DNA of 64,000 bases, taken from positions 1 through 64,000 of the forward strand of contig JAJYWQ010000050.1 in assembly GCA_021791415.1 (NCBI GenBank), read 5' to 3'. The notes below the pieces were generated by a model. It did not search any database. It saw nothing but the letters and a program-made list of their open reading frames with translations, and was not told where the DNA came from. The translations under genes were made by a program, and so were the position numbers. This document shows positions 1 through 64,000 of the stretch, piece after piece. This DNA comes from a bacterium. Lineage in GTDB: Bacteria; Chloroflexota; Dormibacteria; Aeolococcales; Bog-877. How positions within the stretch are numbered: the stretch's first letter is position 1; every line of letters starts with the position of its first letter.

Positions 1-62
1 CTGCCCGTCGGGCCAATACCCGTGACCCGCGTCGGAGCCCGGCGCCCACCTGGGCCCTGAGC

Positions 63-1586
63 TCAGCTGAAGTCGACCCGCACGGTGAAGGAGCCGGTCA
101 CCGCGGGGAGGTCGACTGTGAGCAGGTGGGTTGCGGGGTCCAGCCGGGCGCGGGGTGCGGGGCCCGGGAGGGAGGTGCTGACGGTGTACCTGGTGAGGAA
201 GTGGGGCACCTCCACCACCAGCTGCCGCCCCCGGGTGGGGCCGGCTATCCCCAGATCGAGCACCTCGGTCGAAGGGTCATATGAGAGGGACACCAGCCCG
301 CCCGGGGTGGCCCTGGGGTAGGCGCGAGCGACCAACCTCAGGCGGGAGGGGTGCTTGACGAAGGCCCAGCTCCCTCCCTCGTTCCAGTCCCAGTAGGCCC
401 AGCCCAGACGGTAGGCGTCCAGCTCGTTCATCTCCCGCGCGATCCAGGCGTTGCCGGCGGTCCCGGGAGGGCCGCCCACCTCCCCCACCCAGGGAGCCGC
501 CCCGGCGGTCCGGGCCTGGCTCTCGAGCAGGCTGAGGGGAGCCCCGTACTGGGGGACGGGAGCCTGCCAGGGCGGCTCCAAGAGGGTCGCGAAGACGTGG
601 CTGGAGAAGACCTGGTTGGGATAGGGGATCCGCCCCACGTAGGTGGGGAGGCCGAAGTCCAGGGTCTGCTCCTCCATGTACATCTGTCGGGGCGCCACCC
701 GTGCCAGGGTCGATATCAGCCTCGCCTCGAAGGGGAGCAGGAACTTGGCCTCGAACACCCCGGGAGGGATGGGGAAGGGGTGCGGCTCGTTCCAGAGGTC
801 GAAGGCGGCCACCGCGGAGTCGTGGCTGAAGGCCCGGGCCAGGACCGTCCAGGCCTGGATCGCGTCCTCCTGCCACCCGCCCAGGTCGGCCCAGAAGATC
901 CCGTAGCTGGCGAGGACTCCGGGGGCGAGGTGGCGGTTCCAGGGGCTGCCTGAGGGGAAGCTGCGGGGGAGGAAGCCGGCGGTGAGCCAGCTGGGGGCCC
1001 CGTCGCCCCCGTAGTAGACGCTCCAGTCGATGTTGTGCATGTCGATGATGGAGTAAATCCCCTGCCCCGCCGCCTCCCCGACCACCTTCTCCAGGAGGTC
1101 CAGGTAGGCCCTGGAGAACCTCCCCGGCTGGGGCTCGAGCAGAGACCAGCTGATGGGGATGCGGATCACGTCGAACCCGTCCGCCGCCATCTCGGCGAAG
1201 TCCCGGGAGGTGGGGACCGGGCCTGGCCTCATGTCCTTCGCCTGGAGCAGCCCGGTGACGTTCATCCCCCGGAGGAGCACCTGGTCGCCCTCGCTGTTGA
1301 GGATCTCCCTGCCGTTGCTGTGGAGCCAGGGCAGCTTCGAGGTCGAGGGGAATCGGGTCGCCCGGAGAGCGGTGCGGGCACTCTTGGGATAGGTGGGATA
1401 GGAGTTCGGGATGACGGCGAAGCCGGCCAGGACCAGCGCCGCGAACAAGAACACGGTGGCGACTGCGAGGAGACAGCCACAGCAGCCCCGTCGGCAGCCC
1501 GTGAGGCAGCCCCTGGCGGGACGCGCTGGGGGGCCGGGATCCACCGGTAGGTCGGCGGGCGGCACCGGCGGGGAGCCGCCGCTCAT
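63..1586 (-). CDS. Membrane-anchored GH5-family glycoside hydrolase (endoglycoceramidase-like)
   Basis: A 507-residue retaining glycosidase of the GH5 fold. The proline-rich N-terminus (1-25) is followed by a cysteine cluster (C27, C31, C35, C36, C38) and one transmembrane helix (about 39-57), so the catalytic domain is extracytoplasmic. The acid/base is the Glu of the NEP motif (N266-E267-P268) and the nucleophile is probably E369 in GEVGG. A C-terminal beta domain (about 430-507) resembles the small all-beta domain of endoglycoceramidase-like GH5 enzymes. The ATG at 1586 was chosen because upstream codons in the same frame are low-complexity Arg/Gly sequence with no ribosome binding site. 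Substrate is unknown: a glycolipid or a beta-glucan is possible. Confidence 0.8.
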   Translation of the reverse strand: MSGGSPPVPPADLPVDPGPPARPARGCLTGCRRGCCGCLLAVATVFLFAALVLAGFAVIPNSYPTYPKSARTALRATRFPSTSKLPWLHSNGREILNSEGDQVLLRGMNVTGLLQAKDMRPGPVPTSRDFAEMAADGFDVIRIPISWSLLEPQPGRFSRAYLDLLEKVVGEAAGQGIYSIIDMHNIDWSVYYGGDGAPSWLTAGFLPRSFPSGSPWNRHLAPGVLASYGIFWADLGGWQEDAIQAWTVLARAFSHDSAVAAFDLWNEPHPFPIPPGVFEAKFLLPFEARLISTLARVAPRQMYMEEQTLDFGLPTYVGRIPYPNQVFSSHVFATLLEPPWQAPVPQYGAPLSLLESQARTAGAAPWVGEVGGPPGTAGNAWIAREMNELDAYRLGWAYWDWNEGGSWAFVKHPSRLRLVARAYPRATPGGLVSLSYDPSTEVLDLGIAGPTRGRQLVVEVPHFLTRYTVSTSLPGPAPRARLDPATHLLTVDLPAVTGSFTVRVDFS

Positions 1587-1913
1587 CGGCGTGCGCCCCG
1601 AGCCGCGGGCGCCCGGGCGGGACTCACTGCCGCGACCTCGCGCCCTTTTTTCCGCACCGCACGCGCGCTCCGTTCCCGTGGTTGCCCGCCGACGTTGCCG
1701 GCGGGCTAGATGATGGCGCTGGGGACAGCTGTTGTCCACCCGTGTCCCGGACCGCACCTCGCCCCACATCGACATCCGGCGCCCCAGGGAGGCATCCGCC
1801 GCGACGGACCGCCGATCGGGTGGTCGGGTCGAGTGGCCGCCGTCAGCGGGGTCGGCCGCCCCCAGCTGCAAGCGTCGGGGCCGCCGTCCCGGGAGGGCCC
1901 TCGCTGACCCCGG
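1587..1913. other. Intergenic stretch with one hairpin
   Basis: 327 nt between the glycosidase start and the end of the ABC permease gene. No gene is supported. The only structure seen is a perfect 8-bp inverted repeat with a 7-nt loop (arms 1684-1691 and 1699-1706), about 100 nt upstream of the glycosidase start on its strand, so it could be a 5' leader hairpin. Confidence 0.4.
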
Positions 1914-2951
1914 TCAGGTGAATCGGCGCCGAAGTCCCCAGTAGGCAAGCCCGCCGAGGGCAAGCGCCGCGACGATGAATACCCCCATCTCCAGCCACTG
2001 GAACGGCCAGAAGCGACTTCCCGGCTGGAAGCTGGCCACGGTGTGGTAGGTCAGGGACAGCTTGCGAACGCAGGCGGCGTGGATCGACATTATCTGGGCC
2101 GGGGTCGGCGGCTCCCCGCCGAGGTGGGCGTAGCCGGAACAGATCCGAATGAACTCCTTACCGGTGAGCGCACGGTTCGCTCTGTCGACCAGCGCGGTCG
2201 ACAGCACCCAAGCGTTGCGGATCACCACTGGGGGCGCGGTTAGCGAGTAGGTGCCGGAGGGCGCCGAGAGCTGCAGGCTGCCGAAGCCGGTGGTCAGGAG
2301 CGAGAAGGACCGATGCACCGGCACCGCGAAATTGGGGCGCATCCAGTTCTCCACCGCGAGGCGGGCCGCCACGAAGCCCACGAGCGTGATCGCCATGGCA
2401 GGGACCGTCCGGCGGGCCAGGACACCGGCGGCCACCCCAAGTGCGAAGGCAAACAGCGTGTACCCGATCGGCGCCACCCCGTGCCAGCTGAACACGCCCG
2501 GGGAGAAGCGGTCCTGCTTCACGGCGTCGAGAGGGCCCGCCCACCAGTCGAGCATCCAGATCAGAAGCCCGGTGAGCGCCACGGCCGCCAGCCCCACCAC
2601 GGCCAGCTTGGTCGCGAGCCAGCGCCGCCTTGTGACGCTCTGGGTCCAGGCCAGACGGTAGGTGCCGCTCTCCAACTCGCTGGCGATGAGGGGGGCGCCG
2701 AAGAAGAGCCCGAGCAGCGCGGGCGTGATGATCCCGATCACCGGCAGCAGCACCTGCAGCTGGGGATACTCGGTGAACACCGGATTGGGCGCGGTCTGGC
2801 AGTCTCCCACCGCCCTGCAGGCACGCTGGAACGCGTCGTTCACCTCCGCCAGGTGAGGGCCGGTCAGGGTGATCACCAGCGCCAGGGCGGCGAGGGCGGC
2901 GCAGCCGATGATCGCCCCGGTTCGGAACTGGCGCAGGGTCAGGCGGATCAC
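1914..2951 (-). CDS. ABC-2 type transporter permease
   Basis: A 345-residue integral membrane protein with an N-terminal helix (about 13-32), a large extracytoplasmic segment, a cluster of helices between about 70 and 195, and a final helix near 315-340. This topology and the S-x-L-E-S-G-T-Y-R-L segment after the second helix are typical of ABC-2 permeases that work with a separate ATPase. It starts at GTG overlapping the stop of the ATPase gene (GTGA), so the two are translationally coupled. It is the last gene of the GntR-ATPase-permease operon. The exported substrate cannot be read from sequence; YtrA-linked exporters often relate to cell-envelope stress. Confidence 0.85.
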   Translation of the reverse strand: MIRLTLRQFRTGAIIGCAALAALALVITLTGPHLAEVNDAFQRACRAVGDCQTAPNPVFTEYPQLQVLLPVIGIITPALLGLFFGAPLIASELESGTYRLAWTQSVTRRRWLATKLAVVGLAAVALTGLLIWMLDWWAGPLDAVKQDRFSPGVFSWHGVAPIGYTLFAFALGVAAGVLARRTVPAMAITLVGFVAARLAVENWMRPNFAVPVHRSFSLLTTGFGSLQLSAPSGTYSLTAPPVVIRNAWVLSTALVDRANRALTGKEFIRICSGYAHLGGEPPTPAQIMSIHAACVRKLSLTYHTVASFQPGSRFWPFQWLEMGVFIVAALALGGLAYWGLRRRFT

Positions 2952-3838
2952 CGGGCTTCCGCCAACTTCGGCCGGCGGGCGTCTGCGGCGGCGCGGGCCA
3001 TGTAGGCGAGCACCAGGTCTTCGAGGCCCATCCGCTCCACGGTCCAGGAGGGGTCCAGCACCTGGGCGGAGGTCCGGACTACGAACGTGCTCTGCCGGTC
3101 GGTGTGGTCCTCGACAATCACCTGCTGGTCACCTGGCAGACGCCCGCGATCTCGGCGCGGGCCGGTGAGCCGGTAGTGGGTGGCAACCAAGTCCTCGATG
3201 TCGCCGGCGACTCGGACCCGGGACCCCACCAGCACGATCAGGTAGTCGCACACCCTCTCGAGGTCGGAGACGAGGTGGGAGGAGAAGATGACGGTGGCCG
3301 CCTGCTCCACCACGACCTGCATCAGGTCCTGGAGGAACTCCCGCCGGGCGAGGGGATCCAGGCTCGCGATGGGCTCGTCGAGCACCAGCAGCTCCGGCCG
3401 TTTGGCAACCGCCAGGGTGAGGGCCAGCTGGGCACGCTGACCGCCCGAGAGCCGGCCGGCCTTCTGGTTCGGGTCGAGCCCGAGGCCGGCGACGCGGTCG
3501 GCGGCGAGCTCGGTGTCCCAGGTCGGGTTCATCCAGGCGCCCAGCCGCAGGTGGTCTCGGACAGACATCCCGGCGTACACCGGGGCGTCCTGGGCCACGA
3601 ACCCGATGCGGGCCAACTGGGCCGGCGAGGCGCCGGGGCGCGCGCCGAGGACGCGCATCGACCCGGAGGTGGGCTGCAGGAGGCCGACTGCCAGGTGGAG
3701 GAACGTGGTCTTGCCGGCCCCGTTGGGTCCGACCAGCCCGACAACCTTGCCCGAAGGGATGGCCAGCGAACACTCCGAGAGGGCCCAGTTCTGACCGTAG
3801 CGCTTGCCGAGGCCGGCAGCTTCGATGACCGCGGTCAC
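2948..3838 (-). CDS. ABC transporter ATP-binding protein
   Basis: A 296-residue nucleotide-binding subunit. It shows Walker A (GPNGAGKTT, about 38-46), the Q-loop (FVAQD), the ABC signature LSGGQ (about 133-137) and Walker B followed by Glu (LLVLDEP, about 154-160), with the H-loop SSH downstream. The C-terminal 80 residues form the regulatory extension usual in ABC-2 type ATPases. Start is GTG overlapping the gntR stop by 4 nt; the gene's own stop overlaps the permease start. Together with the permease it should form an exporter controlled by the upstream GntR protein. Confidence 0.92.
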   Translation of the reverse strand: MTAVIEAAGLGKRYGQNWALSECSLAIPSGKVVGLVGPNGAGKTTFLHLAVGLLQPTSGSMRVLGARPGASPAQLARIGFVAQDAPVYAGMSVRDHLRLGAWMNPTWDTELAADRVAGLGLDPNQKAGRLSGGQRAQLALTLAVAKRPELLVLDEPIASLDPLARREFLQDLMQVVVEQAATVIFSSHLVSDLERVCDYLIVLVGSRVRVAGDIEDLVATHYRLTGPRRDRGRLPGDQQVIVEDHTDRQSTFVVRTSAQVLDPSWTVERMGLEDLVLAYMARAAADARRPKLAEAR

Positions 3839-4227
3839 GCTACCCCCTCCGCCTGAAAGGATCGAACGACGTCGCGAAAGAGCGCCTCGATGCTCTCGTC
3901 ATCGAGGCCTGCGCTCCGCGCCCTCTCCAGCCAGCGCCTGAGCTCGAGGCGGAGGGGCCCGTGGGCGGCGAGCGACTCGTCGGCCAGGGTCCTCAGGACG
4001 AAGGTGCCGATACCCGGGCGGGCGGCCACCAGGCCCAGGTTCTCCAGCTCCTTGTAGGCCTTGAGGACCGTATTCGGATTGATGGCCAGGGTGCCAACCA
4101 CCTCTCTCACCGTCGGCAGCTGGTCGCCGGCCTCGAGCAGACCGAGCCGCAGCGCCTGGCGCACCTGGTGGACGATCTGCTGGTACGGCGCGACCCCCGA
4201 ACGGACGTCGAGGTGGAAGGATATCAC
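3835..4227 (-). CDS. GntR-family transcriptional regulator (YtrA subfamily)
   Basis: A 130-residue repressor-like protein: a winged-helix GntR domain (about 10-75, with P-Y-Q-Q-I-V and a recognition helix around N-P-N-T-V-L-K-A-Y) and a short C-terminal helical tail (about 80-130) rather than a large effector domain. That size and the linkage to an ABC exporter are diagnostic of the YtrA subfamily. It is the first gene of the operon, starts at GTG 4227 behind a weak CTGGAG site, and is preceded by an inverted repeat over the promoter, so autorepression with ligand- or stress-induced release is likely. Confidence 0.9.
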   Translation of the reverse strand: MISFHLDVRSGVAPYQQIVHQVRQALRLGLLEAGDQLPTVREVVGTLAINPNTVLKAYKELENLGLVAARPGIGTFVLRTLADESLAAHGPLRLELRRWLERARSAGLDDESIEALFRDVVRSFQAEGVA

Positions 4228-4247
4228 TCGATACTCCAGTTAACTAG

Positions 4248-4269
4248 GTGTTCTAGCGTACTAGCACAC
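4248..4269 (-). promoter_or_regulatory. Inverted-repeat operator of the GntR/ABC operon
   Basis: Read on the minus strand, GTGTGCTAG-N4-CTAGAACAC: two 9-bp arms that match at 8 of 9 positions when one is reverse-complemented. It begins 21 nt upstream of the gntR start and overlaps the -10 element and probable transcription start, the expected place for a YtrA-type repressor site. Assignment to this regulator is inference from position and symmetry. Confidence 0.75.
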
Positions 4270-4296
4270 TATATCTCCACACTGCCCGGGTGTCAA
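4268..4296 (-). promoter_or_regulatory. Sigma-70 type promoter of the GntR/ABC operon
   Basis: On the minus strand a perfect -35 TTGACA (4291-4296) and a -10 TATAGT (4268-4273) are separated by exactly 17 bp. Transcription should begin near 4261, inside the inverted-repeat operator, giving a leader of about 34 nt before the GTG start. Confidence 0.8.
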
Positions 4297-4791
4297 GGGC
4301 GCGTTCGGCCACGGTGTCCCGGCTGTGGCCTCTGCCCCCACGTGGGCACCCTGACCGGGTTCGCGGTCGGCGGCCGGAGCCGCGAGCGAGCGGTACGACG
4401 TACCCCGGCCATCGTTGATCACTTGGGAAGCGCGTCCTCCGTGATCGTTGAGTCTGGAAGAGATGACAAGTTGAGAGGGGGGGTCGCAGCCACGGTCGGG
4501 CACCTTGGAAGGCGCCCAGAGCGGCGGGCACGGAGGCCGGGCGGCGTTCGACCTGGGTCCTGAGGGCAAGGGGGCTGCCCGTGGTGTTGAGGGTGAGCGG
4601 AGGCCGGATCCTGGCCGGGGCCGCGTCATCGCTGTTCAGGACCCGGTGCAGGAGGTGGGGGCCGATCGTGGTGCAGGTGGACCTGGTTGCCCGCCGACTC
4701 CAAGGCGGTCAGCTTCATCACCGGGTGAAATGCGGCACTCGGGCCCGCTCGCCACCGCCGCGCTCAACCCGGCCCTCGCCGTGCCCGGCGC
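4297..4791. other. Gene-free stretch
   Basis: About 495 nt between the gntR promoter and the end of the ECF41 gene. All open frames are Pro/Arg/Gly-rich without recognisable similarity or start signals. A 6-bp inverted repeat (GATCAC/GTGATC near 4416-4446) is the only structure noticed. No gene is called. Confidence 0.4.
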
Positions 4792-5751
4792 TCAGCTGGC
4801 GTCCGGCTGGTCCCTCACCGGACCCATTAGCTCGCCGAGATTCACGACGGGCCCTAGGTGACGCAGCTTGTCCGGATTGACTACGGAGCGGATGGCTGTC
4901 ACTGACCCCTGCGCGATCTCGAGGGCCACGACCGCCGCCACCCGTCCGGCCGGGTCCACGACCACCGCGCCCGGCTCCCCGTTGACCTGCTCCAGTCGGA
5001 GGCCCAGCTCCAGTCTGGCCGCCAAGCGGGCCAGGCCAAGCAGGAAGCGGGCCACCCGCTGCCGCCCCGTGGCCGGCTCGGCCAGCGCCGGTGCCTGGCC
5101 GCCACCGTCGCCGATCATGGTGACGTCGGCGGCCAGCACCGCCATCAGGTCATCGACGTTCCCCGCTTGCAGTGCGGTGAAGAAGCGCCCCGCCAACTCC
5201 GCTTGTGCGGCCGGGGCGATCTGGAAGCGCCGCCGCCCGCCTTCGACGTGACGCCGCGCCCGGACGGCGATCTGGCGGACGTTGGCCTCAGACTTGCCGA
5301 CCATCGCGGCGATCTCCTGGTGGCCGTAAGCGAACACCTCGCGCAGCAGGAAGACGGCTCGCTCGACCGGTGAGAGCCGCTCCAGCAGGAGCAGGAAGGC
5401 CATGGAGAGCGATTCGTTCAGCTCCGCGTACCTCTCCACCTGGCTGTCCGCGCTCAGGACCGGCTCGGGCAGCCATTGCCCGACGTACTGCTCCCGGCGG
5501 GAGCGTGCGGAGCGGAGCTGGTCGATGGCGAGGCGGGTGGTGACGGTGACCAAGTACGCCTTGGGGGAGCTGACCGCCTCCTTCTCGCTTCCGCCGACGG
5601 CGCGGTGGTAGCGGAGGAACGCCTCCTGCACGATGTCCTCGGCCTCGGCGACGCTGCCCAGCATCCGGTAGGCGATGGCAAAGAGCAGTGGGCGGGTGCG
5701 CTCGAAGACCTCGGCAGTGGCGGAGGCGCTGAGTGCGGTGGCTCTCTCCAT
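4792..5751 (-). CDS. ECF41-family RNA polymerase sigma factor (SigJ-like) with SnoaL-like C-terminal domain
   Basis: A 319-residue ECF sigma factor: region 2 (about 15-85), region 4 (about 125-180), and a SnoaL-like extension (about 185-300). The hallmark ECF41 motifs are present: WLPEP in the linker (93-97), DGGG (215-218) and NPDKL (292-296). In this family the fused C-terminal domain regulates the sigma factor in place of a separate anti-sigma protein. The gene is divergent from an NAD-dependent epimerase, the usual ECF41 partner class (carboxymuconolactone decarboxylase, oxidoreductase or epimerase). A candidate ECF41 promoter lies between them. Start ATG at 5751. Confidence 0.93.
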   Translation of the reverse strand: MERATALSASATAEVFERTRPLLFAIAYRMLGSVAEAEDIVQEAFLRYHRAVGGSEKEAVSSPKAYLVTVTTRLAIDQLRSARSRREQYVGQWLPEPVLSADSQVERYAELNESLSMAFLLLLERLSPVERAVFLLREVFAYGHQEIAAMVGKSEANVRQIAVRARRHVEGGRRRFQIAPAAQAELAGRFFTALQAGNVDDLMAVLAADVTMIGDGGGQAPALAEPATGRQRVARFLLGLARLAARLELGLRLEQVNGEPGAVVVDPAGRVAAVVALEIAQGSVTAIRSVVNPDKLRHLGPVVNLGELMGPVRDQPDAS

Positions 5752-5793
5752 CGGGGAGCGAGTCTATCTGTGGCCAACGCCCGCCGGTGGTGA

Positions 5794-5819
5794 GTCACAA
5801 CCCGGCCCCTCATCTCGTC
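5794..5819 (+). promoter_or_regulatory. Candidate ECF41-dependent promoter
   Basis: GTCACA (5794-5799) and CGTC (5816-5819) are separated by 16 nt, close to the published ECF41 pattern TGTCACA...CGTC as I recall it; only the leading T differs (A here). It points at the epimerase gene and sits about 40 nt before its start codon. Confidence 0.7.
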
Positions 5820-5857
5820 TCGGTTGCAGATGGCGGCAACTGGAGGAGGAGTGACTG

Positions 5858-6829
5858 ATGAGGGTCTTCGTGGCAGGAGGCAGCGGTGTGGTGGGCCAGC
5901 ATCTGATCCCCATCCTGGTGGCGCGTGGTCACTCCGTGGTCGCTCTGACCAGGCGCGCCGAGAGGGCGGACCAGCTCCAGGGTCTGGGAGCGGAGCCGGC
6001 GGTCGCCGATGCGCTGGACCGGGACGCGATCTTGGCCGCGGTGACCCGCGCCCGGCCGGAGGTGGTCATCCACGAGCTCACGGCGCTCAAGGGGCTGGGC
6101 GACTTCCGGCACCTCGACCGCACCTTCGGACCGACCAACCGGCTCCGAACTGAGGGCACTGACATCCTGCTGGCCGCGGCTATGGGGGCCGGTTCGGCCC
6201 GCTTCATCGCCCAGAGTTACGCCGGCTGGCCCTTCGCCCGAGAGGGCGGACCGGTCAAGAGGGAGGAGGACCCGCTGGACCCCACGCCGCCACGGGAGGC
6301 GCGGCAAAGTTTGGCCGCCATCCGGTACCTCGAGACGGCGGTGCTGCAGTCGCCAGACCTTGAGGGGCTGGTACTTCGATACGGTGGCCTCTACGGCCCC
6401 GGCACCTCTGTCGCACCCGGCGGAGAACAGTTCGAGGACCTCCGGCGCCGACGGTTTCCAATTGTGGGCAGCGGCGCGGGGGTGTGGTCGTTCGTGCACG
6501 TCGGCGACGCGGCGATGGCCACCGCCCTGGCCGTCGAGCGCGGCGCCCCCGGCGTCTACAACATCGTAGACGACGATCCGGCGCCGGTCGCCGAGTGGCT
6601 GCCAGAACTGGCGCGAGCCATCGGTGCCCCCCCGCCCCGACACGTTCCCATCTGGTTGGGACGCCTGCTGGGCGGCGAGTTCGTGGTCACGGTGATGACC
6701 GAGGCTCGTGGCGCCTCCAATGCCAAGGCGAAGCGCGACCTCGGCTGGGCGCCGAGCCAGCCATCGTGGCGTGGCGGCTTCGCCGCCCTGGCGGCACCCG
6801 GCGCCATGGAGCAGAGAGCGGCCCATTGA
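5858..6829 (+). CDS. NAD-dependent epimerase/dehydratase family protein (ECF41 target)
   Basis: A 323-residue atypical short-chain dehydrogenase of the epimerase family. The N-terminal Rossmann motif G-G-S-G-V-V-G (residues 7-13) binds NAD(P). The substrate-binding half includes Y-A-G-W-P and a Y-G-G-L-Y-G-P segment typical of nucleoside-diphosphate-sugar epimerase relatives; the usual YxxxK catalytic pair is not clearly conserved, so reductase or isomerase activity is equally possible. A strong ribosome binding site (GGAGGAG) precedes ATG 5858. It is divergently arranged with the ECF41 sigma factor, and the intergenic promoter suggests it is that factor's target. Confidence 0.85.
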   Translation: MRVFVAGGSGVVGQHLIPILVARGHSVVALTRRAERADQLQGLGAEPAVADALDRDAILAAVTRARPEVVIHELTALKGLGDFRHLDRTFGPTNRLRTEGTDILLAAAMGAGSARFIAQSYAGWPFAREGGPVKREEDPLDPTPPREARQSLAAIRYLETAVLQSPDLEGLVLRYGGLYGPGTSVAPGGEQFEDLRRRRFPIVGSGAGVWSFVHVGDAAMATALAVERGAPGVYNIVDDDPAPVAEWLPELARAIGAPPPRHVPIWLGRLLGGEFVVTVMTEARGASNAKAKRDLGWAPSQPSWRGGFAALAAPGAMEQRAAH

Positions 6830-7016
6830 GCGACCTTGCACGGCCGGGCGCACAGCCCGGAGCCCGCCCGCCCGGCCGCCAAGGGGGCGGCAGCCGCGCC
6901 GCCGGGCGAGGGCCCAGCTCCCTCGCTGCCGATCTCCGCAGGCCGCCTCTCGGTGTCATTCCTAGTTGAGGGAGCGATCCCCCAGGGTGCGATTCTCGCT
7001 GAGGCAATGCGAACTG
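6830..7016. other. Gene-free stretch before the cox-like operon
   Basis: The 313 nt between the epimerase and coxS hold no supported gene. This upstream part is GC-rich and featureless; the downstream part carries the promoter and a leader of about 90 nt described separately. Confidence 0.4.
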
Positions 7017-7045
7017 TTGCCAACCTCTTCGCAGTGGACCATACT
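7017..7045 (+). promoter_or_regulatory. Probable promoter of the molybdenum hydroxylase operon
   Basis: TTGCCA (7017-7022) and CATACT (7040-7045) are spaced by 17 bp. Transcription would start near 7052, leaving a leader of about 90 nt before coxS with potential for short hairpins (for example around 7076-7098). No upstream activator site was recognised. Confidence 0.5.
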
Positions 7046-7142
7046 TCGACCGGCAAGCTGCCGGGGGCCTGGGGGGTCTGGCTCTTCACCAGAGACGCCC
7101 ACAGGGCTGGCCAGTTCGGCACCCGTCGCACGGAGGGTTCTC

Positions 7143-7637
7143 ATGGGACAGACTCTGCGGGTCACGGTGAACGGGGAGGCGCGCACTGACGAGGTCGAGC
7201 CGCGCCTCCTCCTGGTGCATTACCTGCGCGAGACATGCGGGCTGACCGGCACCCACGTGGGCTGCGACACCAGCCAGTGCGGCGCCTGCACGGTGCTCCT
7301 GGACGGGGCGGCTGTCAAGTCGTGCAACATGCTGGCGCTGCAGGCGGACGGCGCCGAGATCACCACCATCGAGGGGCTGGCCCCCGAGGGAGGGCTGCAC
7401 CCCCTCCAGACCGCCTTCTGGGAGAACCACGGGCTGCAGTGCGGCTACTGCACACCTGGGTTCATCATGGCGGCCGCGGCGCTCCTGGCGGAGAACCACG
7501 ACCCCTCCGATGAGGAGATCGGGAGAGGGCTGGAGGGGAACCTCTGCCGGTGCACCGGCTACGTCAACATCCGCAAGGCCGTGAGGGCGGCGGCCCAGGC
7601 GATGCGTGAGGGGGCCACGGCCCCCATCGGAGGGTAG
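7143..7637 (+). CDS. coxS: Molybdenum hydroxylase small subunit, [2Fe-2S] protein (CoxS-like)
   Basis: A 164-residue iron-sulfur subunit that passes electrons from the molybdenum centre to FAD. Both clusters are complete: the plant-ferredoxin type site (C41, C46, C49, C61) and the C-terminal site (C100, C103, C135, C137 in CGYC and CRCTGY). ATG 7143 with an AGGG ribosome site 7 nt upstream was chosen over an earlier in-frame ATG whose extension has no family match. First gene of an S-L-M-D-E-F order, the arrangement of form II-type (putative) CO dehydrogenases; form I operons are usually M-S-L. Confidence 0.95.
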
Positions 7638-7641
7638 GGGA

Positions 7642-9987
7642 ATGGCGGTCACTCAGCTGATCGGAGCCCGGGTTCAGCGTCGCGAGGACCCGCGGCTGAT
7701 CACCGGCCACGGACGCTTCATCGAGGACCACACCCTGCCCGGGCTGACGCACCTGGCGGTGGTTCGCAGCCCCCACCCCCATGCCCGGATCCTCGGCATC
7801 GACAGCGCGGCGGCCCGCGCACTGCCTGGGGTGTTGGCGGTATTCACCGCCGCTGACTTCCACAAGGTCCTCAGCGGCAGCATGCCCGTCACTCCCTCCT
7901 TCGCGCCGGAGAAGAAGTACGTCCCGGAGCGCTTCCCGATCGCCGAACGCGAGGTCTGCTTCCAGGGCGAGCCGGTGGCCGTGGTGGTGGCCCAGGACCG
8001 CTACCTGGCCGCCGACGCCGCCGACCTGGTCCAGGTCACCTACGAGCCCCTGCCGGCGGTGGTGGACCCCGAGGTGGCGATGAGCCCGGGAAGCCCCCTG
8101 GTCCACAGCGACGGACCGGACAACATCGGCTGGGACATGACCTACGCGGGCGGGGACATCGAAGCCGCCTTCGGCAGGGCCGAGGTGGTGGTGAAGGAGC
8201 GCATCCTCCAGCAGCGGCTGGCGCCCACCGCTATGGAGCCCAGGGGGGTGATGGCGAGCTACTCCCCCTACGACGAGCAGCTGACCCTCTGGCTCAGCAG
8301 CCAGAACCCGCATTTCATCCGCCTCTTCGTGTCCGGGGCCATGGGGATCCCGGAGAGCCGGGTCCGGGTGGTGTCCCCAGACGTGGGCGGGGGCTTTGGG
8401 AGCAAGATCAGCCCCTACCCTGAGGACTACCTGGTCCCGGCCGCCTCCAAGCTCCTGCAGCGGCCGGTGCGCTGGATCGAGACCCGGACCGAGTCCGTCA
8501 TGACCACCATCCACGGCCGAGGGCAGGTGTTCACCGCGGAGGCGGCGGCCCTCCGGGACGGGACCCTGCTGGGGCTCCGCCTGACCCAGGTGCTGGACCT
8601 CGGCGCCTACCACGGCACCTTCGGCGCCTTCCAGGCCTGCGCCTGCCTCATGTCGGGAGGGGTGTACCGCTGGGAGGCGATCTCGGCCCGGACCGTGGGG
8701 GTGCTCACCAACAAGGTCCCCACCGACCCCTACCGGGGGGCGGGCCGGCCCGAGGGGACCCACCTCTGCGAGCGGATGGTGGACCGGGTGGCCGATGAGC
8801 TGGGGATGGACCCCGCCGAACTCCGGCGCAAGAACTTCGCCCGGGAGTTCCCGTTCCAGAACAACTTCGGCCTGACCTACGACTCCGGCAACTACGACGG
8901 CACCCTGGACCGGGCCCTCGAGCTCTCCGACTACCAGGGCTGGCGGCGGCGGCAGGCGAGCGCCAGGGAGGAGGGCCGGCTCATCGGCGTCGGGCTCTCC
9001 ACCTGGGTGGAGATCTGTGGCCTCGGCCCCAGCGCCCCCACTGCTGCGGCCACCGGGGGGATCGCCCTGGTGGAGGCAGCCCAGATCCGCTTTCTGCCCT
9101 CCGGCTCGGTGGCTGCGTACGTCGGGACCCACGCCCACGGGCAGGGGCACGACACCACCTTCTCGCAGCTGGTGGCGGAGACCCTGGGGGTGCCGCTGGA
9201 GGCGGTCGACCTGCGCCACGGGGACACCGCCGAGGGGCCCTCGTTCGGCTACGGCACCTATGGCAGCCGCAGCCTGGCGGTGGGCGGGATGGCCCTCTAC
9301 ACCGCCTCCCAGGAGATCCTTGCCAAGGCGAGGAAGCTCGCCGCCCACCTTCTGGAGGCCGCCCCTGACGACCTGGAGTTCACGGAAGGCGCCTTCACGG
9401 TCCGGGGCAACCCCCAGGCCAAGAAGACGATCCAGGAGGTGGCCCTGGCCAGCTACGGCGGGAGTCTCCCCCAGGGGATGGAGCAGGGGCTGGAGGCGGT
9501 GAGCCACTTCGACCCCCCCAACTTCGTTTGGCCGTTCGGGGCCCACGTCTGCGTCGTCGAGGTGGATCGTGAGACCGGGGCTGTGGAGATCCTCAGCTAC
9601 ACCGGGGTCGATGACTGCGGCAACGTCATCAACCCGATGATCGTCGAGGGCCAGGTCCAGGGCGGCATCGCCCAGAGCATCGCCCAGGCGCTCTTCGAGG
9701 AGGTGGTCTACGACGGGGAGTCGGGACAGCTCCTGACCGGGACCATGCTCGACTACCTGGTCCCCACCATGAACGAGCTCCCGACCCCCAAGCTCGACCG
9801 GACAGTGACTCCCAGCCCCACCAACGCCCTCGGTGTGAAGGGGATCGGCGAGGCGGGGACGATCGCGGCCTCGGCGGCGGTGATCAACGCCGTCTGCGAC
9901 GCCCTGAGACCGCTGGGGATCCACCACGTGGACATGCCCGCCAGCCCGGACCGGCTCTGGCGGCTGATGCAGGAGGCAGGGCGGTGA
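7642..9987 (+). CDS. coxL: Molybdenum hydroxylase large subunit (form II CoxL-like)
   Basis: A 781-residue catalytic subunit of the xanthine oxidase superfamily, carrying Mo bound to molybdopterin (probably the cytosine dinucleotide form). GGGFGS is at 249-254 and the conserved catalytic Glu is E737 in G-I-G-E-A-G. The active-site loop reads P363-Y-R-G-A-G-R369: this is the form II signature AYRGAGR with Pro for Ala, and it lacks the Cys of the form I CO dehydrogenase loop AYXCSFR. CO oxidation therefore cannot be claimed; an aldehyde, heterocycle or other substrate is as likely. It follows coxS by 4 nt and its TGA overlaps the GTG of coxM. Confidence 0.93.
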   Translation: MAVTQLIGARVQRREDPRLITGHGRFIEDHTLPGLTHLAVVRSPHPHARILGIDSAAARALPGVLAVFTAADFHKVLSGSMPVTPSFAPEKKYVPERFPIAEREVCFQGEPVAVVVAQDRYLAADAADLVQVTYEPLPAVVDPEVAMSPGSPLVHSDGPDNIGWDMTYAGGDIEAAFGRAEVVVKERILQQRLAPTAMEPRGVMASYSPYDEQLTLWLSSQNPHFIRLFVSGAMGIPESRVRVVSPDVGGGFGSKISPYPEDYLVPAASKLLQRPVRWIETRTESVMTTIHGRGQVFTAEAAALRDGTLLGLRLTQVLDLGAYHGTFGAFQACACLMSGGVYRWEAISARTVGVLTNKVPTDPYRGAGRPEGTHLCERMVDRVADELGMDPAELRRKNFAREFPFQNNFGLTYDSGNYDGTLDRALELSDYQGWRRRQASAREEGRLIGVGLSTWVEICGLGPSAPTAAATGGIALVEAAQIRFLPSGSVAAYVGTHAHGQGHDTTFSQLVAETLGVPLEAVDLRHGDTAEGPSFGYGTYGSRSLAVGGMALYTASQEILAKARKLAAHLLEAAPDDLEFTEGAFTVRGNPQAKKTIQEVALASYGGSLPQGMEQGLEAVSHFDPPNFVWPFGAHVCVVEVDRETGAVEILSYTGVDDCGNVINPMIVEGQVQGGIAQSIAQALFEEVVYDGESGQLLTGTMLDYLVPTMNELPTPKLDRTVTPSPTNALGVKGIGEAGTIAASAAVINAVCDALRPLGIHHVDMPASPDRLWRLMQEAGR

Positions 9988-10790
9988 TTCCAGCAGCATT
10001 CAAGTACTCGAAAGCCGGCTCGGTGAGGGAGGCGGTGGCCCAGCTCCGGGAGGCCGGACCGGAGGCCAAGGTGATCGCCGGGGGGCAGAGCCTGATCCCG
10101 CTCCTGCGGCTCAGGCTCTCCCAGCCGACCCACCTGGTGGACGTCAACGGGGTTCGTGAGCTCGACTACGTCCACCCGGAGGGCGACGTCCTGCGCGTGG
10201 GGGCCCTGACCCGGCACTCCACCCTGGCCCGCTCCGAGCTGGTCCAACGCCACCTTCCCCTGCTGGCGGAGATGGCCGCCCAGGTGGGCGACCCGCAGAT
10301 CCGGGCCCGGGGCACCCTGGGCGGAGTCTTCGCCCATGCCGACGCCGCGGGAGACTACCCCACGCTGGCGGTGATGCTCGACGCCACCATCGTCACGGAC
10401 CGGCGTCGGGTTGCCGCCCGGGACTTCTTCCAGCACCTCTTCACCACAGTGCTCGCCGAGGACGAACTGGTCTGCGAGGTGGTCTTCCCCATGGCCCCGG
10501 GACCCCACCGGTACCTCAAGTTCCGGCGCCGGCTCTATGACTGGGCCATCGTCGGGGCGGCCGTACAGAAGCTGGACTCCGGGTGGCGAGTCGGTCTGAC
10601 GCACGTCGGCCCCACCGCGGTGCGAGCGGCCGCGGTGGAGGCCCGCCTGCTGGCAGGGGCCACCTTCCAGGAAGCCGCCGGCGCCGCCGCGGAGGAGCTC
10701 GACCCCCCGAGTGACGTGCGCGCCTCGGCCGACTACCGACGCCATCTCGCCCGGGTCCTCACCCGCAGGGCCCTGGAACAGGCGGCCTGA
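9984..10790 (+). CDS. coxM: Molybdenum hydroxylase FAD-binding subunit (CoxM-like)
   Basis: A 268-residue flavoprotein subunit of the VAO/PCMH-type FAD fold. It shows the two pyrophosphate-binding motifs of the family: A-G-G-Q-S-L-I-P (about 32-39) and the T-L-G-G segment (about 111-114) followed by H-A-D-A-A-G-D. It takes electrons from CoxS and hands them to an acceptor, the respiratory chain in most CoxM proteins. The GTG start at 9984 overlaps the coxL stop by 4 nt. Confidence 0.93.
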   Translation: MIPAAFKYSKAGSVREAVAQLREAGPEAKVIAGGQSLIPLLRLRLSQPTHLVDVNGVRELDYVHPEGDVLRVGALTRHSTLARSELVQRHLPLLAEMAAQVGDPQIRARGTLGGVFAHADAAGDYPTLAVMLDATIVTDRRRVAARDFFQHLFTTVLAEDELVCEVVFPMAPGPHRYLKFRRRLYDWAIVGAAVQKLDSGWRVGLTHVGPTAVRAAAVEARLLAGATFQEAAGAAAEELDPPSDVRASADYRRHLARVLTRRALEQAA

Positions 10791-10805
10791 GGGCGGTCGG
10801 GGCTG

Positions 10806-11735
10806 GTGGGTCGGGGCGCGGTAGGGGCGCCGGGAGAGTTCGGCTGGCCGGAGGCTCAAGGCCTCGACTCTGTCGAGGAGATGCGCTCCCGGCTGGCCGC
10901 CGCCAGCTACCTCGCCGACCCGGCCCTGGCCACTGCCGCCTACCTGGGGCTCAAACTGGAGCGCCCGGTGCTCCTGGAAGGGGAGGCTGGGGTGGGGAAG
11001 ACCGAGCTGGCCAAGGCCCTCGCCCGGGTCCTGGGCGCCCCCCTGGTGCGGCTGCAGTGCTACGAGGGGATAGACGTGAGCCAGGCGCTGTATGAGTGGA
11101 ACCACGCCCGCCAGCTCCTGGCCATCCGGCAGCACGAGGGAGGAGGGCCCGACCTCGACCTGTACGCCGACCGCTTCCTCATCCGCCGGCCCCTCCTGGA
11201 GGCCCTGGATCCGGCGGACGGGCGGCGACGGGTGCTGCTCATCGACGAGGTGGACCGCAGCGACGACGAGTTCGAGGCCTTCCTCCTGGAGATGCTCTCC
11301 GACTGGCAGGTGACGATCCCCGAGCGCGGCACCCTCAGCTGCGAGAGTCCCCCACTCGTGATCCTGACCTCCAACCGGACCCGGGAGCTCCACGACGCCC
11401 TCAAGAGGCGCTGCCTGTACCACTGGATCGACTACCCGGGGTTCGACGAGGAGCTGGCGATCGTGCGCCTGCGCCTTCCCGAGGTCCCGGCCCAGCTGGC
11501 CGACCAGGTGGTGTCCTTCGTGCAGCAGCTGCGCTCCCTGCAGCTCTACAAGCTGCCGGGGGTGGCCGAGACCCTGGACTGGGCAGCTGCACTGCTGGCG
11601 CTGGAGCGCCACCGGCTGGACCCCGAGGTGGTGGCCGCCACCCTGGGCAGCCTGCTCAAGTACCAGGAGGACCTGGCGGCGCTGTCCGGAACCAGGGTCC
11701 CCGAACTGCTGGCCGAGGCCGGTGTCCGGAGCTGA
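10806..11735 (+). CDS. coxD: MoxR-type AAA+ ATPase (CoxD-like)
   Basis: A 309-residue AAA+ ATPase. Walker A is GEAGVGKT (59-66) and Walker B LLIDEVD (144-150), followed by a sensor segment L-T-S-N-R-T-R-E-L-H-D-A-L-K-R-R-C. CoxD with the VWA protein CoxE is thought to insert sulfur or copper into the active site of CO dehydrogenases; for form II enzymes the maturation role is inferred. GTG 10806 gives a plausible 15-nt gap after coxM; ATG 10881 is an alternative start that would remove 25 residues before the conserved domain. Its stop overlaps coxE by 14 nt. Confidence 0.9.
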   Translation: MGRGAVGAPGEFGWPEAQGLDSVEEMRSRLAAASYLADPALATAAYLGLKLERPVLLEGEAGVGKTELAKALARVLGAPLVRLQCYEGIDVSQALYEWNHARQLLAIRQHEGGGPDLDLYADRFLIRRPLLEALDPADGRRRVLLIDEVDRSDDEFEAFLLEMLSDWQVTIPERGTLSCESPPLVILTSNRTRELHDALKRRCLYHWIDYPGFDEELAIVRLRLPEVPAQLADQVVSFVQQLRSLQLYKLPGVAETLDWAAALLALERHRLDPEVVAATLGSLLKYQEDLAALSGTRVPELLAEAGVRS

Positions 11736-12897
11736 GGCGAGGTCCGAGGTGTCGGGGCTTCTTCCTGCCCTGGTGGGGCTGGCGCGGCGGCTTCGGCGAG
11801 AGGGGCTGCCGGTGGGCACCTCCGAGCTGCTGCTGGGGCTCAGGGCGGCGGCGCTCGTGGGTGTGCGGGACCGGAGCCGGCTGCGCCTGACGCTGCGTAG
11901 CTGCTGGTGCCACCAGCGTGGCGACCTCGCCGTCTTCGACCGGGCCTTCCGGGAGGAGCTGGGTGGCCCGCGCCCGGAGCTATCGCGGCTGGCCCGCCCG
12001 GTCGCCCAGGTGACCGTGCGCGCCGAGGCTCCAGGCGCCGCCACAGACCCGTCCCAAGCCTGGTCCGAGGGTCAGCCACGGGGGATAGCCAGCGTGGATG
12101 AGCGGCTGCGACGGCTGGACTTCGCCGCCTGCACCAGCGCGGAGCTGGCCGACCTGGAGAGGGCCGTGGCCGAGCTGGCCGCCCGGCCGGCTCTGCGCCG
12201 GTCCCGTCGCTACCGGCCCGCCCGCCGGGGCCGGGAGCTTGATTGGCGGCGCACCAGCGCCGCCGCGCTGCGTTCCGGGGGCGAGCCCTTGCAGCTGCAC
12301 CACCGCCGCCGGGGGGAGCGCCCGGTGCAGCTGCTGCTGATCTGCGATGTGAGCGGGTCCATGGAGCGTTACGCTCGCCTGATGGTGCGCTTCCTGCACG
12401 CCCTGGAGAGGACCTCCCCCGGAGCGGAGGCCTTCGTCTTCGGCACCCGCCTCACCCGGGTCACCCGGGAGCTGCGGCAGGCGGATCCCGGTGCGGCGCT
12501 GAGGGCGGTGGGGGCCGCCGTCCCGGACTGGTCCGGGGGCACGCGCATCGGCGACTGCCTCCATGAGCTCCTGACGAGATGGGGCGGGCGGGCGCTGAGC
12601 CGCGGGCCGGTGACCATCCTGCTCAGCGACGGCTGGGAGACAGGGGACGTCTCCCGGTTGGCGCAGGCGGCCGCCCGGCTGCGGCGGGGCAGCCGCCTCT
12701 TCATCTGGTGCAACCCGCGGATGGGCGATCCCGACTTCCGTCCCGAGGCGGCGGGGATGCGCGCGGCGCTGCCCCACCTGGATCGCCTCCAGCCTGTGCA
12801 CAACTACGCCAGCCTTGTCGAGCTCAGCCGCGTCCTGCGGCTGGACGAGAGCGGACGGCGGAGCCGGGCCCGGAGGATGGGACCGAGCCTTGCTTGA
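11722..12897 (+). CDS. coxE: VWA-domain protein (CoxE-like maturation factor)
   Basis: A 391-residue protein with an N-terminal helical region and a C-terminal von Willebrand factor A domain. The metal-ion-dependent adhesion site is intact (D209-x-S211-x-S213 in DVSGSM), with a later T-R-I-G-D and L-S-D-G-W segment supplying the remaining ligands. Partner of the adjacent MoxR ATPase. An Arg-rich stretch (about 158-175) lies just before the VWA domain. GTG 11722 is used; GTG 11749 is an alternative. Length is normal for CoxE. Confidence 0.88.
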   Translation: MSGAEARSEVSGLLPALVGLARRLRREGLPVGTSELLLGLRAAALVGVRDRSRLRLTLRSCWCHQRGDLAVFDRAFREELGGPRPELSRLARPVAQVTVRAEAPGAATDPSQAWSEGQPRGIASVDERLRRLDFAACTSAELADLERAVAELAARPALRRSRRYRPARRGRELDWRRTSAAALRSGGEPLQLHHRRRGERPVQLLLICDVSGSMERYARLMVRFLHALERTSPGAEAFVFGTRLTRVTRELRQADPGAALRAVGAAVPDWSGGTRIGDCLHELLTRWGGRALSRGPVTILLSDGWETGDVSRLAQAAARLRRGSRLFIWCNPRMGDPDFRPEAAGMRAALPHLDRLQPVHNYASLVELSRVLRLDESGRRSRARRMGPSLA

Positions 12898-13942
12898 GCT
12901 GATCCCGACCCTAGACGGCTGGGCCCCCCAGTTCCCCGAGGTGGCGGTGGCCACCGTGGTGCGCACCTGGGGCTCGACCCCACGCCCTCCCGGAGCGCGG
13001 CTGGCCATCGCTCCGGACGGGAGGATGGTGGGCTCTGTGAGCGGGGGATGCCTGGAGGCGGAGGTGGTGGAGCAGGGGCTCCGGACCCTGAGGGGCGAGG
13101 GGCCCCGGGTGCTCCACTACGGGATCGCTGATGAGCTGGGATGGACCGTGGGGTTGGCCTGCGGGGGTGAGGTGGACATCTTCGTGGAGCGGCTCCGCTG
13201 GGATCCGGGGGACCCCCTGGTGGCCGAGCTCAAGGAGGCGGCCCAAAGCGGGGGGGACGCGGTGCTCTGCACCTGGATCGCCGGCCCCGAGGTGGGTCGG
13301 CGGGCGCTTCTGGTGGGCGAGCGGCTGGTGGGAGGCGGCGGACCCTCCGAGCTGGCGGCGCTCACCGCGGCGGCGGCGCCTCACCTGCGCAGCGGTCGTG
13401 CGGGGGTCGAGGCGGTCCTCGGGGCGGAGGTCCTGCTGGAGCCGCTGGGCACCGCCCCGGAGATGGTGATCGTGGGCGCGGTGGACACCGGCTCCTCCCT
13501 CTGTCGGCTGGCCCAGGAGCTGGGGTACCGAGTGCTGGTGGTGGACCCCCGGGAGCGGTTTCTGACCCGAGAACGGTTCCCCAGCGCCGACGCGCTGATC
13601 CAGGAGTGGCCCCAAGCCGCCCTGGCCCGGCTCAGGCTCGGGCCGCGCGATGCGGCGGTCTGCCTGACCCACGACCCCAAGTTCGACGACCCAACCCTGC
13701 TGGCGCTGCTGCGGAGCGGGGTCGGATACATCGGGGCCATCGGCAGCCGCAAGACCCAGGAGGCCAGGAGGCAGAGGCTCATCGAGATGGGGGCGGAGCC
13801 GGAGTCTCTGTCTCGCATCCACGGCCCGGTGGGGCTGGATCTGGGCGGTGTCACGCCGGCCGAGCAGGCGCTCGCCATCCTGGCCGAGGCGGTGGCGGTC
13901 CGGTACGGGCGGAGCGGGCTGCCCCTCAAGACGGATAGATGA
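12890..13942 (+). CDS. XdhC/CoxF-family molybdenum hydroxylase maturation protein
   Basis: About 350 residues. The N-terminal XdhC domain has the characteristic T-W-G-S-T-P-R-P-P-G and S-V-S-G-G-C-L-E segments; the C-terminal Rossmann domain begins V-I-V-G-A-V-D-T-G-S and contains I-G-S-R-K-T and the closing H-G-P-V-G-L-D-L-G motif. XdhC proteins bind the molybdenum cofactor and promote its sulfuration before insertion. No ATG or GTG fits: the best start is TTG 12890, overlapping the coxE stop by 8 nt with GGAGG 13 nt upstream; an in-frame ATG at 12815 would add 25 unrelated residues inside coxE. Confidence 0.85.
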   Translation: MLELIPTLDGWAPQFPEVAVATVVRTWGSTPRPPGARLAIAPDGRMVGSVSGGCLEAEVVEQGLRTLRGEGPRVLHYGIADELGWTVGLACGGEVDIFVERLRWDPGDPLVAELKEAAQSGGDAVLCTWIAGPEVGRRALLVGERLVGGGGPSELAALTAAAAPHLRSGRAGVEAVLGAEVLLEPLGTAPEMVIVGAVDTGSSLCRLAQELGYRVLVVDPRERFLTRERFPSADALIQEWPQAALARLRLGPRDAAVCLTHDPKFDDPTLLALLRSGVGYIGAIGSRKTQEARRQRLIEMGAEPESLSRIHGPVGLDLGGVTPAEQALAILAEAVAVRYGRSGLPLKTDR

Positions 13943-14583
13943 GCCGGGAGAGCCTGCCCTTTCTGGTGCTGGCGGCCGGTGCCAGCTCTCGCATGGGCCG
14001 GCCCAAGCCGCTGCTGGAGCTGGGAGGGAGGACCCTTCTGGCCCGGGCCCTCTGGGCCGCGCATGAGGGGGGGGCGGCCCCGCTCCTGGTGGTCGCCAGG
14101 GACCCGGAGGAGCTGCGGTCGAGAGCGGGCCGGCTGCCGGCGGCGGAGTGGGTGACGAGCCCGGAGGCCCACCGGGGTCAGTCGTACTCGCTCCGGGTGG
14201 GGTTGCGGGCGGCAGCACGCCACCAGCCGCGGGCGGTCCTGGTGGGCCTTTCCGACCAGGTAGGGCTGCGCCCGGAGGCGGTGGCCGCGGTGCAGGAGGC
14301 GGTGGCCCAGGGTGGCTCCAAGGCCTGGAGCGTGGCGTACGGGGGAGATCGCACCGTCCCCGGCCACCCCGTGGCGCTGGGCCCGACCACCTGGCCACTC
14401 GTGGAACAGCTCCGGGGGGACCGCGGGGCGGGGCCGATCCTGGCCGGGCTGGGCCGAGAGTTGCGGTGGGTCGACCTGCCCGCCACATGGCGGCCGGTGG
14501 ACTGCGACACCGAGGAGGACTACCAGGCGCTGGTCGCCGCCGACCTCGCCGCCGCGCGGACCACATCCGGCGATGCGGGCTGA
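13939..14583 (+). CDS. MobA/MocA-like molybdopterin nucleotidyltransferase
   Basis: A 214-residue NTP transferase. The signature near the N-terminus, L-A-A-G-A-S-S-R-M-G-R-P-K (residues 10-22), binds the nucleotide. The metal-binding DxP-type motif reads S-D-Q-V, where relatives usually have DQP or DMP. Such proteins in Mo-hydroxylase operons attach CMP to molybdopterin to make the cytosine dinucleotide cofactor. ATG 13939 overlaps the previous stop (ATGA), and its own stop overlaps the next gene by 11 nt. Confidence 0.87.
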   Translation: MSRESLPFLVLAAGASSRMGRPKPLLELGGRTLLARALWAAHEGGAAPLLVVARDPEELRSRAGRLPAAEWVTSPEAHRGQSYSLRVGLRAAARHQPRAVLVGLSDQVGLRPEAVAAVQEAVAQGGSKAWSVAYGGDRTVPGHPVALGPTTWPLVEQLRGDRGAGPILAGLGRELRWVDLPATWRPVDCDTEEDYQALVAADLAAARTTSGDAG

Positions 14584-15616
14584 GCGCGTCCCCGCCGAGG
14601 GCTGGCGGGGCTCCCCGGAGCGCTGGCTGGGTGGGGTTCTCTGCCAGGACCTGAGGGCCGGGGACGGGAGCCGGCTGCTGGCCAAGGGGCACCGGCTGGA
14701 GCGCGCCGACGACCTGCTCCTGGAGGCCGCCTCGCCGGCGGACCTACACCTCGTGTTCCTGGATCCGGGGGACGTCGACGAGGACTCGGCGGCGGTGCGG
14801 CTGGCGGCGCTGGTGGCCGGTGATGGGTCGCTGGCGGGTCGGCCGGTCGAGTCCCAGGTGACCTGCCGGGCGCGCTGGCGGGGGCTGGTCCGGGTGGCGT
14901 CGGAGCGGCTGCTGGCCCTCAACGCGCTGGAGGGGATCACCGTCTTCACCCTTCCGGACGGGATGCCCGTGGAGGCCGGGCGGTCGGTGGCCGGGGTCAA
15001 GGTGACCGGGCTCGCAATCCCGGCCGCGGCCCTGGAGGAGGCCCGGGCCCGGGCCGGGAACGGGGGCCTGGTGGACGTGCGGCCCTTCCTGCCCCGCCGG
15101 GTGAGCGCCCTGGTGCTGGAGGGGCTCAGCGAGGGGCGCCGCGACCGGTTCGAGCAGGCGCTCCGGCTCAAGGTGGAGTGGCTGCGGGGATCGGTGCGGG
15201 AGGTCAGGTACCTTCCGGACCGTGGCGCGGCGGACCGGGCGGTGATGACATCCATGGCCGCCACCTCCGACCTGCTGCTGGTGGCCGGCGTGGCCTCCAT
15301 CGACCCCCTGGATCCCCCCTGGCAAGCGCTTCTCGAGGCAGGCGCCGTCGCCGTGCGCCGCGGCCTCCCCGTCCATCCCGGAAGCAGCTATTGGGTGGCC
15401 CGGCTGGGATCGTGTGACGTGGTGGGGGTGGCCTCCTGCGGCATGTTCTCCCGGCGGACGGCTCTCGATCTCCTGCTCTGCCGAAGCTGCTCCGGCGGCC
15501 CGCTGACGCCGGAATACCTCGCCTCCCTCGGGGAGGGAGGGCTGCTGGCGCGGGAGATGCAGCACCGCTTCCCGGACTACCAGGGCGAGGGAGCTGGGAT
15601 CCTGGAAGCCGACTGA
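14573..15616 (+). CDS. Molybdopterin-binding (MoeA/MogA-fold) protein of the cox-like operon
   Basis: A 347-residue protein whose C-terminal half (about 190-330) has the molybdopterin-binding fold shared by MoeA, MogA and MoaB: T-S-D-L-L-L-V-A-G as substrate-site loop, then P-V-H-P-G-S-S-Y-W and D-V-V-G-V-A-S-C. The N-terminal half resembles the MoeA-like proteins found next to, or fused with, MobA-like transferases in Mo-hydroxylase operons. A role in handling the cofactor for this enzyme is inferred from context. ATG 14573 lies inside the end of the previous gene. A Cys pair (C-R-S-C) near residue 305 is unexplained. Confidence 0.75.
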   Translation: MRAERVPAEGWRGSPERWLGGVLCQDLRAGDGSRLLAKGHRLERADDLLLEAASPADLHLVFLDPGDVDEDSAAVRLAALVAGDGSLAGRPVESQVTCRARWRGLVRVASERLLALNALEGITVFTLPDGMPVEAGRSVAGVKVTGLAIPAAALEEARARAGNGGLVDVRPFLPRRVSALVLEGLSEGRRDRFEQALRLKVEWLRGSVREVRYLPDRGAADRAVMTSMAATSDLLLVAGVASIDPLDPPWQALLEAGAVAVRRGLPVHPGSSYWVARLGSCDVVGVASCGMFSRRTALDLLLCRSCSGGPLTPEYLASLGEGGLLAREMQHRFPDYQGEGAGILEAD

Positions 15617-15631
15617 CCGGCCGGACGGCGC

Positions 15632-16297
15632 TCAGCCGCTCCGGTCCTCTATCTCGAAGGCGTGGTCGAGGACGTGCCAGGCGCAGCGGCGGATGCCGTA
15701 GCGGACCGGCCACCTGGCTCCGGGGGCACCGCTGCGCCAGGCGGCGGACAGCGCCCGGCGCTGCTCCTCCCACGGCGCCCCGCGGGACACCGCCACCGCC
15801 AGGCGGCGGGCATGCATGCGCTCGGCCTCGCGAACGTGCTCCACGATCCTGTCGAGGCTCCTGCCGCCCCCCCTCGGACCACGGGACAGCTCCCCGGAGG
15901 TGGAGCCCGCCACGGCGTCGAAGTAGCTCCAGCAGGCCTCGGCCACCCTGGCCAGCCGCGTCAACTCCTGGACAGGGGACGACTCCTCGTCCCAGGGCGT
16001 CGGGGTCCCCGGCGCCCCGAATTCGGTGGTGGCGTCCCCGGCGATTTCGCCCAGCACCTCCACTTCTCCATCGGGCCCGGGGAGATCTACCGCCCGGAAG
16101 TACCGCGGCGCGTAGTCTCTCAGCGCCTGCAGGGATTCCGCCCGGCCCCGGGCCCGGCGGCACCACCCGGGCCAATCCAGGGCGCAGGCGAACACCCAGG
16201 CGCGGCCCACCTCGAGGTACACCCGGGGTGGGCGCCGGTCGGCCAGAGCAGCCGCGGGTTGGGACCCCGGACCGTCAACCGGGGAAGACGAACGCAT
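15632..16297 (-). CDS. Hypothetical protein with HicB-like N-terminus and DinB-like C-terminus
   Basis: A 221-residue protein. Residues about 25-75 (V-Y-L-E-V-G... A-C-A-L-D-W-P-G-W) resemble the HicB-type antitoxin fold, and residues about 110-218 look like a DinB-type four-helix bundle ending W-H-V-L-D-H-A-F-E-I-E-D-R. I know this arrangement from uncharacterised actinobacterial-type proteins; no function is established. It is convergent with the cox-like operon (15 nt between stops). The ATG start at 16297 gives a Pro/Gly-rich leader; a shorter start is possible. Confidence 0.6.
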   Translation of the reverse strand: MRSSSPVDGPGSQPAAALADRRPPRVYLEVGRAWVFACALDWPGWCRRARGRAESLQALRDYAPRYFRAVDLPGPDGEVEVLGEIAGDATTEFGAPGTPTPWDEESSPVQELTRLARVAEACWSYFDAVAGSTSGELSRGPRGGGRSLDRIVEHVREAERMHARRLAVAVSRGAPWEEQRRALSAAWRSGAPGARWPVRYGIRRCAWHVLDHAFEIEDRSG

Positions 16298-16346
16298 GTC
16301 CGCCAGGGTACTCCCGGGTGCTGGCCGCCGCCTGCCCGGCGCTCGC

Positions 16347-17000
16347 CTAACCGCGGCGTCGGCTCCCGCCCTCCGCGCCCTGGGGCAGTCGGACCGGGAA
16401 CATGAAGGTGATGAGCTCCACCGGCACCGTGCCCTCGGGCCTCTCGGCGGGGTCCAGACGGGGCATGAACCCCCCCAGCATGGTGTGCAGCCGGAGCTGG
16501 ATCTCCTCCAGCTCCTCCCTGGTCACCCAGAGCAGGAACTGGTTGGTCTCGGCCGCTGCCTGCCACTCCGGGGGATAGGTGGACCTGGTCGTCTCCCACA
16601 TCTCCAGGTGCTCGATCAGCCGGCGGCGGAAGATGCTTCCGAGCAACTCCGCCTCGACCGTGGCCTCGGCGTCCTCCCCCTCACGGGGGACGGTGTTGGC
16701 TCGGGCGACCATTCGCCAGGGCCGACGCCGCCCCGGTCCGCGCTCCCCCTCCTCGATGAAACCGTAGCGGGCCAGCTGCCGGAGGTGGAATGAGCAGGTG
16801 GTCGGGCTCTCCCCCACCAGCTCGGACACCTCGGTGGCGGTCAGCGGTCCGTCCACGGCCAGCGCCTCCAGAAGGGCGATGCGCAGGGGATGGGCCAGCG
16901 CCCGAAGAGTCCTGGCATCCTGAAGCCGGCGATAGGACCGGCGGGGATCCGCGGTGTCCGGTGGGGAGGCCTCGGCCTCCCCCTGGCCAAAGTCCTTCAC
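16347..17000 (-). CDS. ArsR-type winged-helix transcriptional regulator
   Basis: A 217-residue regulator: an ArsR-like winged helix (about 27-95, with L-A-H-P-L-R-I-A-L-L-E-A-L and the recognition helix around S-P-T-T-C-S-F-H-L-R-Q-L) and a C-terminal helical region (about 110-190). It has no obvious metal-binding Cys cluster, and the 217-residue length matches the class that carries a ligand-binding tail. A stand-alone gene between two unrelated minus-strand genes; its target is unknown. Confidence 0.85.
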   Translation of the reverse strand: MKDFGQGEAEASPPDTADPRRSYRRLQDARTLRALAHPLRIALLEALAVDGPLTATEVSELVGESPTTCSFHLRQLARYGFIEEGERGPGRRRPWRMVARANTVPREGEDAEATVEAELLGSIFRRRLIEHLEMWETTRSTYPPEWQAAAETNQFLLWVTREELEEIQLRLHTMLGGFMPRLDPAERPEGTVPVELITFMFPVRLPQGAEGGSRRRG

Positions 17001-17120
17001 GCGCGCTGCCCACCGGCGCCGAGGCCCGCCCGGCGGCAGACCTCCTGGCAGTCTTGGAGTCGCGGCAAGTGGGCCACCACCCCCTCATGTTCGCAGACCA
17101 CACCAGCTGGCGGGCCCTCC

Positions 17121-18812
17121 TCAGGTGCGGCCGAGGGTGCGGGCCTGAAGCGCCACCTGCAGGACCACCCGGGTCTCAGGGTCGTCCAGGGAGAGCTGGA
17201 GGAGCATCTCCAAGCGCTGCACCCGGTAGGTGAGGGTGTTGATGTGCACCTTGAGCCGGCGGGCCGCGGCCCGCTGGTTCCAGCCCTCCCCGGCCAGCGC
17301 CTCCAGCGTGGCCAGCAGCGGGGTCGCCCGCCGCCGTGAGTACTCCAGGAGGGGCCCCAGCGTCTCGCCCACGAAGCGGTCCACCGCCGCCGGGTCCCGC
17401 ACCTCGAGCAGTAGGCGCAGCGCCCCCAGCGAGCGGTAGGAGGCCACCAGCCGCGCCCTCCCTCCCCGGCGCGACAGGCGCAGCGCCTGCCGGGCCTCCT
17501 CATAGGCCCGGGGCAGCTCGTCTGCCCCAGCTGCCAGGTTGCCGATCCCGACGGAGACGCTGAGCCGGCGGTCCACCCCGTGGGCCAGCCGCGACATCTC
17601 CCGCCCCAGCTCCTCCACCTGCGCGAGCGAGGGACGGGCCGGATCACGGCCCGGGGCCTCCGCCGGCACCAGGACCAGGGTGGCGGCCCCCCGGGACGCC
17701 ACCACCGCCCCGGGGTGGCGGGGCCGGCAGTGCTCGACGAGATCGCGGGAGAGGCGCTCCTGAAGGGGCCCGGACTGGAGGGCGGTGGCGGAGCGTTCGT
17801 CGTCCGGCTCCAGGAGCAGCAGCCAGGCCTGGGCGGGGATCCGGAAGCCCAGCCGCTCGGCCCTCTGAGCCAGCCGCCTCGCCTCCTCGGGCTCTCCCCC
17901 GGCGGTGACCAGCCCCTCGATCAGGTCGCCGCGAAGCCGCCGCTCCACCTCGGCGGCGGCCCGCTCCTTGAGGAGCTCCAGCGCCACCACCGTGGCGCCC
18001 TGCTCCAGCGCTCGCCGCCGGGAGGCCGAGCCGCCGAGGTCGCCCTCCAGGGCGAGGACCGCGACCAGCTCGGAGCCCGCGCGGACCGGGGTCAGGGTGA
18101 GCTGCTGGGGTGGCCGGCCGTGGCGGACCGCCACCGGCCCCTCGGCCCCGGCCGTCAGCTGGGGTGGAAGCTGGAGCCGGCGGGGGCCCGGCCCTCGTCC
18201 CAGCCCGTGCTCCAACCGAAACCCCAGGGGGTCGTACACCCCCACCGCGCCCCCGGCCAGGCCTGAGATGGCCTCCACGATCCGGGCCAGTCCGGCGCCG
18301 GTGAGGACCAGCTCCGTGAACCGCTCGTGGGTCAGCTGGGCCAGGCGGACCTCCTCCAGCTGCTCCTCGAGGCGGCGCTGCAGCTCGCTGCGCTCCAGGA
18401 CCCCGGCGATCGCCCCGGCGATCGCCGAGAGGAACGCCACCTCCTCGGGACGGAACTCCCGCCGAGCCACGGTCTGGACGTTCAGCACCCCCACCATCCG
18501 GGGCCCCGCCTCTATGGGGACCGAGAGCATGGAGGTGAAGCGCGCCTCGTCGACCCCCTCCACCCACTTGAACCGGGGGTCGCGGGCCACCTCGGGCACG
18601 ACCAGAGGGAGCCGCGAGGCGGCCACGGCGCCGGTTATCCCCTCCCCCAGCGGCATCACGACCCGTCCCAGAGCCGCCTGGTTCAACCCGTTGGTGGCGG
18701 TGAGGACCAGCCCGCCGCGGGCCTCATCCTGCAGGTACAGGGCGCAGACGTCCGCATCCATGGCGCCGGTGGTCTGGCCGATCACCAGCTCCAGCAGGCG
18801 GTCGCGAGACAT
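17121..18812 (-). CDS. GAF-domain transcriptional regulator with PucR/CdaR-type HTH
   Basis: A 563-residue regulator: N-terminal GAF domain (about 1-135), a short coiled linker, a central GGDEF-like/CdaR region (about 300-430) and a C-terminal PucR helix-turn-helix (about 500-555: [19 protein letters not shown]). PucR-family proteins activate catabolic genes, often for purines, so control of the molybdenum hydroxylase or cofactor genes is possible but unproven. The ATG at 18812 has no ribosome site, and coding-like sequence ([12 protein letters not shown]) continues about 28 codons upstream to a stop without any ATG, GTG or TTG, so the true start may be CTG. Confidence 0.85.
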
Positions 18813-18885
18813 GGTGGAGGCGGCGGCCAGCGCCAGCTGCTGGAGGAACAGCAGCTCGCGCAGCTCGCGGTCGTCCCGGGGATGG

Positions 18886-19395
18886 TCAGCCGGCGTGGGG
18901 GTCCTCCGGCCTGGTCACCGCCCCGGAGCGCCCCCCGCTCTTGGCCACCAGCTGCACCCCGTCCACCCGCGCCCAGGGGTCCACGCTCTTCAGCATGTCG
19001 ATCACGGTGAGGGCCGCCACCGCGACCGCGGTGAGGGCCTCCATCTCCACCCCGGTCGCATCGTCGCAGCGGGCCCGGGCCCACAGCCGGATGGCGGGAG
19101 TGTCCCGGTCGAGCTCGGCCTCCACGTCCACATGCCGCAGCGCCACCGGGTGGCAGAGCGGGATCAGCTCCGGGGTGCGCTTGGCCCCCATGATCCCGGC
19201 CAGCCGGGCCACCGCCAGCACGTCCCCCTTGGCGAGCTGACCGGCGGCCACAGCGTCCGCAGCCGCGGCACTGATGTGCACCCGTCCCTCGGCGGTCGCC
19301 TCGCGGCGGGACACCGGGCGGTCACCGACGTCCACCATCCGGGCCCGGCCCCGCTCGTCCAGGTGGGTGAGGCGGTGGCCTTCCTCGGGCGCCAT
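18886..19395 (-). CDS. moaC: Cyclic pyranopterin monophosphate synthase MoaC
   Basis: A 169-residue second enzyme of molybdenum cofactor synthesis, converting 3',8-cyclo-7,8-dihydro-GTP to cyclic pyranopterin monophosphate. Family landmarks: M-V-D-V-G-D near residue 20, [19 protein letters not shown] (about 57-75), L-C-H-P (about 80-83), [14 protein letters not shown] and a late D-M-L-K-S catalytic Lys segment. ATG 19395 overlaps the previous stop (ATGA). moaA was not found in the window. Context with the Mo hydroxylase genes 3 kb away fits cofactor supply. Confidence 0.94.
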
Positions 19396-20021
19396 CAGCG
19401 CGTCCCCTGGCAGTACGCGGCCGCGGGCGGATGGGAGGAGCCGTAATACACGCCGACCACAACCAGGCCCGGTGGGGCCGCGGCACAGGCGAAGGAGACC
19501 TCCCGCCCCTCGGCGACCAGAGCGAGGTTGAACTGGGGGCTCAGCCCCCGGGTGAGAAGCTCCGGGATCAGCTTGGGAAGCCCCAGCTGCCCGATCGAGA
19601 GGCCCGTGAAGGACATGGTGACCACGGTCCCTCCTCCGGAGCGAAGCTCCACCGGCCCGCTGACGACGATGGCGTGGCCCAGGATCGCGGTGTCCCCGCT
19701 CACCACGATCTGCCCCCCGACGGAGTGGACCTGGAGGTTGCCCAGGCCCACGTACCCGGGGAGGCTCTCCTGAAGCAGGCTGGTCGCCTCGGAGTCGGTG
19801 AGCTGGATGAGCGCCACCGGTTGCTGGGCCGCGAGCGCCGACTCCACGCCGCTGGCCACGGCCAGCTGTACCGCCGCCGGGCCGACCGGCTTCACCGGGG
19901 CGAAGTCCGGGGGGGTCAGCATCTGGTGGACGCCGTAAAGGAGGAGGGCCGCCACCACCAGCAGCGGCAGAAGACAGCCCAGGCACCCCCCGAGGCAGCT
20001 GCGGCGGACGAAGGAGAACAC
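19395..20021 (-). CDS. Single-pass membrane protein with Cys-rich juxtamembrane motif
   Basis: A 208-residue protein of unknown function. A short basic N-terminus runs into a cysteine motif (C9, C13, C16 in R-R-S-C-L-G-G-C-L-G-C-L-L) and a transmembrane helix (about 17-33); the rest is extracytoplasmic, with long valine-rich beta stretches and two Cys near the C-terminus. GTG 20021 behind GAGGG, just after the upstream stop, is preferred over ATG 20060, which lies inside the NUDIX gene. The Cys motif resembles that of the GH5 protein at the left end of the window. Confidence 0.7.
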   Translation of the reverse strand: MFSFVRRSCLGGCLGCLLPLLVVAALLLYGVHQMLTPPDFAPVKPVGPAAVQLAVASGVESALAAQQPVALIQLTDSEATSLLQESLPGYVGLGNLQVHSVGGQIVVSGDTAILGHAIVVSGPVELRSGGGTVVTMSFTGLSIGQLGLPKLIPELLTRGLSPQFNLALVAEGREVSFACAAAPPGLVVVGVYYGSSHPPAAAYCQGTR

Positions 20022-20022
20022 C

Positions 20023-20526
20023 TCAGCCCTCGCCGGCCCGCCAGGCCGCCAACGCCTCACGGTGGGCGGAGAAGCCCAGCTCGGGTGACCTCGAGGGGTC
20101 GACCAGCGTCAGCTCCAGCGCCTCCGGGGTGGTCCTCCCCTGGCCCCCGCTGAGCCGGCCCACGTAGGCCAGTACCAGGAGCCCACCGCCGTCCCCGACC
20201 GGGACGTGGTGCACCCCCTCCAGCCGCTCCACCTCCAGCTCCAGCCCAGTCTCCTCGAACAGCTCGCGGCGGGCGGCATCAGCGGGGGTCTCGTCGGCAT
20301 CCACGTAGCCGCCGGGGAGCGCCCACTCCCCCTGGGCGGGCGGGGTGCCGCGGCGGATGAGGAGAAGCTGGCCGCCAGCATCGTGGGCCAGCACCGCCAC
20401 CGCCACCTTGGGGTCGGGCCAGGCCACGAACTCGCAGGCGGGGCAGCCCGGGAGCCACCGCCCCTCCACCTCGCGAGGGAGGAGGCGGGTCCCGCAGGCC
20501 GGGCAGAACCGGTACTCCACCCTCAT
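20023..20526 (-). CDS. NUDIX hydrolase with N-terminal zinc ribbon
   Basis: A 167-residue hydrolase. A four-Cys zinc ribbon (C8, C11, C28, C31) precedes the Nudix domain; the complete Nudix box, GX5EX7REUXEEXGU, spans about 72-94. Zinc-ribbon Nudix proteins such as NudC-like and ADP-ribose/NADH pyrophosphatases share this layout, but the substrate cannot be assigned. ATG 20526 overlaps the stop of the upstream 98-residue gene (ATGA). Confidence 0.88.
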   Translation of the reverse strand: MRVEYRFCPACGTRLLPREVEGRWLPGCPACEFVAWPDPKVAVAVLAHDAGGQLLLIRRGTPPAQGEWALPGGYVDADETPADAARRELFEETGLELEVERLEGVHHVPVGDGGGLLVLAYVGRLSGGQGRTTPEALELTLVDPSRSPELGFSAHREALAAWRAGEG

Positions 20527-20819
20527 GGGTTCCAGACGATGCCGACCACGGTCAGCTCGCTGTCCTCGCGCCGCAATGACCGGATCCTGGCCGCCACGTA
20601 GCGGCCGTCCCCCGGGAGCAGCGTCAGGGGGTGGCCCGCCCAGGGGCGCGGCACGGTCACCGGCTCGCGCAGCCGGGAGCGGAGGTACTCGGCAAGGCCG
20701 GGGTCGTCTGAGCGCACCTCTCCGTCCTCCCGCACCACGGCCAGCTGGCCCCCGCGCTCGACCTCCCAGCCCAGTACGTCGGTCTTCGAATTCAACCGCC
20801 CGATGATAAGGCGGCTCAC
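20523..20819 (-). CDS. Conserved-looking small protein of unknown function
   Basis: About 98 residues beginning S-R-L-I-I-G-R-L after a GTG start at 20819 that overlaps the dinB stop (GTGA); its own TGA overlaps the NUDIX start. An upstream start at 20870 is possible but would lie inside dinB. The sequence alternates strands and turns and ends with a hydrophobic V-V-G-I-V-W segment; no domain is recognised. Tight coupling on both sides argues that it is a real gene. Confidence 0.6.
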   Translation of the reverse strand: MSRLIIGRLNSKTDVLGWEVERGGQLAVVREDGEVRSDDPGLAEYLRSRLREPVTVPRPWAGHPLTLLPGDGRYVAARIRSLRREDSELTVVGIVWNP

Positions 20820-22060
20820 CTCTCCCGCAGGGGCGGTTCGCCCAGCGCGCGCAGGTGGTCCCGATTCCAATCCGACACCCGGCCCAGGTCACCGACCCCG
20901 CGGGTGATCGCCCGGGCCCCGAACTGTGAACGCAGCCGGTCGAGGGCCTGGTCCAGCCGGGCGGCACGGGACTCGTCGGTCGGGAAAAGCCCGGACTCCT
21001 CCCCCTCCTGGAGCCGTCCCGCCCCCACGCCGAGGAGCCGGACGCCCGGCGCGTAGACCGCCGCCAGCAGCCCCTCGGCGGACCTGGAGAGCTGCAGGTC
21101 GAGGCAGGAGGGGGTGGCGAGGGACTGCTGGCGGGTCACGGTTCGAAAGTCCTGGAAGCGGACCTTGAGGATGACGGTCCCCGCCAGCAAGCCCTGGGCC
21201 CTAAGCCGGCCTGCCACCGCGAAAGCCATCTGCCGAACCATCCTCCGGGCCTCGTTCAGGGAGGTCAGGTCCACCTCGAAGGTCCGCTCCCGGCTGATCG
21301 ACCGGGGCAGCCCCGGAGGGACCACCGGGCTGGGGTCGTGTCCCCGGGCCCGGGCCTGGAGCTGCGCCCCCTGGGACCCGAGGGCAGCCAGCAGCGAGGG
21401 TTGGTCCAGCCGGGCCAGGTCCCCGATGGTCCTCGCCCCCAGGAGCTTCAGCCTCTCCACGGTCTTGGGCCCGGCCCCGGGCAGCCGCTCCAATGGGAGG
21501 GGGGCGAGGAACTCCGTCTCCCCTCCGGGCGGGACCACGACGAGCCCTCTCGGCTTGCGCAGGTCGGAAGCGACCTTGGCCACCGTCTTGCAGGTTGCCA
21601 CGCCCACGGAGCAGGGCAGCCCCAGCTCGGAGCTCAGCCGGCGCTGGATGGTGGCGGCGATCGTCGGGCCCTCCCCGGCCAGGAGCCTGGACCCGCTAAC
21701 GTCCAGGTAGGCCTCGTCGAGGGACCCCGGCTCCACCAGGGGGGTGTAGTCGCGGAAAACGGCGAAGACCTGCTTGGAGAGCTCGGCATAGTGGGCGATG
21801 TCAACCGGAAGCACCACCAACTCCGGGCACTGGCGCAGGGCCACCGAGAGCGGCAGCGCGGACCGCACCCCGAAGGCGCGGGCCTCGTACGAGGCGGCGC
21901 TCACCACCGCCCGCCCCGGACGGCGCGGCTCCCCGGGGTGGAATTCGGCCCCTCCCGCCACCGCGACCGGTCGGCCGGTCAGCTCCGGTCGGCGGAGCAG
22001 CTCGCAGGAGACGAAGAAGGCGTCCAGATCGGCGTGGAGGATGGTCCGGGCCGTGCCCAC
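20816..22060 (-). CDS. dinB: DNA polymerase IV (Y-family, translesion synthesis)
   Basis: A 414-residue Y-family polymerase. The palm motifs are present: H-A-D-L-D-A-F-F near the start, Y-E-A-R-A-F-G-V-R-S, and the catalytic D-E-A-Y-L-D-V-S, followed by S-V-G-V-A-T-C-K-T-V-A-K-V-A-S-D and a helix-hairpin-helix (L-P-G-A-G-P-K-T-V-E-R-L). The usual Ile/Val before DEA is Leu. GTG 22060 with GAGGGAG 7 nt upstream was preferred to ATG 22114, which lies inside proS. No LexA-like box was noticed; it probably relies on the proS promoter. Confidence 0.9.
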   Translation of the reverse strand: MGTARTILHADLDAFFVSCELLRRPELTGRPVAVAGGAEFHPGEPRRPGRAVVSAASYEARAFGVRSALPLSVALRQCPELVVLPVDIAHYAELSKQVFAVFRDYTPLVEPGSLDEAYLDVSGSRLLAGEGPTIAATIQRRLSSELGLPCSVGVATCKTVAKVASDLRKPRGLVVVPPGGETEFLAPLPLERLPGAGPKTVERLKLLGARTIGDLARLDQPSLLAALGSQGAQLQARARGHDPSPVVPPGLPRSISRERTFEVDLTSLNEARRMVRQMAFAVAGRLRAQGLLAGTVILKVRFQDFRTVTRQQSLATPSCLDLQLSRSAEGLLAAVYAPGVRLLGVGAGRLQEGEESGLFPTDESRAARLDQALDRLRSQFGARAITRGVGDLGRVSDWNRDHLRALGEPPLRER

Positions 22061-22073
22061 GCCGCCGTCTCCC

Positions 22074-23870
22074 TCAGCCGGCGGGTCCGAAGGTGCGCTC
22101 GGCCAGCTCCTCAACTCCCGCCATCCGTTCGCTCACTTGGAGGTCGAGCTCCTGCCAGAGCGCGCCCACCTCCTCCTGCACCGCCCCCGCGGCGCCGGCG
22201 AGGGGAACGTCCCGGGCCTCGCCCAGTCGGCGCTTGAGCTCCACCGCCTCGCGCTGCAGAGTCCTCGGGGATACGGTCACCCGGAGCGGCATCCCACGCA
22301 GGTCGGAGTCCGCGAACTTGATCCCGGCGCTCACGTCCCGGTCGTCGTAGAGGGCCTCGACCCCGGCTCGCTCCAGATCGTGGTACAGGCGCTGCGCGGC
22401 CTCGACGACCTTCGGGTCGGCGCCCACCTGGACCAGCGCCACCTGGAAGGGCGCTATGGAGACCGGCAGGGCCAGACCGCGCTCGTCGTGGTGCTCCTCG
22501 GCAACGCAGGCCAGAAGCCGCCCCAGACCGATGCCGTACGAGCCCATGACCACCGGCCGCTGGCGCCCGTCCTCGTCCGTGTACATGGCACCCAGAGCCT
22601 CGCTGTAACGGGTGCCGAGCTGGAAGATGTTGCCGTACTCGATGCCGCGCCGGAGGTCCAGGGGCCCTGCGCAGCGGGGACAGGGGTCCCCGCCCACCGC
22701 GGCCGCCAGCGGCAGCTCCTGGTCCACCTGGCCGTCCCGCTCCAGGTTGAAGTTGCGCAGGTGCCATCCCTCGCGATTGGCACCCGCCACCAGATTGCGG
22801 CGCCGCCGGAGGCTGGAGTCGGCAATCACGGTGACCGCGGCCCGATCCAGCCCGCGCGGCGACATGTAGCCGGCCACCGCGCCCACCTGAGCCAGCTCCT
22901 CGGCGGTCGCCGCCCGGAGCTCGACCGCCCCGCTGGCCTGGCGGAGGCGGGCGAGGTTCACCTCCCGGTCCCCGGGGACCACCGCCAGGACCACCCGTCC
23001 CCCCCTCCCACGCTCCAACTCGGCGAGGTAGCCCACCGTCTTCGCCACCCTGGACAGCTCGACCCCGAGAGCGGCCGCAACCTCGGCGACGGTGGTGCAG
23101 CCGGGCGTGGCCACCTCCTCGAGGGGCAGCTCCGGGATGTCCTCGGCCGGCGCCTCCAGCCGCTCCGCCACCTCCTGATTGGCGGCGTACCCACAGCGAG
23201 GACAGAGCAGCAGGGTGTCCTCGCCCTGGTCGGAGAGGTACATGAACTCGTGGGCGACCTTGCCGCCCATCATCCCCACGTCGCTGAGCACTGCCGCCAC
23301 CGGAAGGCCCGCCCGGGCAGCGATCCGGAAGTAGGCGTGGAAGTGCTTGCGGTAGGCGGCGAGCAGCCCCTCGGGGTCCCGATCCAGCGAGTAGGAGTCC
23401 TTCATCCAGAACTCCCTGGTGCGGATCAGCCCGGCCCGTGGGCGCGGCTCGTCCCGGAACTTGGTCTGGATCTGGTAGACGATCCGGGGCAGGTCCCGGT
23501 AGGAGCTGACCTGGCTGGCCGCCAGGTCGGCCACCACCTCCTCGTGGGTCATGGCCACCACCATCTCCCGGCCTCGCCGGTCCTGGAAGCGGACCAGGGT
23601 CTCGTCGACGTCCTGCCACCTTCCGGAGCGCTGCCAGATGTCAGCGGGCTGGACGACCGGCATGGCCACCTCCTGCCCCCCGATGGCGTTCATCTCCTCG
23701 CGTAGGATCCGCCGGATCCGCTCCTGGGAGCGCGCCCCCAGGGGGAGCAGGCTGAAGATTCCGGCCGCCAGCTGCTGCAGGTAGCCGGCGCGCAGGAGCA
23801 GCTGGTGGGAGAAGAGCTCGTCCGAGGGCGCCGCTCTCAGGGTCGCGCCGAAGAGCTGGCTCACCCTCAT
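22074..23870 (-). CDS. proS: Prolyl-tRNA synthetase (bacterial type)
   Basis: A 598-residue class II synthetase that charges tRNA-Pro. Class II motif 1 lies around residues 45-75, motif 2 around F-R-D-E-P-R-P-R-A-G-L-I-R-T-R-E-F and motif 3 near M-G-S-Y-G-I-G-L-G-R. The length and the inserted domain (about 230-400) show the bacterial form with the YbaK-like editing domain for mischarged Ala. The ATG at 23870 has no ribosome site but a TAAACT -10 element 8 nt upstream, so the mRNA is probably leaderless. It heads the proS-dinB-NUDIX-moaC gene run. Confidence 0.95.
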   Translation of the reverse strand: MRVSQLFGATLRAAPSDELFSHQLLLRAGYLQQLAAGIFSLLPLGARSQERIRRILREEMNAIGGQEVAMPVVQPADIWQRSGRWQDVDETLVRFQDRRGREMVVAMTHEEVVADLAASQVSSYRDLPRIVYQIQTKFRDEPRPRAGLIRTREFWMKDSYSLDRDPEGLLAAYRKHFHAYFRIAARAGLPVAAVLSDVGMMGGKVAHEFMYLSDQGEDTLLLCPRCGYAANQEVAERLEAPAEDIPELPLEEVATPGCTTVAEVAAALGVELSRVAKTVGYLAELERGRGGRVVLAVVPGDREVNLARLRQASGAVELRAATAEELAQVGAVAGYMSPRGLDRAAVTVIADSSLRRRRNLVAGANREGWHLRNFNLERDGQVDQELPLAAAVGGDPCPRCAGPLDLRRGIEYGNIFQLGTRYSEALGAMYTDEDGRQRPVVMGSYGIGLGRLLACVAEEHHDERGLALPVSIAPFQVALVQVGADPKVVEAAQRLYHDLERAGVEALYDDRDVSAGIKFADSDLRGMPLRVTVSPRTLQREAVELKRRLGEARDVPLAGAAGAVQEEVGALWQELDLQVSERMAGVEELAERTFGPAG

Positions 23871-23878
23871 TTGCGGCC

Positions 23879-23884
23879 AGTTTA
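23879..23884 (-). promoter_or_regulatory. -10 element of proS (near-leaderless)
   Basis: On the minus strand, TAAACT ends 8 nt before the proS ATG. A -35 was not evident. The expected transcription start is within two bases of the start codon. Confidence 0.45.
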
Positions 23885-23937
23885 CCGGCAGTGGGCGGCG
23901 GGAATTGAAGGCCGGGACCGGGGCCGCGGGCAGACCA

Positions 23938-23943
23938 TACAAT
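23938..23943 (+). promoter_or_regulatory. -10 element of the VOC gene (leaderless)
   Basis: TACAAT ends 6 nt before GTG 23950, so transcription should begin at the start codon. It is divergent from the proS promoter, 54 bp away. Confidence 0.6.
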
Positions 23944-23949
23944 TCCGCC

Positions 23950-24378
23950 GTGGAGCCCCGGATCTCGCTGATCGCGCTCGGTGTCTCTGATCTGGAGCGC
24001 TCCTTCCGCTTCTACGGGGATGGGCTGGGGCTCCCGACCACAGGCAGGCCCGAGGACGGGATCGTCTTCTTTCAGACCTCAGGCGTGACCCTGGAGCTCT
24101 TCCCGTACTCCGAGCTGGCCGCGGACGTGGGTCCCGGTTGGGACGTTCCCCGTTCCAAGTTCCCCGGCATCACTCTGGCCCACAACGTGCGCCAGCGCCA
24201 CCAGGTGGACGAGCTGCTCCAGCGGGCCCAGGAGGCGGGGGGACAGATCGTGAAACCAGCGGCCGAAACCAACTGGGGAGGATACGGCGGGTACTTCGCC
24301 GACCCGGACGGCTACCTCTGGGAGGTTGCCTTCGGCGCCTTCGACTTCAACGAGGACGGCTCCCTGCGCGTCCCCTGA
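23950..24378 (+). CDS. VOC-superfamily protein (glyoxalase/dioxygenase fold)
   Basis: A 142-residue protein of the vicinal oxygen chelate fold: two beta-alpha-beta-beta-beta units, starting I-A-L-G-V-S-D-L-E-R-S-F-R-F-Y and ending G-Y-F-A-D-P-D-G-Y-L-W-E-V. The C-terminal Glu of W-E-V is the usual metal ligand; the early His ligand of true glyoxalase I is absent, as in many uncharacterised family members. Substrate unknown. GTG 23950 is fixed by the TACAAT element 6 nt upstream; no ribosome binding site exists. Confidence 0.85.
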   Translation: MEPRISLIALGVSDLERSFRFYGDGLGLPTTGRPEDGIVFFQTSGVTLELFPYSELAADVGPGWDVPRSKFPGITLAHNVRQRHQVDELLQRAQEAGGQIVKPAAETNWGGYGGYFADPDGYLWEVAFGAFDFNEDGSLRVP

Positions 24379-24490
24379 GGGGCGGTCGGTGCGGGTGTGG
24401 CCGCCCCCAACCTCCCCGGGAGCGGAGAGGCGACGCCAGCCGAGCCCTGTTTTTAGCAAGCAGCCGGCGGTACCGTGCTGTCCCTCTTGG

Positions 24491-25234
24491 TCAGGCGCAC
24501 AGCCCCGGGGGACGGCGAACTAGCTCCCCGATCTCTTCGAACGAGCCGAGCCGGTGGACCACATGGTCGGGCGCCGCCTCCGCCCCCGGGGCCAGAAGCG
24601 GCAGGAGGCCGGCCCGTCCCGCCCCCTGGATGTCGGCCCTCCACTCGTCCCCCACGAACCAGGCCTCGTCTGGCTCCACCCCCAGCCTGCCGAGAAGGAG
24701 CTGGAAGGCGAGAGGAGAGGGCTTGCGGACTCCCACCTCGCTGCTGAACATGGCGACGTCCAACAGTGGCGCCAGCCGCACCCGGCGGAGGACGCCGTGG
24801 AGCACCGCGGGGGGGTAGGGCGCGTTGGACAGAAGACCGACCCGGAGGCCATCCGCTCGCAGTCCGGAGAGGGCCTCAAGCACCCCCGGGCGCACCGAGA
24901 CCACCTCCGCCCAGGGGGGCTGGAGCACCTCGCAGGCGAGGGCCCCCGCCTCGGCCGGGAGCTGGCGGCGGAGGACGTGGCCCAGCGCCCTCCCGTACAC
25001 GGACACGATCTCCACCTCGCGGAGCGGCCGGCGCCGATGGGCGGCGGCGATCAGGTGATCCACCCTGGCGTCGACCGCGGGCCCCAGCTCCTCGGCCGGC
25101 AGCGGGAGCCGGACCACCTGGAGCCGGTCGATCAGCTCCAGCCCCGCGGCGCGCAGCCCGTCCTCGGGATAGCCGATCTCCACCAAGGTGTTGCCGAAGT
25201 CGAAGGCCACCGCTCGAGGCCGTCGGCGCCTCAT
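24491..25234 (-). CDS. HAD-superfamily hydrolase
   Basis: A 247-residue phosphatase-like protein. Motif I is D-F-G-N-T-L (where most have DxDxT; the second acid is Asn here), motif II L-L-S-N, motif III the Lys of V-R-K-P, and motif IV F-V-G-D-E-W-R-A-D. A helical cap lies between motifs I and II. Motif I with D-x-G-N-T rather than D-x-D-G-T occurs in a subset of putative HAD phosphatases. ATG 25234 overlaps the stop of the upstream gene (ATGA). Substrate unknown. Confidence 0.85.
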   Translation of the reverse strand: MRRRRPRAVAFDFGNTLVEIGYPEDGLRAAGLELIDRLQVVRLPLPAEELGPAVDARVDHLIAAAHRRRPLREVEIVSVYGRALGHVLRRQLPAEAGALACEVLQPPWAEVVSVRPGVLEALSGLRADGLRVGLLSNAPYPPAVLHGVLRRVRLAPLLDVAMFSSEVGVRKPSPLAFQLLLGRLGVEPDEAWFVGDEWRADIQGAGRAGLLPLLAPGAEAAPDHVVHRLGSFEEIGELVRRPPGLCA

Positions 25235-25761
25235 CCTCCGCTCGGGGCGGCGCCTCCCGGTGTGCCGCCACCGCTGCCCCCCCGGCGGCGGCGGCGCCTC
25301 CGCCGCGGGGTGCCTCCAGCTGGGGAGCCGGTCGTCGCGGGGGGCGCGCCCCCGGAGCGGGGAGGTCGGGAGCGGGAGGGTCGCGCCGGGCTGGGGGCGG
25401 CCGCGGGGCTCGCTGCGTTAGCCCGGCCGGAGGGGCGCTTGCGGCGGCGCGACTTCCGACGCGGCTCAGCTGGCCGGGGATCGAACCGCGCCAGCAGCCG
25501 CTGGTTTCGGTCCGGCTCCCAGACTGGTTCCCCGACGGGGCCCGCCTCCCGCAGCCGCTGCTCGAACTCGAGAAGGAACTCCTCCAGCGGCCGTTTGTCC
25601 TTGGAGGCGTTGAAGATCTGCTTGTCGGCCCAGGGCTGGTAGTGCTCCGACTCGGGGTTCATGAACTCCGGGAGGCGCTCCCCCGGCGGGCTCGGCTCCT
25701 CGGGGCTCTCCGGCCCGCGATCTTCCACGGTGCCGAGTATAGGCATGGCCTCAGGCACCAT
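25231..25761 (-). CDS. Hypothetical protein with Arg/Gly-rich C-terminal tail
   Basis: A 176-residue protein of unknown function. Residues 30-100 form an acidic-to-neutral helical part (N-P-E-S-E-H-Y-Q-P-W, then L-E-E-F-L-L-E-F-E-Q-R-L-R-E-A). The C-terminal 75 residues are disordered-looking, rich in Pro, Ala, Ser and Arg, ending in a run of eight or more Arg and a Gly-rich tip, suggesting nucleic-acid binding. ATG 25761 or ATG 25746 could start it. It sits between GtrA-like and HAD genes with overlaps on both sides. Confidence 0.6.
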   Translation of the reverse strand: MVPEAMPILGTVEDRGPESPEEPSPPGERLPEFMNPESEHYQPWADKQIFNASKDKRPLEEFLLEFEQRLREAGPVGEPVWEPDRNQRLLARFDPRPAEPRRKSRRRKRPSGRANAASPAAAPSPARPSRSRPPRSGGAPPATTGSPAGGTPRRRRRRRRGGSGGGTPGGAAPSGG

Positions 25762-26263
25762 CTGGCAGGTTGGCCGGCCGGAAGATCACCCTCTGGTAGA
25801 CGAGGAACTTGGCGACCCAGAGCAGGGCGTAGGTGGCCAGGTAGGCTGCCGCGGCCTCGGCCACCCGGGCCGGGTGGGTGCCGGTGGCATGGTCGGCCAC
25901 GAGGTCAGTGGCCGCCGCGGCGAGCAACATCCCCGCCACCGCCACCGCCCAGTAGAGCATCAGCTGCAGGCCGGCGCGACGGCGGTCGGCGTCCCCCCAT
26001 ATCCAGTAGCGGCTGAGGGCGTACGAGACCATGCCGCCGGTGACGGTCGCGGCCATCGCCGCCGCCGGCGCCGGGAGCAGCCGGACCGCCAGGACCGCGA
26101 CAAGGGTTACCTCGGAGACCACGGTGGAGATCCCCGAGGTGAGGAGGTAGCGCGAGATCCGCCGGATCCCGGGCGGCAGGCGCAGTCTGCGGACGGTCAG
26201 GGTGGCGGCGCCGGCCTGGGCGTTATCGGCGGCGGGACGGGTCCGCGCTGCCAGCGCGCTCAT
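25751..26263 (-). CDS. GtrA-like membrane protein
   Basis: A 170-residue small integral membrane protein with four predicted helices (about 40-58, 68-88, 104-122, 140-160) and the GtrA/DPMS C-terminal pattern, including S-R-Y-W-I-W and the late K-F-L-V-Y-Q-R-V-I-F. GtrA-type proteins are thought to flip polyprenyl-linked sugars across the membrane; no glycosyltransferase partner is adjacent here. A 19-nt near-palindrome (AGGTG-T-CCCC-GGGG-CACCT) at 26267-26285 lies directly upstream and might be an operator or leader hairpin. Confidence 0.82.
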   Translation of the reverse strand: MSALAARTRPAADNAQAGAATLTVRRLRLPPGIRRISRYLLTSGISTVVSEVTLVAVLAVRLLPAPAAAMAATVTGGMVSYALSRYWIWGDADRRRAGLQLMLYWAVAVAGMLLAAAATDLVADHATGTHPARVAEAAAAYLATYALLWVAKFLVYQRVIFRPANLPDGA

Positions 26264-26474
26264 CCCAGGTGTCCCCGGGGCACCTGTGGTCTCGGTCCCC
26301 CCGGTGCCCTGCCCTCACCATAGCCGTCCGGGTGTGGCGTGGGGCCACCTCTCCAGCGGGTGTCGATCATTTCCCCTCCTCGCCCTACCTCGATGCCCTC
26401 CACGATGACCGCTGGGGCTTGGGCAAGGCTGGGCTCAAGCTGGGGGAAACCTTAAAGCCGCCGGCGGTGCGCAC

Positions 26475-26480
26475 TACACT
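26475..26480 (+). promoter_or_regulatory. Probable -10 element of the metallo-beta-lactamase gene
   Basis: TACACT lies 46 nt before the GTG start, and the leader contains a GGAAGGAG stretch followed later by GGGGGA as ribosome site. No convincing -35. Confidence 0.4.
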
Positions 26481-26526
26481 CGGAAGGAGTCCTAAGAGTC
26501 CGCTAGGGGCGGTTGGGGGATATGCC

Positions 26527-27450
26527 GTGGACCACGTGTTGGCACCGGGGGTGCTGGAGATCGACACCGAGCTCGGCGGGTGGCCCGAGCTGAACGCCGT
26601 CTTCCTCATCGACGCCGAACGGCCCTGCCTGGTGGAGACCGGCCCACAGCTGGACGCCCCGCGGGTGCTGGCCGCGCTGACCGGTCACGGGCTGGGCCCC
26701 GACCAGCTCGCCTACGTGATCCTCACCCACATCCACCTGGACCACGGAGGGGCGGTGGGGGAGTTCGCCCGCCAGTTCCCCCGCGCCGAGGTGATCTGTC
26801 ACCCGCGCGGGCTCCGGCACCTGGCCGACCCCACCCGGCTGGTGGCAGCGGCCGCCAACGTGTACGGGCCCCGGCTGGACACCCTGTACGGGCGGATGAC
26901 CGCGGTCGACCAGGCGCGGCTCCGCCCCGCCGAGGACATGGAGAAGCTGGAGCTGGGGGCCGGCCGCTCGGTCACCCTGGTTCATTCCCCAGGGCATGCC
27001 AAGCACCACATCGCGATCCTGGATGACGCCAGCGGGGTGCTCCTGGTGGGCGACGCCGCCGGGGTCAAGGTGCCCGGCGGCGGCCCCCTCCGTCCCGCCA
27101 CCCCCCCAGACGACTTTGACCTCGAGCTGGCCGTCTCCTCGCTGCGCAAGATGGCGGCCCTCCGGCCGACCCAGCTGGTGCTCACTCACTTCGGGCCCGC
27201 CGGCGAACCTCAGGAGGTGCTCGCCGAGGCCGAGGAGACGATGCGCCAGTGGTGCCAGGTGGCCGAGGAGGCTTGGAACGCAGGGCACTCCCTCGATCAC
27301 ATAGAGCGGGCGCTGCTGGAGCGGGCCTACCAGCCGGCGCCGGACCCCAGCCGCCAGCCGGTGGTGGACGCTCTCAACGGCGTCGAGTCCAACGCCGCCG
27401 GCATCCTGGGCTGGTTGAGGCGGAGGGAGGCCGGCACCGGGGCCGGCTAG
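26527..27450 (+). CDS. Metallo-beta-lactamase fold hydrolase
   Basis: A 307-residue protein with the H-x-H-x-D-H motif (T-H-I-H-L-D-H, about 74-80), a later G-H-A-K-H (about 157-161) and G-D-A-A metal ligand (about 175). These fit a binuclear zinc or iron centre; the overall arrangement is of the glyoxalase II/lactonase-like branch with a C-terminal helical extension. GTG 26527 was chosen because GGGGGA lies at the right distance; upstream in-frame codons look non-coding. Convergent with a DinB-like gene, with stops overlapping by 4 nt. Substrate unknown. Confidence 0.85.
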   Translation: MDHVLAPGVLEIDTELGGWPELNAVFLIDAERPCLVETGPQLDAPRVLAALTGHGLGPDQLAYVILTHIHLDHGGAVGEFARQFPRAEVICHPRGLRHLADPTRLVAAAANVYGPRLDTLYGRMTAVDQARLRPAEDMEKLELGAGRSVTLVHSPGHAKHHIAILDDASGVLLVGDAAGVKVPGGGPLRPATPPDDFDLELAVSSLRKMAALRPTQLVLTHFGPAGEPQEVLAEAEETMRQWCQVAEEAWNAGHSLDHIERALLERAYQPAPDPSRQPVVDALNGVESNAAGILGWLRRREAGTGAG

Positions 27451-27953
27451 CCGCCCTGCAGGGTGCCGCGCACCGCCGCCGCCGTGTCCCAGATCTGGCG
27501 GCGGTGGGAGCGCTCGTGCCCGGCGAGCCACCTGCCGTAGAAGAGGACCGAGCGCTGGAGCGGGCGCCCCGCCCCGGTGACCACCACCGTCCTCTCCCAC
27601 CCCGCCGCCGGCAGCCGCCGGAGCTGGGGGAGGAGGTCCTGCCGCTGCTCGGTGTAGGCCCGCAGCGAGACGTTGAAGGGCAGGGTGCGGTAGTCGGTTC
27701 GCTCCACCCAGGTGAGTGGGTTCACGGCGCGGAGGGGTCCCGGCTCCCCGTCGGCGATCGCCGCCATCGCCCCGCCCCAGACGTCCGCGCACGCCCTGAG
27801 ATGGGCCAGGAGCTCGACCAGGGACCACTGTCCCGCCCGGGGGGCCGCCTCCGTCTCGGCCGCTGTCAGCGCTTTCGCGGCGGCCGCGATCTCCGCGGGG
27901 GCGGCGGCCAGGAGCCCCAGGATCTCGTCCGGTCTCAGCGAGTTGCGGACCAT
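27447..27953 (-). CDS. DinB-superfamily protein (four-helix bundle)
   Basis: A 168-residue protein of the DinB/YfiT-type helical bundle, with W-S-L-V-E-L-L-A-H-L-R-A and a late H-E-R-S-H-R-R-Q-I-W: the three His positions typical of putative metal sites appear to be present. Members include thiol-dependent transferases and many proteins of unknown role. ATG 27953 has an excellent ribosome site (GGGAGGTG) 6 nt upstream. Confidence 0.8.
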   Translation of the reverse strand: MVRNSLRPDEILGLLAAAPAEIAAAAKALTAAETEAAPRAGQWSLVELLAHLRACADVWGGAMAAIADGEPGPLRAVNPLTWVERTDYRTLPFNVSLRAYTEQRQDLLPQLRRLPAAGWERTVVVTGAGRPLQRSVLFYGRWLAGHERSHRRQIWDTAAAVRGTLQGG

Positions 27954-28100
27954 CGGCTCACCTCCCTGGCGCGCAAGTGCCGTGCATCTCGGCCCCGGAG
28001 ATGCCTCACTGGGGCCTCCGGTGGGCGGCAGGGTCAAGCGTAGCGGGACCCAGGGCGGGCGGTCAGGGGAGGTGGACAGGGGAGCGACGCGGGCCGCAAC

Positions 28101-28129
28101 TTGCGATCGGCGAGATCGGCCCATACAAT
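28101..28129 (+). promoter_or_regulatory. Promoter of the zinc-ribbon protein gene
   Basis: TTGCGA (28101-28106) and TACAAT (28124-28129) are separated by 17 bp. Transcription would start near 28136, leaving a leader of about 45 nt that ends in a GGAGGGG ribosome site, so this gene is not leaderless. Confidence 0.65.
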
Positions 28130-28180
28130 GCGCCTCATTCGCCCGACTTCGGGCATCCAGTCCAGCGGAGGGGCACCCAC

Positions 28181-28330
28181 ATGGCCGTCACCGGTTTCTG
28201 CATGAAGTGCAAGACCAGCCGCGAGATCAAAGACCCCCAGCCCACGACCCTCAAGAACGGCAAGCCGGCCGTGACGGGCAGCTGCCCCGTCTGCGGGACC
28301 AAGATCTTCAAGATCGGGAAGGCGGCCTGA
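28181..28330 (+). CDS. Small zinc-ribbon protein (DUF5679-like)
   Basis: A 49-residue protein with two Cys pairs, C-M-K-C (residues 8-11) and C-P-V-C-G (about 35-39), and the phrase T-L-K-N-G-K-P-A-V-T-G between them. This matches DUF5679-type single zinc ribbons, which resemble the C-terminal ribbons of topoisomerase I. Function unknown. A strong ribosome site (GGAGGGG) precedes ATG 28181, and promoter and hairpin frame it as a one-gene transcript. Confidence 0.8.
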   Translation: MAVTGFCMKCKTSREIKDPQPTTLKNGKPAVTGSCPVCGTKIFKIGKAA

Positions 28331-28351
28331 TCACCGGCTCCGCCGAGCGGG

Positions 28352-28371
28352 ACCCCCGCCTGCGCGGGGGT
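28352..28371 (+). terminator. GC-rich hairpin after the zinc-ribbon gene
   Basis: A perfect 8-bp inverted repeat (ACCCCCGC / GCGGGGGT) with a 4-nt loop, 21 nt after the stop codon. There is no U-tract, so it may be a weak terminator, an RNA 3' end protector, or a leader hairpin of the M20 gene that begins 9 nt later. Confidence 0.4.
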
Positions 28372-28379
28372 GCCCGCCG

Positions 28380-29777
28380 GTGACCGGTGGAGGAGTGGGC
28401 GGGGAGGGGCGGCTCCAAGCTCGCCAGCGGCCCCTCGTGGAGACGCTGGCCCGTTGGGTCGAGATACCCTCGGTCAGCACCGACCCCGAGCACGCGCAGG
28501 ACGTGGCTGGGTCGGCGCGCTTCCTTCGCGATCACGCGCTGAGCTCCGGCATGACCCGCGCCGAGGTCTGGGAGACGGCGGGTCACCCGGCGGTCTTCGC
28601 CGAGCGGATCGAGGACCCGGGTCTGCCCACTGTCTTGGTCTACGGCCATCACGATGTCCAGCCGGTGGACCCGCTGGACGAGTGGGAGGCCGCGCCCTTC
28701 GTACCGCTGGAGCGGGACGGGCAGCTCCTGGGCCGCGGGACCGCGGACGACAAGGGTCACGTGGTCATGCACCTGGAGGCGATCCGGGGGATCCTGGACT
28801 TAGAGGGACGGCTCCCACTCAACCTCAAGATGATCGTGGAAGGGGAGGAGGAGGACGGGTCGGAGCACTTCGACCAGCTGGTGGCCGACCACCGGGCCGA
28901 TCTGATTGCCGACGTGTGTGTGGTCAGTGACACCGGGATGCTGGCCGAGGACCAGCCCGCGCTCACCGTCGGCCTGAGAGGGCTCGCCTACTGGGAGATC
29001 GAGGTCCGGGCCGCCACGACCGACCTGCACTCGGGCGTGTACGGGGGGGCGGTTGTCAACCCCCTCGCCGTCCTGGCCGACCTTCTGGCGGGGCTCCACG
29101 ACCGAGACGGTCGGGTCGCCGTGGAGGGCTTCTACGACCAGGTCACAGAACTCACCCCCGAGGAGCGCTCCCAGCTGGCCGCTGTGCCCTTCGACGAGGC
29201 GGCCTTCCTCTCCGATGTCGGGGCGGCAAAGGGTGGCGAGGCGGGGTACACCACCATGGAGCGGCGCACGGTGAGGCCCACCCTGGAGATCTGCGGCGCC
29301 TGGGGCGGCTACCAGGGAGAGGGGGCCAAGACCGTGATCCCGGCCCGGGCCGGAGCCAAGCTCTCCTCGCGCCTGGTCCCCCACCAGCTGGCCCCCCAGG
29401 TCACGGCGGTGGTGGAGCGGCACCTCCGGCGAGCGGCCCCCCCGGGTGTGGAGCTCGACTTCCGCCTGATCCACGACGGGCCCTTCGTCCTCACCCCCAC
29501 CGACCACCCCGCGGTCAGGCTGGCGGCGAAGGCCGTGGAGTCCGTCTGGGGGCGGGCCCCGGCATACATCCGGGAGGGAGGGAGCATCCCCCCGGTGGCC
29601 ACCCTGGCGGGTGAGCTTCAGCTCCCCTGCGTGCTCTTCGGGGTGGGGCTCCCCGGAGACCGGATCCACGCCCCCAATGAGCGGGTGGTGCTGGGCCAGC
29701 TCTTCCGGGGCATGGAGGCCGTGGCCGAGATGTGGCGGCTCTTCGCGAGGGCGGGGAGGAGCGGCCTCAGCCGCTGA
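28380..29777 (+). CDS. M20-family metallopeptidase (dipeptidase/deacylase)
   Basis: A 465-residue zinc peptidase. Metal ligands lie in Y-G-H-H-D-V-Q-P (first His), the Asp of T-A-D-D-K-G, the catalytic Glu pair of V-E-G-E-E-E-D-G-S, V-S-D-T and a C-terminal His in R-I-H-A-P-N-E. The dimerisation domain occupies about 185-330. The motif set is of the M20 dipeptidase (CNDP/PepV-like) branch, but succinylases and acyl-amino acid hydrolases share it. GTG 28380 is the first usable start; the stop overlaps the convergent TrkA gene by 11 nt. Confidence 0.88.
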   Translation: MTGGGVGGEGRLQARQRPLVETLARWVEIPSVSTDPEHAQDVAGSARFLRDHALSSGMTRAEVWETAGHPAVFAERIEDPGLPTVLVYGHHDVQPVDPLDEWEAAPFVPLERDGQLLGRGTADDKGHVVMHLEAIRGILDLEGRLPLNLKMIVEGEEEDGSEHFDQLVADHRADLIADVCVVSDTGMLAEDQPALTVGLRGLAYWEIEVRAATTDLHSGVYGGAVVNPLAVLADLLAGLHDRDGRVAVEGFYDQVTELTPEERSQLAAVPFDEAAFLSDVGAAKGGEAGYTTMERRTVRPTLEICGAWGGYQGEGAKTVIPARAGAKLSSRLVPHQLAPQVTAVVERHLRRAAPPGVELDFRLIHDGPFVLTPTDHPAVRLAAKAVESVWGRAPAYIREGGSIPPVATLAGELQLPCVLFGVGLPGDRIHAPNERVVLGQLFRGMEAVAEMWRLFARAGRSGLSR

Positions 29778-30447
29778 CCCGCGCCGGCTCGGCCCGCGGC
29801 TGGATGGTCAGATCCGGGAGAGGGCGGCTGGTGTAGAGGACGAGCTGGTCTCCCACCTCCAGCACCGAGTCCAGGGGGATCTCCTTGCCCTGCCGCAACA
29901 GGAGCAGCAGCCGCTCCTCGCGGAGCTCGGGGGTCTCGGCGACGCGCCGGCCGCCGCCCCCCGGTGGGACGGAGAGCCGCACCACCCCGGCCCGGGATCC
30001 GTCCAGCGGGAGCCGCTGGGCGTCGCTGTTGGTGGCCAGCGCGCTGTCGATCTCGTTGAGGATCAGCTCGGTGGCGGACACGGCCACGTCCACCCCCAGC
30101 CTCTGGAACAGCTGAACGTTGCTGGGGTTGTTCACCCGGGCCACGGTGTGGGGCACCTTGAACTGCCGCTTGGCCAGCTGGCAGGCCACCAGGTTGTCCT
30201 CGTCGTCGCCGGTCACCGCGGCCACCACGTCGGCCCTCTCGATCCCGCTGGTGGCCAGGAACGCCATCTCGTCCCCGTCGCCCACCAGGCAGGCGCAGCT
30301 GCCCAGCTGCGCGGAGATCGACGCCGCCCGGGTGCGGTCCTTCTCGATCAGGGCCACCTCGTAACCCGCCCCCAGCAGCCGGTGGGCCAGGTAGTAGCCC
30401 ACCTTGCCGCCCCCGATCACGATGACGTAGGCGGGGCGGTCACCCAC
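29767..30447 (-). CDS. TrkA-type potassium uptake regulatory protein (TrkA-N plus TrkA-C)
   Basis: A 226-residue cytoplasmic regulator: Rossmann RCK domain (about 6-125, motif I-V-I-G-G-G-K-V-G at 9-17) that binds NAD(H) or ATP, and a TrkA-C domain (about 140-215). It follows a second TrkA-like gene with an 8-nt overlap, like the paired ceoB/ceoC genes of actinobacteria. No Trk/Ktr membrane subunit is present in the window. Confidence 0.88.
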   Translation of the reverse strand: MGDRPAYVIVIGGGKVGYYLAHRLLGAGYEVALIEKDRTRAASISAQLGSCACLVGDGDEMAFLATSGIERADVVAAVTGDDEDNLVACQLAKRQFKVPHTVARVNNPSNVQLFQRLGVDVAVSATELILNEIDSALATNSDAQRLPLDGSRAGVVRLSVPPGGGGRRVAETPELREERLLLLLRQGKEIPLDSVLEVGDQLVLYTSRPLPDLTIQPRAEPARVSG

Positions 30448-30901
30448 GGCTCGCCACCAGCGACCCGGTGAGCTCCGAGCGGGCCTGGTCGGCCGCCTCC
30501 GGCCCCTCCTCGAAGTATGTCCGGGCGACCGCCGCGCCCACCAGCGTGGGGCAGTAGGTGTAGAGGCCCATCTCCCGGTAGACAGCCTCCCGGATGGGGT
30601 CGTAGATCCGGGTCATGACCCGGGGGATCTTGAAGATCTCCTTGGCGATCTGGGCCGACATGATGTTGCGGTTGTCGCCGTTGGTGACGGAGACGAACCA
30701 ATCAGCCCCGGGGGCGCCAGCCTCCTCGAGCACATGCTGGTCGATGCCGTTGCCCAGAACCATCCGTCCGGGGAAGTGGCTGCCCAGGCGGTCGAAGGAG
30801 GCCCTGGAGGTGTCCACCACGGTGACATCGTGGCCCGCGGCCGCCAGCTCGCGGGCGAGCACCGACCCCACCCGGCCACACCCCACGATCACGGCCCTCA
30901 C
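30440..30901 (-). CDS. TrkA-type protein, N-terminal RCK domain only
   Basis: A 153-residue protein comprising little more than the TrkA-N Rossmann domain (V-I-V-G-C-G-R-V-G at 4-12, acidic end of strand 2 at V-V-D-T). It lacks the TrkA-C domain that its downstream partner has, so the two may act as a heteromeric gating ring. GTG 30901 lies 9 nt after a TATACT element and has no ribosome site; the leader would be about 2 nt. Confidence 0.85.
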   Translation of the reverse strand: MRAVIVGCGRVGSVLARELAAAGHDVTVVDTSRASFDRLGSHFPGRMVLGNGIDQHVLEEAGAPGADWFVSVTNGDNRNIMSAQIAKEIFKIPRVMTRIYDPIREAVYREMGLYTYCPTLVGAAVARTYFEEGPEAADQARSELTGSLVASRG

Positions 30902-30910
30902 GACGAGGTG

Positions 30911-30916
30911 AGTATA
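30911..30916 (-). promoter_or_regulatory. -10 element of the trkA-like pair (near-leaderless)
   Basis: TATACT on the minus strand, ending 9 nt before the GTG start. The expected transcript would carry only 2-3 nt of leader. Confidence 0.55.
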
Positions 30917-30970
30917 GCCCGGCCTCGGGAGCGCTCCCGCGGACGGCTCGAGCGGGCACAATGTGGAGCC

Positions 30971-31498
30971 GTGGCATCGAGATTCTTCCGCCCTGGGGCG
31001 GCCAGCGAGTTGGAGCGCACCGGGGTGCTGGGGCCACGCCGCATCGTGGTCCCCGTCCAGGGGGTCCTGGTCGATGAGGATGCCCTGCGCGCCGCCTGCC
31101 GGCTGGCCCGCCCGGCCCGGGCCCAGGTCCTGGTGCTCACCGTCCTGGAGGTGCCCCGGCACCTCCCGCTCTCGGCCACTCTGGGGGAGGAGCTGGGGGT
31201 GGCCGAGGAGATGCTGGCCAGGATGGAAGAGCTGGCCGCCAAGCTGGGGACCAAGGTGGAGACCGAGGTCCTGCAGGCCCGGGACGCGGGCCCGGCCATC
31301 GTCGACGAGGCCCGGCGCTGGGGAGCGGACCTGGTGGTGGTCGGGCTGGGCGCCCCCGCCCAGTTCGGCGAGTTCACCCTGGACCGCGCCGGCCAGGAGC
31401 TGCTCAACCGGGTTCACTGCCGGCTGGTGATGATCCGCGAGGAGCTGGAGGCGGAGGCGCAGATGCGGGCGGTGGCGGTTCGCGAGGGACCGGACTGA
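30971..31498 (+). CDS. UspA-like universal stress protein
   Basis: A 175-residue protein with one Usp domain: R-I-V-V-P-V near residue 21, and the C-terminal V-V-V-G-L-G-A-P segment. The ATP-binding G-x2-G-x9-G-S/T motif is degenerate here (G-L-G-A-P-A-Q-F-G), so nucleotide binding is uncertain. GTG 30971 starts the gene; a weak CACAAT hexamer ends 8 nt upstream. It is divergent from the trkA-like pair. Usp and K+ regulatory genes are often neighbours, hinting at shared osmotic or redox signalling, but that is inference. Confidence 0.78.
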   Translation: MASRFFRPGAASELERTGVLGPRRIVVPVQGVLVDEDALRAACRLARPARAQVLVLTVLEVPRHLPLSATLGEELGVAEEMLARMEELAAKLGTKVETEVLQARDAGPAIVDEARRWGADLVVVGLGAPAQFGEFTLDRAGQELLNRVHCRLVMIREELEAEAQMRAVAVREGPD

Positions 31499-31508
31499 CC
31501 GCTCTCGA

Positions 31509-32123
31509 TCAGCCCGCGGCGGCGCGGCGCCGGCGCACCAAGACCCATGCCACGTAGGCGAGAAGTCCGACCAGGACCAGCCCCCCGGCGATCAGCAGTC
31601 CCCGGCCGGCCAGGTGGAGGATCGCCCGGTAGTGACTTCCCAGAGCGTCCCCCACCGAGGTCACTGTGGTGCACCAGACCAGGGCGCCCAGGAGCATGGC
31701 TGGGTAGAAGACACGGGGGGGGATGGCCGCGATCCCCGCGGCGTAGGAGGCGAGGTTGCGGGCGAAGGGGATCACCCGGGTGAGGAAGACCCCGATCCCG
31801 CCCCGGCGACGCACCCGGACGGCCGCGTGGTCGAGGCGCTCGGGGGAGATCCCGACCCGGCCGGCGATCCTGATGACCACCGGCCTTCCCAGGGCGTATC
31901 CGATCTGGTAGGAGACGGTCGCCCCGATCGCCGAGCCCAGGGTGGCGCAGAGGATGAGCGGGACCAGGGACACCGATCCCCGGTGGGCCAGGAAACCCAG
32001 GGTCAGCAGCACCGCCTCGTCCGGGAGGGGAAGGCCGACCGACTCCCCGGCCAGCCAGAGGAGGACGAAGGCGTATACCCCGAGCGGCGGGAGGTGGGTG
32101 AGCTGGGTGAGGATCTGGCTCAC
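31509..32123 (-). CDS. DedA-family membrane protein
   Basis: A 204-residue polytopic protein with about five hydrophobic segments. It contains the DedA (SNARE-associated/VTT) landmarks: G-L-P-L-P-D-E near residue 30, G-x-x-x-G around the second helix and F-L-T-R-V-I-P-F-A-R (about 111-120), the conserved Arg pair thought to act in proton-coupled lipid flipping. DedA proteins are linked to undecaprenyl phosphate and phospholipid translocation. It lies downstream of gyrA on the same strand. Confidence 0.88.
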   Translation of the reverse strand: MSQILTQLTHLPPLGVYAFVLLWLAGESVGLPLPDEAVLLTLGFLAHRGSVSLVPLILCATLGSAIGATVSYQIGYALGRPVVIRIAGRVGISPERLDHAAVRVRRRGGIGVFLTRVIPFARNLASYAAGIAAIPPRVFYPAMLLGALVWCTTVTSVGDALGSHYRAILHLAGRGLLIAGGLVLVGLLAYVAWVLVRRRRAAAG

Positions 32124-32160
32124 CGGCAGCTCAGCCCCGCAGAGCGGAGGCGGCCGCCGA

Positions 32161-34626
32161 CTACGCCTCCTCGAGGTCGCCGGGCGGCGCCACCCCGGCT
32201 ATGGAGCCGACCAGGTCGGAGTCCTCAAGACGCATCAGGATCACCCCCCTGGTCTGGCGGCCGGAGATCCTGATCCCCTCGAGGGGGATGCGGATGATCT
32301 GGCCCTTGGTGCTGATCAGCATCAGCTCCTCGGAGAGATCCTGCACCATCCTGGTCCCCACGATCTCCCCCACCTTGGAGATGGCGTGCTGGTCCAGGGT
32401 GTACACCCCCTGGATGGCCCGGTTCTTGATCGGGTAGTCGGCGACCGGGGTGAGCTTGCCATACCCCCGCTCGGTCACCACCAGCACATGGCCGCCGGGG
32501 CGGATTAGGTCCATGCCGGCCAGCAGGTCACCAGCTTGCAGGCGCACCCCGGTCACCCCCTGGGTGTCCCGCCCCATGGGCCGCACCTGGCGTTCCGAGA
32601 AGCGCAGCGCCTTGCCTCGGCGGGTCACCAGCAGGATCTCGTCGCCGCCATTGCTGACGGCCACCCAGTTGAGCTCGTCGCCCTCGCTGAGGTTCATGGC
32701 GATCAGCCCGTTGCGGCGCACGGCGGAGTAGGCCGAGGCGGGTGTCTTCTTGATGTGGCCCCGGAGGGTGGCCATGACCATGAAGGTCTCCTCGGAGTAG
32801 CCGTCCACCGAGAGCATGGAGGTGACCCGCTCCCCCTGGTCCATCTCCAGGAGGTTGATGACCGCCGTCCCCTTGGCCTGGCGGCTCACGTCGGGGATCT
32901 CATGGGTGCGGAGCCGGAAGACCCGGCCGCGGTTGGTGAAGAACAGCATGTCGGAGTGGGTGGAGGCCACCTGCAGGAACTCCACGTAGTCCTCGTCCCC
33001 CACCCGCTTGGCTCCCACCACCCCCTTGCCGCCCCTGCGCTGCGAGCGGTAGTCGGTGGCCGGGGTCCGCTTGATGTAGCCCCGGCGGGTCAGGGTGACC
33101 ACCACCTGCTCGCGGGGGATCAGGTCCTCCTCGTTGAGCTCGATGTCCCCGTGGCTGATCTCGGTCCGGCGGGCGTCGCCGTACTTGCGCCGGAGGGTGA
33201 GCAGCTCCGCGCGGACCACCGCCATCAGGTTGGCCCGGCTGGAGAGGATCTCCTCCAGCTCGGCGATCCGCTCCATCAGCTCCCGGTGCTCCTGTTCCAG
33301 CCGCTCCCGCTCCAGGCGGGTGAGGCGGCCGAGGCGCATGTCCACGATCGCCTTGCTCTGGCGGTCGGTCAGCCCGAAGCGCTCTTCCATCTGGCGCTGG
33401 GCGGTGACCTCGTCCGGGGCGGCGCGGATCAGGCGGATCACCTCGTCCAGGTTCTGCAGGCAGATCCGCAGCCCCTCCACGATGTGGGCCCGCTCCCGCG
33501 CCCGCTCCAGCTCGTGCTGGGTCCGCCGCTCCACCACCTCCCGACGGTGTTCCAGGTAGTGCTGCAGCAGAGAGCGCAGCGAGAGCACCTGGGGGCGCCC
33601 GTCCACCAGCGCCAGCAGGATGCAGGTGAACGAGGACTGCAGCTGGGTGTGCTTGTAGAGGTTGTTGAGGACGGTATAGGGGCGGGCGTCGCGCTTCAGC
33701 TCGATAACCAGCCGGGTGCCCTCCCGCCGCCCGGTCTCGTTGCGCAGGTCGGCGATCCCCTCCAGCTTGCGCTCGTTGACAAGTTCGGCGATGGTCTGGA
33801 GCACTCGGCTGGGGTTCACCTGGTAGGGGAGCTCGCTGACGATGATCTGCTCCCGGCCGCTCTTGGACTCCTCGAAGGTGACCCGCGCCCGCTGGACCAC
33901 CCGGCCGTGGCCGGTGCCGTACACCTGGGGGAGGTCCTTGCCGTAGATGATCCCGCCGGTCGGAAAGTCGGGGCCGGGGATGAGCCGCATCAGCTCCTCG
34001 GTCGAGGCCTCGGGGTTGTCGATCAGCCGGACCAGCCCGTCGCAGACCTCGGAGAGGTTGTGGGGAGGAATGCTGGTCGCCATCCCCACGGCGATCCCGG
34101 CAGCGCCGTTGACCAGCAGGTTGGGCAGCGCGGAGGGCAGGACCGCGGGCTCCTGCTTGGTGGCCGAGTAGTTGTCCACGAAGTCGACGGTCTGCTTGTC
34201 GATGTCGGCCACCATCTCGGCGGCGATGGGGGCCATCCGCGCCTCCGTGTACCGGTAGGCGGCGGCGGGGTCCCCCTCGGGGGAGCCGAAGTTGCCCTGG
34301 CCGTCCACCAGCGGATAGCGCATGACCCAGGGCTGGGCCAGACGGACCAGGGTGTCGTAGACCGAGATGTCGCCGTGGGGGTGGTAGTTCTTCAGAACCT
34401 CGCCGACGATGGCGGCGCACTTCTGGTGCGAGGCGCCGGGGGTCATCCCCTGCTCCTGCATGGCGTAGAGGATGCGGCGCTGGACCGGCTTGAGGCCGTC
34501 CCGGACGTCGGGCAGCGCCCTGGCCACGATCACGCTCATGGCGTAGACCAGGTACGACTCCCGCATCTCGCTGACCAGCTCCACCCCGCGGAGCTGGCCC
34601 GCGCCGCCTCCCTGGCCCTCAGCCAT
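32161..34626 (-). CDS. gyrA: DNA gyrase subunit A
   Basis: An 821-residue gyrase A subunit. The active-site Tyr is Y126 in A-A-A-Y-R-Y-T-E; the coiled coil and tower follow, and the C-terminal beta-pinwheel carries a canonical GyrA box (Q-R-R-G-G-K-G), which marks it as gyrase rather than topoisomerase IV. In the quinolone-determining region the residue equivalent to E. coli Ser83 is Ile (I87 in H-G-D-I-S-V-Y-D), while the Asp87 equivalent (D91) is kept. ATG 34626 has GGGAG 9 nt upstream. It follows plsX and gyrB. Confidence 0.97.
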
Positions 34627-34636
34627 CACTTACTCC

Positions 34637-37755
<3,119 letters not shown>

Positions 37756-37780
37756 TCAGACCCAGCGGAGACCACGCCTA

Positions 37781-37786
37781 ATTCTA
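37781..37786 (-). promoter_or_regulatory. Probable -10 element of gyrB
   Basis: TAGAAT on the minus strand about 100 nt before the gyrB start; no good -35 is seen at 17 bp. It implies a leader of about 95 nt for the gyrB-plsX-gyrA transcript. Confidence 0.4.
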
Positions 37787-37856
37787 CCAGTCCGAACTCG
37801 CCCCCCACCGCGGCCGGGCACCGCGGGAGACGGTCCGGGGACGGGCTCTGGTGACC

Positions 37857-38164
37857 ATGGAGGAGAACTCGCACCGGGCCAAGGAGGCCTTACTGGACGC
37901 TCTCCCCGGGGCCATCGACGTCCCGGCCCCTAGGGAAGCGAATGGGGAGCCGGGGCCCGGATCCTCCACGGGTGGGCGGGCCCTGATGCGGAGGAGTTGC
38001 GGATGGTCCTCGGCGAGGTCGCCGGCACCTTCGGCGACGAGTGCGCCCGGTTGGGGGTCGCCTGCATTCGGTGGCTGGATGCCCTCGTGGTGGTGAGCCG
38101 CCGCGAGCTCCTGCGGGTCGCGGCCCACGGCCAGGTCACCATAGTCGACGTCCGGCCGCGGTAG
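37857..38164 (+). pseudogene. Remnant of an ArsR-rhodanese regulator
   Basis: Two collinear pieces look like a decayed HTH-plus-rhodanese protein. The first (from ATG 37857: S-H-R-A-K-E-A-L-L-D-A-L) resembles the N-terminus of such regulators. The second, in another frame and ending at TAG 38164, reads G-P-D-A-E-E-L... then V-S-R-R-E-L-L-R-V-A-A-H-G-Q-V-T-I-V-D-V-R-P, the linker and first strand of the rhodanese domain. The helix-turn-helix between them and the rhodanese catalytic loop after them are missing. Identification is by pattern memory. Confidence 0.45.
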
Positions 38165-38806
38165 GAGCGCCTGCTGGGGCACATGTTCCTGGCCGTCTCC
38201 GTTCGGCTCTGGCCGAGTTTGCGGCGGACGAGCCGCAACTGGTGGTGGCCAGCGGAACCTGGACAGCGGCGGACGGACAACCGGCCAGGGCGAGTCGTCC
38301 CCGAGGTTGGGCGGAGCTGTGGGAACAATCGGCTCCCAGGAGAGACGCGGTGAGGTTCGGCGAGGATGCCGCGGCGATTCTTCAGCCCTGCCGCCTGAGG
38401 GGCTCTGCGTGGACGCCGGGTCCTCGCCGGGCCCTCTCTTGCCGGCACTGGCGGGGCTCCGGGCCCCCTTCGAGCAGGCGGGTGCGCTGCTCGCCCACGC
38501 GACGGTAGTGAGCCGCGCCCTGCTTCACGTGACGCCTCCCCGCCGCCGGACGAACGCCACCAGCTGGACCCGGGGCCCGGACGTCGCCGGGTCCAGCTGG
38601 AGGCCTCCCCCCCGCGGCGGACCGATTCGCGGTATGGTTGGCACGACAAGCGGCCCGCCGGTTGCGGCTGGGCCCGCGGCTCATCTGACCGGAGCGCCGG
38701 CCGGGAGCCACCAAATTCAAGCCTTGGCAATTTCAAGCCATCGGTACGCTGCGGAGGAAGTGGCGCCCTGACGCCCCCCAATCTGACCCTGGAGCGCCTG
38801 CATCTG
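38165..38806. other. Gene-poor stretch before the helicase gene
   Basis: About 640 nt without a supportable gene. Several open frames contain short protein-like phrases on the plus strand (for example L-A-E-F-A-A-D-E-P-Q-L-V-V-A-S near 38210, and A-L-A-G-L-R-A-P-F-E near 38450), which may be further decayed sequence, but none matches a family I know. A GGAGGAAG stretch at 38753-38760 could be a ribosome site for a longer helicase start. Confidence 0.35.
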
Positions 38807-41335
38807 GTGGTCCCAGAGAAGTCGCAGGCCATGTCCTTCCTTGAGGCCCTGAACGGCCACGGTGAGGGTGATGCCCGGCTTCACTTCGCCGAGCAGCTCG
38901 CCGAGGTCGGTGAGTTCGCGGTCGTCCCGGCGGGCTCAGACGCCACCGGGGTAACCCTGCTGCTTCCCGGCCTGGACGTGAGCTGCGTTCCGGTGCACCG
39001 GGCCCGCACCGCCCCGGAGAGGGAGGCTCTCAAGGTGGAGTCCGTCAGACCGGCGCCGCCGGACCGGGACGGGCCGGGACGGACGGCCATCATGATCCGC
39101 TGCTCCAGCGCCCTGGTCTCGGCCAAGGAGGGCGAGCCCAGCGACACCTTCCACCTGCTGCGCCTGGCCCGCCTCGCCCACCGCTCCAAGGAGCCCGACC
39201 CGATACTGCTGCAGACCCTGGCGCTGGTGGATGGACTGGAGGCGGCCGAGCGGGGGCGGGCCTCGACCCAGCGGACACCCTTTGAGGCGGTGACCGAACT
39301 GTGGCGGTGCCGCCAGTGCCGGGGCCTGTGGCGCCCGGATCGGGACGAGCGCTGTCCCTCGTGCGGACGTGAGATCCAGGAGCAGGACCGCCGCCGCCCA
39401 GAGCCGGGAAGGCTGGAGTTCCAGGTCCCCAAGGACCACCCCATCGCCCTCACCGTGGACGCGGCGGTGATGGTGGAGCCCGAGGACGAGCCTCACTATC
39501 TCGGCCGGGTGACCAGGATCGATCACCGTCGCCACCTGGTGGAGGTGGCGTGCAAGGCCTACGAGTCCCCGGGCGAAGTTGGCTGGATCACCCCCTCCTT
39601 CAACAAGCAGCTCTACCAGGCCAAGCGCGCCACCCTCGCCTCGATCGCCGCCGGTGACGCTCGCAGCCTGCTCCTGGCCCAGCTCCTCATCGACCCCAAG
39701 GCCGTATACGCGCCGGCCGCCCCCCCCCGTCCCGACTGGGTCACCCCCTCGATGCACAGCAACCCCGCCCAGGACCGGGCCATCGGGATCATGGTGGCGC
39801 TGGACGCCGGCCAGGCGGCCCTGATCCAGGGCCCCCCCGGTACGGGCAAGACCACGGTGATCGTGGAGGCCATCAAGCATCGGCTGAGGGAGCGGCCTGA
39901 CGAACGGATCATGGTCTGCTCGCACAGCAACCTGGCGGTGGACAACGCCCTGGAGCGGCTGGCCGGCACGCCGGGCCTGAGGGCGGTCCGGGTGGCCAAG
40001 GCCGAGCGGGTGAGCTCCACCGTGGACGCCTTCCGGGTCGAGGATGAGGACGACGAGCGGCTGGTGTCCGCCAACGTGGTCTTCGCCACCTGCGCCACGG
40101 CGGCCACCTCGTCCGTCACCGCCGACGAGACCTTCGACCTGGTGATCCTCGACGAGGCCAACAAGGCCCGCATCGACGAGGCACTGCCGTGCCTGCGGCT
40201 GGGAGCCGCCCTGGTGCTGGTCGGGGACCACAAGCAACTTCCGCCCGTGGAGGACGACGCGATCTACCAGATCGTGGAGGACCGCCCCGACCTGGAGGCC
40301 ATCGTAGACACCAGCCTCTTCGAACGCTGTTGGGAGGGGGGTGTCCCGGATCGGGCCCGCTGCCTTCTGGTGGAGCAGCACCGGATGCACCCAGAGATCG
40401 CCCAGTACATCAGCTCGGCCAGCTACGACAACCTCCTGGAGAACGCTCCCGAGGTCCTGGAGTACCCCTACCTCACCCGGAGGCCCTTCCCTGTCGCCCT
40501 GCACATGGTGGACACCGCCGGCCTCCGGGGCGGACGTGAGCGCCGGGGGGCCGGGGGCGCACTCCGCAATGACGCGGAGGTCAGGGTGTGCGCCCAGGTG
40601 GTCCGCCTCCTGGACGAGCGCGTCGACCCCCAGCTGTCCCTGGCGGTGATCGCCATGTACGCCGACCAGGTGGACCGCCTGCGGCAGTCGCTGAGCCGGC
40701 GCCACTTCCGCCGCCCGGTGAAGATCGACACGGTGGACTCCTTCGAGGGCCGGGAGGAGGACATGGTGGTGATCTCCCTGGTGCGCAGCAACGAGCGCGG
40801 GCGCATCGGCTTCCTACGAGTGCCCAACCGGCTCAACGTGGCCATCTCCCGGGCCCGGCGGCTGGTGGTCTGCGTGGGCGATGCCGACACCCTGCGGTCT
40901 GGGGAGGAGAGCATGTACGGGCGGCTCGTTGAGGCGGCCAGGGCCTGCGGCGGGTACCTGCGCGCCACCGACCTGCTCGGGCCCAGGGTGCGCCCCGGTC
41001 GGCCCGTTCCCCGGCGCGCCGAAGGTGAGGAGGCCGGGCTGCCCGCCGGGCCCCGCCGGCACCGGCGTAGGCGACGGCGGCCGGCGGTCCCGGGGGAGGT
41101 TGCCGCCACCACCGTCCCCGGGGAGGCACCCCCGGCAGGGGTGCGCAAGCGCCGCCGGAGGAGGCGGCGGCCCGCGTTCGGGCCGGACGGCCAGCCGGTC
41201 GCCAGCGCCGCATCCCCACCTGGAACGGTGGCCGCACCTCCCCGGCGGCGGCGGCGCCGACGTCGGGGAGGCGGAGCGGGTGGCCCCGGCCCCGCGGCGC
41301 CGGAGGGGACGTCGACCGAGGGAGGTGCGCCATGA
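38807..41335 (+). CDS. Superfamily 1 DNA/RNA helicase (Upf1/DNA2-like) with zinc ribbon and poly-Arg tail
   Basis: An 842-residue SF1 helicase of the AAA_11/AAA_12 type. A four-Cys ribbon (C168, C171, C183, C186) precedes the motor. Walker A is GPPGTGKT (342-349); motif II reads DEAN (449-452), where DEAA/DEAS/DEAT is usual; G-D-H-K-Q-L-P-P (motif III), V-D-S-F-E-G-R-E (motif V) and a late N-V-A-I-S-R-A-R-R (motif VI) complete it. The last about 110 residues are Pro/Gly-rich with three Arg runs. GTG 38807 is the first standard start; in-frame sequence without a stop extends at least 13 codons upstream to a CTG behind GGAGGAAG. Confidence 0.88.
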   Translation: MVPEKSQAMSFLEALNGHGEGDARLHFAEQLAEVGEFAVVPAGSDATGVTLLLPGLDVSCVPVHRARTAPEREALKVESVRPAPPDRDGPGRTAIMIRCSSALVSAKEGEPSDTFHLLRLARLAHRSKEPDPILLQTLALVDGLEAAERGRASTQRTPFEAVTELWRCRQCRGLWRPDRDERCPSCGREIQEQDRRRPEPGRLEFQVPKDHPIALTVDAAVMVEPEDEPHYLGRVTRIDHRRHLVEVACKAYESPGEVGWITPSFNKQLYQAKRATLASIAAGDARSLLLAQLLIDPKAVYAPAAPPRPDWVTPSMHSNPAQDRAIGIMVALDAGQAALIQGPPGTGKTTVIVEAIKHRLRERPDERIMVCSHSNLAVDNALERLAGTPGLRAVRVAKAERVSSTVDAFRVEDEDDERLVSANVVFATCATAATSSVTADETFDLVILDEANKARIDEALPCLRLGAALVLVGDHKQLPPVEDDAIYQIVEDRPDLEAIVDTSLFERCWEGGVPDRARCLLVEQHRMHPEIAQYISSASYDNLLENAPEVLEYPYLTRRPFPVALHMVDTAGLRGGRERRGAGGALRNDAEVRVCAQVVRLLDERVDPQLSLAVIAMYADQVDRLRQSLSRRHFRRPVKIDTVDSFEGREEDMVVISLVRSNERGRIGFLRVPNRLNVAISRARRLVVCVGDADTLRSGEESMYGRLVEAARACGGYLRATDLLGPRVRPGRPVPRRAEGEEAGLPAGPRRHRRRRRRPAVPGEVAATTVPGEAPPAGVRKRRRRRRRPAFGPDGQPVASAASPPGTVAAPPRRRRRRRRGGGAGGPGPAAPEGTSTEGGAP

Positions 41336-42195
41336 GCGAGTCGCAGGTCCGTTCGTTGTTCGTGGCGGGCGCCGGGCTGATGGGGTCGGGAATCGCCCAG
41401 ACCGCCGCCCAGAAGGGCTTCGCGGTCCAGCTCTTCGATGCCCTCCCCGGCGCGGCCGGGCGGGCGATAGGACAGATCCGCCAGCGCCTGGAGCGGGCAG
41501 AACAGCAGGGCAAGGCCGTACCGGGGACTGCGGCCTCGTGCCTCCAGCACCTCCACGAGGTGGAGATCCCGGTCCCCGAGGCGAGCACGGAGGTGGTGAT
41601 CGAGGCGATCACCGAGCAGCTGGACGTCAAGCTGCAGTTCTGGACGGGGATGGGGGGCAGTTGCGCTCCGGGGGTGCTCTTCGCCAGCAACACCAGCTCC
41701 ATCCCCATCACCCGCCTGGCGGCCGCCAGCGGCCGTCCGGAGAGGTTCATCGGGATGCACTTCTACAGCCCGGTGCCGGTGATGGAGCTGGTGGAGCTGG
41801 TGCCCGGGCTGGCCACCTCCCCGGAGACTTACTCGGCGATCGAGGAGCTGGGACTGCAGTTGGGCAAGCGGCCGGTGCGCTCAGCCGACTCCCCCGGCTT
41901 CATCGGCAACCGCATCCTGATCCCCTTCCTCAACGAGGCCATGCGGGCGCTGCAGGAGGGCGTGGGCAGCGCCGAGGACATCGACCAGGTGGCCAAGCTG
42001 GGGTTCCGCCACCCCATGGGCCCGCTGGAGCTGGCCGATTTCATAGGGCTGGACGTGGTCCTGGGCATCTGCCGGGTCATGCACGAGGGGCTGCACGACC
42101 CCCGGTACGCCCCCCTGCCAATCCTGGAGCGCATGGTCGAGGCCGGGCGGCTGGGACGCAAGAGCGGACGGGGCTTCTACGACTACGGCGGCTGA
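41332..42195 (+). CDS. 3-hydroxyacyl-CoA dehydrogenase family protein
   Basis: A 287-residue NAD-dependent dehydrogenase of the HBDH/PaaH type. Rossmann motif G-A-G-L-M-G-S-G (about 12-19), catalytic H in G-M-H-F-Y-S-P-V, and the C-terminal dimerisation domain with A-D-F-I-G-L-D-V and F-Y-D-Y. It oxidises (S)-3-hydroxyacyl-CoA, most likely 3-hydroxybutyryl-CoA, in fatty-acid or butanoyl metabolism. ATG 41332 overlaps the helicase stop (ATGA) although the functions are unrelated. No thiolase or hydratase is adjacent. Confidence 0.92.
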   Translation: MSESQVRSLFVAGAGLMGSGIAQTAAQKGFAVQLFDALPGAAGRAIGQIRQRLERAEQQGKAVPGTAASCLQHLHEVEIPVPEASTEVVIEAITEQLDVKLQFWTGMGGSCAPGVLFASNTSSIPITRLAAASGRPERFIGMHFYSPVPVMELVELVPGLATSPETYSAIEELGLQLGKRPVRSADSPGFIGNRILIPFLNEAMRALQEGVGSAEDIDQVAKLGFRHPMGPLELADFIGLDVVLGICRVMHEGLHDPRYAPLPILERMVEAGRLGRKSGRGFYDYGG

Positions 42196-42470
42196 ACTTC
42201 CTCGAGGGCTCGGCTGCCGCAGAGCCGGTCCCGGGGACCGCCCACCTCCGGATCGCAGGTAGCTCTCGGGCTCCCCGCCCGGAGACCTGGCCGCCTGCCG
42301 CCCCGCCGTGTCTGAGGATGGGCAGGTCAGCCGAACCCGTCGGACCTCCCAGTGGCGTGTGAGGGTGGCCGGAGAGCGCTTGCTGGGGCCGGTGGGCACG
42401 CCCAACCGGAGCGCAGGGTCATCTCTGCAAGGGCGTCGACAACCGTCGGGTGAGCGTCCGAGGAGTCGCC

Positions 42471-43562
42471 CTAGGGCGCCAGCCGCTCCGCCAGGAACTG
42501 AATCCCCACGGGATAGCGGTACTCGATTCCTCCGTGCCCGCCCTCGAAGAGTTCGACCCGCACGTCCCCCAAACCCGCGCGCCTCAGCTCCGCCGCCACC
42601 GCCGTGGCCCCGACCTCCAGGCTGTACTCGTCGTGCCGCCCGCCGTCCAGGTAGGCCGCCTTGAGGCTCTTGGCCGTGCCGGGGTCGGCGGCCACCATCC
42701 GGACCGGGTCCTTCTCCAGCCACCGGGCCCACACCTCCGGGCGCATGGCCCCCGTGGCCAGGTCGAAGGGCAGCTCCGGCGTTCCGTCGGGGGCGGCGGA
42801 GTAGCAGGCCGCCATGCAGTAGGAGTTGACGAGGACCCCGTCCTCGGGCCGGCTGGTCCCCTCCCGCGAGCGGAAGTCGCTCCAGAACCGCTCAAAGGAG
42901 CCCTGGTAGTTGTCCCGCAGGGCGCGCACCACCTGGGGGAACTCGGGGAGGTAGCAGTACTCGAAGAGGGCGTCCCCGGCGTGGCTGGCGAAGGCGCTGA
43001 AGAGGTCGGGGCGCAGAAGTGGGGTGACCATCGCCCCGTAGCCGCCGCTCGACTTGCCCGCCACCCCCCGGTGCTCGCGGGCGGCCAGGGTCCGGAACTC
43101 CCGGTCGACCAGGGGCACCACCTCGTCGCAGAGGTAGGTGTGGTACCTGCCGGTGCCCGCGGAGTCGAGGAACTGGCTCCCTCCGAGGGAGGTCCAGCAG
43201 TCCACGAACACCAGAAGACATGGCGGGGTGGCAGGGTCGCTGAGCAGCCCGTCGTACAGCTCAAGGGGCGTGCGGCGGAAGGCTGAGCGATTGCGCCACA
43301 TGTCGATCTGCCCGGTCATCCCCTGAAGCAGGTAGACGACAGGGAATCGCCGGCCGGTGTCCTGCTGGTAGGCGGGTGGGAGGTACACCCAGAGGGGCCG
43401 GCGAGACGGATCGTGCAGGTGGTTGCCCTCCAGCGCCCGGCTGGTCAGGACCAGTTCCACCAGCTCTCCGCGGAGTGGATGAGCCCACGGTGGACCCTCG
43501 TACCGCCCTCTCTCAAGTAGCGGCGGACGACCGGGTTCCCCGGCGGCGAAGTCCTGGCCCAC
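42471..43562 (-). CDS. Esterase D/antigen 85-like alpha/beta hydrolase
   Basis: A 363-residue hydrolase of the putative esterase (PF00756-type) family. Beta strands lead to V-Y-L-L-Q-G-M-T-G, and the nucleophile is S171 in A-G-K-S-S-G-G-Y-G. Asp and His of the triad probably lie in the D-G-G-R-H-D-E-Y and G-G-H-G-G segments near the end. No signal peptide is visible with this start. GTG 43562 is set by a TATCCT -10 element exactly 6 nt upstream (leaderless); the frame continues further upstream but with non-coding character. Convergent with the 3-hydroxyacyl-CoA dehydrogenase gene. Confidence 0.85.
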   Translation of the reverse strand: MGQDFAAGEPGRPPLLERGRYEGPPWAHPLRGELVELVLTSRALEGNHLHDPSRRPLWVYLPPAYQQDTGRRFPVVYLLQGMTGQIDMWRNRSAFRRTPLELYDGLLSDPATPPCLLVFVDCWTSLGGSQFLDSAGTGRYHTYLCDEVVPLVDREFRTLAAREHRGVAGKSSGGYGAMVTPLLRPDLFSAFASHAGDALFEYCYLPEFPQVVRALRDNYQGSFERFWSDFRSREGTSRPEDGVLVNSYCMAACYSAAPDGTPELPFDLATGAMRPEVWARWLEKDPVRMVAADPGTAKSLKAAYLDGGRHDEYSLEVGATAVAAELRRAGLGDVRVELFEGGHGGIEYRYPVGIQFLAERLAP

Positions 43563-43568
43563 CCCCTG

Positions 43569-43574
43569 AGGATA
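43569..43574 (-). promoter_or_regulatory. -10 element of the esterase gene (leaderless)
   Basis: TATCCT on the minus strand with a 6-nt gap to the GTG start, the same geometry as several other genes of the window. Confidence 0.55.
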
Positions 43575-43809
43575 GGGCGTGACAGCAGGCGCGGTCGAGT
43601 GCCCGTCGGTCGCGCACAAGGCGAGACCCAAGCCGAGCCCGGAGAGCGGCGAGGCTCGGTGACCGGGCGGACACCCCTTACGCGGGTCGCGAGGGCTCGA
43701 TGCCCGCCGCCTGCCGGCGATGGGGGGAGGAGCGCCGCGGCGCCTGGACTGTGTCGGCGTCAGGCGCCGCGGGCGGCTCCAGGACTTGGCTGGGGGCGGC
43801 CCCCAGAAC

Positions 43810-44391
43810 TCAGTCGGGTGTGGGAACGAAGCTGGGCCGGCCCTTCCCGGCCGAGGTCGGCAGGGAGGCGGGGCGACCCTTCCCGGGTGGGGTGGGGAGG
43901 GAGCTGGGACGGCCGTGCCCCTTTGGCGACGGCATGGGATTGGGAGTGCCTGACGCGTTGGCATGCGCAGCCCGCTCCGTCTGGCCGTGGGTCTTGGCGA
44001 TGGCGCTGATGCATCGGCCCACGTTGTGCTGGCCCTCCGACCCCGGGGTCATCCCTCCGCCCGACGGCAGGTACTGGGCCTTGCACCCGTTGGGCCCTTG
44101 AAGGGCTGCCACCACGTCCTGCCCCCAGGTCACGGGGCTGACGCTGTGGGTGACCAAGGTGGCGGCGGTGCCTCCCCCGACCGCGGCCGCGGCCAGCGTG
44201 ATACCGGCCGCCGCCTTGAGTGAGAGACCGGCGAGAAACTGGGGCAGCAGCGACATATGGCGTCCTCCCTGCAGCGCCAGGGAGCGGTACCGTGGCGCCG
44301 GCGGCGCCAGCCGCCCGACGTTCAACTGCTGCTGGTGGAGCTCTTGCGCCAGCAGCCGGTCGAGGTCCGGACCGCTACTTCCCTGGGGCAT
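43810..44391 (-). CDS. Membrane protein with C-terminal tandem repeats, likely anti-sigma partner
   Basis: A 193-residue protein encoded directly after, and overlapping, an ECF sigma gene. A cytoplasmic N-terminal helix (D-L-D-R-L-L-A-Q-E-L) leads to one transmembrane helix (about 58-80) and an extracytoplasmic part with two Cys that could form a disulfide. The C-terminal 50 residues hold about three imperfect repeats of G-K-G-R-P-x-S-L-P-T. Gene order and topology suggest an anti-sigma factor, but there is no zinc (ZAS) or known RskA-like motif, so the role is inferred. Confidence 0.6.
   Translation of the reverse strand: MPQGSSGPDLDRLLAQELHQQQLNVGRLAPPAPRYRSLALQGGRHMSLLPQFLAGLSLKAAAGITLAAAAVGGGTAATLVTHSVSPVTWGQDVVAALQGPNGCKAQYLPSGGGMTPGSEGQHNVGRCISAIAKTHGQTERAAHANASGTPNPMPSPKGHGRPSSLPTPPGKGRPASLPTSAGKGRPSFVPTPD
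43815..43925. repeat. Short tandem repeats inside the sigma-partner gene
   Basis: Three imperfect units of about 36-39 bp, each with a GGNCGNCCNTKCCC-like core, encode the G-K-G-R-P-x-S-L-P-T repeats at the protein's C-terminus. Units diverge mostly at third positions. This is a coding tandem repeat, not a CRISPR. Confidence 0.5.
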
Positions 44392-44989
44392 CTTCACCAG
44401 AGGAAACGCCCCTGGTCGACGTATCAACCATCCCAGCTCCATACTCACTTCCCAGCCGAGCCCGGAGCCGGGCCTTGGCGGCGGCCAGCCGGGAAGCCAC
44501 CGTCTGCTCGGGGACCCTGAGGGCGACGGCTATCTCCCGATTGGAGTAGCCGTGAAGGTGGCGCAGGACGATCACCGCAGCCTGCTTGGGGGGGAGGCCG
44601 GCCAGCTCCCTCGTGAGGACCGATCCCTCCGGGGCGGTGGGGTCAGGACCAGCTGCCGGCAGGCCGAGCCGCCGCACCAGCTCACCGACCTGGCGCAACC
44701 GCTCGCGGCGGCGATGGGAGACGGCCACGTTGATGGCGATCCTATGGAGCCAGGCTTCCGCCGGCGCCACCTCCCGCCATCTCGGCCAGGCCCTGTAGGC
44801 CCGCACGAAGGCCTCCTGAGCGCAATCTTCGGCGGCCTCGCGGTCGTGCAGCATCCCCACCAGGGTCGCCAGGATCCGGGGGTACGCCACCCGGTAGAGG
44901 CGGTCGAAGTCCTCGTCGTTCCCGGGCCGGTACGGCGCGGCTCCGGGCTCCCCGGACGGCGGGTCGGGCGGAGCCGCTGGGGTGGTCAA
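44375..44989 (-). CDS. ECF-type RNA polymerase sigma factor
   Basis: A 204-residue sigma factor with region 2 (about 28-95: Y-P-R-I-L-A-T-L-V-G-M-L-H-D-R-E-A-A-E-D-C-A-Q-E-A-F) and region 4 (about 130-180: L-P-P-K-Q-A-A-V-I-V-L-R-H-L-H-G-Y-S-N-R-E-I-A). It resembles SigE/SigM-like groups regulated by a membrane anti-sigma, which fits the overlapping downstream gene. The TTG at 44989 is the first standard codon in frame, without a ribosome site; coding-like sequence may continue a few codons upstream, so the start is uncertain. Confidence 0.88.
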   Translation of the reverse strand: MTTPAAPPDPPSGEPGAAPYRPGNDEDFDRLYRVAYPRILATLVGMLHDREAAEDCAQEAFVRAYRAWPRWREVAPAEAWLHRIAINVAVSHRRRERLRQVGELVRRLGLPAAGPDPTAPEGSVLTRELAGLPPKQAAVIVLRHLHGYSNREIAVALRVPEQTVASRLAAAKARLRARLGSEYGAGMVDTSTRGVSSGEDAPGK

Positions 44990-45045
44990 CGAGCGCGGGC
45001 CATCGCCATAGAAACGCTCCAGCTTCCCAGTTCACCCAGGATGGG

Positions 45046-45660
45046 TCAGTCGAGAAGTGGAACAAAGCGGCAGGGCCCGAGCGCCTCTCGGTGCCACTCT
45101 CCGCCGCCGCCAAGGCGGAGCCGCACCAGCTCCTGCTCCTCCGGGCCACCGAGGGGCGCCAGGAAAGCGCCACCCTGGGCCACCTGCGCGAGGAGCGCCT
45201 CGGGCACCGTCCCAGCCGCGGCCGAGATCACCACCGCCTGGAACGGGGCCCGGTCCGGGGCCCCCCTGCGGCCATCCTGGCAGCGCACCTCGACCTTCCC
45301 CACCCCTGCCCGGCTCAGGTTGTGACGGGCGGTCGCGGCCAGCTCGGGGATGAGCTCCAGGGTCACCACCTCGGAAGCTCCCGCGGCGCGGAGCACCGCG
45401 GCCATGTAGCCGCTCCCGGCACCCACCTCCAGCACCCGGGCTCCCGAGAGCGGCAGCAGCGCCGCCACCATCACCCCCACCATCTCCGGCTGGGAGCAGG
45501 TCTGCCCCCAGCCGATCGCCAGCGGCCGGTTCTGGTAGGCGAGCGGCTGCTCCCGGGCCGGCAGGAAGAGCTCCCGCGGGACCCGGCGCAAGGCCGCCCT
45601 CGCCGCCGGAGGGAGGACCGGCGCGAGCCGCTCCCACAGCTGCTCGCGCTCCGCCCTCAG
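45046..45660 (-). CDS. pcm: Protein-L-isoaspartate O-methyltransferase
   Basis: A 204-residue SAM-dependent repair methyltransferase for isoaspartyl residues. The N-terminal P-R-E-L-F-L-P and the G-Q-T-C-S-Q-P-E-M-V motif are typical of the family (usual form GQTIS-P), and SAM binding is at V-L-E-V-G-A-G-S-G-Y. No ATG, GTG or TTG precedes the conserved start in frame within a reasonable distance; the best start is CTG 45660, which overlaps the upstream stop as CTGA, mirroring the ATGA/GTGA/TTGA overlaps nearby. Confidence 0.85.
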   Translation of the reverse strand: MRAEREQLWERLAPVLPPAARAALRRVPRELFLPAREQPLAYQNRPLAIGWGQTCSQPEMVGVMVAALLPLSGARVLEVGAGSGYMAAVLRAAGASEVVTLELIPELAATARHNLSRAGVGKVEVRCQDGRRGAPDRAPFQAVVISAAAGTVPEALLAQVAQGGAFLAPLGGPEEQELVRLRLGGGGEWHREALGPCRFVPLLD

Positions 45661-46370
45661 CCGGCGCTCAGGATCTGGAGGCAGTGGTTGACGTCCTCGC
45701 TGTAAAGGTCGGTTGGCACCCGGGCCGGGACCGCGCCCCGCCCCACGGGCATGAAGAAGCCGTACTGGGGGGTGGGGTTGACCAGCGCCAGCGGGATGCC
45801 CCGGCGCACCGGGGGAAAGACGGCCAGGAGCCAGACGGCGGCCCCGGGGTTGACGTCCGCCGAGCAGAGGTCCAGCCGGTTGCTGGAGAGGACCAGGATC
45901 GGCCGGATCGGGTCGTAGTAGCTGAGCTGCACCTGGCTGCGGGCCCCTGCGGGCACCAGGTGCAAGGTGCCGCCGTTGGCGGCGGTGGTCTCCAGCACCA
46001 CCTGGGTGAGGCCGACGCCGCAGGTGGACGCCCCCGGGTTCCGGGCCAGGGCCACCACCTCCAGCAGTGGACCCAGCCCCGCCAGCTGGCGTGCGTCCCG
46101 GGCCTCGGGCCCGGAGAGGAGGGGGAGGATGTCGGCCAGGGGCACCTGGCGGCTGTAGTAGAAGGCGATGCTGCTGTGATCCACGTAGAAGCCGCCGTCG
46201 GGGCTGCAGGCGGCACTCCCCTCGCTCACCGGCCGGGCGTGCGAGCTGACCGGGAGCTGGCCGGTCAGCGCCCGCTGAGCGCCGGCGGCGCTGGTGACGC
46301 CGGCCCCGCAGGCCGAGAGGGTGAGGGCCAGCAGAACCAACGCCCCCACCCCCCGTCGGGGGAAGAACAC
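45657..46370 (-). CDS. Predicted lipoprotein of unknown function
   Basis: A 237-residue secreted protein. A short positive N-terminus (F-F-P-R-R), a hydrophobic stretch and the lipobox L-S-A-C (C21) define a lipoprotein signal peptide. The mature part has several Cys (C-S-P-D, S-T-C-G, L-C-S-A-D, H-C-L) that may pair; no domain is recognised. GTG 46370 starts 3 nt after the pyrE stop; an earlier in-frame start would bury the signal peptide. Its stop overlaps the pcm start. Confidence 0.75.
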   Translation of the reverse strand: MFFPRRGVGALVLLALTLSACGAGVTSAAGAQRALTGQLPVSSHARPVSEGSAACSPDGGFYVDHSSIAFYYSRQVPLADILPLLSGPEARDARQLAGLGPLLEVVALARNPGASTCGVGLTQVVLETTAANGGTLHLVPAGARSQVQLSYYDPIRPILVLSSNRLDLCSADVNPGAAVWLLAVFPPVRRGIPLALVNPTPQYGFFMPVGRGAVPARVPTDLYSEDVNHCLQILSAG

Positions 46371-46372
46371 GG

Positions 46373-46957
46373 CTACGGCCGCCCCCCCGGGGCGGGAGAT
46401 CCGGCGAGCAGCTCCGAGCGGGTGAAGATGGCCCGGAGCCGATGGCCGGCGGCCTCCACCCGCTCCCGGCCGCCCTCCTCCCGGTCCAGCAGGGTGTACA
46501 GGCATACCACCCGGGCGCCCGCCGCCTGCACCCGCTCGGCGGCCGCGAGCAGTGAGCCGCCGCTGGTGAGGGCGTCGTCGACGACGGCCACCGGCTGGCC
46601 CGGGGTCGGGGGAGGGCCGGCGAACTCCCCGCCCACCCCGTGCTCCTTGGTGCCCTTGCGGACGATGAACGCCGCCACCCGCGGGCCCCCGTCCAGGGCG
46701 CTGCAGAGCGCGACGGCGGTGACCATGGGGTCTGCGCCCAGGGTGGGCCCGCCAACCGCCTGTGCGCCATCCTCGCGGGCGAACTCCAGCAGCGCCCTCC
46801 CCACCAGGAGGGCCCCGACCGGGTCCAGGGTCACCAGCCGGCCGTCGAAGTAGTAGGGGCTCCGACGGCCACTGGTCAGGAGGAAGTCCCCCACCCTGAA
46901 GGCCCGGTCCAGCATCAGCCGGAGAAGCGTCTGCCGCTCCTCGGCGCTGAGCGGCAT
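46373..46957 (-). CDS. pyrE: Orotate phosphoribosyltransferase
   Basis: A 194-residue enzyme of pyrimidine synthesis that converts orotate and PRPP to orotidine 5'-phosphate. F-L-L-T-S-G-R-R-S-P-Y-Y-F-D near the N-terminus and G-G-P-T-L-G-A-D-P are family motifs; the PRPP-binding loop is V-A-V-V-D-D-A-L-T-S-G-G-S (about 120-132); R-K-G-T-K-E-H-G supplies the catalytic flexible loop. ATG 46957 overlaps the gcvPB stop by one base (TGATG), an unusual companion for glycine cleavage genes. Confidence 0.92.
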   Translation of the reverse strand: MPLSAEERQTLLRLMLDRAFRVGDFLLTSGRRSPYYFDGRLVTLDPVGALLVGRALLEFAREDGAQAVGGPTLGADPMVTAVALCSALDGGPRVAAFIVRKGTKEHGVGGEFAGPPPTPGQPVAVVDDALTSGGSLLAAAERVQAAGARVVCLYTLLDREEGGRERVEAAGHRLRAIFTRSELLAGSPAPGGRP

Positions 46958-48441
46958 CAGCCGCCGGTCGGGGGCCGCCAGCGCAGCACCAGGTGGCGCG
47001 CGGCGCGCACCTCGTCCACCCGCCCGACCGGGGCCTGGTGCGGCGCCGAGAGCAGGGCCTCGGGGTCCCGTCCCCCCTCCTCCACTATCAGGCGCACTAC
47101 CTCCGCCAGGTCGTCAAGGGAGCGCTTGGACTCGGTCTCGGTCACTTCGAACATCATCGCCTCGGGGACGGTGCTGGGGAAGTAGACGGTGGGCGGATGG
47201 ACCCCGTAGTCGATCATCCGCTTGGCGATGTCCAGGGCCCTCAGCTCCCGGTGGGCCGAGCGCTTGGGAGTGGCCACGAACTCATGGAAAGTGTCGGTCT
47301 CCAGCTGGGTGGGCAGGACCTGGCGCAGGCGGGCGCGCAGGTAGCGGCTGTTGAGCACCGCATCCCGGGCGACCTCTCCGATCTCGTTCCCATAGGCCAG
47401 GATGTAGGCATACGCCCGGACCAGCATCCCGAAGTTGCCGAAGTAGGCCCGGACCTTGCCCACGCTCTGGGGGAGGTCGGAGTCGAGGAGGTAGCCGTCC
47501 CCCTGGCGGCGGATCCTCGGGACGGGGAGGTAGGGCTCCAGCTCGGCCCGCACCCCCACCGGACCGGCGCCCGGCCCGCCCCCGCCGTGAGGCGTGGAGA
47601 AGGTCTTGTGGAGGTTCAGGTGGACCACGTCGAAGCCCATGTCCCCGGGCCGGGCCACCCCCACCAGGGCGTTGAGGTTGGCGCCGTCGTAGTAGACCAG
47701 CGCTCCCGCGCGGTGAGCCATCTCCGCCATCTCCTCGATGGAGCGCTCGAAGATGCCGAGGGTGTTGGGGTTGGTGAGCATCACCGCCGCCACCTCAGGG
47801 CCGAGTTTGGCCCGGAGGTCTTCCAGGTCCACCGTGCCGTCCGGCGAGCTGGCCACCGTCTCCACCTGGAAACCGAGCTGGGCGGCACTCGCCGGGTTGG
47901 TGCCGTGGGCGGTGTCCGGCACGATCACCTTGATCCGCGAGTGGTCCCCCCGGCTGCGATGGTGGGCCTGGATCATGCGGAGGCCGGTCCACTCCCCGTG
48001 GGCCCCGGCGGCCGGCTGCAGCGAGACGGCGTCCATCCCGGTGATCTCGCAGAGAAGTCGCTCCAGCCCCCACATCAGCTCCAGAGCCCCCTGGATCGAG
48101 TCCACCGGCTGCCAGGGATGCAGGTCGGCGAACCCCGGAAGGGCCGCCAACCGTTCGTTGATGGCGGGGTTGTACTTCATGGTGCAGGACCCCAGCGGGT
48201 AGCCGCCCTGCTGCAGGTTGTGGTTGCGCCGCGCCAGCCGGCCGAAGTGTCTGGCCAGGTCGGGCTCGCTCACCTGGGGGATGTGGGCGGGAACCCGGCG
48301 GCGCCAGCGCTCCGGGATCGCCTCGTCGGCGCCCGGGCCGGGCACCCCCGCCGCGGGAAGCCTGGGGCCCGAGCCAGCCTCCTTAGCGATCTCAAAGACC
48401 AGGGGCTCCTCCCCCGCCCACGCCGGCTGAGGGCCGCTCAC
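46957..48441 (-). CDS. gcvPB: Glycine dehydrogenase (decarboxylating) subunit 2
   Basis: A 494-residue PLP-dependent half of the two-subunit P-protein that decarboxylates glycine. The PLP Lys is K279 in N-L-H-K-T-F, followed by the Gly-rich H-G-G-G-G-P-G-A-G loop. G-S-C-T-M-K-Y-N-P (about 84-92) is another family landmark. GTG 48441 overlaps the gcvPA stop (GTGA). Split P-proteins are typical of Gram-positives, Thermotogae and Chloroflexi rather than proteobacteria. Confidence 0.96.
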   Translation of the reverse strand: MSGPQPAWAGEEPLVFEIAKEAGSGPRLPAAGVPGPGADEAIPERWRRRVPAHIPQVSEPDLARHFGRLARRNHNLQQGGYPLGSCTMKYNPAINERLAALPGFADLHPWQPVDSIQGALELMWGLERLLCEITGMDAVSLQPAAGAHGEWTGLRMIQAHHRSRGDHSRIKVIVPDTAHGTNPASAAQLGFQVETVASSPDGTVDLEDLRAKLGPEVAAVMLTNPNTLGIFERSIEEMAEMAHRAGALVYYDGANLNALVGVARPGDMGFDVVHLNLHKTFSTPHGGGGPGAGPVGVRAELEPYLPVPRIRRQGDGYLLDSDLPQSVGKVRAYFGNFGMLVRAYAYILAYGNEIGEVARDAVLNSRYLRARLRQVLPTQLETDTFHEFVATPKRSAHRELRALDIAKRMIDYGVHPPTVYFPSTVPEAMMFEVTETESKRSLDDLAEVVRLIVEEGGRDPEALLSAPHQAPVGRVDEVRAARHLVLRWRPPTGG

Positions 48442-49793
48442 GCCATCACCTCGGCCGGACGGGCCCCCTGGACCACCCCGAGCAGCGCGGCCCTGTACCG
48501 ATCGATGGCGCCAGGCGAGGACATCTCGGTGGCGCAGACCAAGATCCGGTTCCCCTCCAGAGGATGGCCGGCGAGGATGCCCTCCTCGGCCAGCCGGCGG
48601 CAGACCTCCGCTCCGGGCAGCGGCGTCTCCAGGACGAACTCCCAGAGGAACTCCCCGGGGAGGGGAAGCCGGCAGCCCGGAAGTTCGGAGAGCAGCTGGG
48701 CAAGCCGGTGGGCCCGCCGGTAGGAGATTTCGGCCACCTGGCGCAGGCCGGCCGACCCCATCTTGGCGAGATAGGCAGTCGCCGCCAGAGCCATGAGCGC
48801 GTGGTTGGTGCAGATGTTGGAGGTCGCCCGCTCCCTGCGGATGTGCTGCTCGCGCGTCTGCAGAGTGAGGGTGTAGGCCCGGCCGCCGCGGCTGTCGACG
48901 GTGAGGCCCACCAGCCGTCCCGGCATGCGCCGAACCAGCTCCTGCCGGCAGGCCAGCAGCCCGACGGTGGGCCCTCCCAGCTGCGGGGGGATTCCCAGCT
49001 GCTGGCCGTCCCCGGCGGCCAGGTCCGCGCCCTCGGCGCCGGGAGGCTGGACCACGGCGGCGGCCACCGGGTCCGCGGCCACGAGACCGAGGGCGCCCTT
49101 GGCATGGGCCAGCTCCATCAACTCCGCCACCGGCTCCAACTGGCCGAAGAAGTTGGGCTGGGGGACCGCCAGCACGGCCGCCGGTGAGGCGGCGAGCGCC
49201 GCCTCGGCCCGAGACAGGTCCGTCGTTCCGGACGCGGACGAGGGGAGCAGCTCCAGCTCCGCGCCCCGGCCGTCCGCGTAGGTCTGGAGCACCCTAAGGG
49301 CCTCCGGGTGCAGCGTCGAGGCGGCCAGGATCCGGGCCCGCCCGGTATGGGCCACCGCCAGCAGCGCCCCCTCGGCGACCGCCGTGGCGCCGTCGTACAT
49401 GGAGGCGTTGGCCACATCCAGGTCGTACAGCTCTGCCACCATCGATTGGAACTCGAAGATGGTCTGCAGGTACCCCTGACTGGCCTCCGCCTGGTAGGGC
49501 GTGTAGGCGGTGTAGAACTCCGGGCGGGCGATCGTGGCCAGCACCACTGCTGGGATGAAGCGGGAGTAGATACCCGCTCCCAGGAAGCAATCCCACCGGG
49601 CAAGCTCCCGGTTGCGGCGCGCCAGCCGCTCCAGCTCGGCGGCCAGCTCCGGCTCGCTCAGCGGCTCGGGAAGATCGAGACGGCGGCCCAGAAGGTGGCG
49701 GGGCACCTCGCGGAACAGCTCGTCCACCGACCTGGCGCCGATCTCGGCCAGCATCTCGGCGCGCTCCGTCTCGGTGTTGGGCAGGTAGGCCAT
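48438..49793 (-). CDS. gcvPA: Glycine dehydrogenase (decarboxylating) subunit 1
   Basis: A 451-residue partner of GcvPB, PLP fold type I but without the Lys. Family landmarks include M-A-Y-L-P-N-T-E at the start, F-L-G-A-G-I-Y and the Y-T-P-Y-Q-A-E-A-S-Q-G motif (about 99-109). ATG 49793 has GAGGA 7-8 nt upstream. The gene lies 38 nt after gcvH. Confidence 0.96.
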   Translation of the reverse strand: MAYLPNTETERAEMLAEIGARSVDELFREVPRHLLGRRLDLPEPLSEPELAAELERLARRNRELARWDCFLGAGIYSRFIPAVVLATIARPEFYTAYTPYQAEASQGYLQTIFEFQSMVAELYDLDVANASMYDGATAVAEGALLAVAHTGRARILAASTLHPEALRVLQTYADGRGAELELLPSSASGTTDLSRAEAALAASPAAVLAVPQPNFFGQLEPVAELMELAHAKGALGLVAADPVAAAVVQPPGAEGADLAAGDGQQLGIPPQLGGPTVGLLACRQELVRRMPGRLVGLTVDSRGGRAYTLTLQTREQHIRRERATSNICTNHALMALAATAYLAKMGSAGLRQVAEISYRRAHRLAQLLSELPGCRLPLPGEFLWEFVLETPLPGAEVCRRLAEEGILAGHPLEGNRILVCATEMSSPGAIDRYRAALLGVVQGARPAEVMA

Positions 49794-49831
49794 GACCGTT
49801 CCTCAGAACTTCAAGCTTCGGATGGCGGCGC

Positions 49832-50221
49832 TCAGTGGGAGTCGCTCTCCGCGAAGGCATCGTACGCCTGGGCGTCGAGAAGGTCGGTCGGAATCTCGCC
49901 CTCCAGCCGTACTCGGAGAAGCCAGCCCGCGCCCTGAGGGTCCTGGTTGACCACCTCCGGAGCGGACACCGCCGCCTGATTCACCTCCACAACCTCGCCG
50001 CTGACCGGGGAGTAGAGGTCGCTGGCGGCCTTGACCGACTCGACTGCGCCGAAGCGCTGTCCGGCGGAGAGGTGCGCCCCGGCCGCGGGGAGCTCCAGGA
50101 AGATGACATCGCCGAGCTGGGCCTGGGCGTGGTCGCTGATGCCGATCACCGCCTCTCCCGCCCCCTCGGGGCGCACCCACTCGTGGGTTCTGGTGAAGCG
50201 GACAGGGCTGGGGTCAGACAC
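49832..50221 (-). CDS. gcvH: Glycine cleavage system H protein
   Basis: A 129-residue lipoyl carrier that shuttles the aminomethyl group between P, T and L proteins. The lipoylated residue is K64 in G-A-V-E-S-V-K-A-A-S-D. The GTG at 50221 has a strong GAGGAGGTG ribosome site, consistent with the high amount of H protein needed. No lpdA or lipoate ligase is in the window. Confidence 0.96.
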   Translation of the reverse strand: MSDPSPVRFTRTHEWVRPEGAGEAVIGISDHAQAQLGDVIFLELPAAGAHLSAGQRFGAVESVKAASDLYSPVSGEVVEVNQAAVSAPEVVNQDPQGAGWLLRVRLEGEIPTDLLDAQAYDAFAESDSH

Positions 50222-50257
50222 GGGGGCACCTCCTCTCGATTGCCGGACGCTGGACGC

Positions 50258-51358
50258 TCACGTGGGCCGGCGATAGAACGGAAGGGACACCACCTGGGCC
50301 GCGCCGGCCTCGGCGGGGTCGGCACGCAGCATGACCTCAACCTCGCTGCCTTTCGGAGCCGAGCCGGGCCGAACGTACCCCATGGCGATTCCGGATCCCA
50401 CGGAGAAGCCGTAGCTGCCGCTGGTGACCTCGCCGATGGGCTCGCCGGCCGCCAGGATCGCCTGGTGGGGCCGGGGTATGCCCCGCCCCCGGAGCCGGAG
50501 ACCGATGAACGAGAGCTGGGGCTGGGCCTTGGCCCGAAGCAACGCGTCGCGGCCGAGAAAGTCCCCCTTGTCGAACTTCACCACCCAGCCAAGCCCTGCG
50601 CTGATGGGGTCGCGCTCCAGGGTGATGTCCTGACCGTACAGCCGGAAGCCGGCCTCCAGCCGCAGGGTGTCCCGCGCTCCCAGCCCGGCCGGCAGCAGCC
50701 CGTGGCCACGGCCGTGGTCCAGCATGCCTTGGAAGAGCCCCTCGGCCGCGTCCCGGTCGCAATACAGCTCAAAGCCGTCTTCACCCGTGTAGCCGGTGCG
50801 GGAGATGCGCACGGGGATCCCGAGCACGCGGCCCGGCCGGTGATGGTAGTAGGGGATCGCCCCCAGCTCGGCGCCTTCCGCCAGCGGCCCGAGGATCTGA
50901 AGAGAGAGCGGGCCCTGCAGCGCGATCAGGCAGGTCTGGTCCGACTGGTCCTCCAGCTCGACCCCCGACGGTGGCTGCTGCCTCCGCATCCAGGCCAGAT
51001 CGTCGTCGTGGCGCGCCGCGTTGACCACGCACATGTAGCCGTCGGGGTCGCGGTACACCAGCAGGTCGTCGACGATCCCTCCGTCCTCCCGGCACATCAC
51101 GGTGTACAGCGCCTGGCCGACCTCGAGCTTGCCGACGTCGTTGGTCACGAGCCGCTGCAGGTAGGCCGGGGCACCCGGGCCGCCAACCCGGACCTCGCCC
51201 ATGTGGGAGACGTCGAAGAGACCGGCGCGCTCCCGCACCGCCCGGTGCTCCTCGCGGATGCTGCTGTACTGCAGGGGCATCTGGTAGCCGGCGAAGGGCA
51301 CCATCCTGGCTCCCAGGCGGCGGTGCAGGGCGCCCAGCGGCACCTCCTTTTCGCTCAC
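50258..51358 (-). CDS. gcvT: Aminomethyltransferase (glycine cleavage T protein)
   Basis: A 366-residue folate-binding enzyme that releases ammonia from the H-protein intermediate and makes methylene-tetrahydrofolate. M-V-P-F-A-G-Y-x-M-P-L-Q-Y near residue 19, D-V-S-H-M-G-E (about 50-56) and T-G-Y-T-G-E-D-G-F-E are family motifs; the catalytic Asp corresponds to the D of T-N-D-V (about 73). GTG 51358 overlaps the stop of the upstream sigma-like gene (GTGA). Confidence 0.96.
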   Translation of the reverse strand: MSEKEVPLGALHRRLGARMVPFAGYQMPLQYSSIREEHRAVRERAGLFDVSHMGEVRVGGPGAPAYLQRLVTNDVGKLEVGQALYTVMCREDGGIVDDLLVYRDPDGYMCVVNAARHDDDLAWMRRQQPPSGVELEDQSDQTCLIALQGPLSLQILGPLAEGAELGAIPYYHHRPGRVLGIPVRISRTGYTGEDGFELYCDRDAAEGLFQGMLDHGRGHGLLPAGLGARDTLRLEAGFRLYGQDITLERDPISAGLGWVVKFDKGDFLGRDALLRAKAQPQLSFIGLRLRGRGIPRPHQAILAAGEPIGEVTSGSYGFSVGSGIAMGYVRPGSAPKGSEVEVMLRADPAEAGAAQVVSLPFYRRPT

Positions 51359-51963
51359 TCCGGGTCCTCCAAGGCACCTAGCACCTCCGCCATCTCCCGA
51401 TCGTACTGAAGGCGGGCCTCGTCCACCGCCCGCCGGAGCTGGGCCGTTCGGTCCACGGTCCAGCCGAGGTGGGCCGCGAGTTCCAGGTCCGAGGCCGGTC
51501 GGCCCAGCTCGGTTTCCAGGGCCACCACTGCCAGCGCCAACCGCTCCCCGTCCGCCGCCCAGCGCCGGTCGGCGTCCCTGGCCTCCTGCGCCTCCAGCAG
51601 GGTCCCGCGCACGGTGTCGGCCACCGCCTGGCGGACCGCGTCCCGGAATTCCCGGGGGGAGATCTGCGGGTGGGGCGCCAGGCCCTGGACCACCTTGAGC
51701 AGGGCGGTGGTCCCGTCCTGGAAGAGGTCGCCCGCATCCTGACCGTCGTCCAGCCGGGCCACTTCCTCCAGGACCAGCCAGAGGTGGTGCTGGGCCAAGA
51801 GGCGGCGCGGGCGGGCGTCCAGCCCCTGCTCGGAGACCTCGGCCAGGAGCGCCACCACCTCGGCGTCGGGCAGCCTCGGATGTTCGGCCACCAGCTCGCG
51901 CAACCGGACCATCTCCCGGTCCGGCCCCTCCTCCAACGGCTCCCCCGAGGAAGGCGCTCCCAC
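51355..51963 (-). CDS. Divergent sigma-70-like protein lacking region 4
   Basis: About 202 residues. After an acidic N-terminus, residues about 55-135 follow the sigma region 2 pattern (L-A-Q-H-H-L-W-L-V-L-E-E-V-A-R ... D-L-F-Q-D-G-T-T-A-L-L-K-V-V), and residues about 150-190 the region 3 pattern (E-L-G-R-P-A-S-D-L-E-L-A-A-H-L-G-W-T-V-D). The region 4 helix-turn-helix needed for -35 recognition is absent. It is the first gene before gcvT, coupled by GTGA, so it may regulate, or simply ride with, the glycine cleavage operon. GTG 51963 lies 7 nt after a TATACT element. Confidence 0.65.
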   Translation of the reverse strand: MGAPSSGEPLEEGPDREMVRLRELVAEHPRLPDAEVVALLAEVSEQGLDARPRRLLAQHHLWLVLEEVARLDDGQDAGDLFQDGTTALLKVVQGLAPHPQISPREFRDAVRQAVADTVRGTLLEAQEARDADRRWAADGERLALAVVALETELGRPASDLELAAHLGWTVDRTAQLRRAVDEARLQYDREMAEVLGALEDPE

Positions 51964-51970
51964 GTCCTGG

Positions 51971-51976
51971 AGTATA
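51971..51976 (-). promoter_or_regulatory. -10 element of the glycine cleavage operon (near-leaderless)
   Basis: TATACT on the minus strand, 7 nt before the GTG of the sigma-like gene. The short distance leaves no room for a glycine riboswitch. Divergent from the zwf promoter 30 bp away. Confidence 0.55.
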
Positions 51977-52006
51977 GGCGCGACCCGGCCGTCCGCCTGG
52001 CCCCGG

Positions 52007-52012
52007 TACACT
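52007..52012 (+). promoter_or_regulatory. -10 element of zwf (leaderless)
   Basis: TACACT followed by exactly 6 nt and then the GTG start of zwf. No -35 of note and no ribosome site. Confidence 0.6.
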
Positions 52013-52018
52013 CGGGCC

Positions 52019-53461
52019 GTGCCCCCCGAGACGCTGCGGGTCCCCCCGGACCAGGATCTGGTGGTCTTCGGGGCCACCGGGGACCTCGCCCGCCGCAAGC
52101 TGCTCCCCGCCCTCTACGAGCTGAGCTCCCAGGGCCTGCTGCCGCGGCACGGCGACGTGGTGGGGACCGCCACCACCGACCTGGACGACGAGGGCTTCCG
52201 GGAGCTCGCCAGGGGCGCCGTGGTGGAGTTCGGGCGCAGCCAGCTGGACGAGGCCGCCTTCACCGCCTTCGCCGCGCGCCTGCGCTACATCCCGGCGGTC
52301 ACGGACCCCGGCCCCAAGCTGGCCAAAGTCCTGAAGCGGCCCCGCCGGATCATCTACCTGGCAGTCCCCCCCTCCGCCTTCGACCCCATCCTCCAGGAGC
52401 TGCGCTCCGCCGGCCTGGCCCGCGGGTCATCCATCATCATCGAGAAGCCCTTCGGCCACGACCTTGCCTCGGCCCGCGAGCTCAACACCGCTCTGCACCA
52501 CATCGTGCCCGAGGAGCGGATCTACCGCATAGACCACTACCTGGGCAAGGAGACCGTCCAGAACCTCCTGGTCTTCAGGTTCGCCAACACGCTGGTGGAG
52601 CGGATCTGGAACCGGGATGTGGTGGCCTCGGTGCAGCTCACCGTGGCCGAGGACATTGGGGTGGAGAACCGGGGACGGCTGTACGAGGAGACCGGCGCGC
52701 TCCGGGACATCGTCCAGAACCACATGTTCCAGCTCCTGGCCCTCACCTGCATGTCCCCGCCCAGCTCCTTCGACCCGGAGGCGCTGCGGGACGAGAAGGT
52801 CAAGGTGCTCCACTCCATCCGTCCTGTGGCGCCGAACGACGTGGTCCGAGGCCAGTACACGAGGGGCTCGGTCAACGGCAAGATCATGCCCGGGTACCGG
52901 GAGCTGGAAGGGGTATCCCCCGACTCGACCACGGAGACGTACATCGCCATGCGGCTGGCGGTGGACTCCTGGGAGTGGGCCGGCGTGCCCTTCTACCTGC
53001 GCTGCGGCAAGGCCCTGACCACCCGCCGGACCGAGATCATGCTCTTCTGCCGCGACGTGCCGCTGCACCTCTTCGAGGGCACCGGGATCGAGCAGCTGCA
53101 GCCCAACCGGATCACGCTCCGGATCCAGCCGGAGGAGGGCATCTCCTTCTCCTTCGAAGCCAAGCAGCCTGGGCCGACGGTGCTGGAGCAGGGTGTGCGC
53201 ATGGACTTCTCCTATGGCAAGTCATTCAAGACCCAGCCCGCGGAGGCCTACGAGCGGCTCCTGCACGACGCCCTGCTGGGAGATCACACCCTCTTCATCC
53301 GCCAGGACGAGACGGAGGCGGCCTGGAAGGCCCTTCAGCCGGTGCTGGACGACACCCCGCCCATCAACCTGTACGCGGCGGGCAGCCAGGGCCCCACCGA
53401 GGCCGAGGCGCTGCTCCGGGGCGGGCGCTGGCACGACCTCTCCCACCACGTGGGCGACTGA
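52019..53461 (+). CDS. zwf: Glucose-6-phosphate 1-dehydrogenase
   Basis: A 480-residue enzyme of the oxidative pentose phosphate pathway. The nucleotide motif is G-A-T-G-D-L-A-R-R-K (about 17-26), E-K-P-F-G-H-D follows at about 142-148, and the active-site signature R-I-D-H-Y-L-G-K contains the catalytic His. Length is normal. Neither gnd, pgl nor opcA is adjacent. The start is GTG 52019. Confidence 0.96.
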   Translation: MPPETLRVPPDQDLVVFGATGDLARRKLLPALYELSSQGLLPRHGDVVGTATTDLDDEGFRELARGAVVEFGRSQLDEAAFTAFAARLRYIPAVTDPGPKLAKVLKRPRRIIYLAVPPSAFDPILQELRSAGLARGSSIIIEKPFGHDLASARELNTALHHIVPEERIYRIDHYLGKETVQNLLVFRFANTLVERIWNRDVVASVQLTVAEDIGVENRGRLYEETGALRDIVQNHMFQLLALTCMSPPSSFDPEALRDEKVKVLHSIRPVAPNDVVRGQYTRGSVNGKIMPGYRELEGVSPDSTTETYIAMRLAVDSWEWAGVPFYLRCGKALTTRRTEIMLFCRDVPLHLFEGTGIEQLQPNRITLRIQPEEGISFSFEAKQPGPTVLEQGVRMDFSYGKSFKTQPAEAYERLLHDALLGDHTLFIRQDETEAAWKALQPVLDDTPPINLYAAGSQGPTEAEALLRGGRWHDLSHHVGD

Positions 53462-53470
53462 GCCCGGGGC

Positions 53471-54064
53471 CTACCTCCGGTCCAGGCCGAGGTCGGGGAC
53501 CAGCTGATCGGCCTCGATCCACCCCTCCTCCGACTCGTCGCCTGCCAGAGCCCGCACCCGAACCCAGCGACCCTTCTGCTCCAGAGCCTGCAGCGGGGAG
53601 GCGGGCCGGACCGCCCGGCCCCTCTCGGACAGAAGGTCGGGCTCCCGGTACAGGGGATAGCCGGTGCCGGCCCAGCTCTGCACCAGGGTGCAGCCGCCCG
53701 GGGGGATCGCCCGGTACCGGTACACGGTCGCCCGGTCCCTCTCCCCCAGGGTGAGCAGACGGATGAGGTTGCTCGCCCGGAGCAGGGCACTCCGGTCGCC
53801 CACCGCCGTCATCCGCACCTCGGTTCCGGCTTCCGTGGGCCGGCATTCGATACGCACCCGGTTCTTCGGATAGGGGACCTGGCGCCACTGGCCGAAGAAG
53901 CCGTTCATGCGGTCCTGGACCACCTCGGCGGTGTGGTCGTCGACCACCCGGAAGGCGTATGGGGGCAGGGCGGCGACCTGCTCAGCGGTGGCGAAGACCT
54001 CGCGGGGGGCGGCGAACACGGTCGCTGTCCAGGAGTCCTTGCGCTTGCGGCCCAGGATCTGCAC
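53471..54064 (-). CDS. Hypothetical protein with C-terminal SH3-like domain
   Basis: A 197-residue protein. The N-terminal 125 residues look like a single mixed alpha/beta domain (T-A-T-V-F-A-A-P-R-E-V-F ... V-R-M-T-A-V-G-D), possibly a START/polyketide-cyclase-like fold. The C-terminal 60 residues (P-L-Y-R-E-P ... G-W-I-E-A-D-Q-L-V-P) read as a bacterial SH3 domain. No signal peptide is apparent. GTG 54064 lies 7 nt after TAGAAT and has no ribosome site. Convergent with zwf, 9 nt between stops. Function unknown. Confidence 0.65.
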   Translation of the reverse strand: MQILGRKRKDSWTATVFAAPREVFATAEQVAALPPYAFRVVDDHTAEVVQDRMNGFFGQWRQVPYPKNRVRIECRPTEAGTEVRMTAVGDRSALLRASNLIRLLTLGERDRATVYRYRAIPPGGCTLVQSWAGTGYPLYREPDLLSERGRAVRPASPLQALEQKGRWVRVRALAGDESEEGWIEADQLVPDLGLDRR

Positions 54065-54071
54065 GCCTGAA

Positions 54072-54077
54072 ATTCTA
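54072..54077 (-). promoter_or_regulatory. -10 element of the SH3-like protein gene (leaderless)
   Basis: TAGAAT on the minus strand, ending 7 nt before the GTG start. Confidence 0.5.
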
Positions 54078-54257
54078 GAGCTCGACCTCGCCCGCAAGCG
54101 CACGGCTGTGGCCGGTGGGGTCTAGCCACGGCCGGGGATGGCGTCGCAGGGGCGGCGTCGAATCGATCGAGACAACGCGGACCTGCCCCCCCTGGAGCAC
54201 CCGCGGCATCGAAGACGCAGCTGCCTTTTGATCTCACAAACCGGGAGGTACGGCGCC

Positions 54258-55304
54258 TCAGGTCAGAAGCGGCCTCCTGCCCAGGAGCACCCGCTCCAGC
54301 CCGGCCAGGGGGCGGTCCAGGGGGCCAAGCCACGGCGCCGCCTGAAGGCCAGAGTGGTCCTCCAACCGCCCTCCCCACCTGGTCTTGAAGACCGCGTAGC
54401 CGGGCCCCGGGTCCCCCGGGGAGAAGCGGCTGGGGACCCCCCACATGTCGTACAGACGACACCCCCGCTCCAATCCCCAGCGGATGGCTGCCCAGTGGAC
54501 GGCGTACATGGCTCGGTGCGGCCCGGGCTCACTCCCACCGTACAGGTAGGCCAGTCGTGGGCCGCAGACCGCGACGACCGCCGCCGCCAGCGGCAGCCCG
54601 TCCCTGGTGGCCAGGACCACCTGGGCGTCCAGCCCGTCCACGACGGCCCGGTAGTAGCCGAGGGGACGGGTCTGGAAGCGTTGGCGGGCCACCGTCTTGA
54701 GGTGGAGCCGGTAGAAGGGCTCCACACCATCCCCGGCCAGGCGCGCCACCGTGACCCCGGCCCGCTCCGCCAGCGCGATGTTGCGACGGGTCGAGGGCGG
54801 CAGCCGGCCCCGGACCTCATCCTCGGAGCCGCCGATCTCCACCAGCCAGGTCCGGCGGTGCTGGATGTCGAAGGGCATGGGGCGGAGCCGGAGACGGCGC
54901 TGAAGCTCCGCCCCGGCACCGGCCGCGGCCCACTCCGGGTCCAGCCGGAGAGCGATGACCCCGCGGCGCAGGAGGCGGGAGCGGGCTCCGCGGAGGAGTG
55001 CCCGCGCCGCCAGCTCATCGTCGAGGTGGGCCAGGGCCGGACCCCGGGGGGCGTATGCCCAGCGGATCTGGGGGGGGCCAACCTGCCGATGGAGGAGCTG
55101 GATGGCCCCACGCCAGCCGTGGTCACCTGCGCCCTGGGCCACGAGGCGCGTCACCCCCCACCCGAACTGACGGCGGATCTCACCCCACCCCCAGCTCTGC
55201 AGCAGAACGCCGCCGCACTCCTGGCCCACGAAACGATCCCACTCCGGACGGTCGGCCGGGCCCGCCTCCCGTACCTGGGGCGGGGCCGACGGAGGGGCGT
55301 GCAC
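54258..55304 (-). CDS. FemAB-like peptidyltransferase (FemX/lipid II-glycine transferase family)
   Basis: A 348-residue protein of the double-GNAT FemABX type. The N-terminal half carries Q-S-W-G-W-G-E-I-R-R-Q-F-G-W, and the second half the Y-L-Y-G-G-S and A-I-R-W-G-L-E-R-G-C-R-L-Y-D-M-W-G segments that are hallmarks of the family. Members add the first or later amino acids of the peptidoglycan cross-bridge from aminoacyl-tRNA. This supports a monoderm-type wall with branched peptides, though some members act elsewhere. GTG 55304 is 7 nt after a GATAAT element. Confidence 0.88.
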   Translation of the reverse strand: MHAPPSAPPQVREAGPADRPEWDRFVGQECGGVLLQSWGWGEIRRQFGWGVTRLVAQGAGDHGWRGAIQLLHRQVGPPQIRWAYAPRGPALAHLDDELAARALLRGARSRLLRRGVIALRLDPEWAAAGAGAELQRRLRLRPMPFDIQHRRTWLVEIGGSEDEVRGRLPPSTRRNIALAERAGVTVARLAGDGVEPFYRLHLKTVARQRFQTRPLGYYRAVVDGLDAQVVLATRDGLPLAAAVVAVCGPRLAYLYGGSEPGPHRAMYAVHWAAIRWGLERGCRLYDMWGVPSRFSPGDPGPGYAVFKTRWGGRLEDHSGLQAAPWLGPLDRPLAGLERVLLGRRPLLT

Positions 55305-55311
55305 ACGGGGG

Positions 55312-55317
55312 ATTATC
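55312..55317 (-). promoter_or_regulatory. -10 element of the FemAB-like gene (leaderless)
   Basis: GATAAT on the minus strand, with 7 nt to GTG 55304; an overlapping GTG sits 2 nt closer in another frame. Confidence 0.5.
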
Positions 55318-55360
55318 GGGTGGGAGCGGCGGCGCAGGAGGGTGTAGGATGAGGTAGGCC

Positions 55361-56140
55361 ATGCGCCGCTCTTCAGTCGCCGGGGCGATCTGCGGGGCGG
55401 GAGCTGGGGGGCTCCTCGCCCAGTCCACGGTGCTGGCGGCCAGCCCGGACCGGACCGGGCATCTCCTTCCCGCGCCGCTCAGTGTGCTCGCCGACCCGAC
55501 CCTGGCTTTCGGGCTCCTCCTCCTGGCACTGTTGGGGGTCGGCCTGGAGGCCATGCACCCCGGTGCGGTCGTCCCCGGGACCGTGGGCCTCCTCTCCGGA
55601 GTATTGGCGGTGGCGGCGCTGCTCGACCTTTCCCTGAACCTTCTCGGCCTGGTCCTCGTGGCCGTCGCGGCGGGGCTGTTCGTGCTCGACCTCGGTGCCC
55701 AGAGTCACGGGGTGCTGAGCGTGGCGGGCATGGCCGCCGCCGCCGCCGGGGGCTGGCTGCTCTTCCGGGGCCCCGGGGTCGACCCGGTGGCGCTGGTGGC
55801 GCTTCCGGTCGCGCTCGGCACGATCTGGCTCTGGCTCAGCGCCCGGGCGATGGCGGTCCGCCGCCGCGCTTACCCGGCGGTGCCTCAGGAGCTCTTGGGG
55901 CACTGCGGGCTAGTGGTCGAACCGCGAGACGGCGGGGCGGTGGCCAGGGTGGACGGCGAGCTCTGGCGGGTGGTGGAGCGAAGCGACCATCCCCTCTCGG
56001 CAGGCGACGAAGTCGAGGTTCTGGCCCAGGACGGGCTGACGTTGATAGTGCGGCAGACGGCGGCGGGCGGGAGCGCGGAGCCCTCGCCGGACCGGCGGCT
56101 GGGGGCTGAAGCGACTAGCTCGCATAGGAGTGGGACATGA
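55361..56140 (+). CDS. NfeD-like membrane protein
   Basis: A 259-residue protein with a hydrophobic N-terminus, four to five transmembrane segments (about 45-155) and a C-terminal OB-fold NfeD domain (about 175-235) with the G-x-V-x-V-R-I-D-G-E-L-W-like [11 protein letters not shown]. The serine protease part of long NfeD proteins is missing, so this is the short form. It precedes and overlaps a slipin gene (ATGA), the standard NfeD/stomatin pair thought to act in membrane quality control. Ribosome site GAGGT precedes ATG 55361. Confidence 0.85.
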
Positions 56141-56997
56141 GCGGAGCGCTGGCCGCCCTGGTGGTGGTCCTGATAGTGGTGGTCTTCTTCGTGCTGCTGG
56201 CCTTCGCCACCGGCTTCCGAGTGATCAACGAGTACGAACGGGGGGTGGTCCTCCGGCTGGGGCGGCTGATCGACGTCAAGGGACCGGGGCCGCGGCTGAT
56301 CATCCCCTTCGGCATCGACCGCATCATCAAGGTCGACCTCCGAACGGTGGTGCACGAGGTACCCGCACAGGACGTCATCACCAGCGACAACGTGACGGTA
56401 CGGGTCACGGCGGTGGTCTTCTTCCGGGTGGTGGATGCGCGGGATTCCTTCGTGAAGGTGCGCGACTACATGGGGACGATCTCCAAGACCGCCCAGACGA
56501 CCCTCCGCTCGATCTTGGGCCAGTCCACCCTTGACGAGCTGCTCAGCCGGCGGGACAAGGTGAACGCGGAACTCCAGGCCGTGATCGACGAGCAGACCGA
56601 GCCCTGGGGGGTGAAGGTGACCGCCGTCGAGGTGAAGGACGTCGACCTTCCCCAGTCGATGCAGCGGGCCATGGCGCTCCAGGCGGAGGCCGAGCGGGAG
56701 AAGCGCGCCAAGGTGATCCGCGCCCAGGGGGAGCTGCAGGCGGCGCAGACGCTGGCGGACGCCGCCACGGTGATCGCCTCGCAACCCGCCACCCTCCAGC
56801 TTCGCTACCTGCAGACCCTCTCGGAGATCGGCGCCGACCAGAACAGCACAGTGGTCTTCCCGCTCCCCCTTGATCTCATCGAGCCGTTCTTCAAGCTCCG
56901 GCCCGGGGCCGGGCCGGGCAACGGTCATGTCAAGGTCGCCATCCCGGCCGAGGATCGGGTTGGGGCCGGGGAGGCCGAGGCGGGCCAGGCGGGCTGA
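56137..56997 (+). CDS. SPFH-domain slipin (stomatin-like protein)
   Basis: A 286-residue membrane-associated scaffold: one N-terminal hydrophobic hairpin (about 3-27), the SPFH/Band 7 domain (about 28-190, [13 protein letters not shown]) and a coiled coil rich in Glu/Ala/Arg (about 185-225). It is expected to form oligomeric microdomains with the NfeD partner encoded just upstream. Its TGA overlaps the CTG start of the next gene. Confidence 0.93.
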
Positions 56998-57710
56998 GCT
57001 CCGCAGCGACACCCGAGCGGCGCTTCCTGCTGCTGGGGTCCGGGGAGTTCGAGCGCTGGGCCGAGGCGGTTGAGCGCCAGGCACTCGAGGGAGCCGGCGG
57101 TGACGGCAGCGTTGTGGTGCTGGCCACCGCCAGTGCCCCGGAGGGGGAGGCGGTCTTCTCCAGATGGGGACGCGCGGGAGTGCGGCACTTCGAGGGGCTG
57201 GGTCTCTCCGCCCGTGCCCTGCCGGTGCGCGATCGCGAGGACGCCCAGCGCCTGGACGTGGCCGGCGCCGTGGCCCGCTGCAGCCTGGTCTTCTTCTCAG
57301 GCGGAGATCCGGGTCACCTGAGCCGCTCTCTCGGGGGCAGCCGGTTGCTCTCCGCCATACATGAGCTGCTGGCGGCTGGCGGGGTGTACGCCGGCTGCAG
57401 CGCGGGAGCCATGGTCGTCGGGGAGGCGGGTCGGTCTGGCGGGCGCTTCTCCTTCGGGACGGGCCTGGGGATCCTTCGCCGGGAGGTTTTCGGGGTCCAC
57501 TGGGACGCCACCTTGGCCGCCCCCTGGCGAGCGATTTTGAGATCACGCGTACCGCCGGGGTGCCGGCTGATCGGGGTCGCCGAGCGCACCGCGGTGCTCG
57601 GGGGGGAGGGTGGCTGGACGGTGCACGGTAGAGGGCGGGTGGAGGTGCGGGACGGGACGGGGTCGAAGTGGTTCTCTGAGGGCGAGGAGATCCCCGGTCG
57701 GCCGGGCTGA
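56994..57710 (+). CDS. Peptidase S51/cyanophycinase-like serine hydrolase
   Basis: About 238 residues of the class I glutamine amidotransferase-like fold. The nucleophile is the Ser of G-C-S-A-G-A-M, and F-F-S-G-G-D-P (usual FxGGxQ) precedes it; both are family motifs of S51 peptidases and cyanophycinases. No ATG, GTG or TTG exists before the first conserved strand (R-F-L-L-L-G-S-G-E); the CTG at 56994 overlaps the slipin stop as CTGA and gives a complete domain, whereas GTG 57114 would truncate the first 40 residues. Confidence 0.8.
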
Positions 57711-57718
57711 CCTCGCGA

Positions 57719-57734
57719 TGTTTCACGTGAAACA
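57719..57734. promoter_or_regulatory. parS: parS centromere site
   Basis: A perfect 16-bp palindrome TGTTTCACGTGAAACA, identical to the bacterial parS consensus bound by ParB. It lies 22 nt before the parA start. It also overlaps the -35 region of the parA promoter, so ParB binding should repress parAB. No second copy was noticed in the window. Confidence 0.97.
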
Positions 57735-57744
57735 GACTCGAGCC

Positions 57745-57750
57745 TATACT
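57745..57750 (+). promoter_or_regulatory. -10 element of parAB (leaderless)
   Basis: TATACT, followed by 6 nt and the parA ATG. The 17-bp position upstream (57722-57727, TTCACG) falls inside parS. Confidence 0.65.
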
Positions 57751-57756
57751 GCCCCC

Positions 57757-58539
57757 ATGTCCCGCCCCCGGATCATCACCGTGTGCAACCAGAAGGGTGG
57801 GGTTGGCAAGACCACCACCGCCATCAACCTGGGGGCGGCCCTCGCGGAGAGGGGGATGCGGGTCATGCTGGTCGACAGCGACCCCCAGGCCAACGCCACC
57901 TCGGGATTGGGAGTCAGCCCGAGTTCGCTCTCGGCGTCCGTGTACGACGTGGTGGTGATGGGCCGCCCGCTCAGGGAGGTGGCCGTTCCGCTGAAGCATG
58001 TTCCCGGGATGACCTTGGTGCCGGCCTCTGTGGAGCTGGCCGGGGCGGAGCTGGAGCTGGCCGACCTGCCGCTGCGCGAGTCCCGTCTCCGCCTCGCCCT
58101 GGACGGGCTGGACGAGTTCGACTACGTGCTGGTGGACACCCCTCCGTCGCTCGGGCTGCTCACGGTGAACTGCCTGGTCGCCGCCGATCGGATGCTCATC
58201 CCCCTGCAGTGCGAGTACTTCGCCCTGGAGGGCCTGACCCTCCTGACGCGCACCCAGGCCATGGTGCGGCAGTCGCTGAATCCCGCCCTCTCCCTGGCGG
58301 GAATAGTCCTCACCCTCTTCGACCCCCGCACGGTGCTCAGCGCCCAGGTGGTGGCCGAGGTGCGCCGTCAGTTCGGCGACCAGACGTTCGCCACCGTGAT
58401 CCCCAGATCGGTCAGGCTCTCCGAGGCCCCCAGCCATGGGCTGCCGATCACCCAGTACGAGCCATCAGGGCGGGGAGCCACCGCCTACCGCGCCCTGGCG
58501 GAGGAGCTGGTGATGCGCAGCAGCCGGGTGGCAGCGTGA
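57757..58539 (+). CDS. parA: Chromosome partitioning ATPase ParA (Soj)
   Basis: A 260-residue deviant Walker-type ATPase. K-G-G-V-G-K-T-T (13-20) binds ATP with the signature Lys, D-S-D-P-Q-A-N follows at about 42-48, and V-L-V-D-T-P-P (Walker B) at about 126-132. It drives origin segregation with ParB. ATG 57757 has no ribosome site but a TATACT element 6 nt upstream. It is cotranscribed with parB via a GTGA overlap. Confidence 0.97.
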   Translation: MSRPRIITVCNQKGGVGKTTTAINLGAALAERGMRVMLVDSDPQANATSGLGVSPSSLSASVYDVVVMGRPLREVAVPLKHVPGMTLVPASVELAGAELELADLPLRESRLRLALDGLDEFDYVLVDTPPSLGLLTVNCLVAADRMLIPLQCEYFALEGLTLLTRTQAMVRQSLNPALSLAGIVLTLFDPRTVLSAQVVAEVRRQFGDQTFATVIPRSVRLSEAPSHGLPITQYEPSGRGATAYRALAEELVMRSSRVAA

Positions 58540-59411
58540 GCAAGCGCCGGGGGCTGGGCCGGGGGCTGGAGCAGCTGATCCCCACCGGCTCTCCGGGCCT
58601 GGGTGGCGGCGCTGCTTCGTCCCCCGCCAGGGAGATACCCATCTCCGAGATTGCTCCCAACCCGCTGCAGCCGCGCAGCACCTTCGACCCGGCGACCCTG
58701 GAGGCGCTGGCGCAGTCCATCCGAGAGTACGGCGTTCTCCAGCCGCTGGTGGTGGAGGCGGCCGATGGTGCCTACCGGCTGGTGGCCGGGGAGCGGCGCC
58801 TGCGGGCCTCGCAGCTCGCCGGGCTGCAGACGGTGCCGGTGGTCGTGCGGCCGGTCGGCCCCGAGCGCTCCCGGCTGGAGATGGCGCTGGTCGAGAACCT
58901 GCAGCGAAGCGACATCTCCGCCCTGGACGAGGCCCGGGCCTTCACACGCCTCTGCGACGAGTTCGGCCTCACCCAGGAAGACGTGGCTCAGCGGCTGGGA
59001 CGGAGCCGGTCCGGGGTGGCCAACACGATGCGCCTGCTCCAGGCCACCCCCGAGGTGCAGCGCGCACTGGAGCGCGAGCAGATCTCCCCCGCCCACGCGC
59101 GCGCTCTCCTGGCCGTGACCGACCCGGCTCTGCAGGCCAAGACCCTTCTCCACGTGATCGCCCGCCGGCTCTCGGTCCGGGAGACGGAGAGGCTCGTGGG
59201 ACGGCTCGGCCAGCGTCGCGAGCCGCCCCAGACGTCCGGGAGGGCGGCGCCGGGGACCGAACTCCGAGCCCTAGAGACAGCCATCGCCAGGCGGTTGGGC
59301 ACCCGGGTGCGCCTCACCCAGGGAGCTCGTGGCCGTGGCCGGATCCTGATCGAGTACTTCTCCGCCGAGGAACTCTCCGGCATATGCGAGGCCCTCGGAG
59401 TCGAGCTCTAG
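58536..59411 (+). CDS. parB: Chromosome partitioning protein ParB (Spo0J), CTP-dependent clamp
   Basis: A 291-residue parS-binding protein. The N-terminal ParB/Srx domain has G-E-R-R-L-R-A (the arginine patch that binds CTP, about 87-93) and E-N-L-Q-R (about 118-122); a helix-turn-helix (about 145-170: T-Q-E-D-V-A-Q-R-L-G-R-S-R-S-G-V-A-N) reads parS; the C-terminal 60 residues dimerise. GTG 58536 overlaps the parA stop. Confidence 0.97.
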   Translation: MSKRRGLGRGLEQLIPTGSPGLGGGAASSPAREIPISEIAPNPLQPRSTFDPATLEALAQSIREYGVLQPLVVEAADGAYRLVAGERRLRASQLAGLQTVPVVVRPVGPERSRLEMALVENLQRSDISALDEARAFTRLCDEFGLTQEDVAQRLGRSRSGVANTMRLLQATPEVQRALEREQISPAHARALLAVTDPALQAKTLLHVIARRLSVRETERLVGRLGQRREPPQTSGRAAPGTELRALETAIARRLGTRVRLTQGARGRGRILIEYFSAEELSGICEALGVEL

Positions 59412-59619
59412 AACCGCTCAGCGAACATCTGTTTGGCCACTTCCCCGCCACTCCCTCCCCCTCTAGGAACCGCCAGCCCTTGAGGTCCCTCCGCCCCACC
59501 TGATATCGGGGCTCTGCCGGGCCTCGAGCGGGTCGGCCCCACCAGCCCGGTGCGAGGCGCCGATCCGGAGGTCGCTCCTCCCAGCCTGAGATCAAAGCGG
59601 CCCATCCGGGGGCGGTTCG

Positions 59620-59625
59620 TATACT
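59620..59625 (+). promoter_or_regulatory. -10 element of lepB (leaderless)
   Basis: TATACT, 6 nt gap, GTG start of lepB. No -35 is apparent at 17 bp. The 220 nt between parB and lepB hold nothing else recognisable. Confidence 0.6.
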
Positions 59626-59631
59626 GCCGGG

Positions 59632-60396
59632 GTGCTTCAGGGACCCGGCAACACGCCCACGCCGGTGCCCGCCCAGGGCCCCTCCCGGGGCCGGGGATCC
59701 CTCCTCCGGGACCTCATCGAGGTGGTCGCGCTGGCGGCGGTGATCTACCTGCTCATCGCCTTCGCCGTCCGTCCGGTCCATGTCGAGGGGACCAGCATGT
59801 ACCCCGGGCTGCACAACAACGACCTCCTCCTCACCGAGGAGATATCGCTCTACTTCAGCGGCCCAAGCCGGGGCCAGGTGGTGATCATCAACCCCCCCAT
59901 CCCGTCCTCCAACGACTTCATCAAACGGGTCATCGGTCTGCCCGGGCAGTGGATCCGCATCGCCCCCGACAGCCAGGGGGTGGGGCATGTCTACATCTCC
60001 AACTCCCGCCCCACCTCGGCGGGAGGCGGTACGCAGCTGGTGGAGCCCTACATCAACGGCGTCTGGACCCAGGAGGTGCTCTGCTGCACCAACCAGGGCA
60101 CCGCGTCGCCCCTGCTGCCCCCGACCGGGAGGTGGGCCCACATCCCGGCGCACGACTATTTCGTGATGGGCGACAACCGCAACGTGTCAGAGGACTCCCG
60201 CACCTTCGGCTGGGAGCCGCGGTCCGGCATCCAGGGGATCGCCGTCCTGCGCTTCTGGCCGCTCACCCGGCTGGGCCCGGTCCCGGCTCAGGAGCCCTCC
60301 CTGGCCGCCCTCCTGAGCCTCGGGGCGGTGGTCCCCGTGGGGGCTCGTAGAGGCCTCAGGGATAGATCCAGGAGCCGCCCGCGCGCTCCCAGCTGA
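59632..60396 (+). CDS. lepB: Signal peptidase I
   Basis: A 254-residue membrane serine protease that removes signal peptides. One transmembrane helix (about 27-46) precedes the catalytic domain; the nucleophile is S55 in G-T-S-M-Y-P-G, the general base is K98 in F-I-K-R-V, and the box E motif is [13 protein letters not shown] 45-residue C-terminal extension, basic and overlapping the ndk gene on the other strand, is unusual. GTG 59632 follows TATACT by 6 nt. Confidence 0.94.
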
Positions 60397-60805
60397 CGAG
60401 CTCAGAGGGCTGGAAGAAGAGGGACACCTCCACCTCGGCGCGAGCCGGGCTGTCCGACCCGTGGACCACGTTCTGCCCGATGTCCACGCCGAGGTCTCCA
60501 CGGATCGTTCCCGGGGGCGCGGTCGCCGGGTTGGTCGGCCCCATCATGGAGCGCACCAGGCTGACCACGTTGGGTCCCTCCCAGACCATGGCCACCACCG
60601 GCGACGAGGAGATGAAGTCGATCACCGCCCCGAAGAAGGGACGCTCCCGATGCTCGGCGTAGTGGCGCTCCGCCAGCTCCCGCTCCACCGCCATCAGCTT
60701 CAGCCCGACCAGGTGCAGCCCGCGGCGCTCCAGCCTTCCGATGACCTCGCCCACCAGCCCGCGCTGCACCCCGTCTGGCTTGATCAGCACCAGCGTCCGT
60801 TCCAA
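60356..60805 (-). CDS. ndk: Nucleoside diphosphate kinase
   Basis: A 149-residue enzyme that balances NTP pools through a phospho-His intermediate at H115 in [15 protein letters not shown] near residue 10 is the ATP site. TTG 60805 is the start, with a strong GAGGAGGAG ribosome site. Its 3' end overlaps the 3' end of lepB by 41 nt on the opposite strand. Confidence 0.96.
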
Positions 60806-60828
60806 TTCAGCTCCTCCTCAACTCACGG

Positions 60829-62136
60829 TCATTCCCGCACCGCCGCCTCGAGGCCCTCGCGATCCCGGATCGGGCCCACCGCCGCCAGGCGCCAGCTGGA
60901 GCGCCCGGGCAGCAGCTCTCGCGCCAGCCCCACCACCGCATCCTCCTCGACGTCCCGGACCCGCTGTACCACCTCCTCGGGGCTGAGGAGGCCGCCGGTG
61001 AGCAGGGCCTCGTGCCCCAGGAACTCGCTGAGGCCGCCCGAGCTCTCGGTCTGGAGGGCCAGCCGCCCCTCCATCTGAGCCTTGGCCCGTTCCAGCTCGC
61101 GGGGCTCCAGCCCCCGATCCGCCAGCCGACGCAGCTCCGCCAGAGCCGCCCGAGCCCCGGTCGCCGCCTGATCGGGCCTGGTGGCCAGGTAGATCGCAAA
61201 GGCCCCCGAGTCCCGATGGCGGGCGGTGAAGGAGTGGACGTCATAGGCCAGCCCCTGGTTCTCCCTCAGCTCGAGGAAGAGCCGGCTGCTCATACCCTCC
61301 CCCAAAAGGGTGTTGAGCAGGTCCAGCGCCCAGCGGTCGGGGGCAGCGTAGGGTGAGCAGCGCGTGCCCAGGAGGAGGTGCACCTGCTCGCCGCGGCGTG
61401 AGATGAGGCGGGCCTCGAAGGGGGTGGCCAGGGGCAGCGGAACCCCGCCATCGCGACCTGGGTCCGGAGGCGCCTCCGCGGGCCGGGGAAGCCGGGACTC
61501 CAAGCGCTTGAGCACCTCCCGACGCGCCCGCGCCGGGGAGAAGGCCCCGGCGATCATGACCACCAGCCTTCCCGGCCGATAGTTGGCCGCCCGGTAGGCT
61601 CCCAGCTCCGGGGCCGCGATCCGCCGCAGGGACCGGCGGTCGCCGGCGGGGTCGCGGGCCAGGGGGTGTCCCTCCCACATCCCCTCGTCGAAAGCCATCT
61701 GCACGAGGTCGGCCGGCTGGTCCAGGTACATCTTCAGCTCCTCGAAGACCACCTCGCGCTCCCTCTCCACCTCCGCTGGATCGATCCGCGGCGCCAGCGC
61801 CAGCTCGGCGAGCACGTCCAGGGCGGTGGAGAGGTGGCGGCCGGCCACCCTGGCCCAGAAGACGGTCATCTCCTTCTCCGTGCTGGCGTTCATCACCCCC
61901 CCCAGCCCCTCTATGGCCGAGGAGACCGCCCGGCTGTCCCGATAGCGCTCGGTCCCCTTGAAAACGATGTGCTCCAGGAAGTGGGAGATGCCGGCCAGCC
62001 GGGGGGGCTCGAAGCGGGACCCGACCCCTAACAGCAGGGAGACCGAGACCGAGCTTCGGCCCGAAAGCGGGGCCATGATCAATCGCGCGCCGCTGGGCAG
62101 CGTCTCCTCCTCGAACCTCAGGGTCCGCGCCGCCAA
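60829..62136 (-). CDS. M16-family zinc peptidase (processing-peptidase-like)
   Basis: A 435-residue protease with an inverted zinc motif H-F-L-E-H (52-56) and the distal Glu in the R-E-R-E-V-V-F-E-E segment (about 130). A second, inactive M16 half (about 215-420) follows, the layout of single-chain PqqL-like or processing-peptidase-like enzymes. Bacterial members near ndk/dapB/dut genes are common in Gram-positives. The start is TTG 62136, one base after the stop of the upstream gene. Confidence 0.9.
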   Translation of the reverse strand: MAARTLRFEEETLPSGARLIMAPLSGRSSVSVSLLLGVGSRFEPPRLAGISHFLEHIVFKGTERYRDSRAVSSAIEGLGGVMNASTEKEMTVFWARVAGRHLSTALDVLAELALAPRIDPAEVEREREVVFEELKMYLDQPADLVQMAFDEGMWEGHPLARDPAGDRRSLRRIAAPELGAYRAANYRPGRLVVMIAGAFSPARARREVLKRLESRLPRPAEAPPDPGRDGGVPLPLATPFEARLISRRGEQVHLLLGTRCSPYAAPDRWALDLLNTLLGEGMSSRLFLELRENQGLAYDVHSFTARHRDSGAFAIYLATRPDQAATGARAALAELRRLADRGLEPRELERAKAQMEGRLALQTESSGGLSEFLGHEALLTGGLLSPEEVVQRVRDVEEDAVVGLARELLPGRSSWRLAAVGPIRDREGLEAAVRE

Positions 62137-62137
62137 C

Positions 62138-62767
62138 TCAGCTGGACCTCAGCCGCCGCTCGGCGAGCTGCGCCAACTGGACCGCGTACTGGACGTCCAT
62201 GGTTGCGGCGTTGCCGGCCGCCAGGATCACACCCACGGCGTTGTCCTGACGCCAGAGGACCACGAAGGAGTCGTAGGCCACACCGTCTAGCTGCTTCTGG
62301 ATCACGTATCCCAGCACCGCCTGGCCCACCTGGCCTGTGGAGATCGGGGTCCCGCCGGCCCGGACCAGCTCTGCGCCCAGGAGGGCGAGGCCCTGGGCGG
62401 CGCCGGAGCCGGTCCTAAAGAGGGATGCGGAGCTCTCGATGACCACCGGCCCCACGGCCTGGACGGGGCTGACGGCGCGGGAGAAGTCCCGCTCATACCC
62501 GCCGAGGCGCCCGGCCCGGCGGAGGGCGGCCAGGGTGGCGACGTCTCCGGCCGCCAGGCGGGAGTTGCTGTAAAAGCCGGCCGACGGCGAGTTCGCCTCC
62601 ACCTCGAAACCGGGGAAGGGGATCTCCTGCACCGTGAGGGGAAGGTCCTCCACCGGGCCGCGGATCATCGCCGGAGCAGAAGCGCAGCCCGCCACCGGTC
62701 CCGCGGCCAGGCAGCCCAAAAGGGCGAGCGCGACCGCCCGGAGGGGGAGCTGGACCCTCAGCTCCAC
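62138..62767 (-). CDS. Predicted lipoprotein of unknown function
   Basis: A 209-residue secreted protein: signal peptide with hydrophobic core (about 10-22) and lipobox V-A-G-C (C28). The mature part has no recognised domain; a long C-terminal helix (A-V-Q-L-A-Q-L-A-E-R-R-L) is evident. GTG 62767 overlaps the end of jag by 10 nt. A role in envelope biology is all the signal suggests. Confidence 0.75.
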   Translation of the reverse strand: MELRVQLPLRAVALALLGCLAAGPVAGCASAPAMIRGPVEDLPLTVQEIPFPGFEVEANSPSAGFYSNSRLAAGDVATLAALRRAGRLGGYERDFSRAVSPVQAVGPVVIESSASLFRTGSGAAQGLALLGAELVRAGGTPISTGQVGQAVLGYVIQKQLDGVAYDSFVVLWRQDNAVGVILAAGNAATMDVQYAVQLAQLAERRLRSS

Positions 62768-63444
62768 CCGCCCCCGGTGGGCTCCCCCCCCTCGCCGGGC
62801 ACGGGCCTGATCACCACGTGGCGCTCGCCGTCCACCCCTTCGCTCTCCGTCTCCACCCCGGGCAGGCCCGCCAGCGCCAGGTGCACCGCCCGCCGCTCGT
62901 ACGGCGGCATGGGGCTGAGGCGCTGCGCCCGCCCGGTGCGCACCACGGTCTCGGCGACCCGCTCCGCCATCCGGCTCACCACCTGCTCCCGCCTCTCGCG
63001 GTAGTGGGCGATGTCCACGATCACCCGCGACCGTCCCGGCTCAGCGCCGAGCATCAGGTTGAGCACCGTCTGCAGCGCGCGCAGCGACTCGCCCCTCCAG
63101 CCGATGAGCACCCCCAGGTCGTCCCCCTCCACCTCCAGCACGGTGGGTGGCGGCTCGCCGTCCTGGCCGCCGGCCCGCGCCAGCCGAGCCTCGACCCGGG
63201 CCTCGATCCCCATGAGCTGGAGAAGTCGCTGGAGCTGCTCCCGGGCGCCGCGCGCCTCCTGGGGCAGGGGGGTCACCCTCACCCGGGCCATGGCCCCGGT
63301 GAGCCGCTCCCCGGCGATCACCGGGGCACCGGCGCTGACCACCTCGACCGCCGCCTCGTCCTCCCGGAGGCCGGCCTCGGCCAGTGCGCGGCTGAGCGCC
63401 TCCTCCACCGTGGCGCCGCTGGCCTCGTAGGCGGGCTGGTTCAT
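62758..63444 (-). CDS. jag: Jag/KhpB-like RNA-binding protein
   Basis: A 228-residue protein with the Jag N-terminal domain (about 5-50), a KH domain whose G-x-x-G loop is G-W-R-G (about 118-121) and a C-terminal R3H domain with the R-x-x-x-H pair (R-R-A-V-H). KhpB-type proteins bind RNA together with KhpA and affect cell division. ATG 63444 overlaps the yidC stop (ATGA), the standard yidC-jag order near the origin. Confidence 0.93.
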   Translation of the reverse strand: MNQPAYEASGATVEEALSRALAEAGLREDEAAVEVVSAGAPVIAGERLTGAMARVRVTPLPQEARGAREQLQRLLQLMGIEARVEARLARAGGQDGEPPPTVLEVEGDDLGVLIGWRGESLRALQTVLNLMLGAEPGRSRVIVDIAHYRERREQVVSRMAERVAETVVRTGRAQRLSPMPPYERRAVHLALAGLPGVETESEGVDGERHVVIRPVPGEGGEPTGGGWS

Positions 63445-64000
63445 CGGCGCCCCACCCGGCGGGCCGGCCGCCCCGACCTGGTGGCGCCAGCGGAGGGTCG
63501 GCGCACCGAGGCTCCCCCGGAAGGCTGCTCGGGCTTCCGGGGGCGGCCGGCAACGGAGCCTCCACGCGCATCCGCGTCCCCGGGCCCGGGCCCGCCGCCC
63601 CGAGGCAGTTCGCCGAATTCGGCCGCCAGCCTGGCGCGGGGTGAGTTCGCCGGGTACCACCCGGCGCCCGGGACCCAGGAGGGCACCTTGAGCCCGCCCC
63701 ATCCCATCATGGTGAACACCTGCAGAACCATCACCAGGCTCTGGGTGATCCAGTAGAGGCCGATGCCCTGGTAGAAGTTGAGGGCGAAGAAGGCGATCAT
63801 CACCGGCATGAGGTAGGTGGTCTGGGACATCACCCGGTACATCTGTCGCTCGGACTCGCTCATGTCCGGGCGCGCCGGCTGCATCATCATCTTGGACTGC
63901 ATGTAGGTGAGGATCCCGGCCAGCAGCGGGACCACCAGCAGCAAGGGGTCGCCCACGATCCCACCCTTCACCTTGAGAGCGACGTCGTTGAGGTTGGAGA
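63441..64000 (-). CDS. yidC: Membrane protein insertase YidC, partial (N-terminus beyond the window)
   Basis: The gene enters from the right edge; only about 186 C-terminal codons are present. Visible are the helices of the 60KD_IMP domain (P-L-L-A-G-I-L-T-Y-M-Q-S-K-M near 63900, M-P-V-M-I-A-F-F-A-L-N, and Y-W-I-T-Q-S-L-V-M-V-L-Q) and a 65-residue Gly/Pro/Arg-rich cytoplasmic tail that probably contacts ribosomes. rnpA, rpmH and dnaA may follow outside the window. Confidence 0.93.
   Translation of the reverse strand, partial: SNLNDVALKVKGGIVGDPLLLVVPLLAGILTYMQSKMMMQPARPDMSESERQMYRVMSQTTYLMPVMIAFFALNFYQGIGLYWITQSLVMVLQVFTMMGWGGLKVPSWVPGAGWYPANSPRARLAAEFGELPRGGGPGPGDADARGGSVAGRPRKPEQPSGGASVRRPSAGATRSGRPARRVGRR

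Follow-up and report, generated by a model that had tools for sequence, protein, structure and literature searches.

Enzymes named form II CO dehydrogenases are set apart by the gene order S-L-M and lack firm evidence of CO oxidation (PMC7248562, PMC13203968). For Aeropyrum pernix, CO-oxidising activity of a putative form II enzyme has been reported, although the purified protein was not tied to the gene (PMC7248562). Publications of 2014, 2018 and 2024 have already described the active-site loop PYRGAGR as an atypical motif of form II (PMC4053681, PMC6053391, PMC10773090). In Saccharomonospora viridis and Streptosporangium roseum it was classed as atypical type II (PMC4053681), and it was also found in Aigarchaeota (PMC6053391) and in hadal Thaumarchaeota (PMC10773090). 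Although the motif is accepted as atypical form II in these studies, strict sorting by AYRGAGR, as in PMC12996764, would drop the CoxL-like protein described here.

We propose, with a probability of roughly 85%, that the cox-like locus in the window (the whole 64,000-nucleotide stretch of DNA that was analysed) encodes a copper-free molybdenum hydroxylase that acts on a small organic substrate and is separate from the form I CO dehydrogenase of the same genome. The enzyme would be a heterotrimeric member of the xanthine oxidase family, one of those named form II CO dehydrogenase. A mononuclear molybdopterin centre in L would hydroxylate the substrate with water-derived oxygen, and electrons would travel by way of the two [2Fe-2S] clusters in S and the FAD in M to an acceptor. 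The D, E and F proteins, together with a MocA-like protein, may mature and load the cofactor.

Operon organization

The genes lie on the plus strand in the order S-L-M-D-E-F, as assigned by Pfam, and are followed by genes for a MocA-like NTP transferase and for a protein with a weak MoCF-like trace. The CoxS-like [2Fe-2S] subunit (7143..7637, 164 aa; Fer2 and Fer2_2) precedes the CoxL-like molybdopterin subunit with its xYRGAGR loop (7642..9987; Ald_Xan_dh_C, MoCoBD_1 and MoCoBD_2), which is translated from the ATG at 7642 into 781 residues, and the CoxM-like FAD subunit (9984..10790, 268 aa; FAD_binding_5 and CO_deh_flav_C). The MoCo-binding domains, the [2Fe-2S] subunit and the FAD subunit that characterize the xanthine oxidase family are all present, with scores well over the Pfam cut-offs. 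Downstream lie a CoxD-like AAA+ ATPase (10806..11735, 309 aa; AAA_5), which shares 53% identity with the MoxR-family ATPase encoded in the form I cox operon of Afipia, a CoxE-like vWA protein (11722..12897, 391 aa; VWA_CoxE, 211.6 bits) and a CoxF/XdhC-family maturation factor (12815..13942; XdhC_CoxI and XdhC_C), whose true start is probably near 12880. The D-E-F genes are often part of the operon in related Dormiibacterota as well. The MocA-like NTP transferase (13939..14583; Pfam NTP_transf_3) is a probable molybdenum cofactor cytidylyltransferase and scores 95 bits, below the cut-off, against the NCBIfam MocA model TIGR03310. The last gene (14573..15616, 347 aa), whose start was placed by homology to L039, is syntenic in close relatives and encodes a possible molybdopterin-binding protein; no Pfam or NCBIfam family matches it above the cut-off, and its weak MoCF_biosynth match (E = 0.015) stays under the gathering score.

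An upstream SDR gene (5858-6829) was rejected as a member of the operon because it is absent beside S in the 95-96% relatives. Downstream of the operon, the minus strand (16347-19395) carries genes for an ArsR-type HTH protein, a GAF+PucR regulator and MoaC, which are syntenic in close relatives.

The PYRGAGR loop and its phylogenetic placement

The first-pass annotation described a CO-dehydrogenase-like S-L-M-D-E-F locus, which Pfam bears out, and a form II-type PYRGAGR loop without the copper-binding Cys, which translation confirms at residues 363-369 (8728..8748, plus strand). The loop was aligned with form I, form II, 4ZOH and 1T3Q loops. In the alignment with the form I proteins of Afipia pHCG3 and M. 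smegmatis (8UEM), Gly366 of the window CoxL occupies the column of the copper-ligating Cys (AYRCSFR), and form I loops contain one extra residue ahead of the Ala (GGVAYRCSFR versus TD-PYRGAGR). The window CoxL thus lacks the form I AYXCSFR loop, and all form II proteins, the window CoxL included, are without the copper-ligating Cys; this suggests that the window enzyme would function without copper. Gln221 and Glu737 fall in the columns of the Gln and Glu of form I and 4ZOH, and neither residue varies among 30 relatives. This pair is established as the catalytic Gln and Glu of the molybdenum hydroxylase family.

The predicted structure of the window CoxL (pLDDT 86.8, pTM 0.88) superimposes with TM scores of 0.93 on 8UEM, 0.93 on quinoline oxidoreductase and 0.83/0.92 on 4ZOH. 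Because the model matches all three structures, the fold does not decide the substrate.

The Dormiibacterota clade with PYRGAGR has support of 98.9/98 under LG+G4 and 100/98 under LG+C20, and it forms a group at 100/100 with the AYRGAGR proteins L078 and L079; its sister sequences carry AYRGAGR. Form I is a separate clade, at 100/100 in both mixture-model trees, with the window CoxL outside it. Form I membership of the window CoxL is therefore rejected by the loop, by the clade and by the curated cut-off. Form I, the AYRGAGR lineages and the PYRGAGR group cluster together at 98/97 and, in the second tree, at 99/98, which excludes 4ZOH, and the quinoline and nicotine enzymes fall outside this assemblage as a separate clade in the mixture-model trees. 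A clean placement nested in form II was not upheld, since the bipartition that unites the PYRGAGR clade with AYRGAGR CoxL in a monophyletic form II receives 21/59 under LG+G4 and the mixture-model trees fix no branching order. The C20 tree weakly sets the PYRGAGR group next to form I (87/81), whereas the more widely sampled tree shows an open fork here; an AU test did not reject (p = 0.53) a constraint that joins the PYR clade to form I and separates it from four AYR rows. Two loci (L140 and L144) were left out because their longest frame was the wrong frame. The clustering inside a biochemically proven CO-oxidising form II clade with PYRGAGR that would have refuted the first-pass annotation did not occur; no such proven enzyme was present among the sequences compared or in the literature examined.

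Candidate substrates and alternative readings

The proposal of a copper-free hydroxylase is based on Gly366 in the Cys column, the retained Gln221 and Glu737, the position outside the form I clade, NCBIfam scores below the cut-offs, the S-L-M order, the 4ZOH loop SYRGAGRPEG, the presence of a form I enzyme elsewhere in the genome, the paired sets of locus L072 described below and the published lack of firm evidence that form II oxidises CO. Against it stand the D/E/F genes, which are common to form I operons, the CO-oxidising activity reported for A. pernix, the weak placement beside form I in one mixture-model tree, and a global sequence and fold that resemble 4ZOH less than they do form I structures. 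What is the substrate of such a hydroxylase? The first-pass annotation regarded it as open, a position that we uphold; our best guess is an aldehyde or an N-heterocycle.

A glyceraldehyde or other aldehyde oxidoreductase specifically, similar to Sulfolobus 4ZOH, is a possible identity to which we assign somewhat less than even odds. The best NCBIfam match of S, L and M is in each case a glyceraldehyde dehydrogenase model, and the xYRGAGRPEG loop is common to 4ZOH and the window CoxL. However, all three subunits score under the equivalog cut-offs of these models (NF041018/19/20): 716 against 790 bits for L with the alpha model, 254 against 350 for M and 244 against 290 for S with the gamma model. 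The window CoxL, for which the CO dehydrogenase model ranks second, in fact falls under every curated NCBIfam cut-off. Furthermore, 4ZOH lies outside the group of form I and form II, and the overall fold match to 4ZOH is lower than that to form I.

The locus may instead encode a hydroxylase of an N-heterocycle or purine-like compound, a tentative reading to which we give slightly lower odds. A PucR-family regulator gene is located nearby (17121-18812), but it is syntenic with housekeeping genes and may be unrelated. In two other Dormiibacterota, amidase genes adjoin the operon: in L051 an amidase gene is inserted between M and D (13443-14855), and in L061 a divergent CoxG gene and an amidase gene lie upstream of the operon (7096-8208 and 8780-9484). 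These neighbours would hint at nitrogen-containing substrates, although they are not conserved in the window, from which amidase genes are absent. An AYRGAGR homolog on a Rubrobacter indicoceani plasmid (L122, 1458-8343) adjoins 5-oxoprolinase (PxpA) and biotin-dependent carboxylase-type genes. The loop and the trees argue against this reading, given that Ala367 of the window CoxL aligns with an aromatic residue in XDH-type loops (AFRGFG, AMRGYG) and that the quinoline and nicotine enzymes constitute a clade of their own.

The first-pass annotation singled out the Ala-to-Pro change as unusual, a view that does not hold, because the motif is published as atypical, is clade-wide in Dormiibacterota and recurs in unrelated paralogs. 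In the 113 loci read, close orthologs (63-96% identity) all carry PYRGAGR, save one with IYRGAGR, and remoter relatives (48-58%) carry AYRGAGR, save one with ANRGAGR; the orthologs at 89-96% come from metagenome-assembled genomes labelled 'bacterium' or Candidatus Dormiibacterota. A degenerate DNA pattern for PYRGAGRPE matched 19 of the 121 genomes of the phylum, and the reversed control matched 1. Conservation in close orthologs and a pattern count above the control indicate that the motif is no chance or sequencing artefact. Pro also occupies the loop position in an Acidobacteria paralog (L116) and in further lineages. A second CoxL-like paralog of the same genome (G000:C2:37273-39540; L003, L127) has PYRGAGR as well and is 44% identical to the window CoxL; a tblastn search with the window S and M located neither beside it. 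That all PYRGAGR proteins go back to one origin is disfavoured, though not formally rejected (AU p = 0.064), with a parsimony minimum of six changes of Pro at the residue-363 position. PYRGAGR is thus not a new motif but a variant already known to recur, and within Dormiibacterota it is the trait of a whole clade. It is improbable that the change to Pro adapts the active site to a new class of substrate: Pro is fixed, with the one IYRGAGR exception, across a deep Dormiibacterota clade, but Ala, Ser and Ile are found there in other proteins, and residue 363 sits three residues ahead of the copper-Cys position. Most likely, Pro363 is a tolerated substitution in the outer loop.

The host, a soil-type bacterium of Candidatus Dormiibacterota with a genome of 2.16 Mb in 86 contigs, encodes a form I CO dehydrogenase on contig C86 (L002) with the loop AYACSFR and the gene order M-S-L-F-D-E. 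This paralog scores 1324 bits against the CO dehydrogenase model TIGR02416 (cut-off 991), which rejects the window CoxL at 695 bits. CO oxidation in the host organism would most likely be carried out by this separate enzyme. In another locus (L072, 9471-20593), 3.7 kb separate a PYRGAGR S-L-M set from an AYRCSFR M-S-L set; the genes between them read as moaC (by homology) and as moaD/E, moaA and moeA (judged by eye). In a very improbable reading, no Cys-less lineage is a closer sister to form I than the Dormiibacterota clade, which would retain the pre-copper condition ancestral to Mo-Cu CO dehydrogenase, perhaps with weak copper-independent CO activity. Also very improbable is the idea that the locus encodes a genuine aerobic CO dehydrogenase without Cys-bound copper, serving as a second such enzyme. 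In its favour are the Cox-type gene set that includes D, E and F, the form I structures as closest in sequence and fold among those solved and the single tree that sets the clade beside form I; against it are the missing Cys at the copper position, the form I enzyme already in the genome, the missed NCBIfam cut-off and a literature in which CO oxidation by form II lacks firm support.

Comparison with known systems

The copper-free hydroxylase proposed here provides a further example of why a CoxL homolog should not automatically be named a CO dehydrogenase, here in a phylum to which trace-gas oxidation is often attributed. The expectation that annotation pipelines would call the protein a CO dehydrogenase held in part: the NCBIfam model TIGR02416 rejects it, whereas KEGG- or COG-based calls can detect form II CoxL (PMC13203968). 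Homology- or KEGG-based counts could tally the PYRGAGR clade, a common one in Dormiibacterota, as CO oxidation, and searches for exact AYRGAGR (2026 review) would miss it. The clade offers a well-conserved set for testing the true substrate of form II-type enzymes.

Form II (BMS-type) CoxSLM with AYRGAGR resembles the window locus in its S-L-M order and its YRGAGR loop without a copper ligand, and some of these relatives also have D/E/F accessory genes. The window CoxL shares 48-58% identity with AYRGAGR proteins, both those from other phyla and the Dormiibacterota proteins L078/L079, but differs from them by Pro in place of Ala before the Tyr and by its own Dormiibacterota clade; form II itself is not one resolved clade in the present trees. 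The CoxL proteins of S. viridis, S. roseum, Aigarchaeota and Thaumarchaeota, all from other phyla, share the identical PYRGAGR motif, a comparison made at the level of the motif. The Sulfolobus glyceraldehyde oxidoreductase of known structure (4ZOH) has similar trimer subunit types and the loop SYRGAGRPEG, but its L subunit is 35% identical to the window CoxL and branches outside the form I and form II group. The form I Mo-Cu CO dehydrogenases (1N5W, 1FFU and 8UEM) match the window locus in overall fold, subunit set and D/E/F genes. In contrast, the window CoxL has no Cys in the loop, is one residue shorter before it and is 38-45% identical to the form I proteins, and its genes follow the order S-L-M instead of M-S-L.
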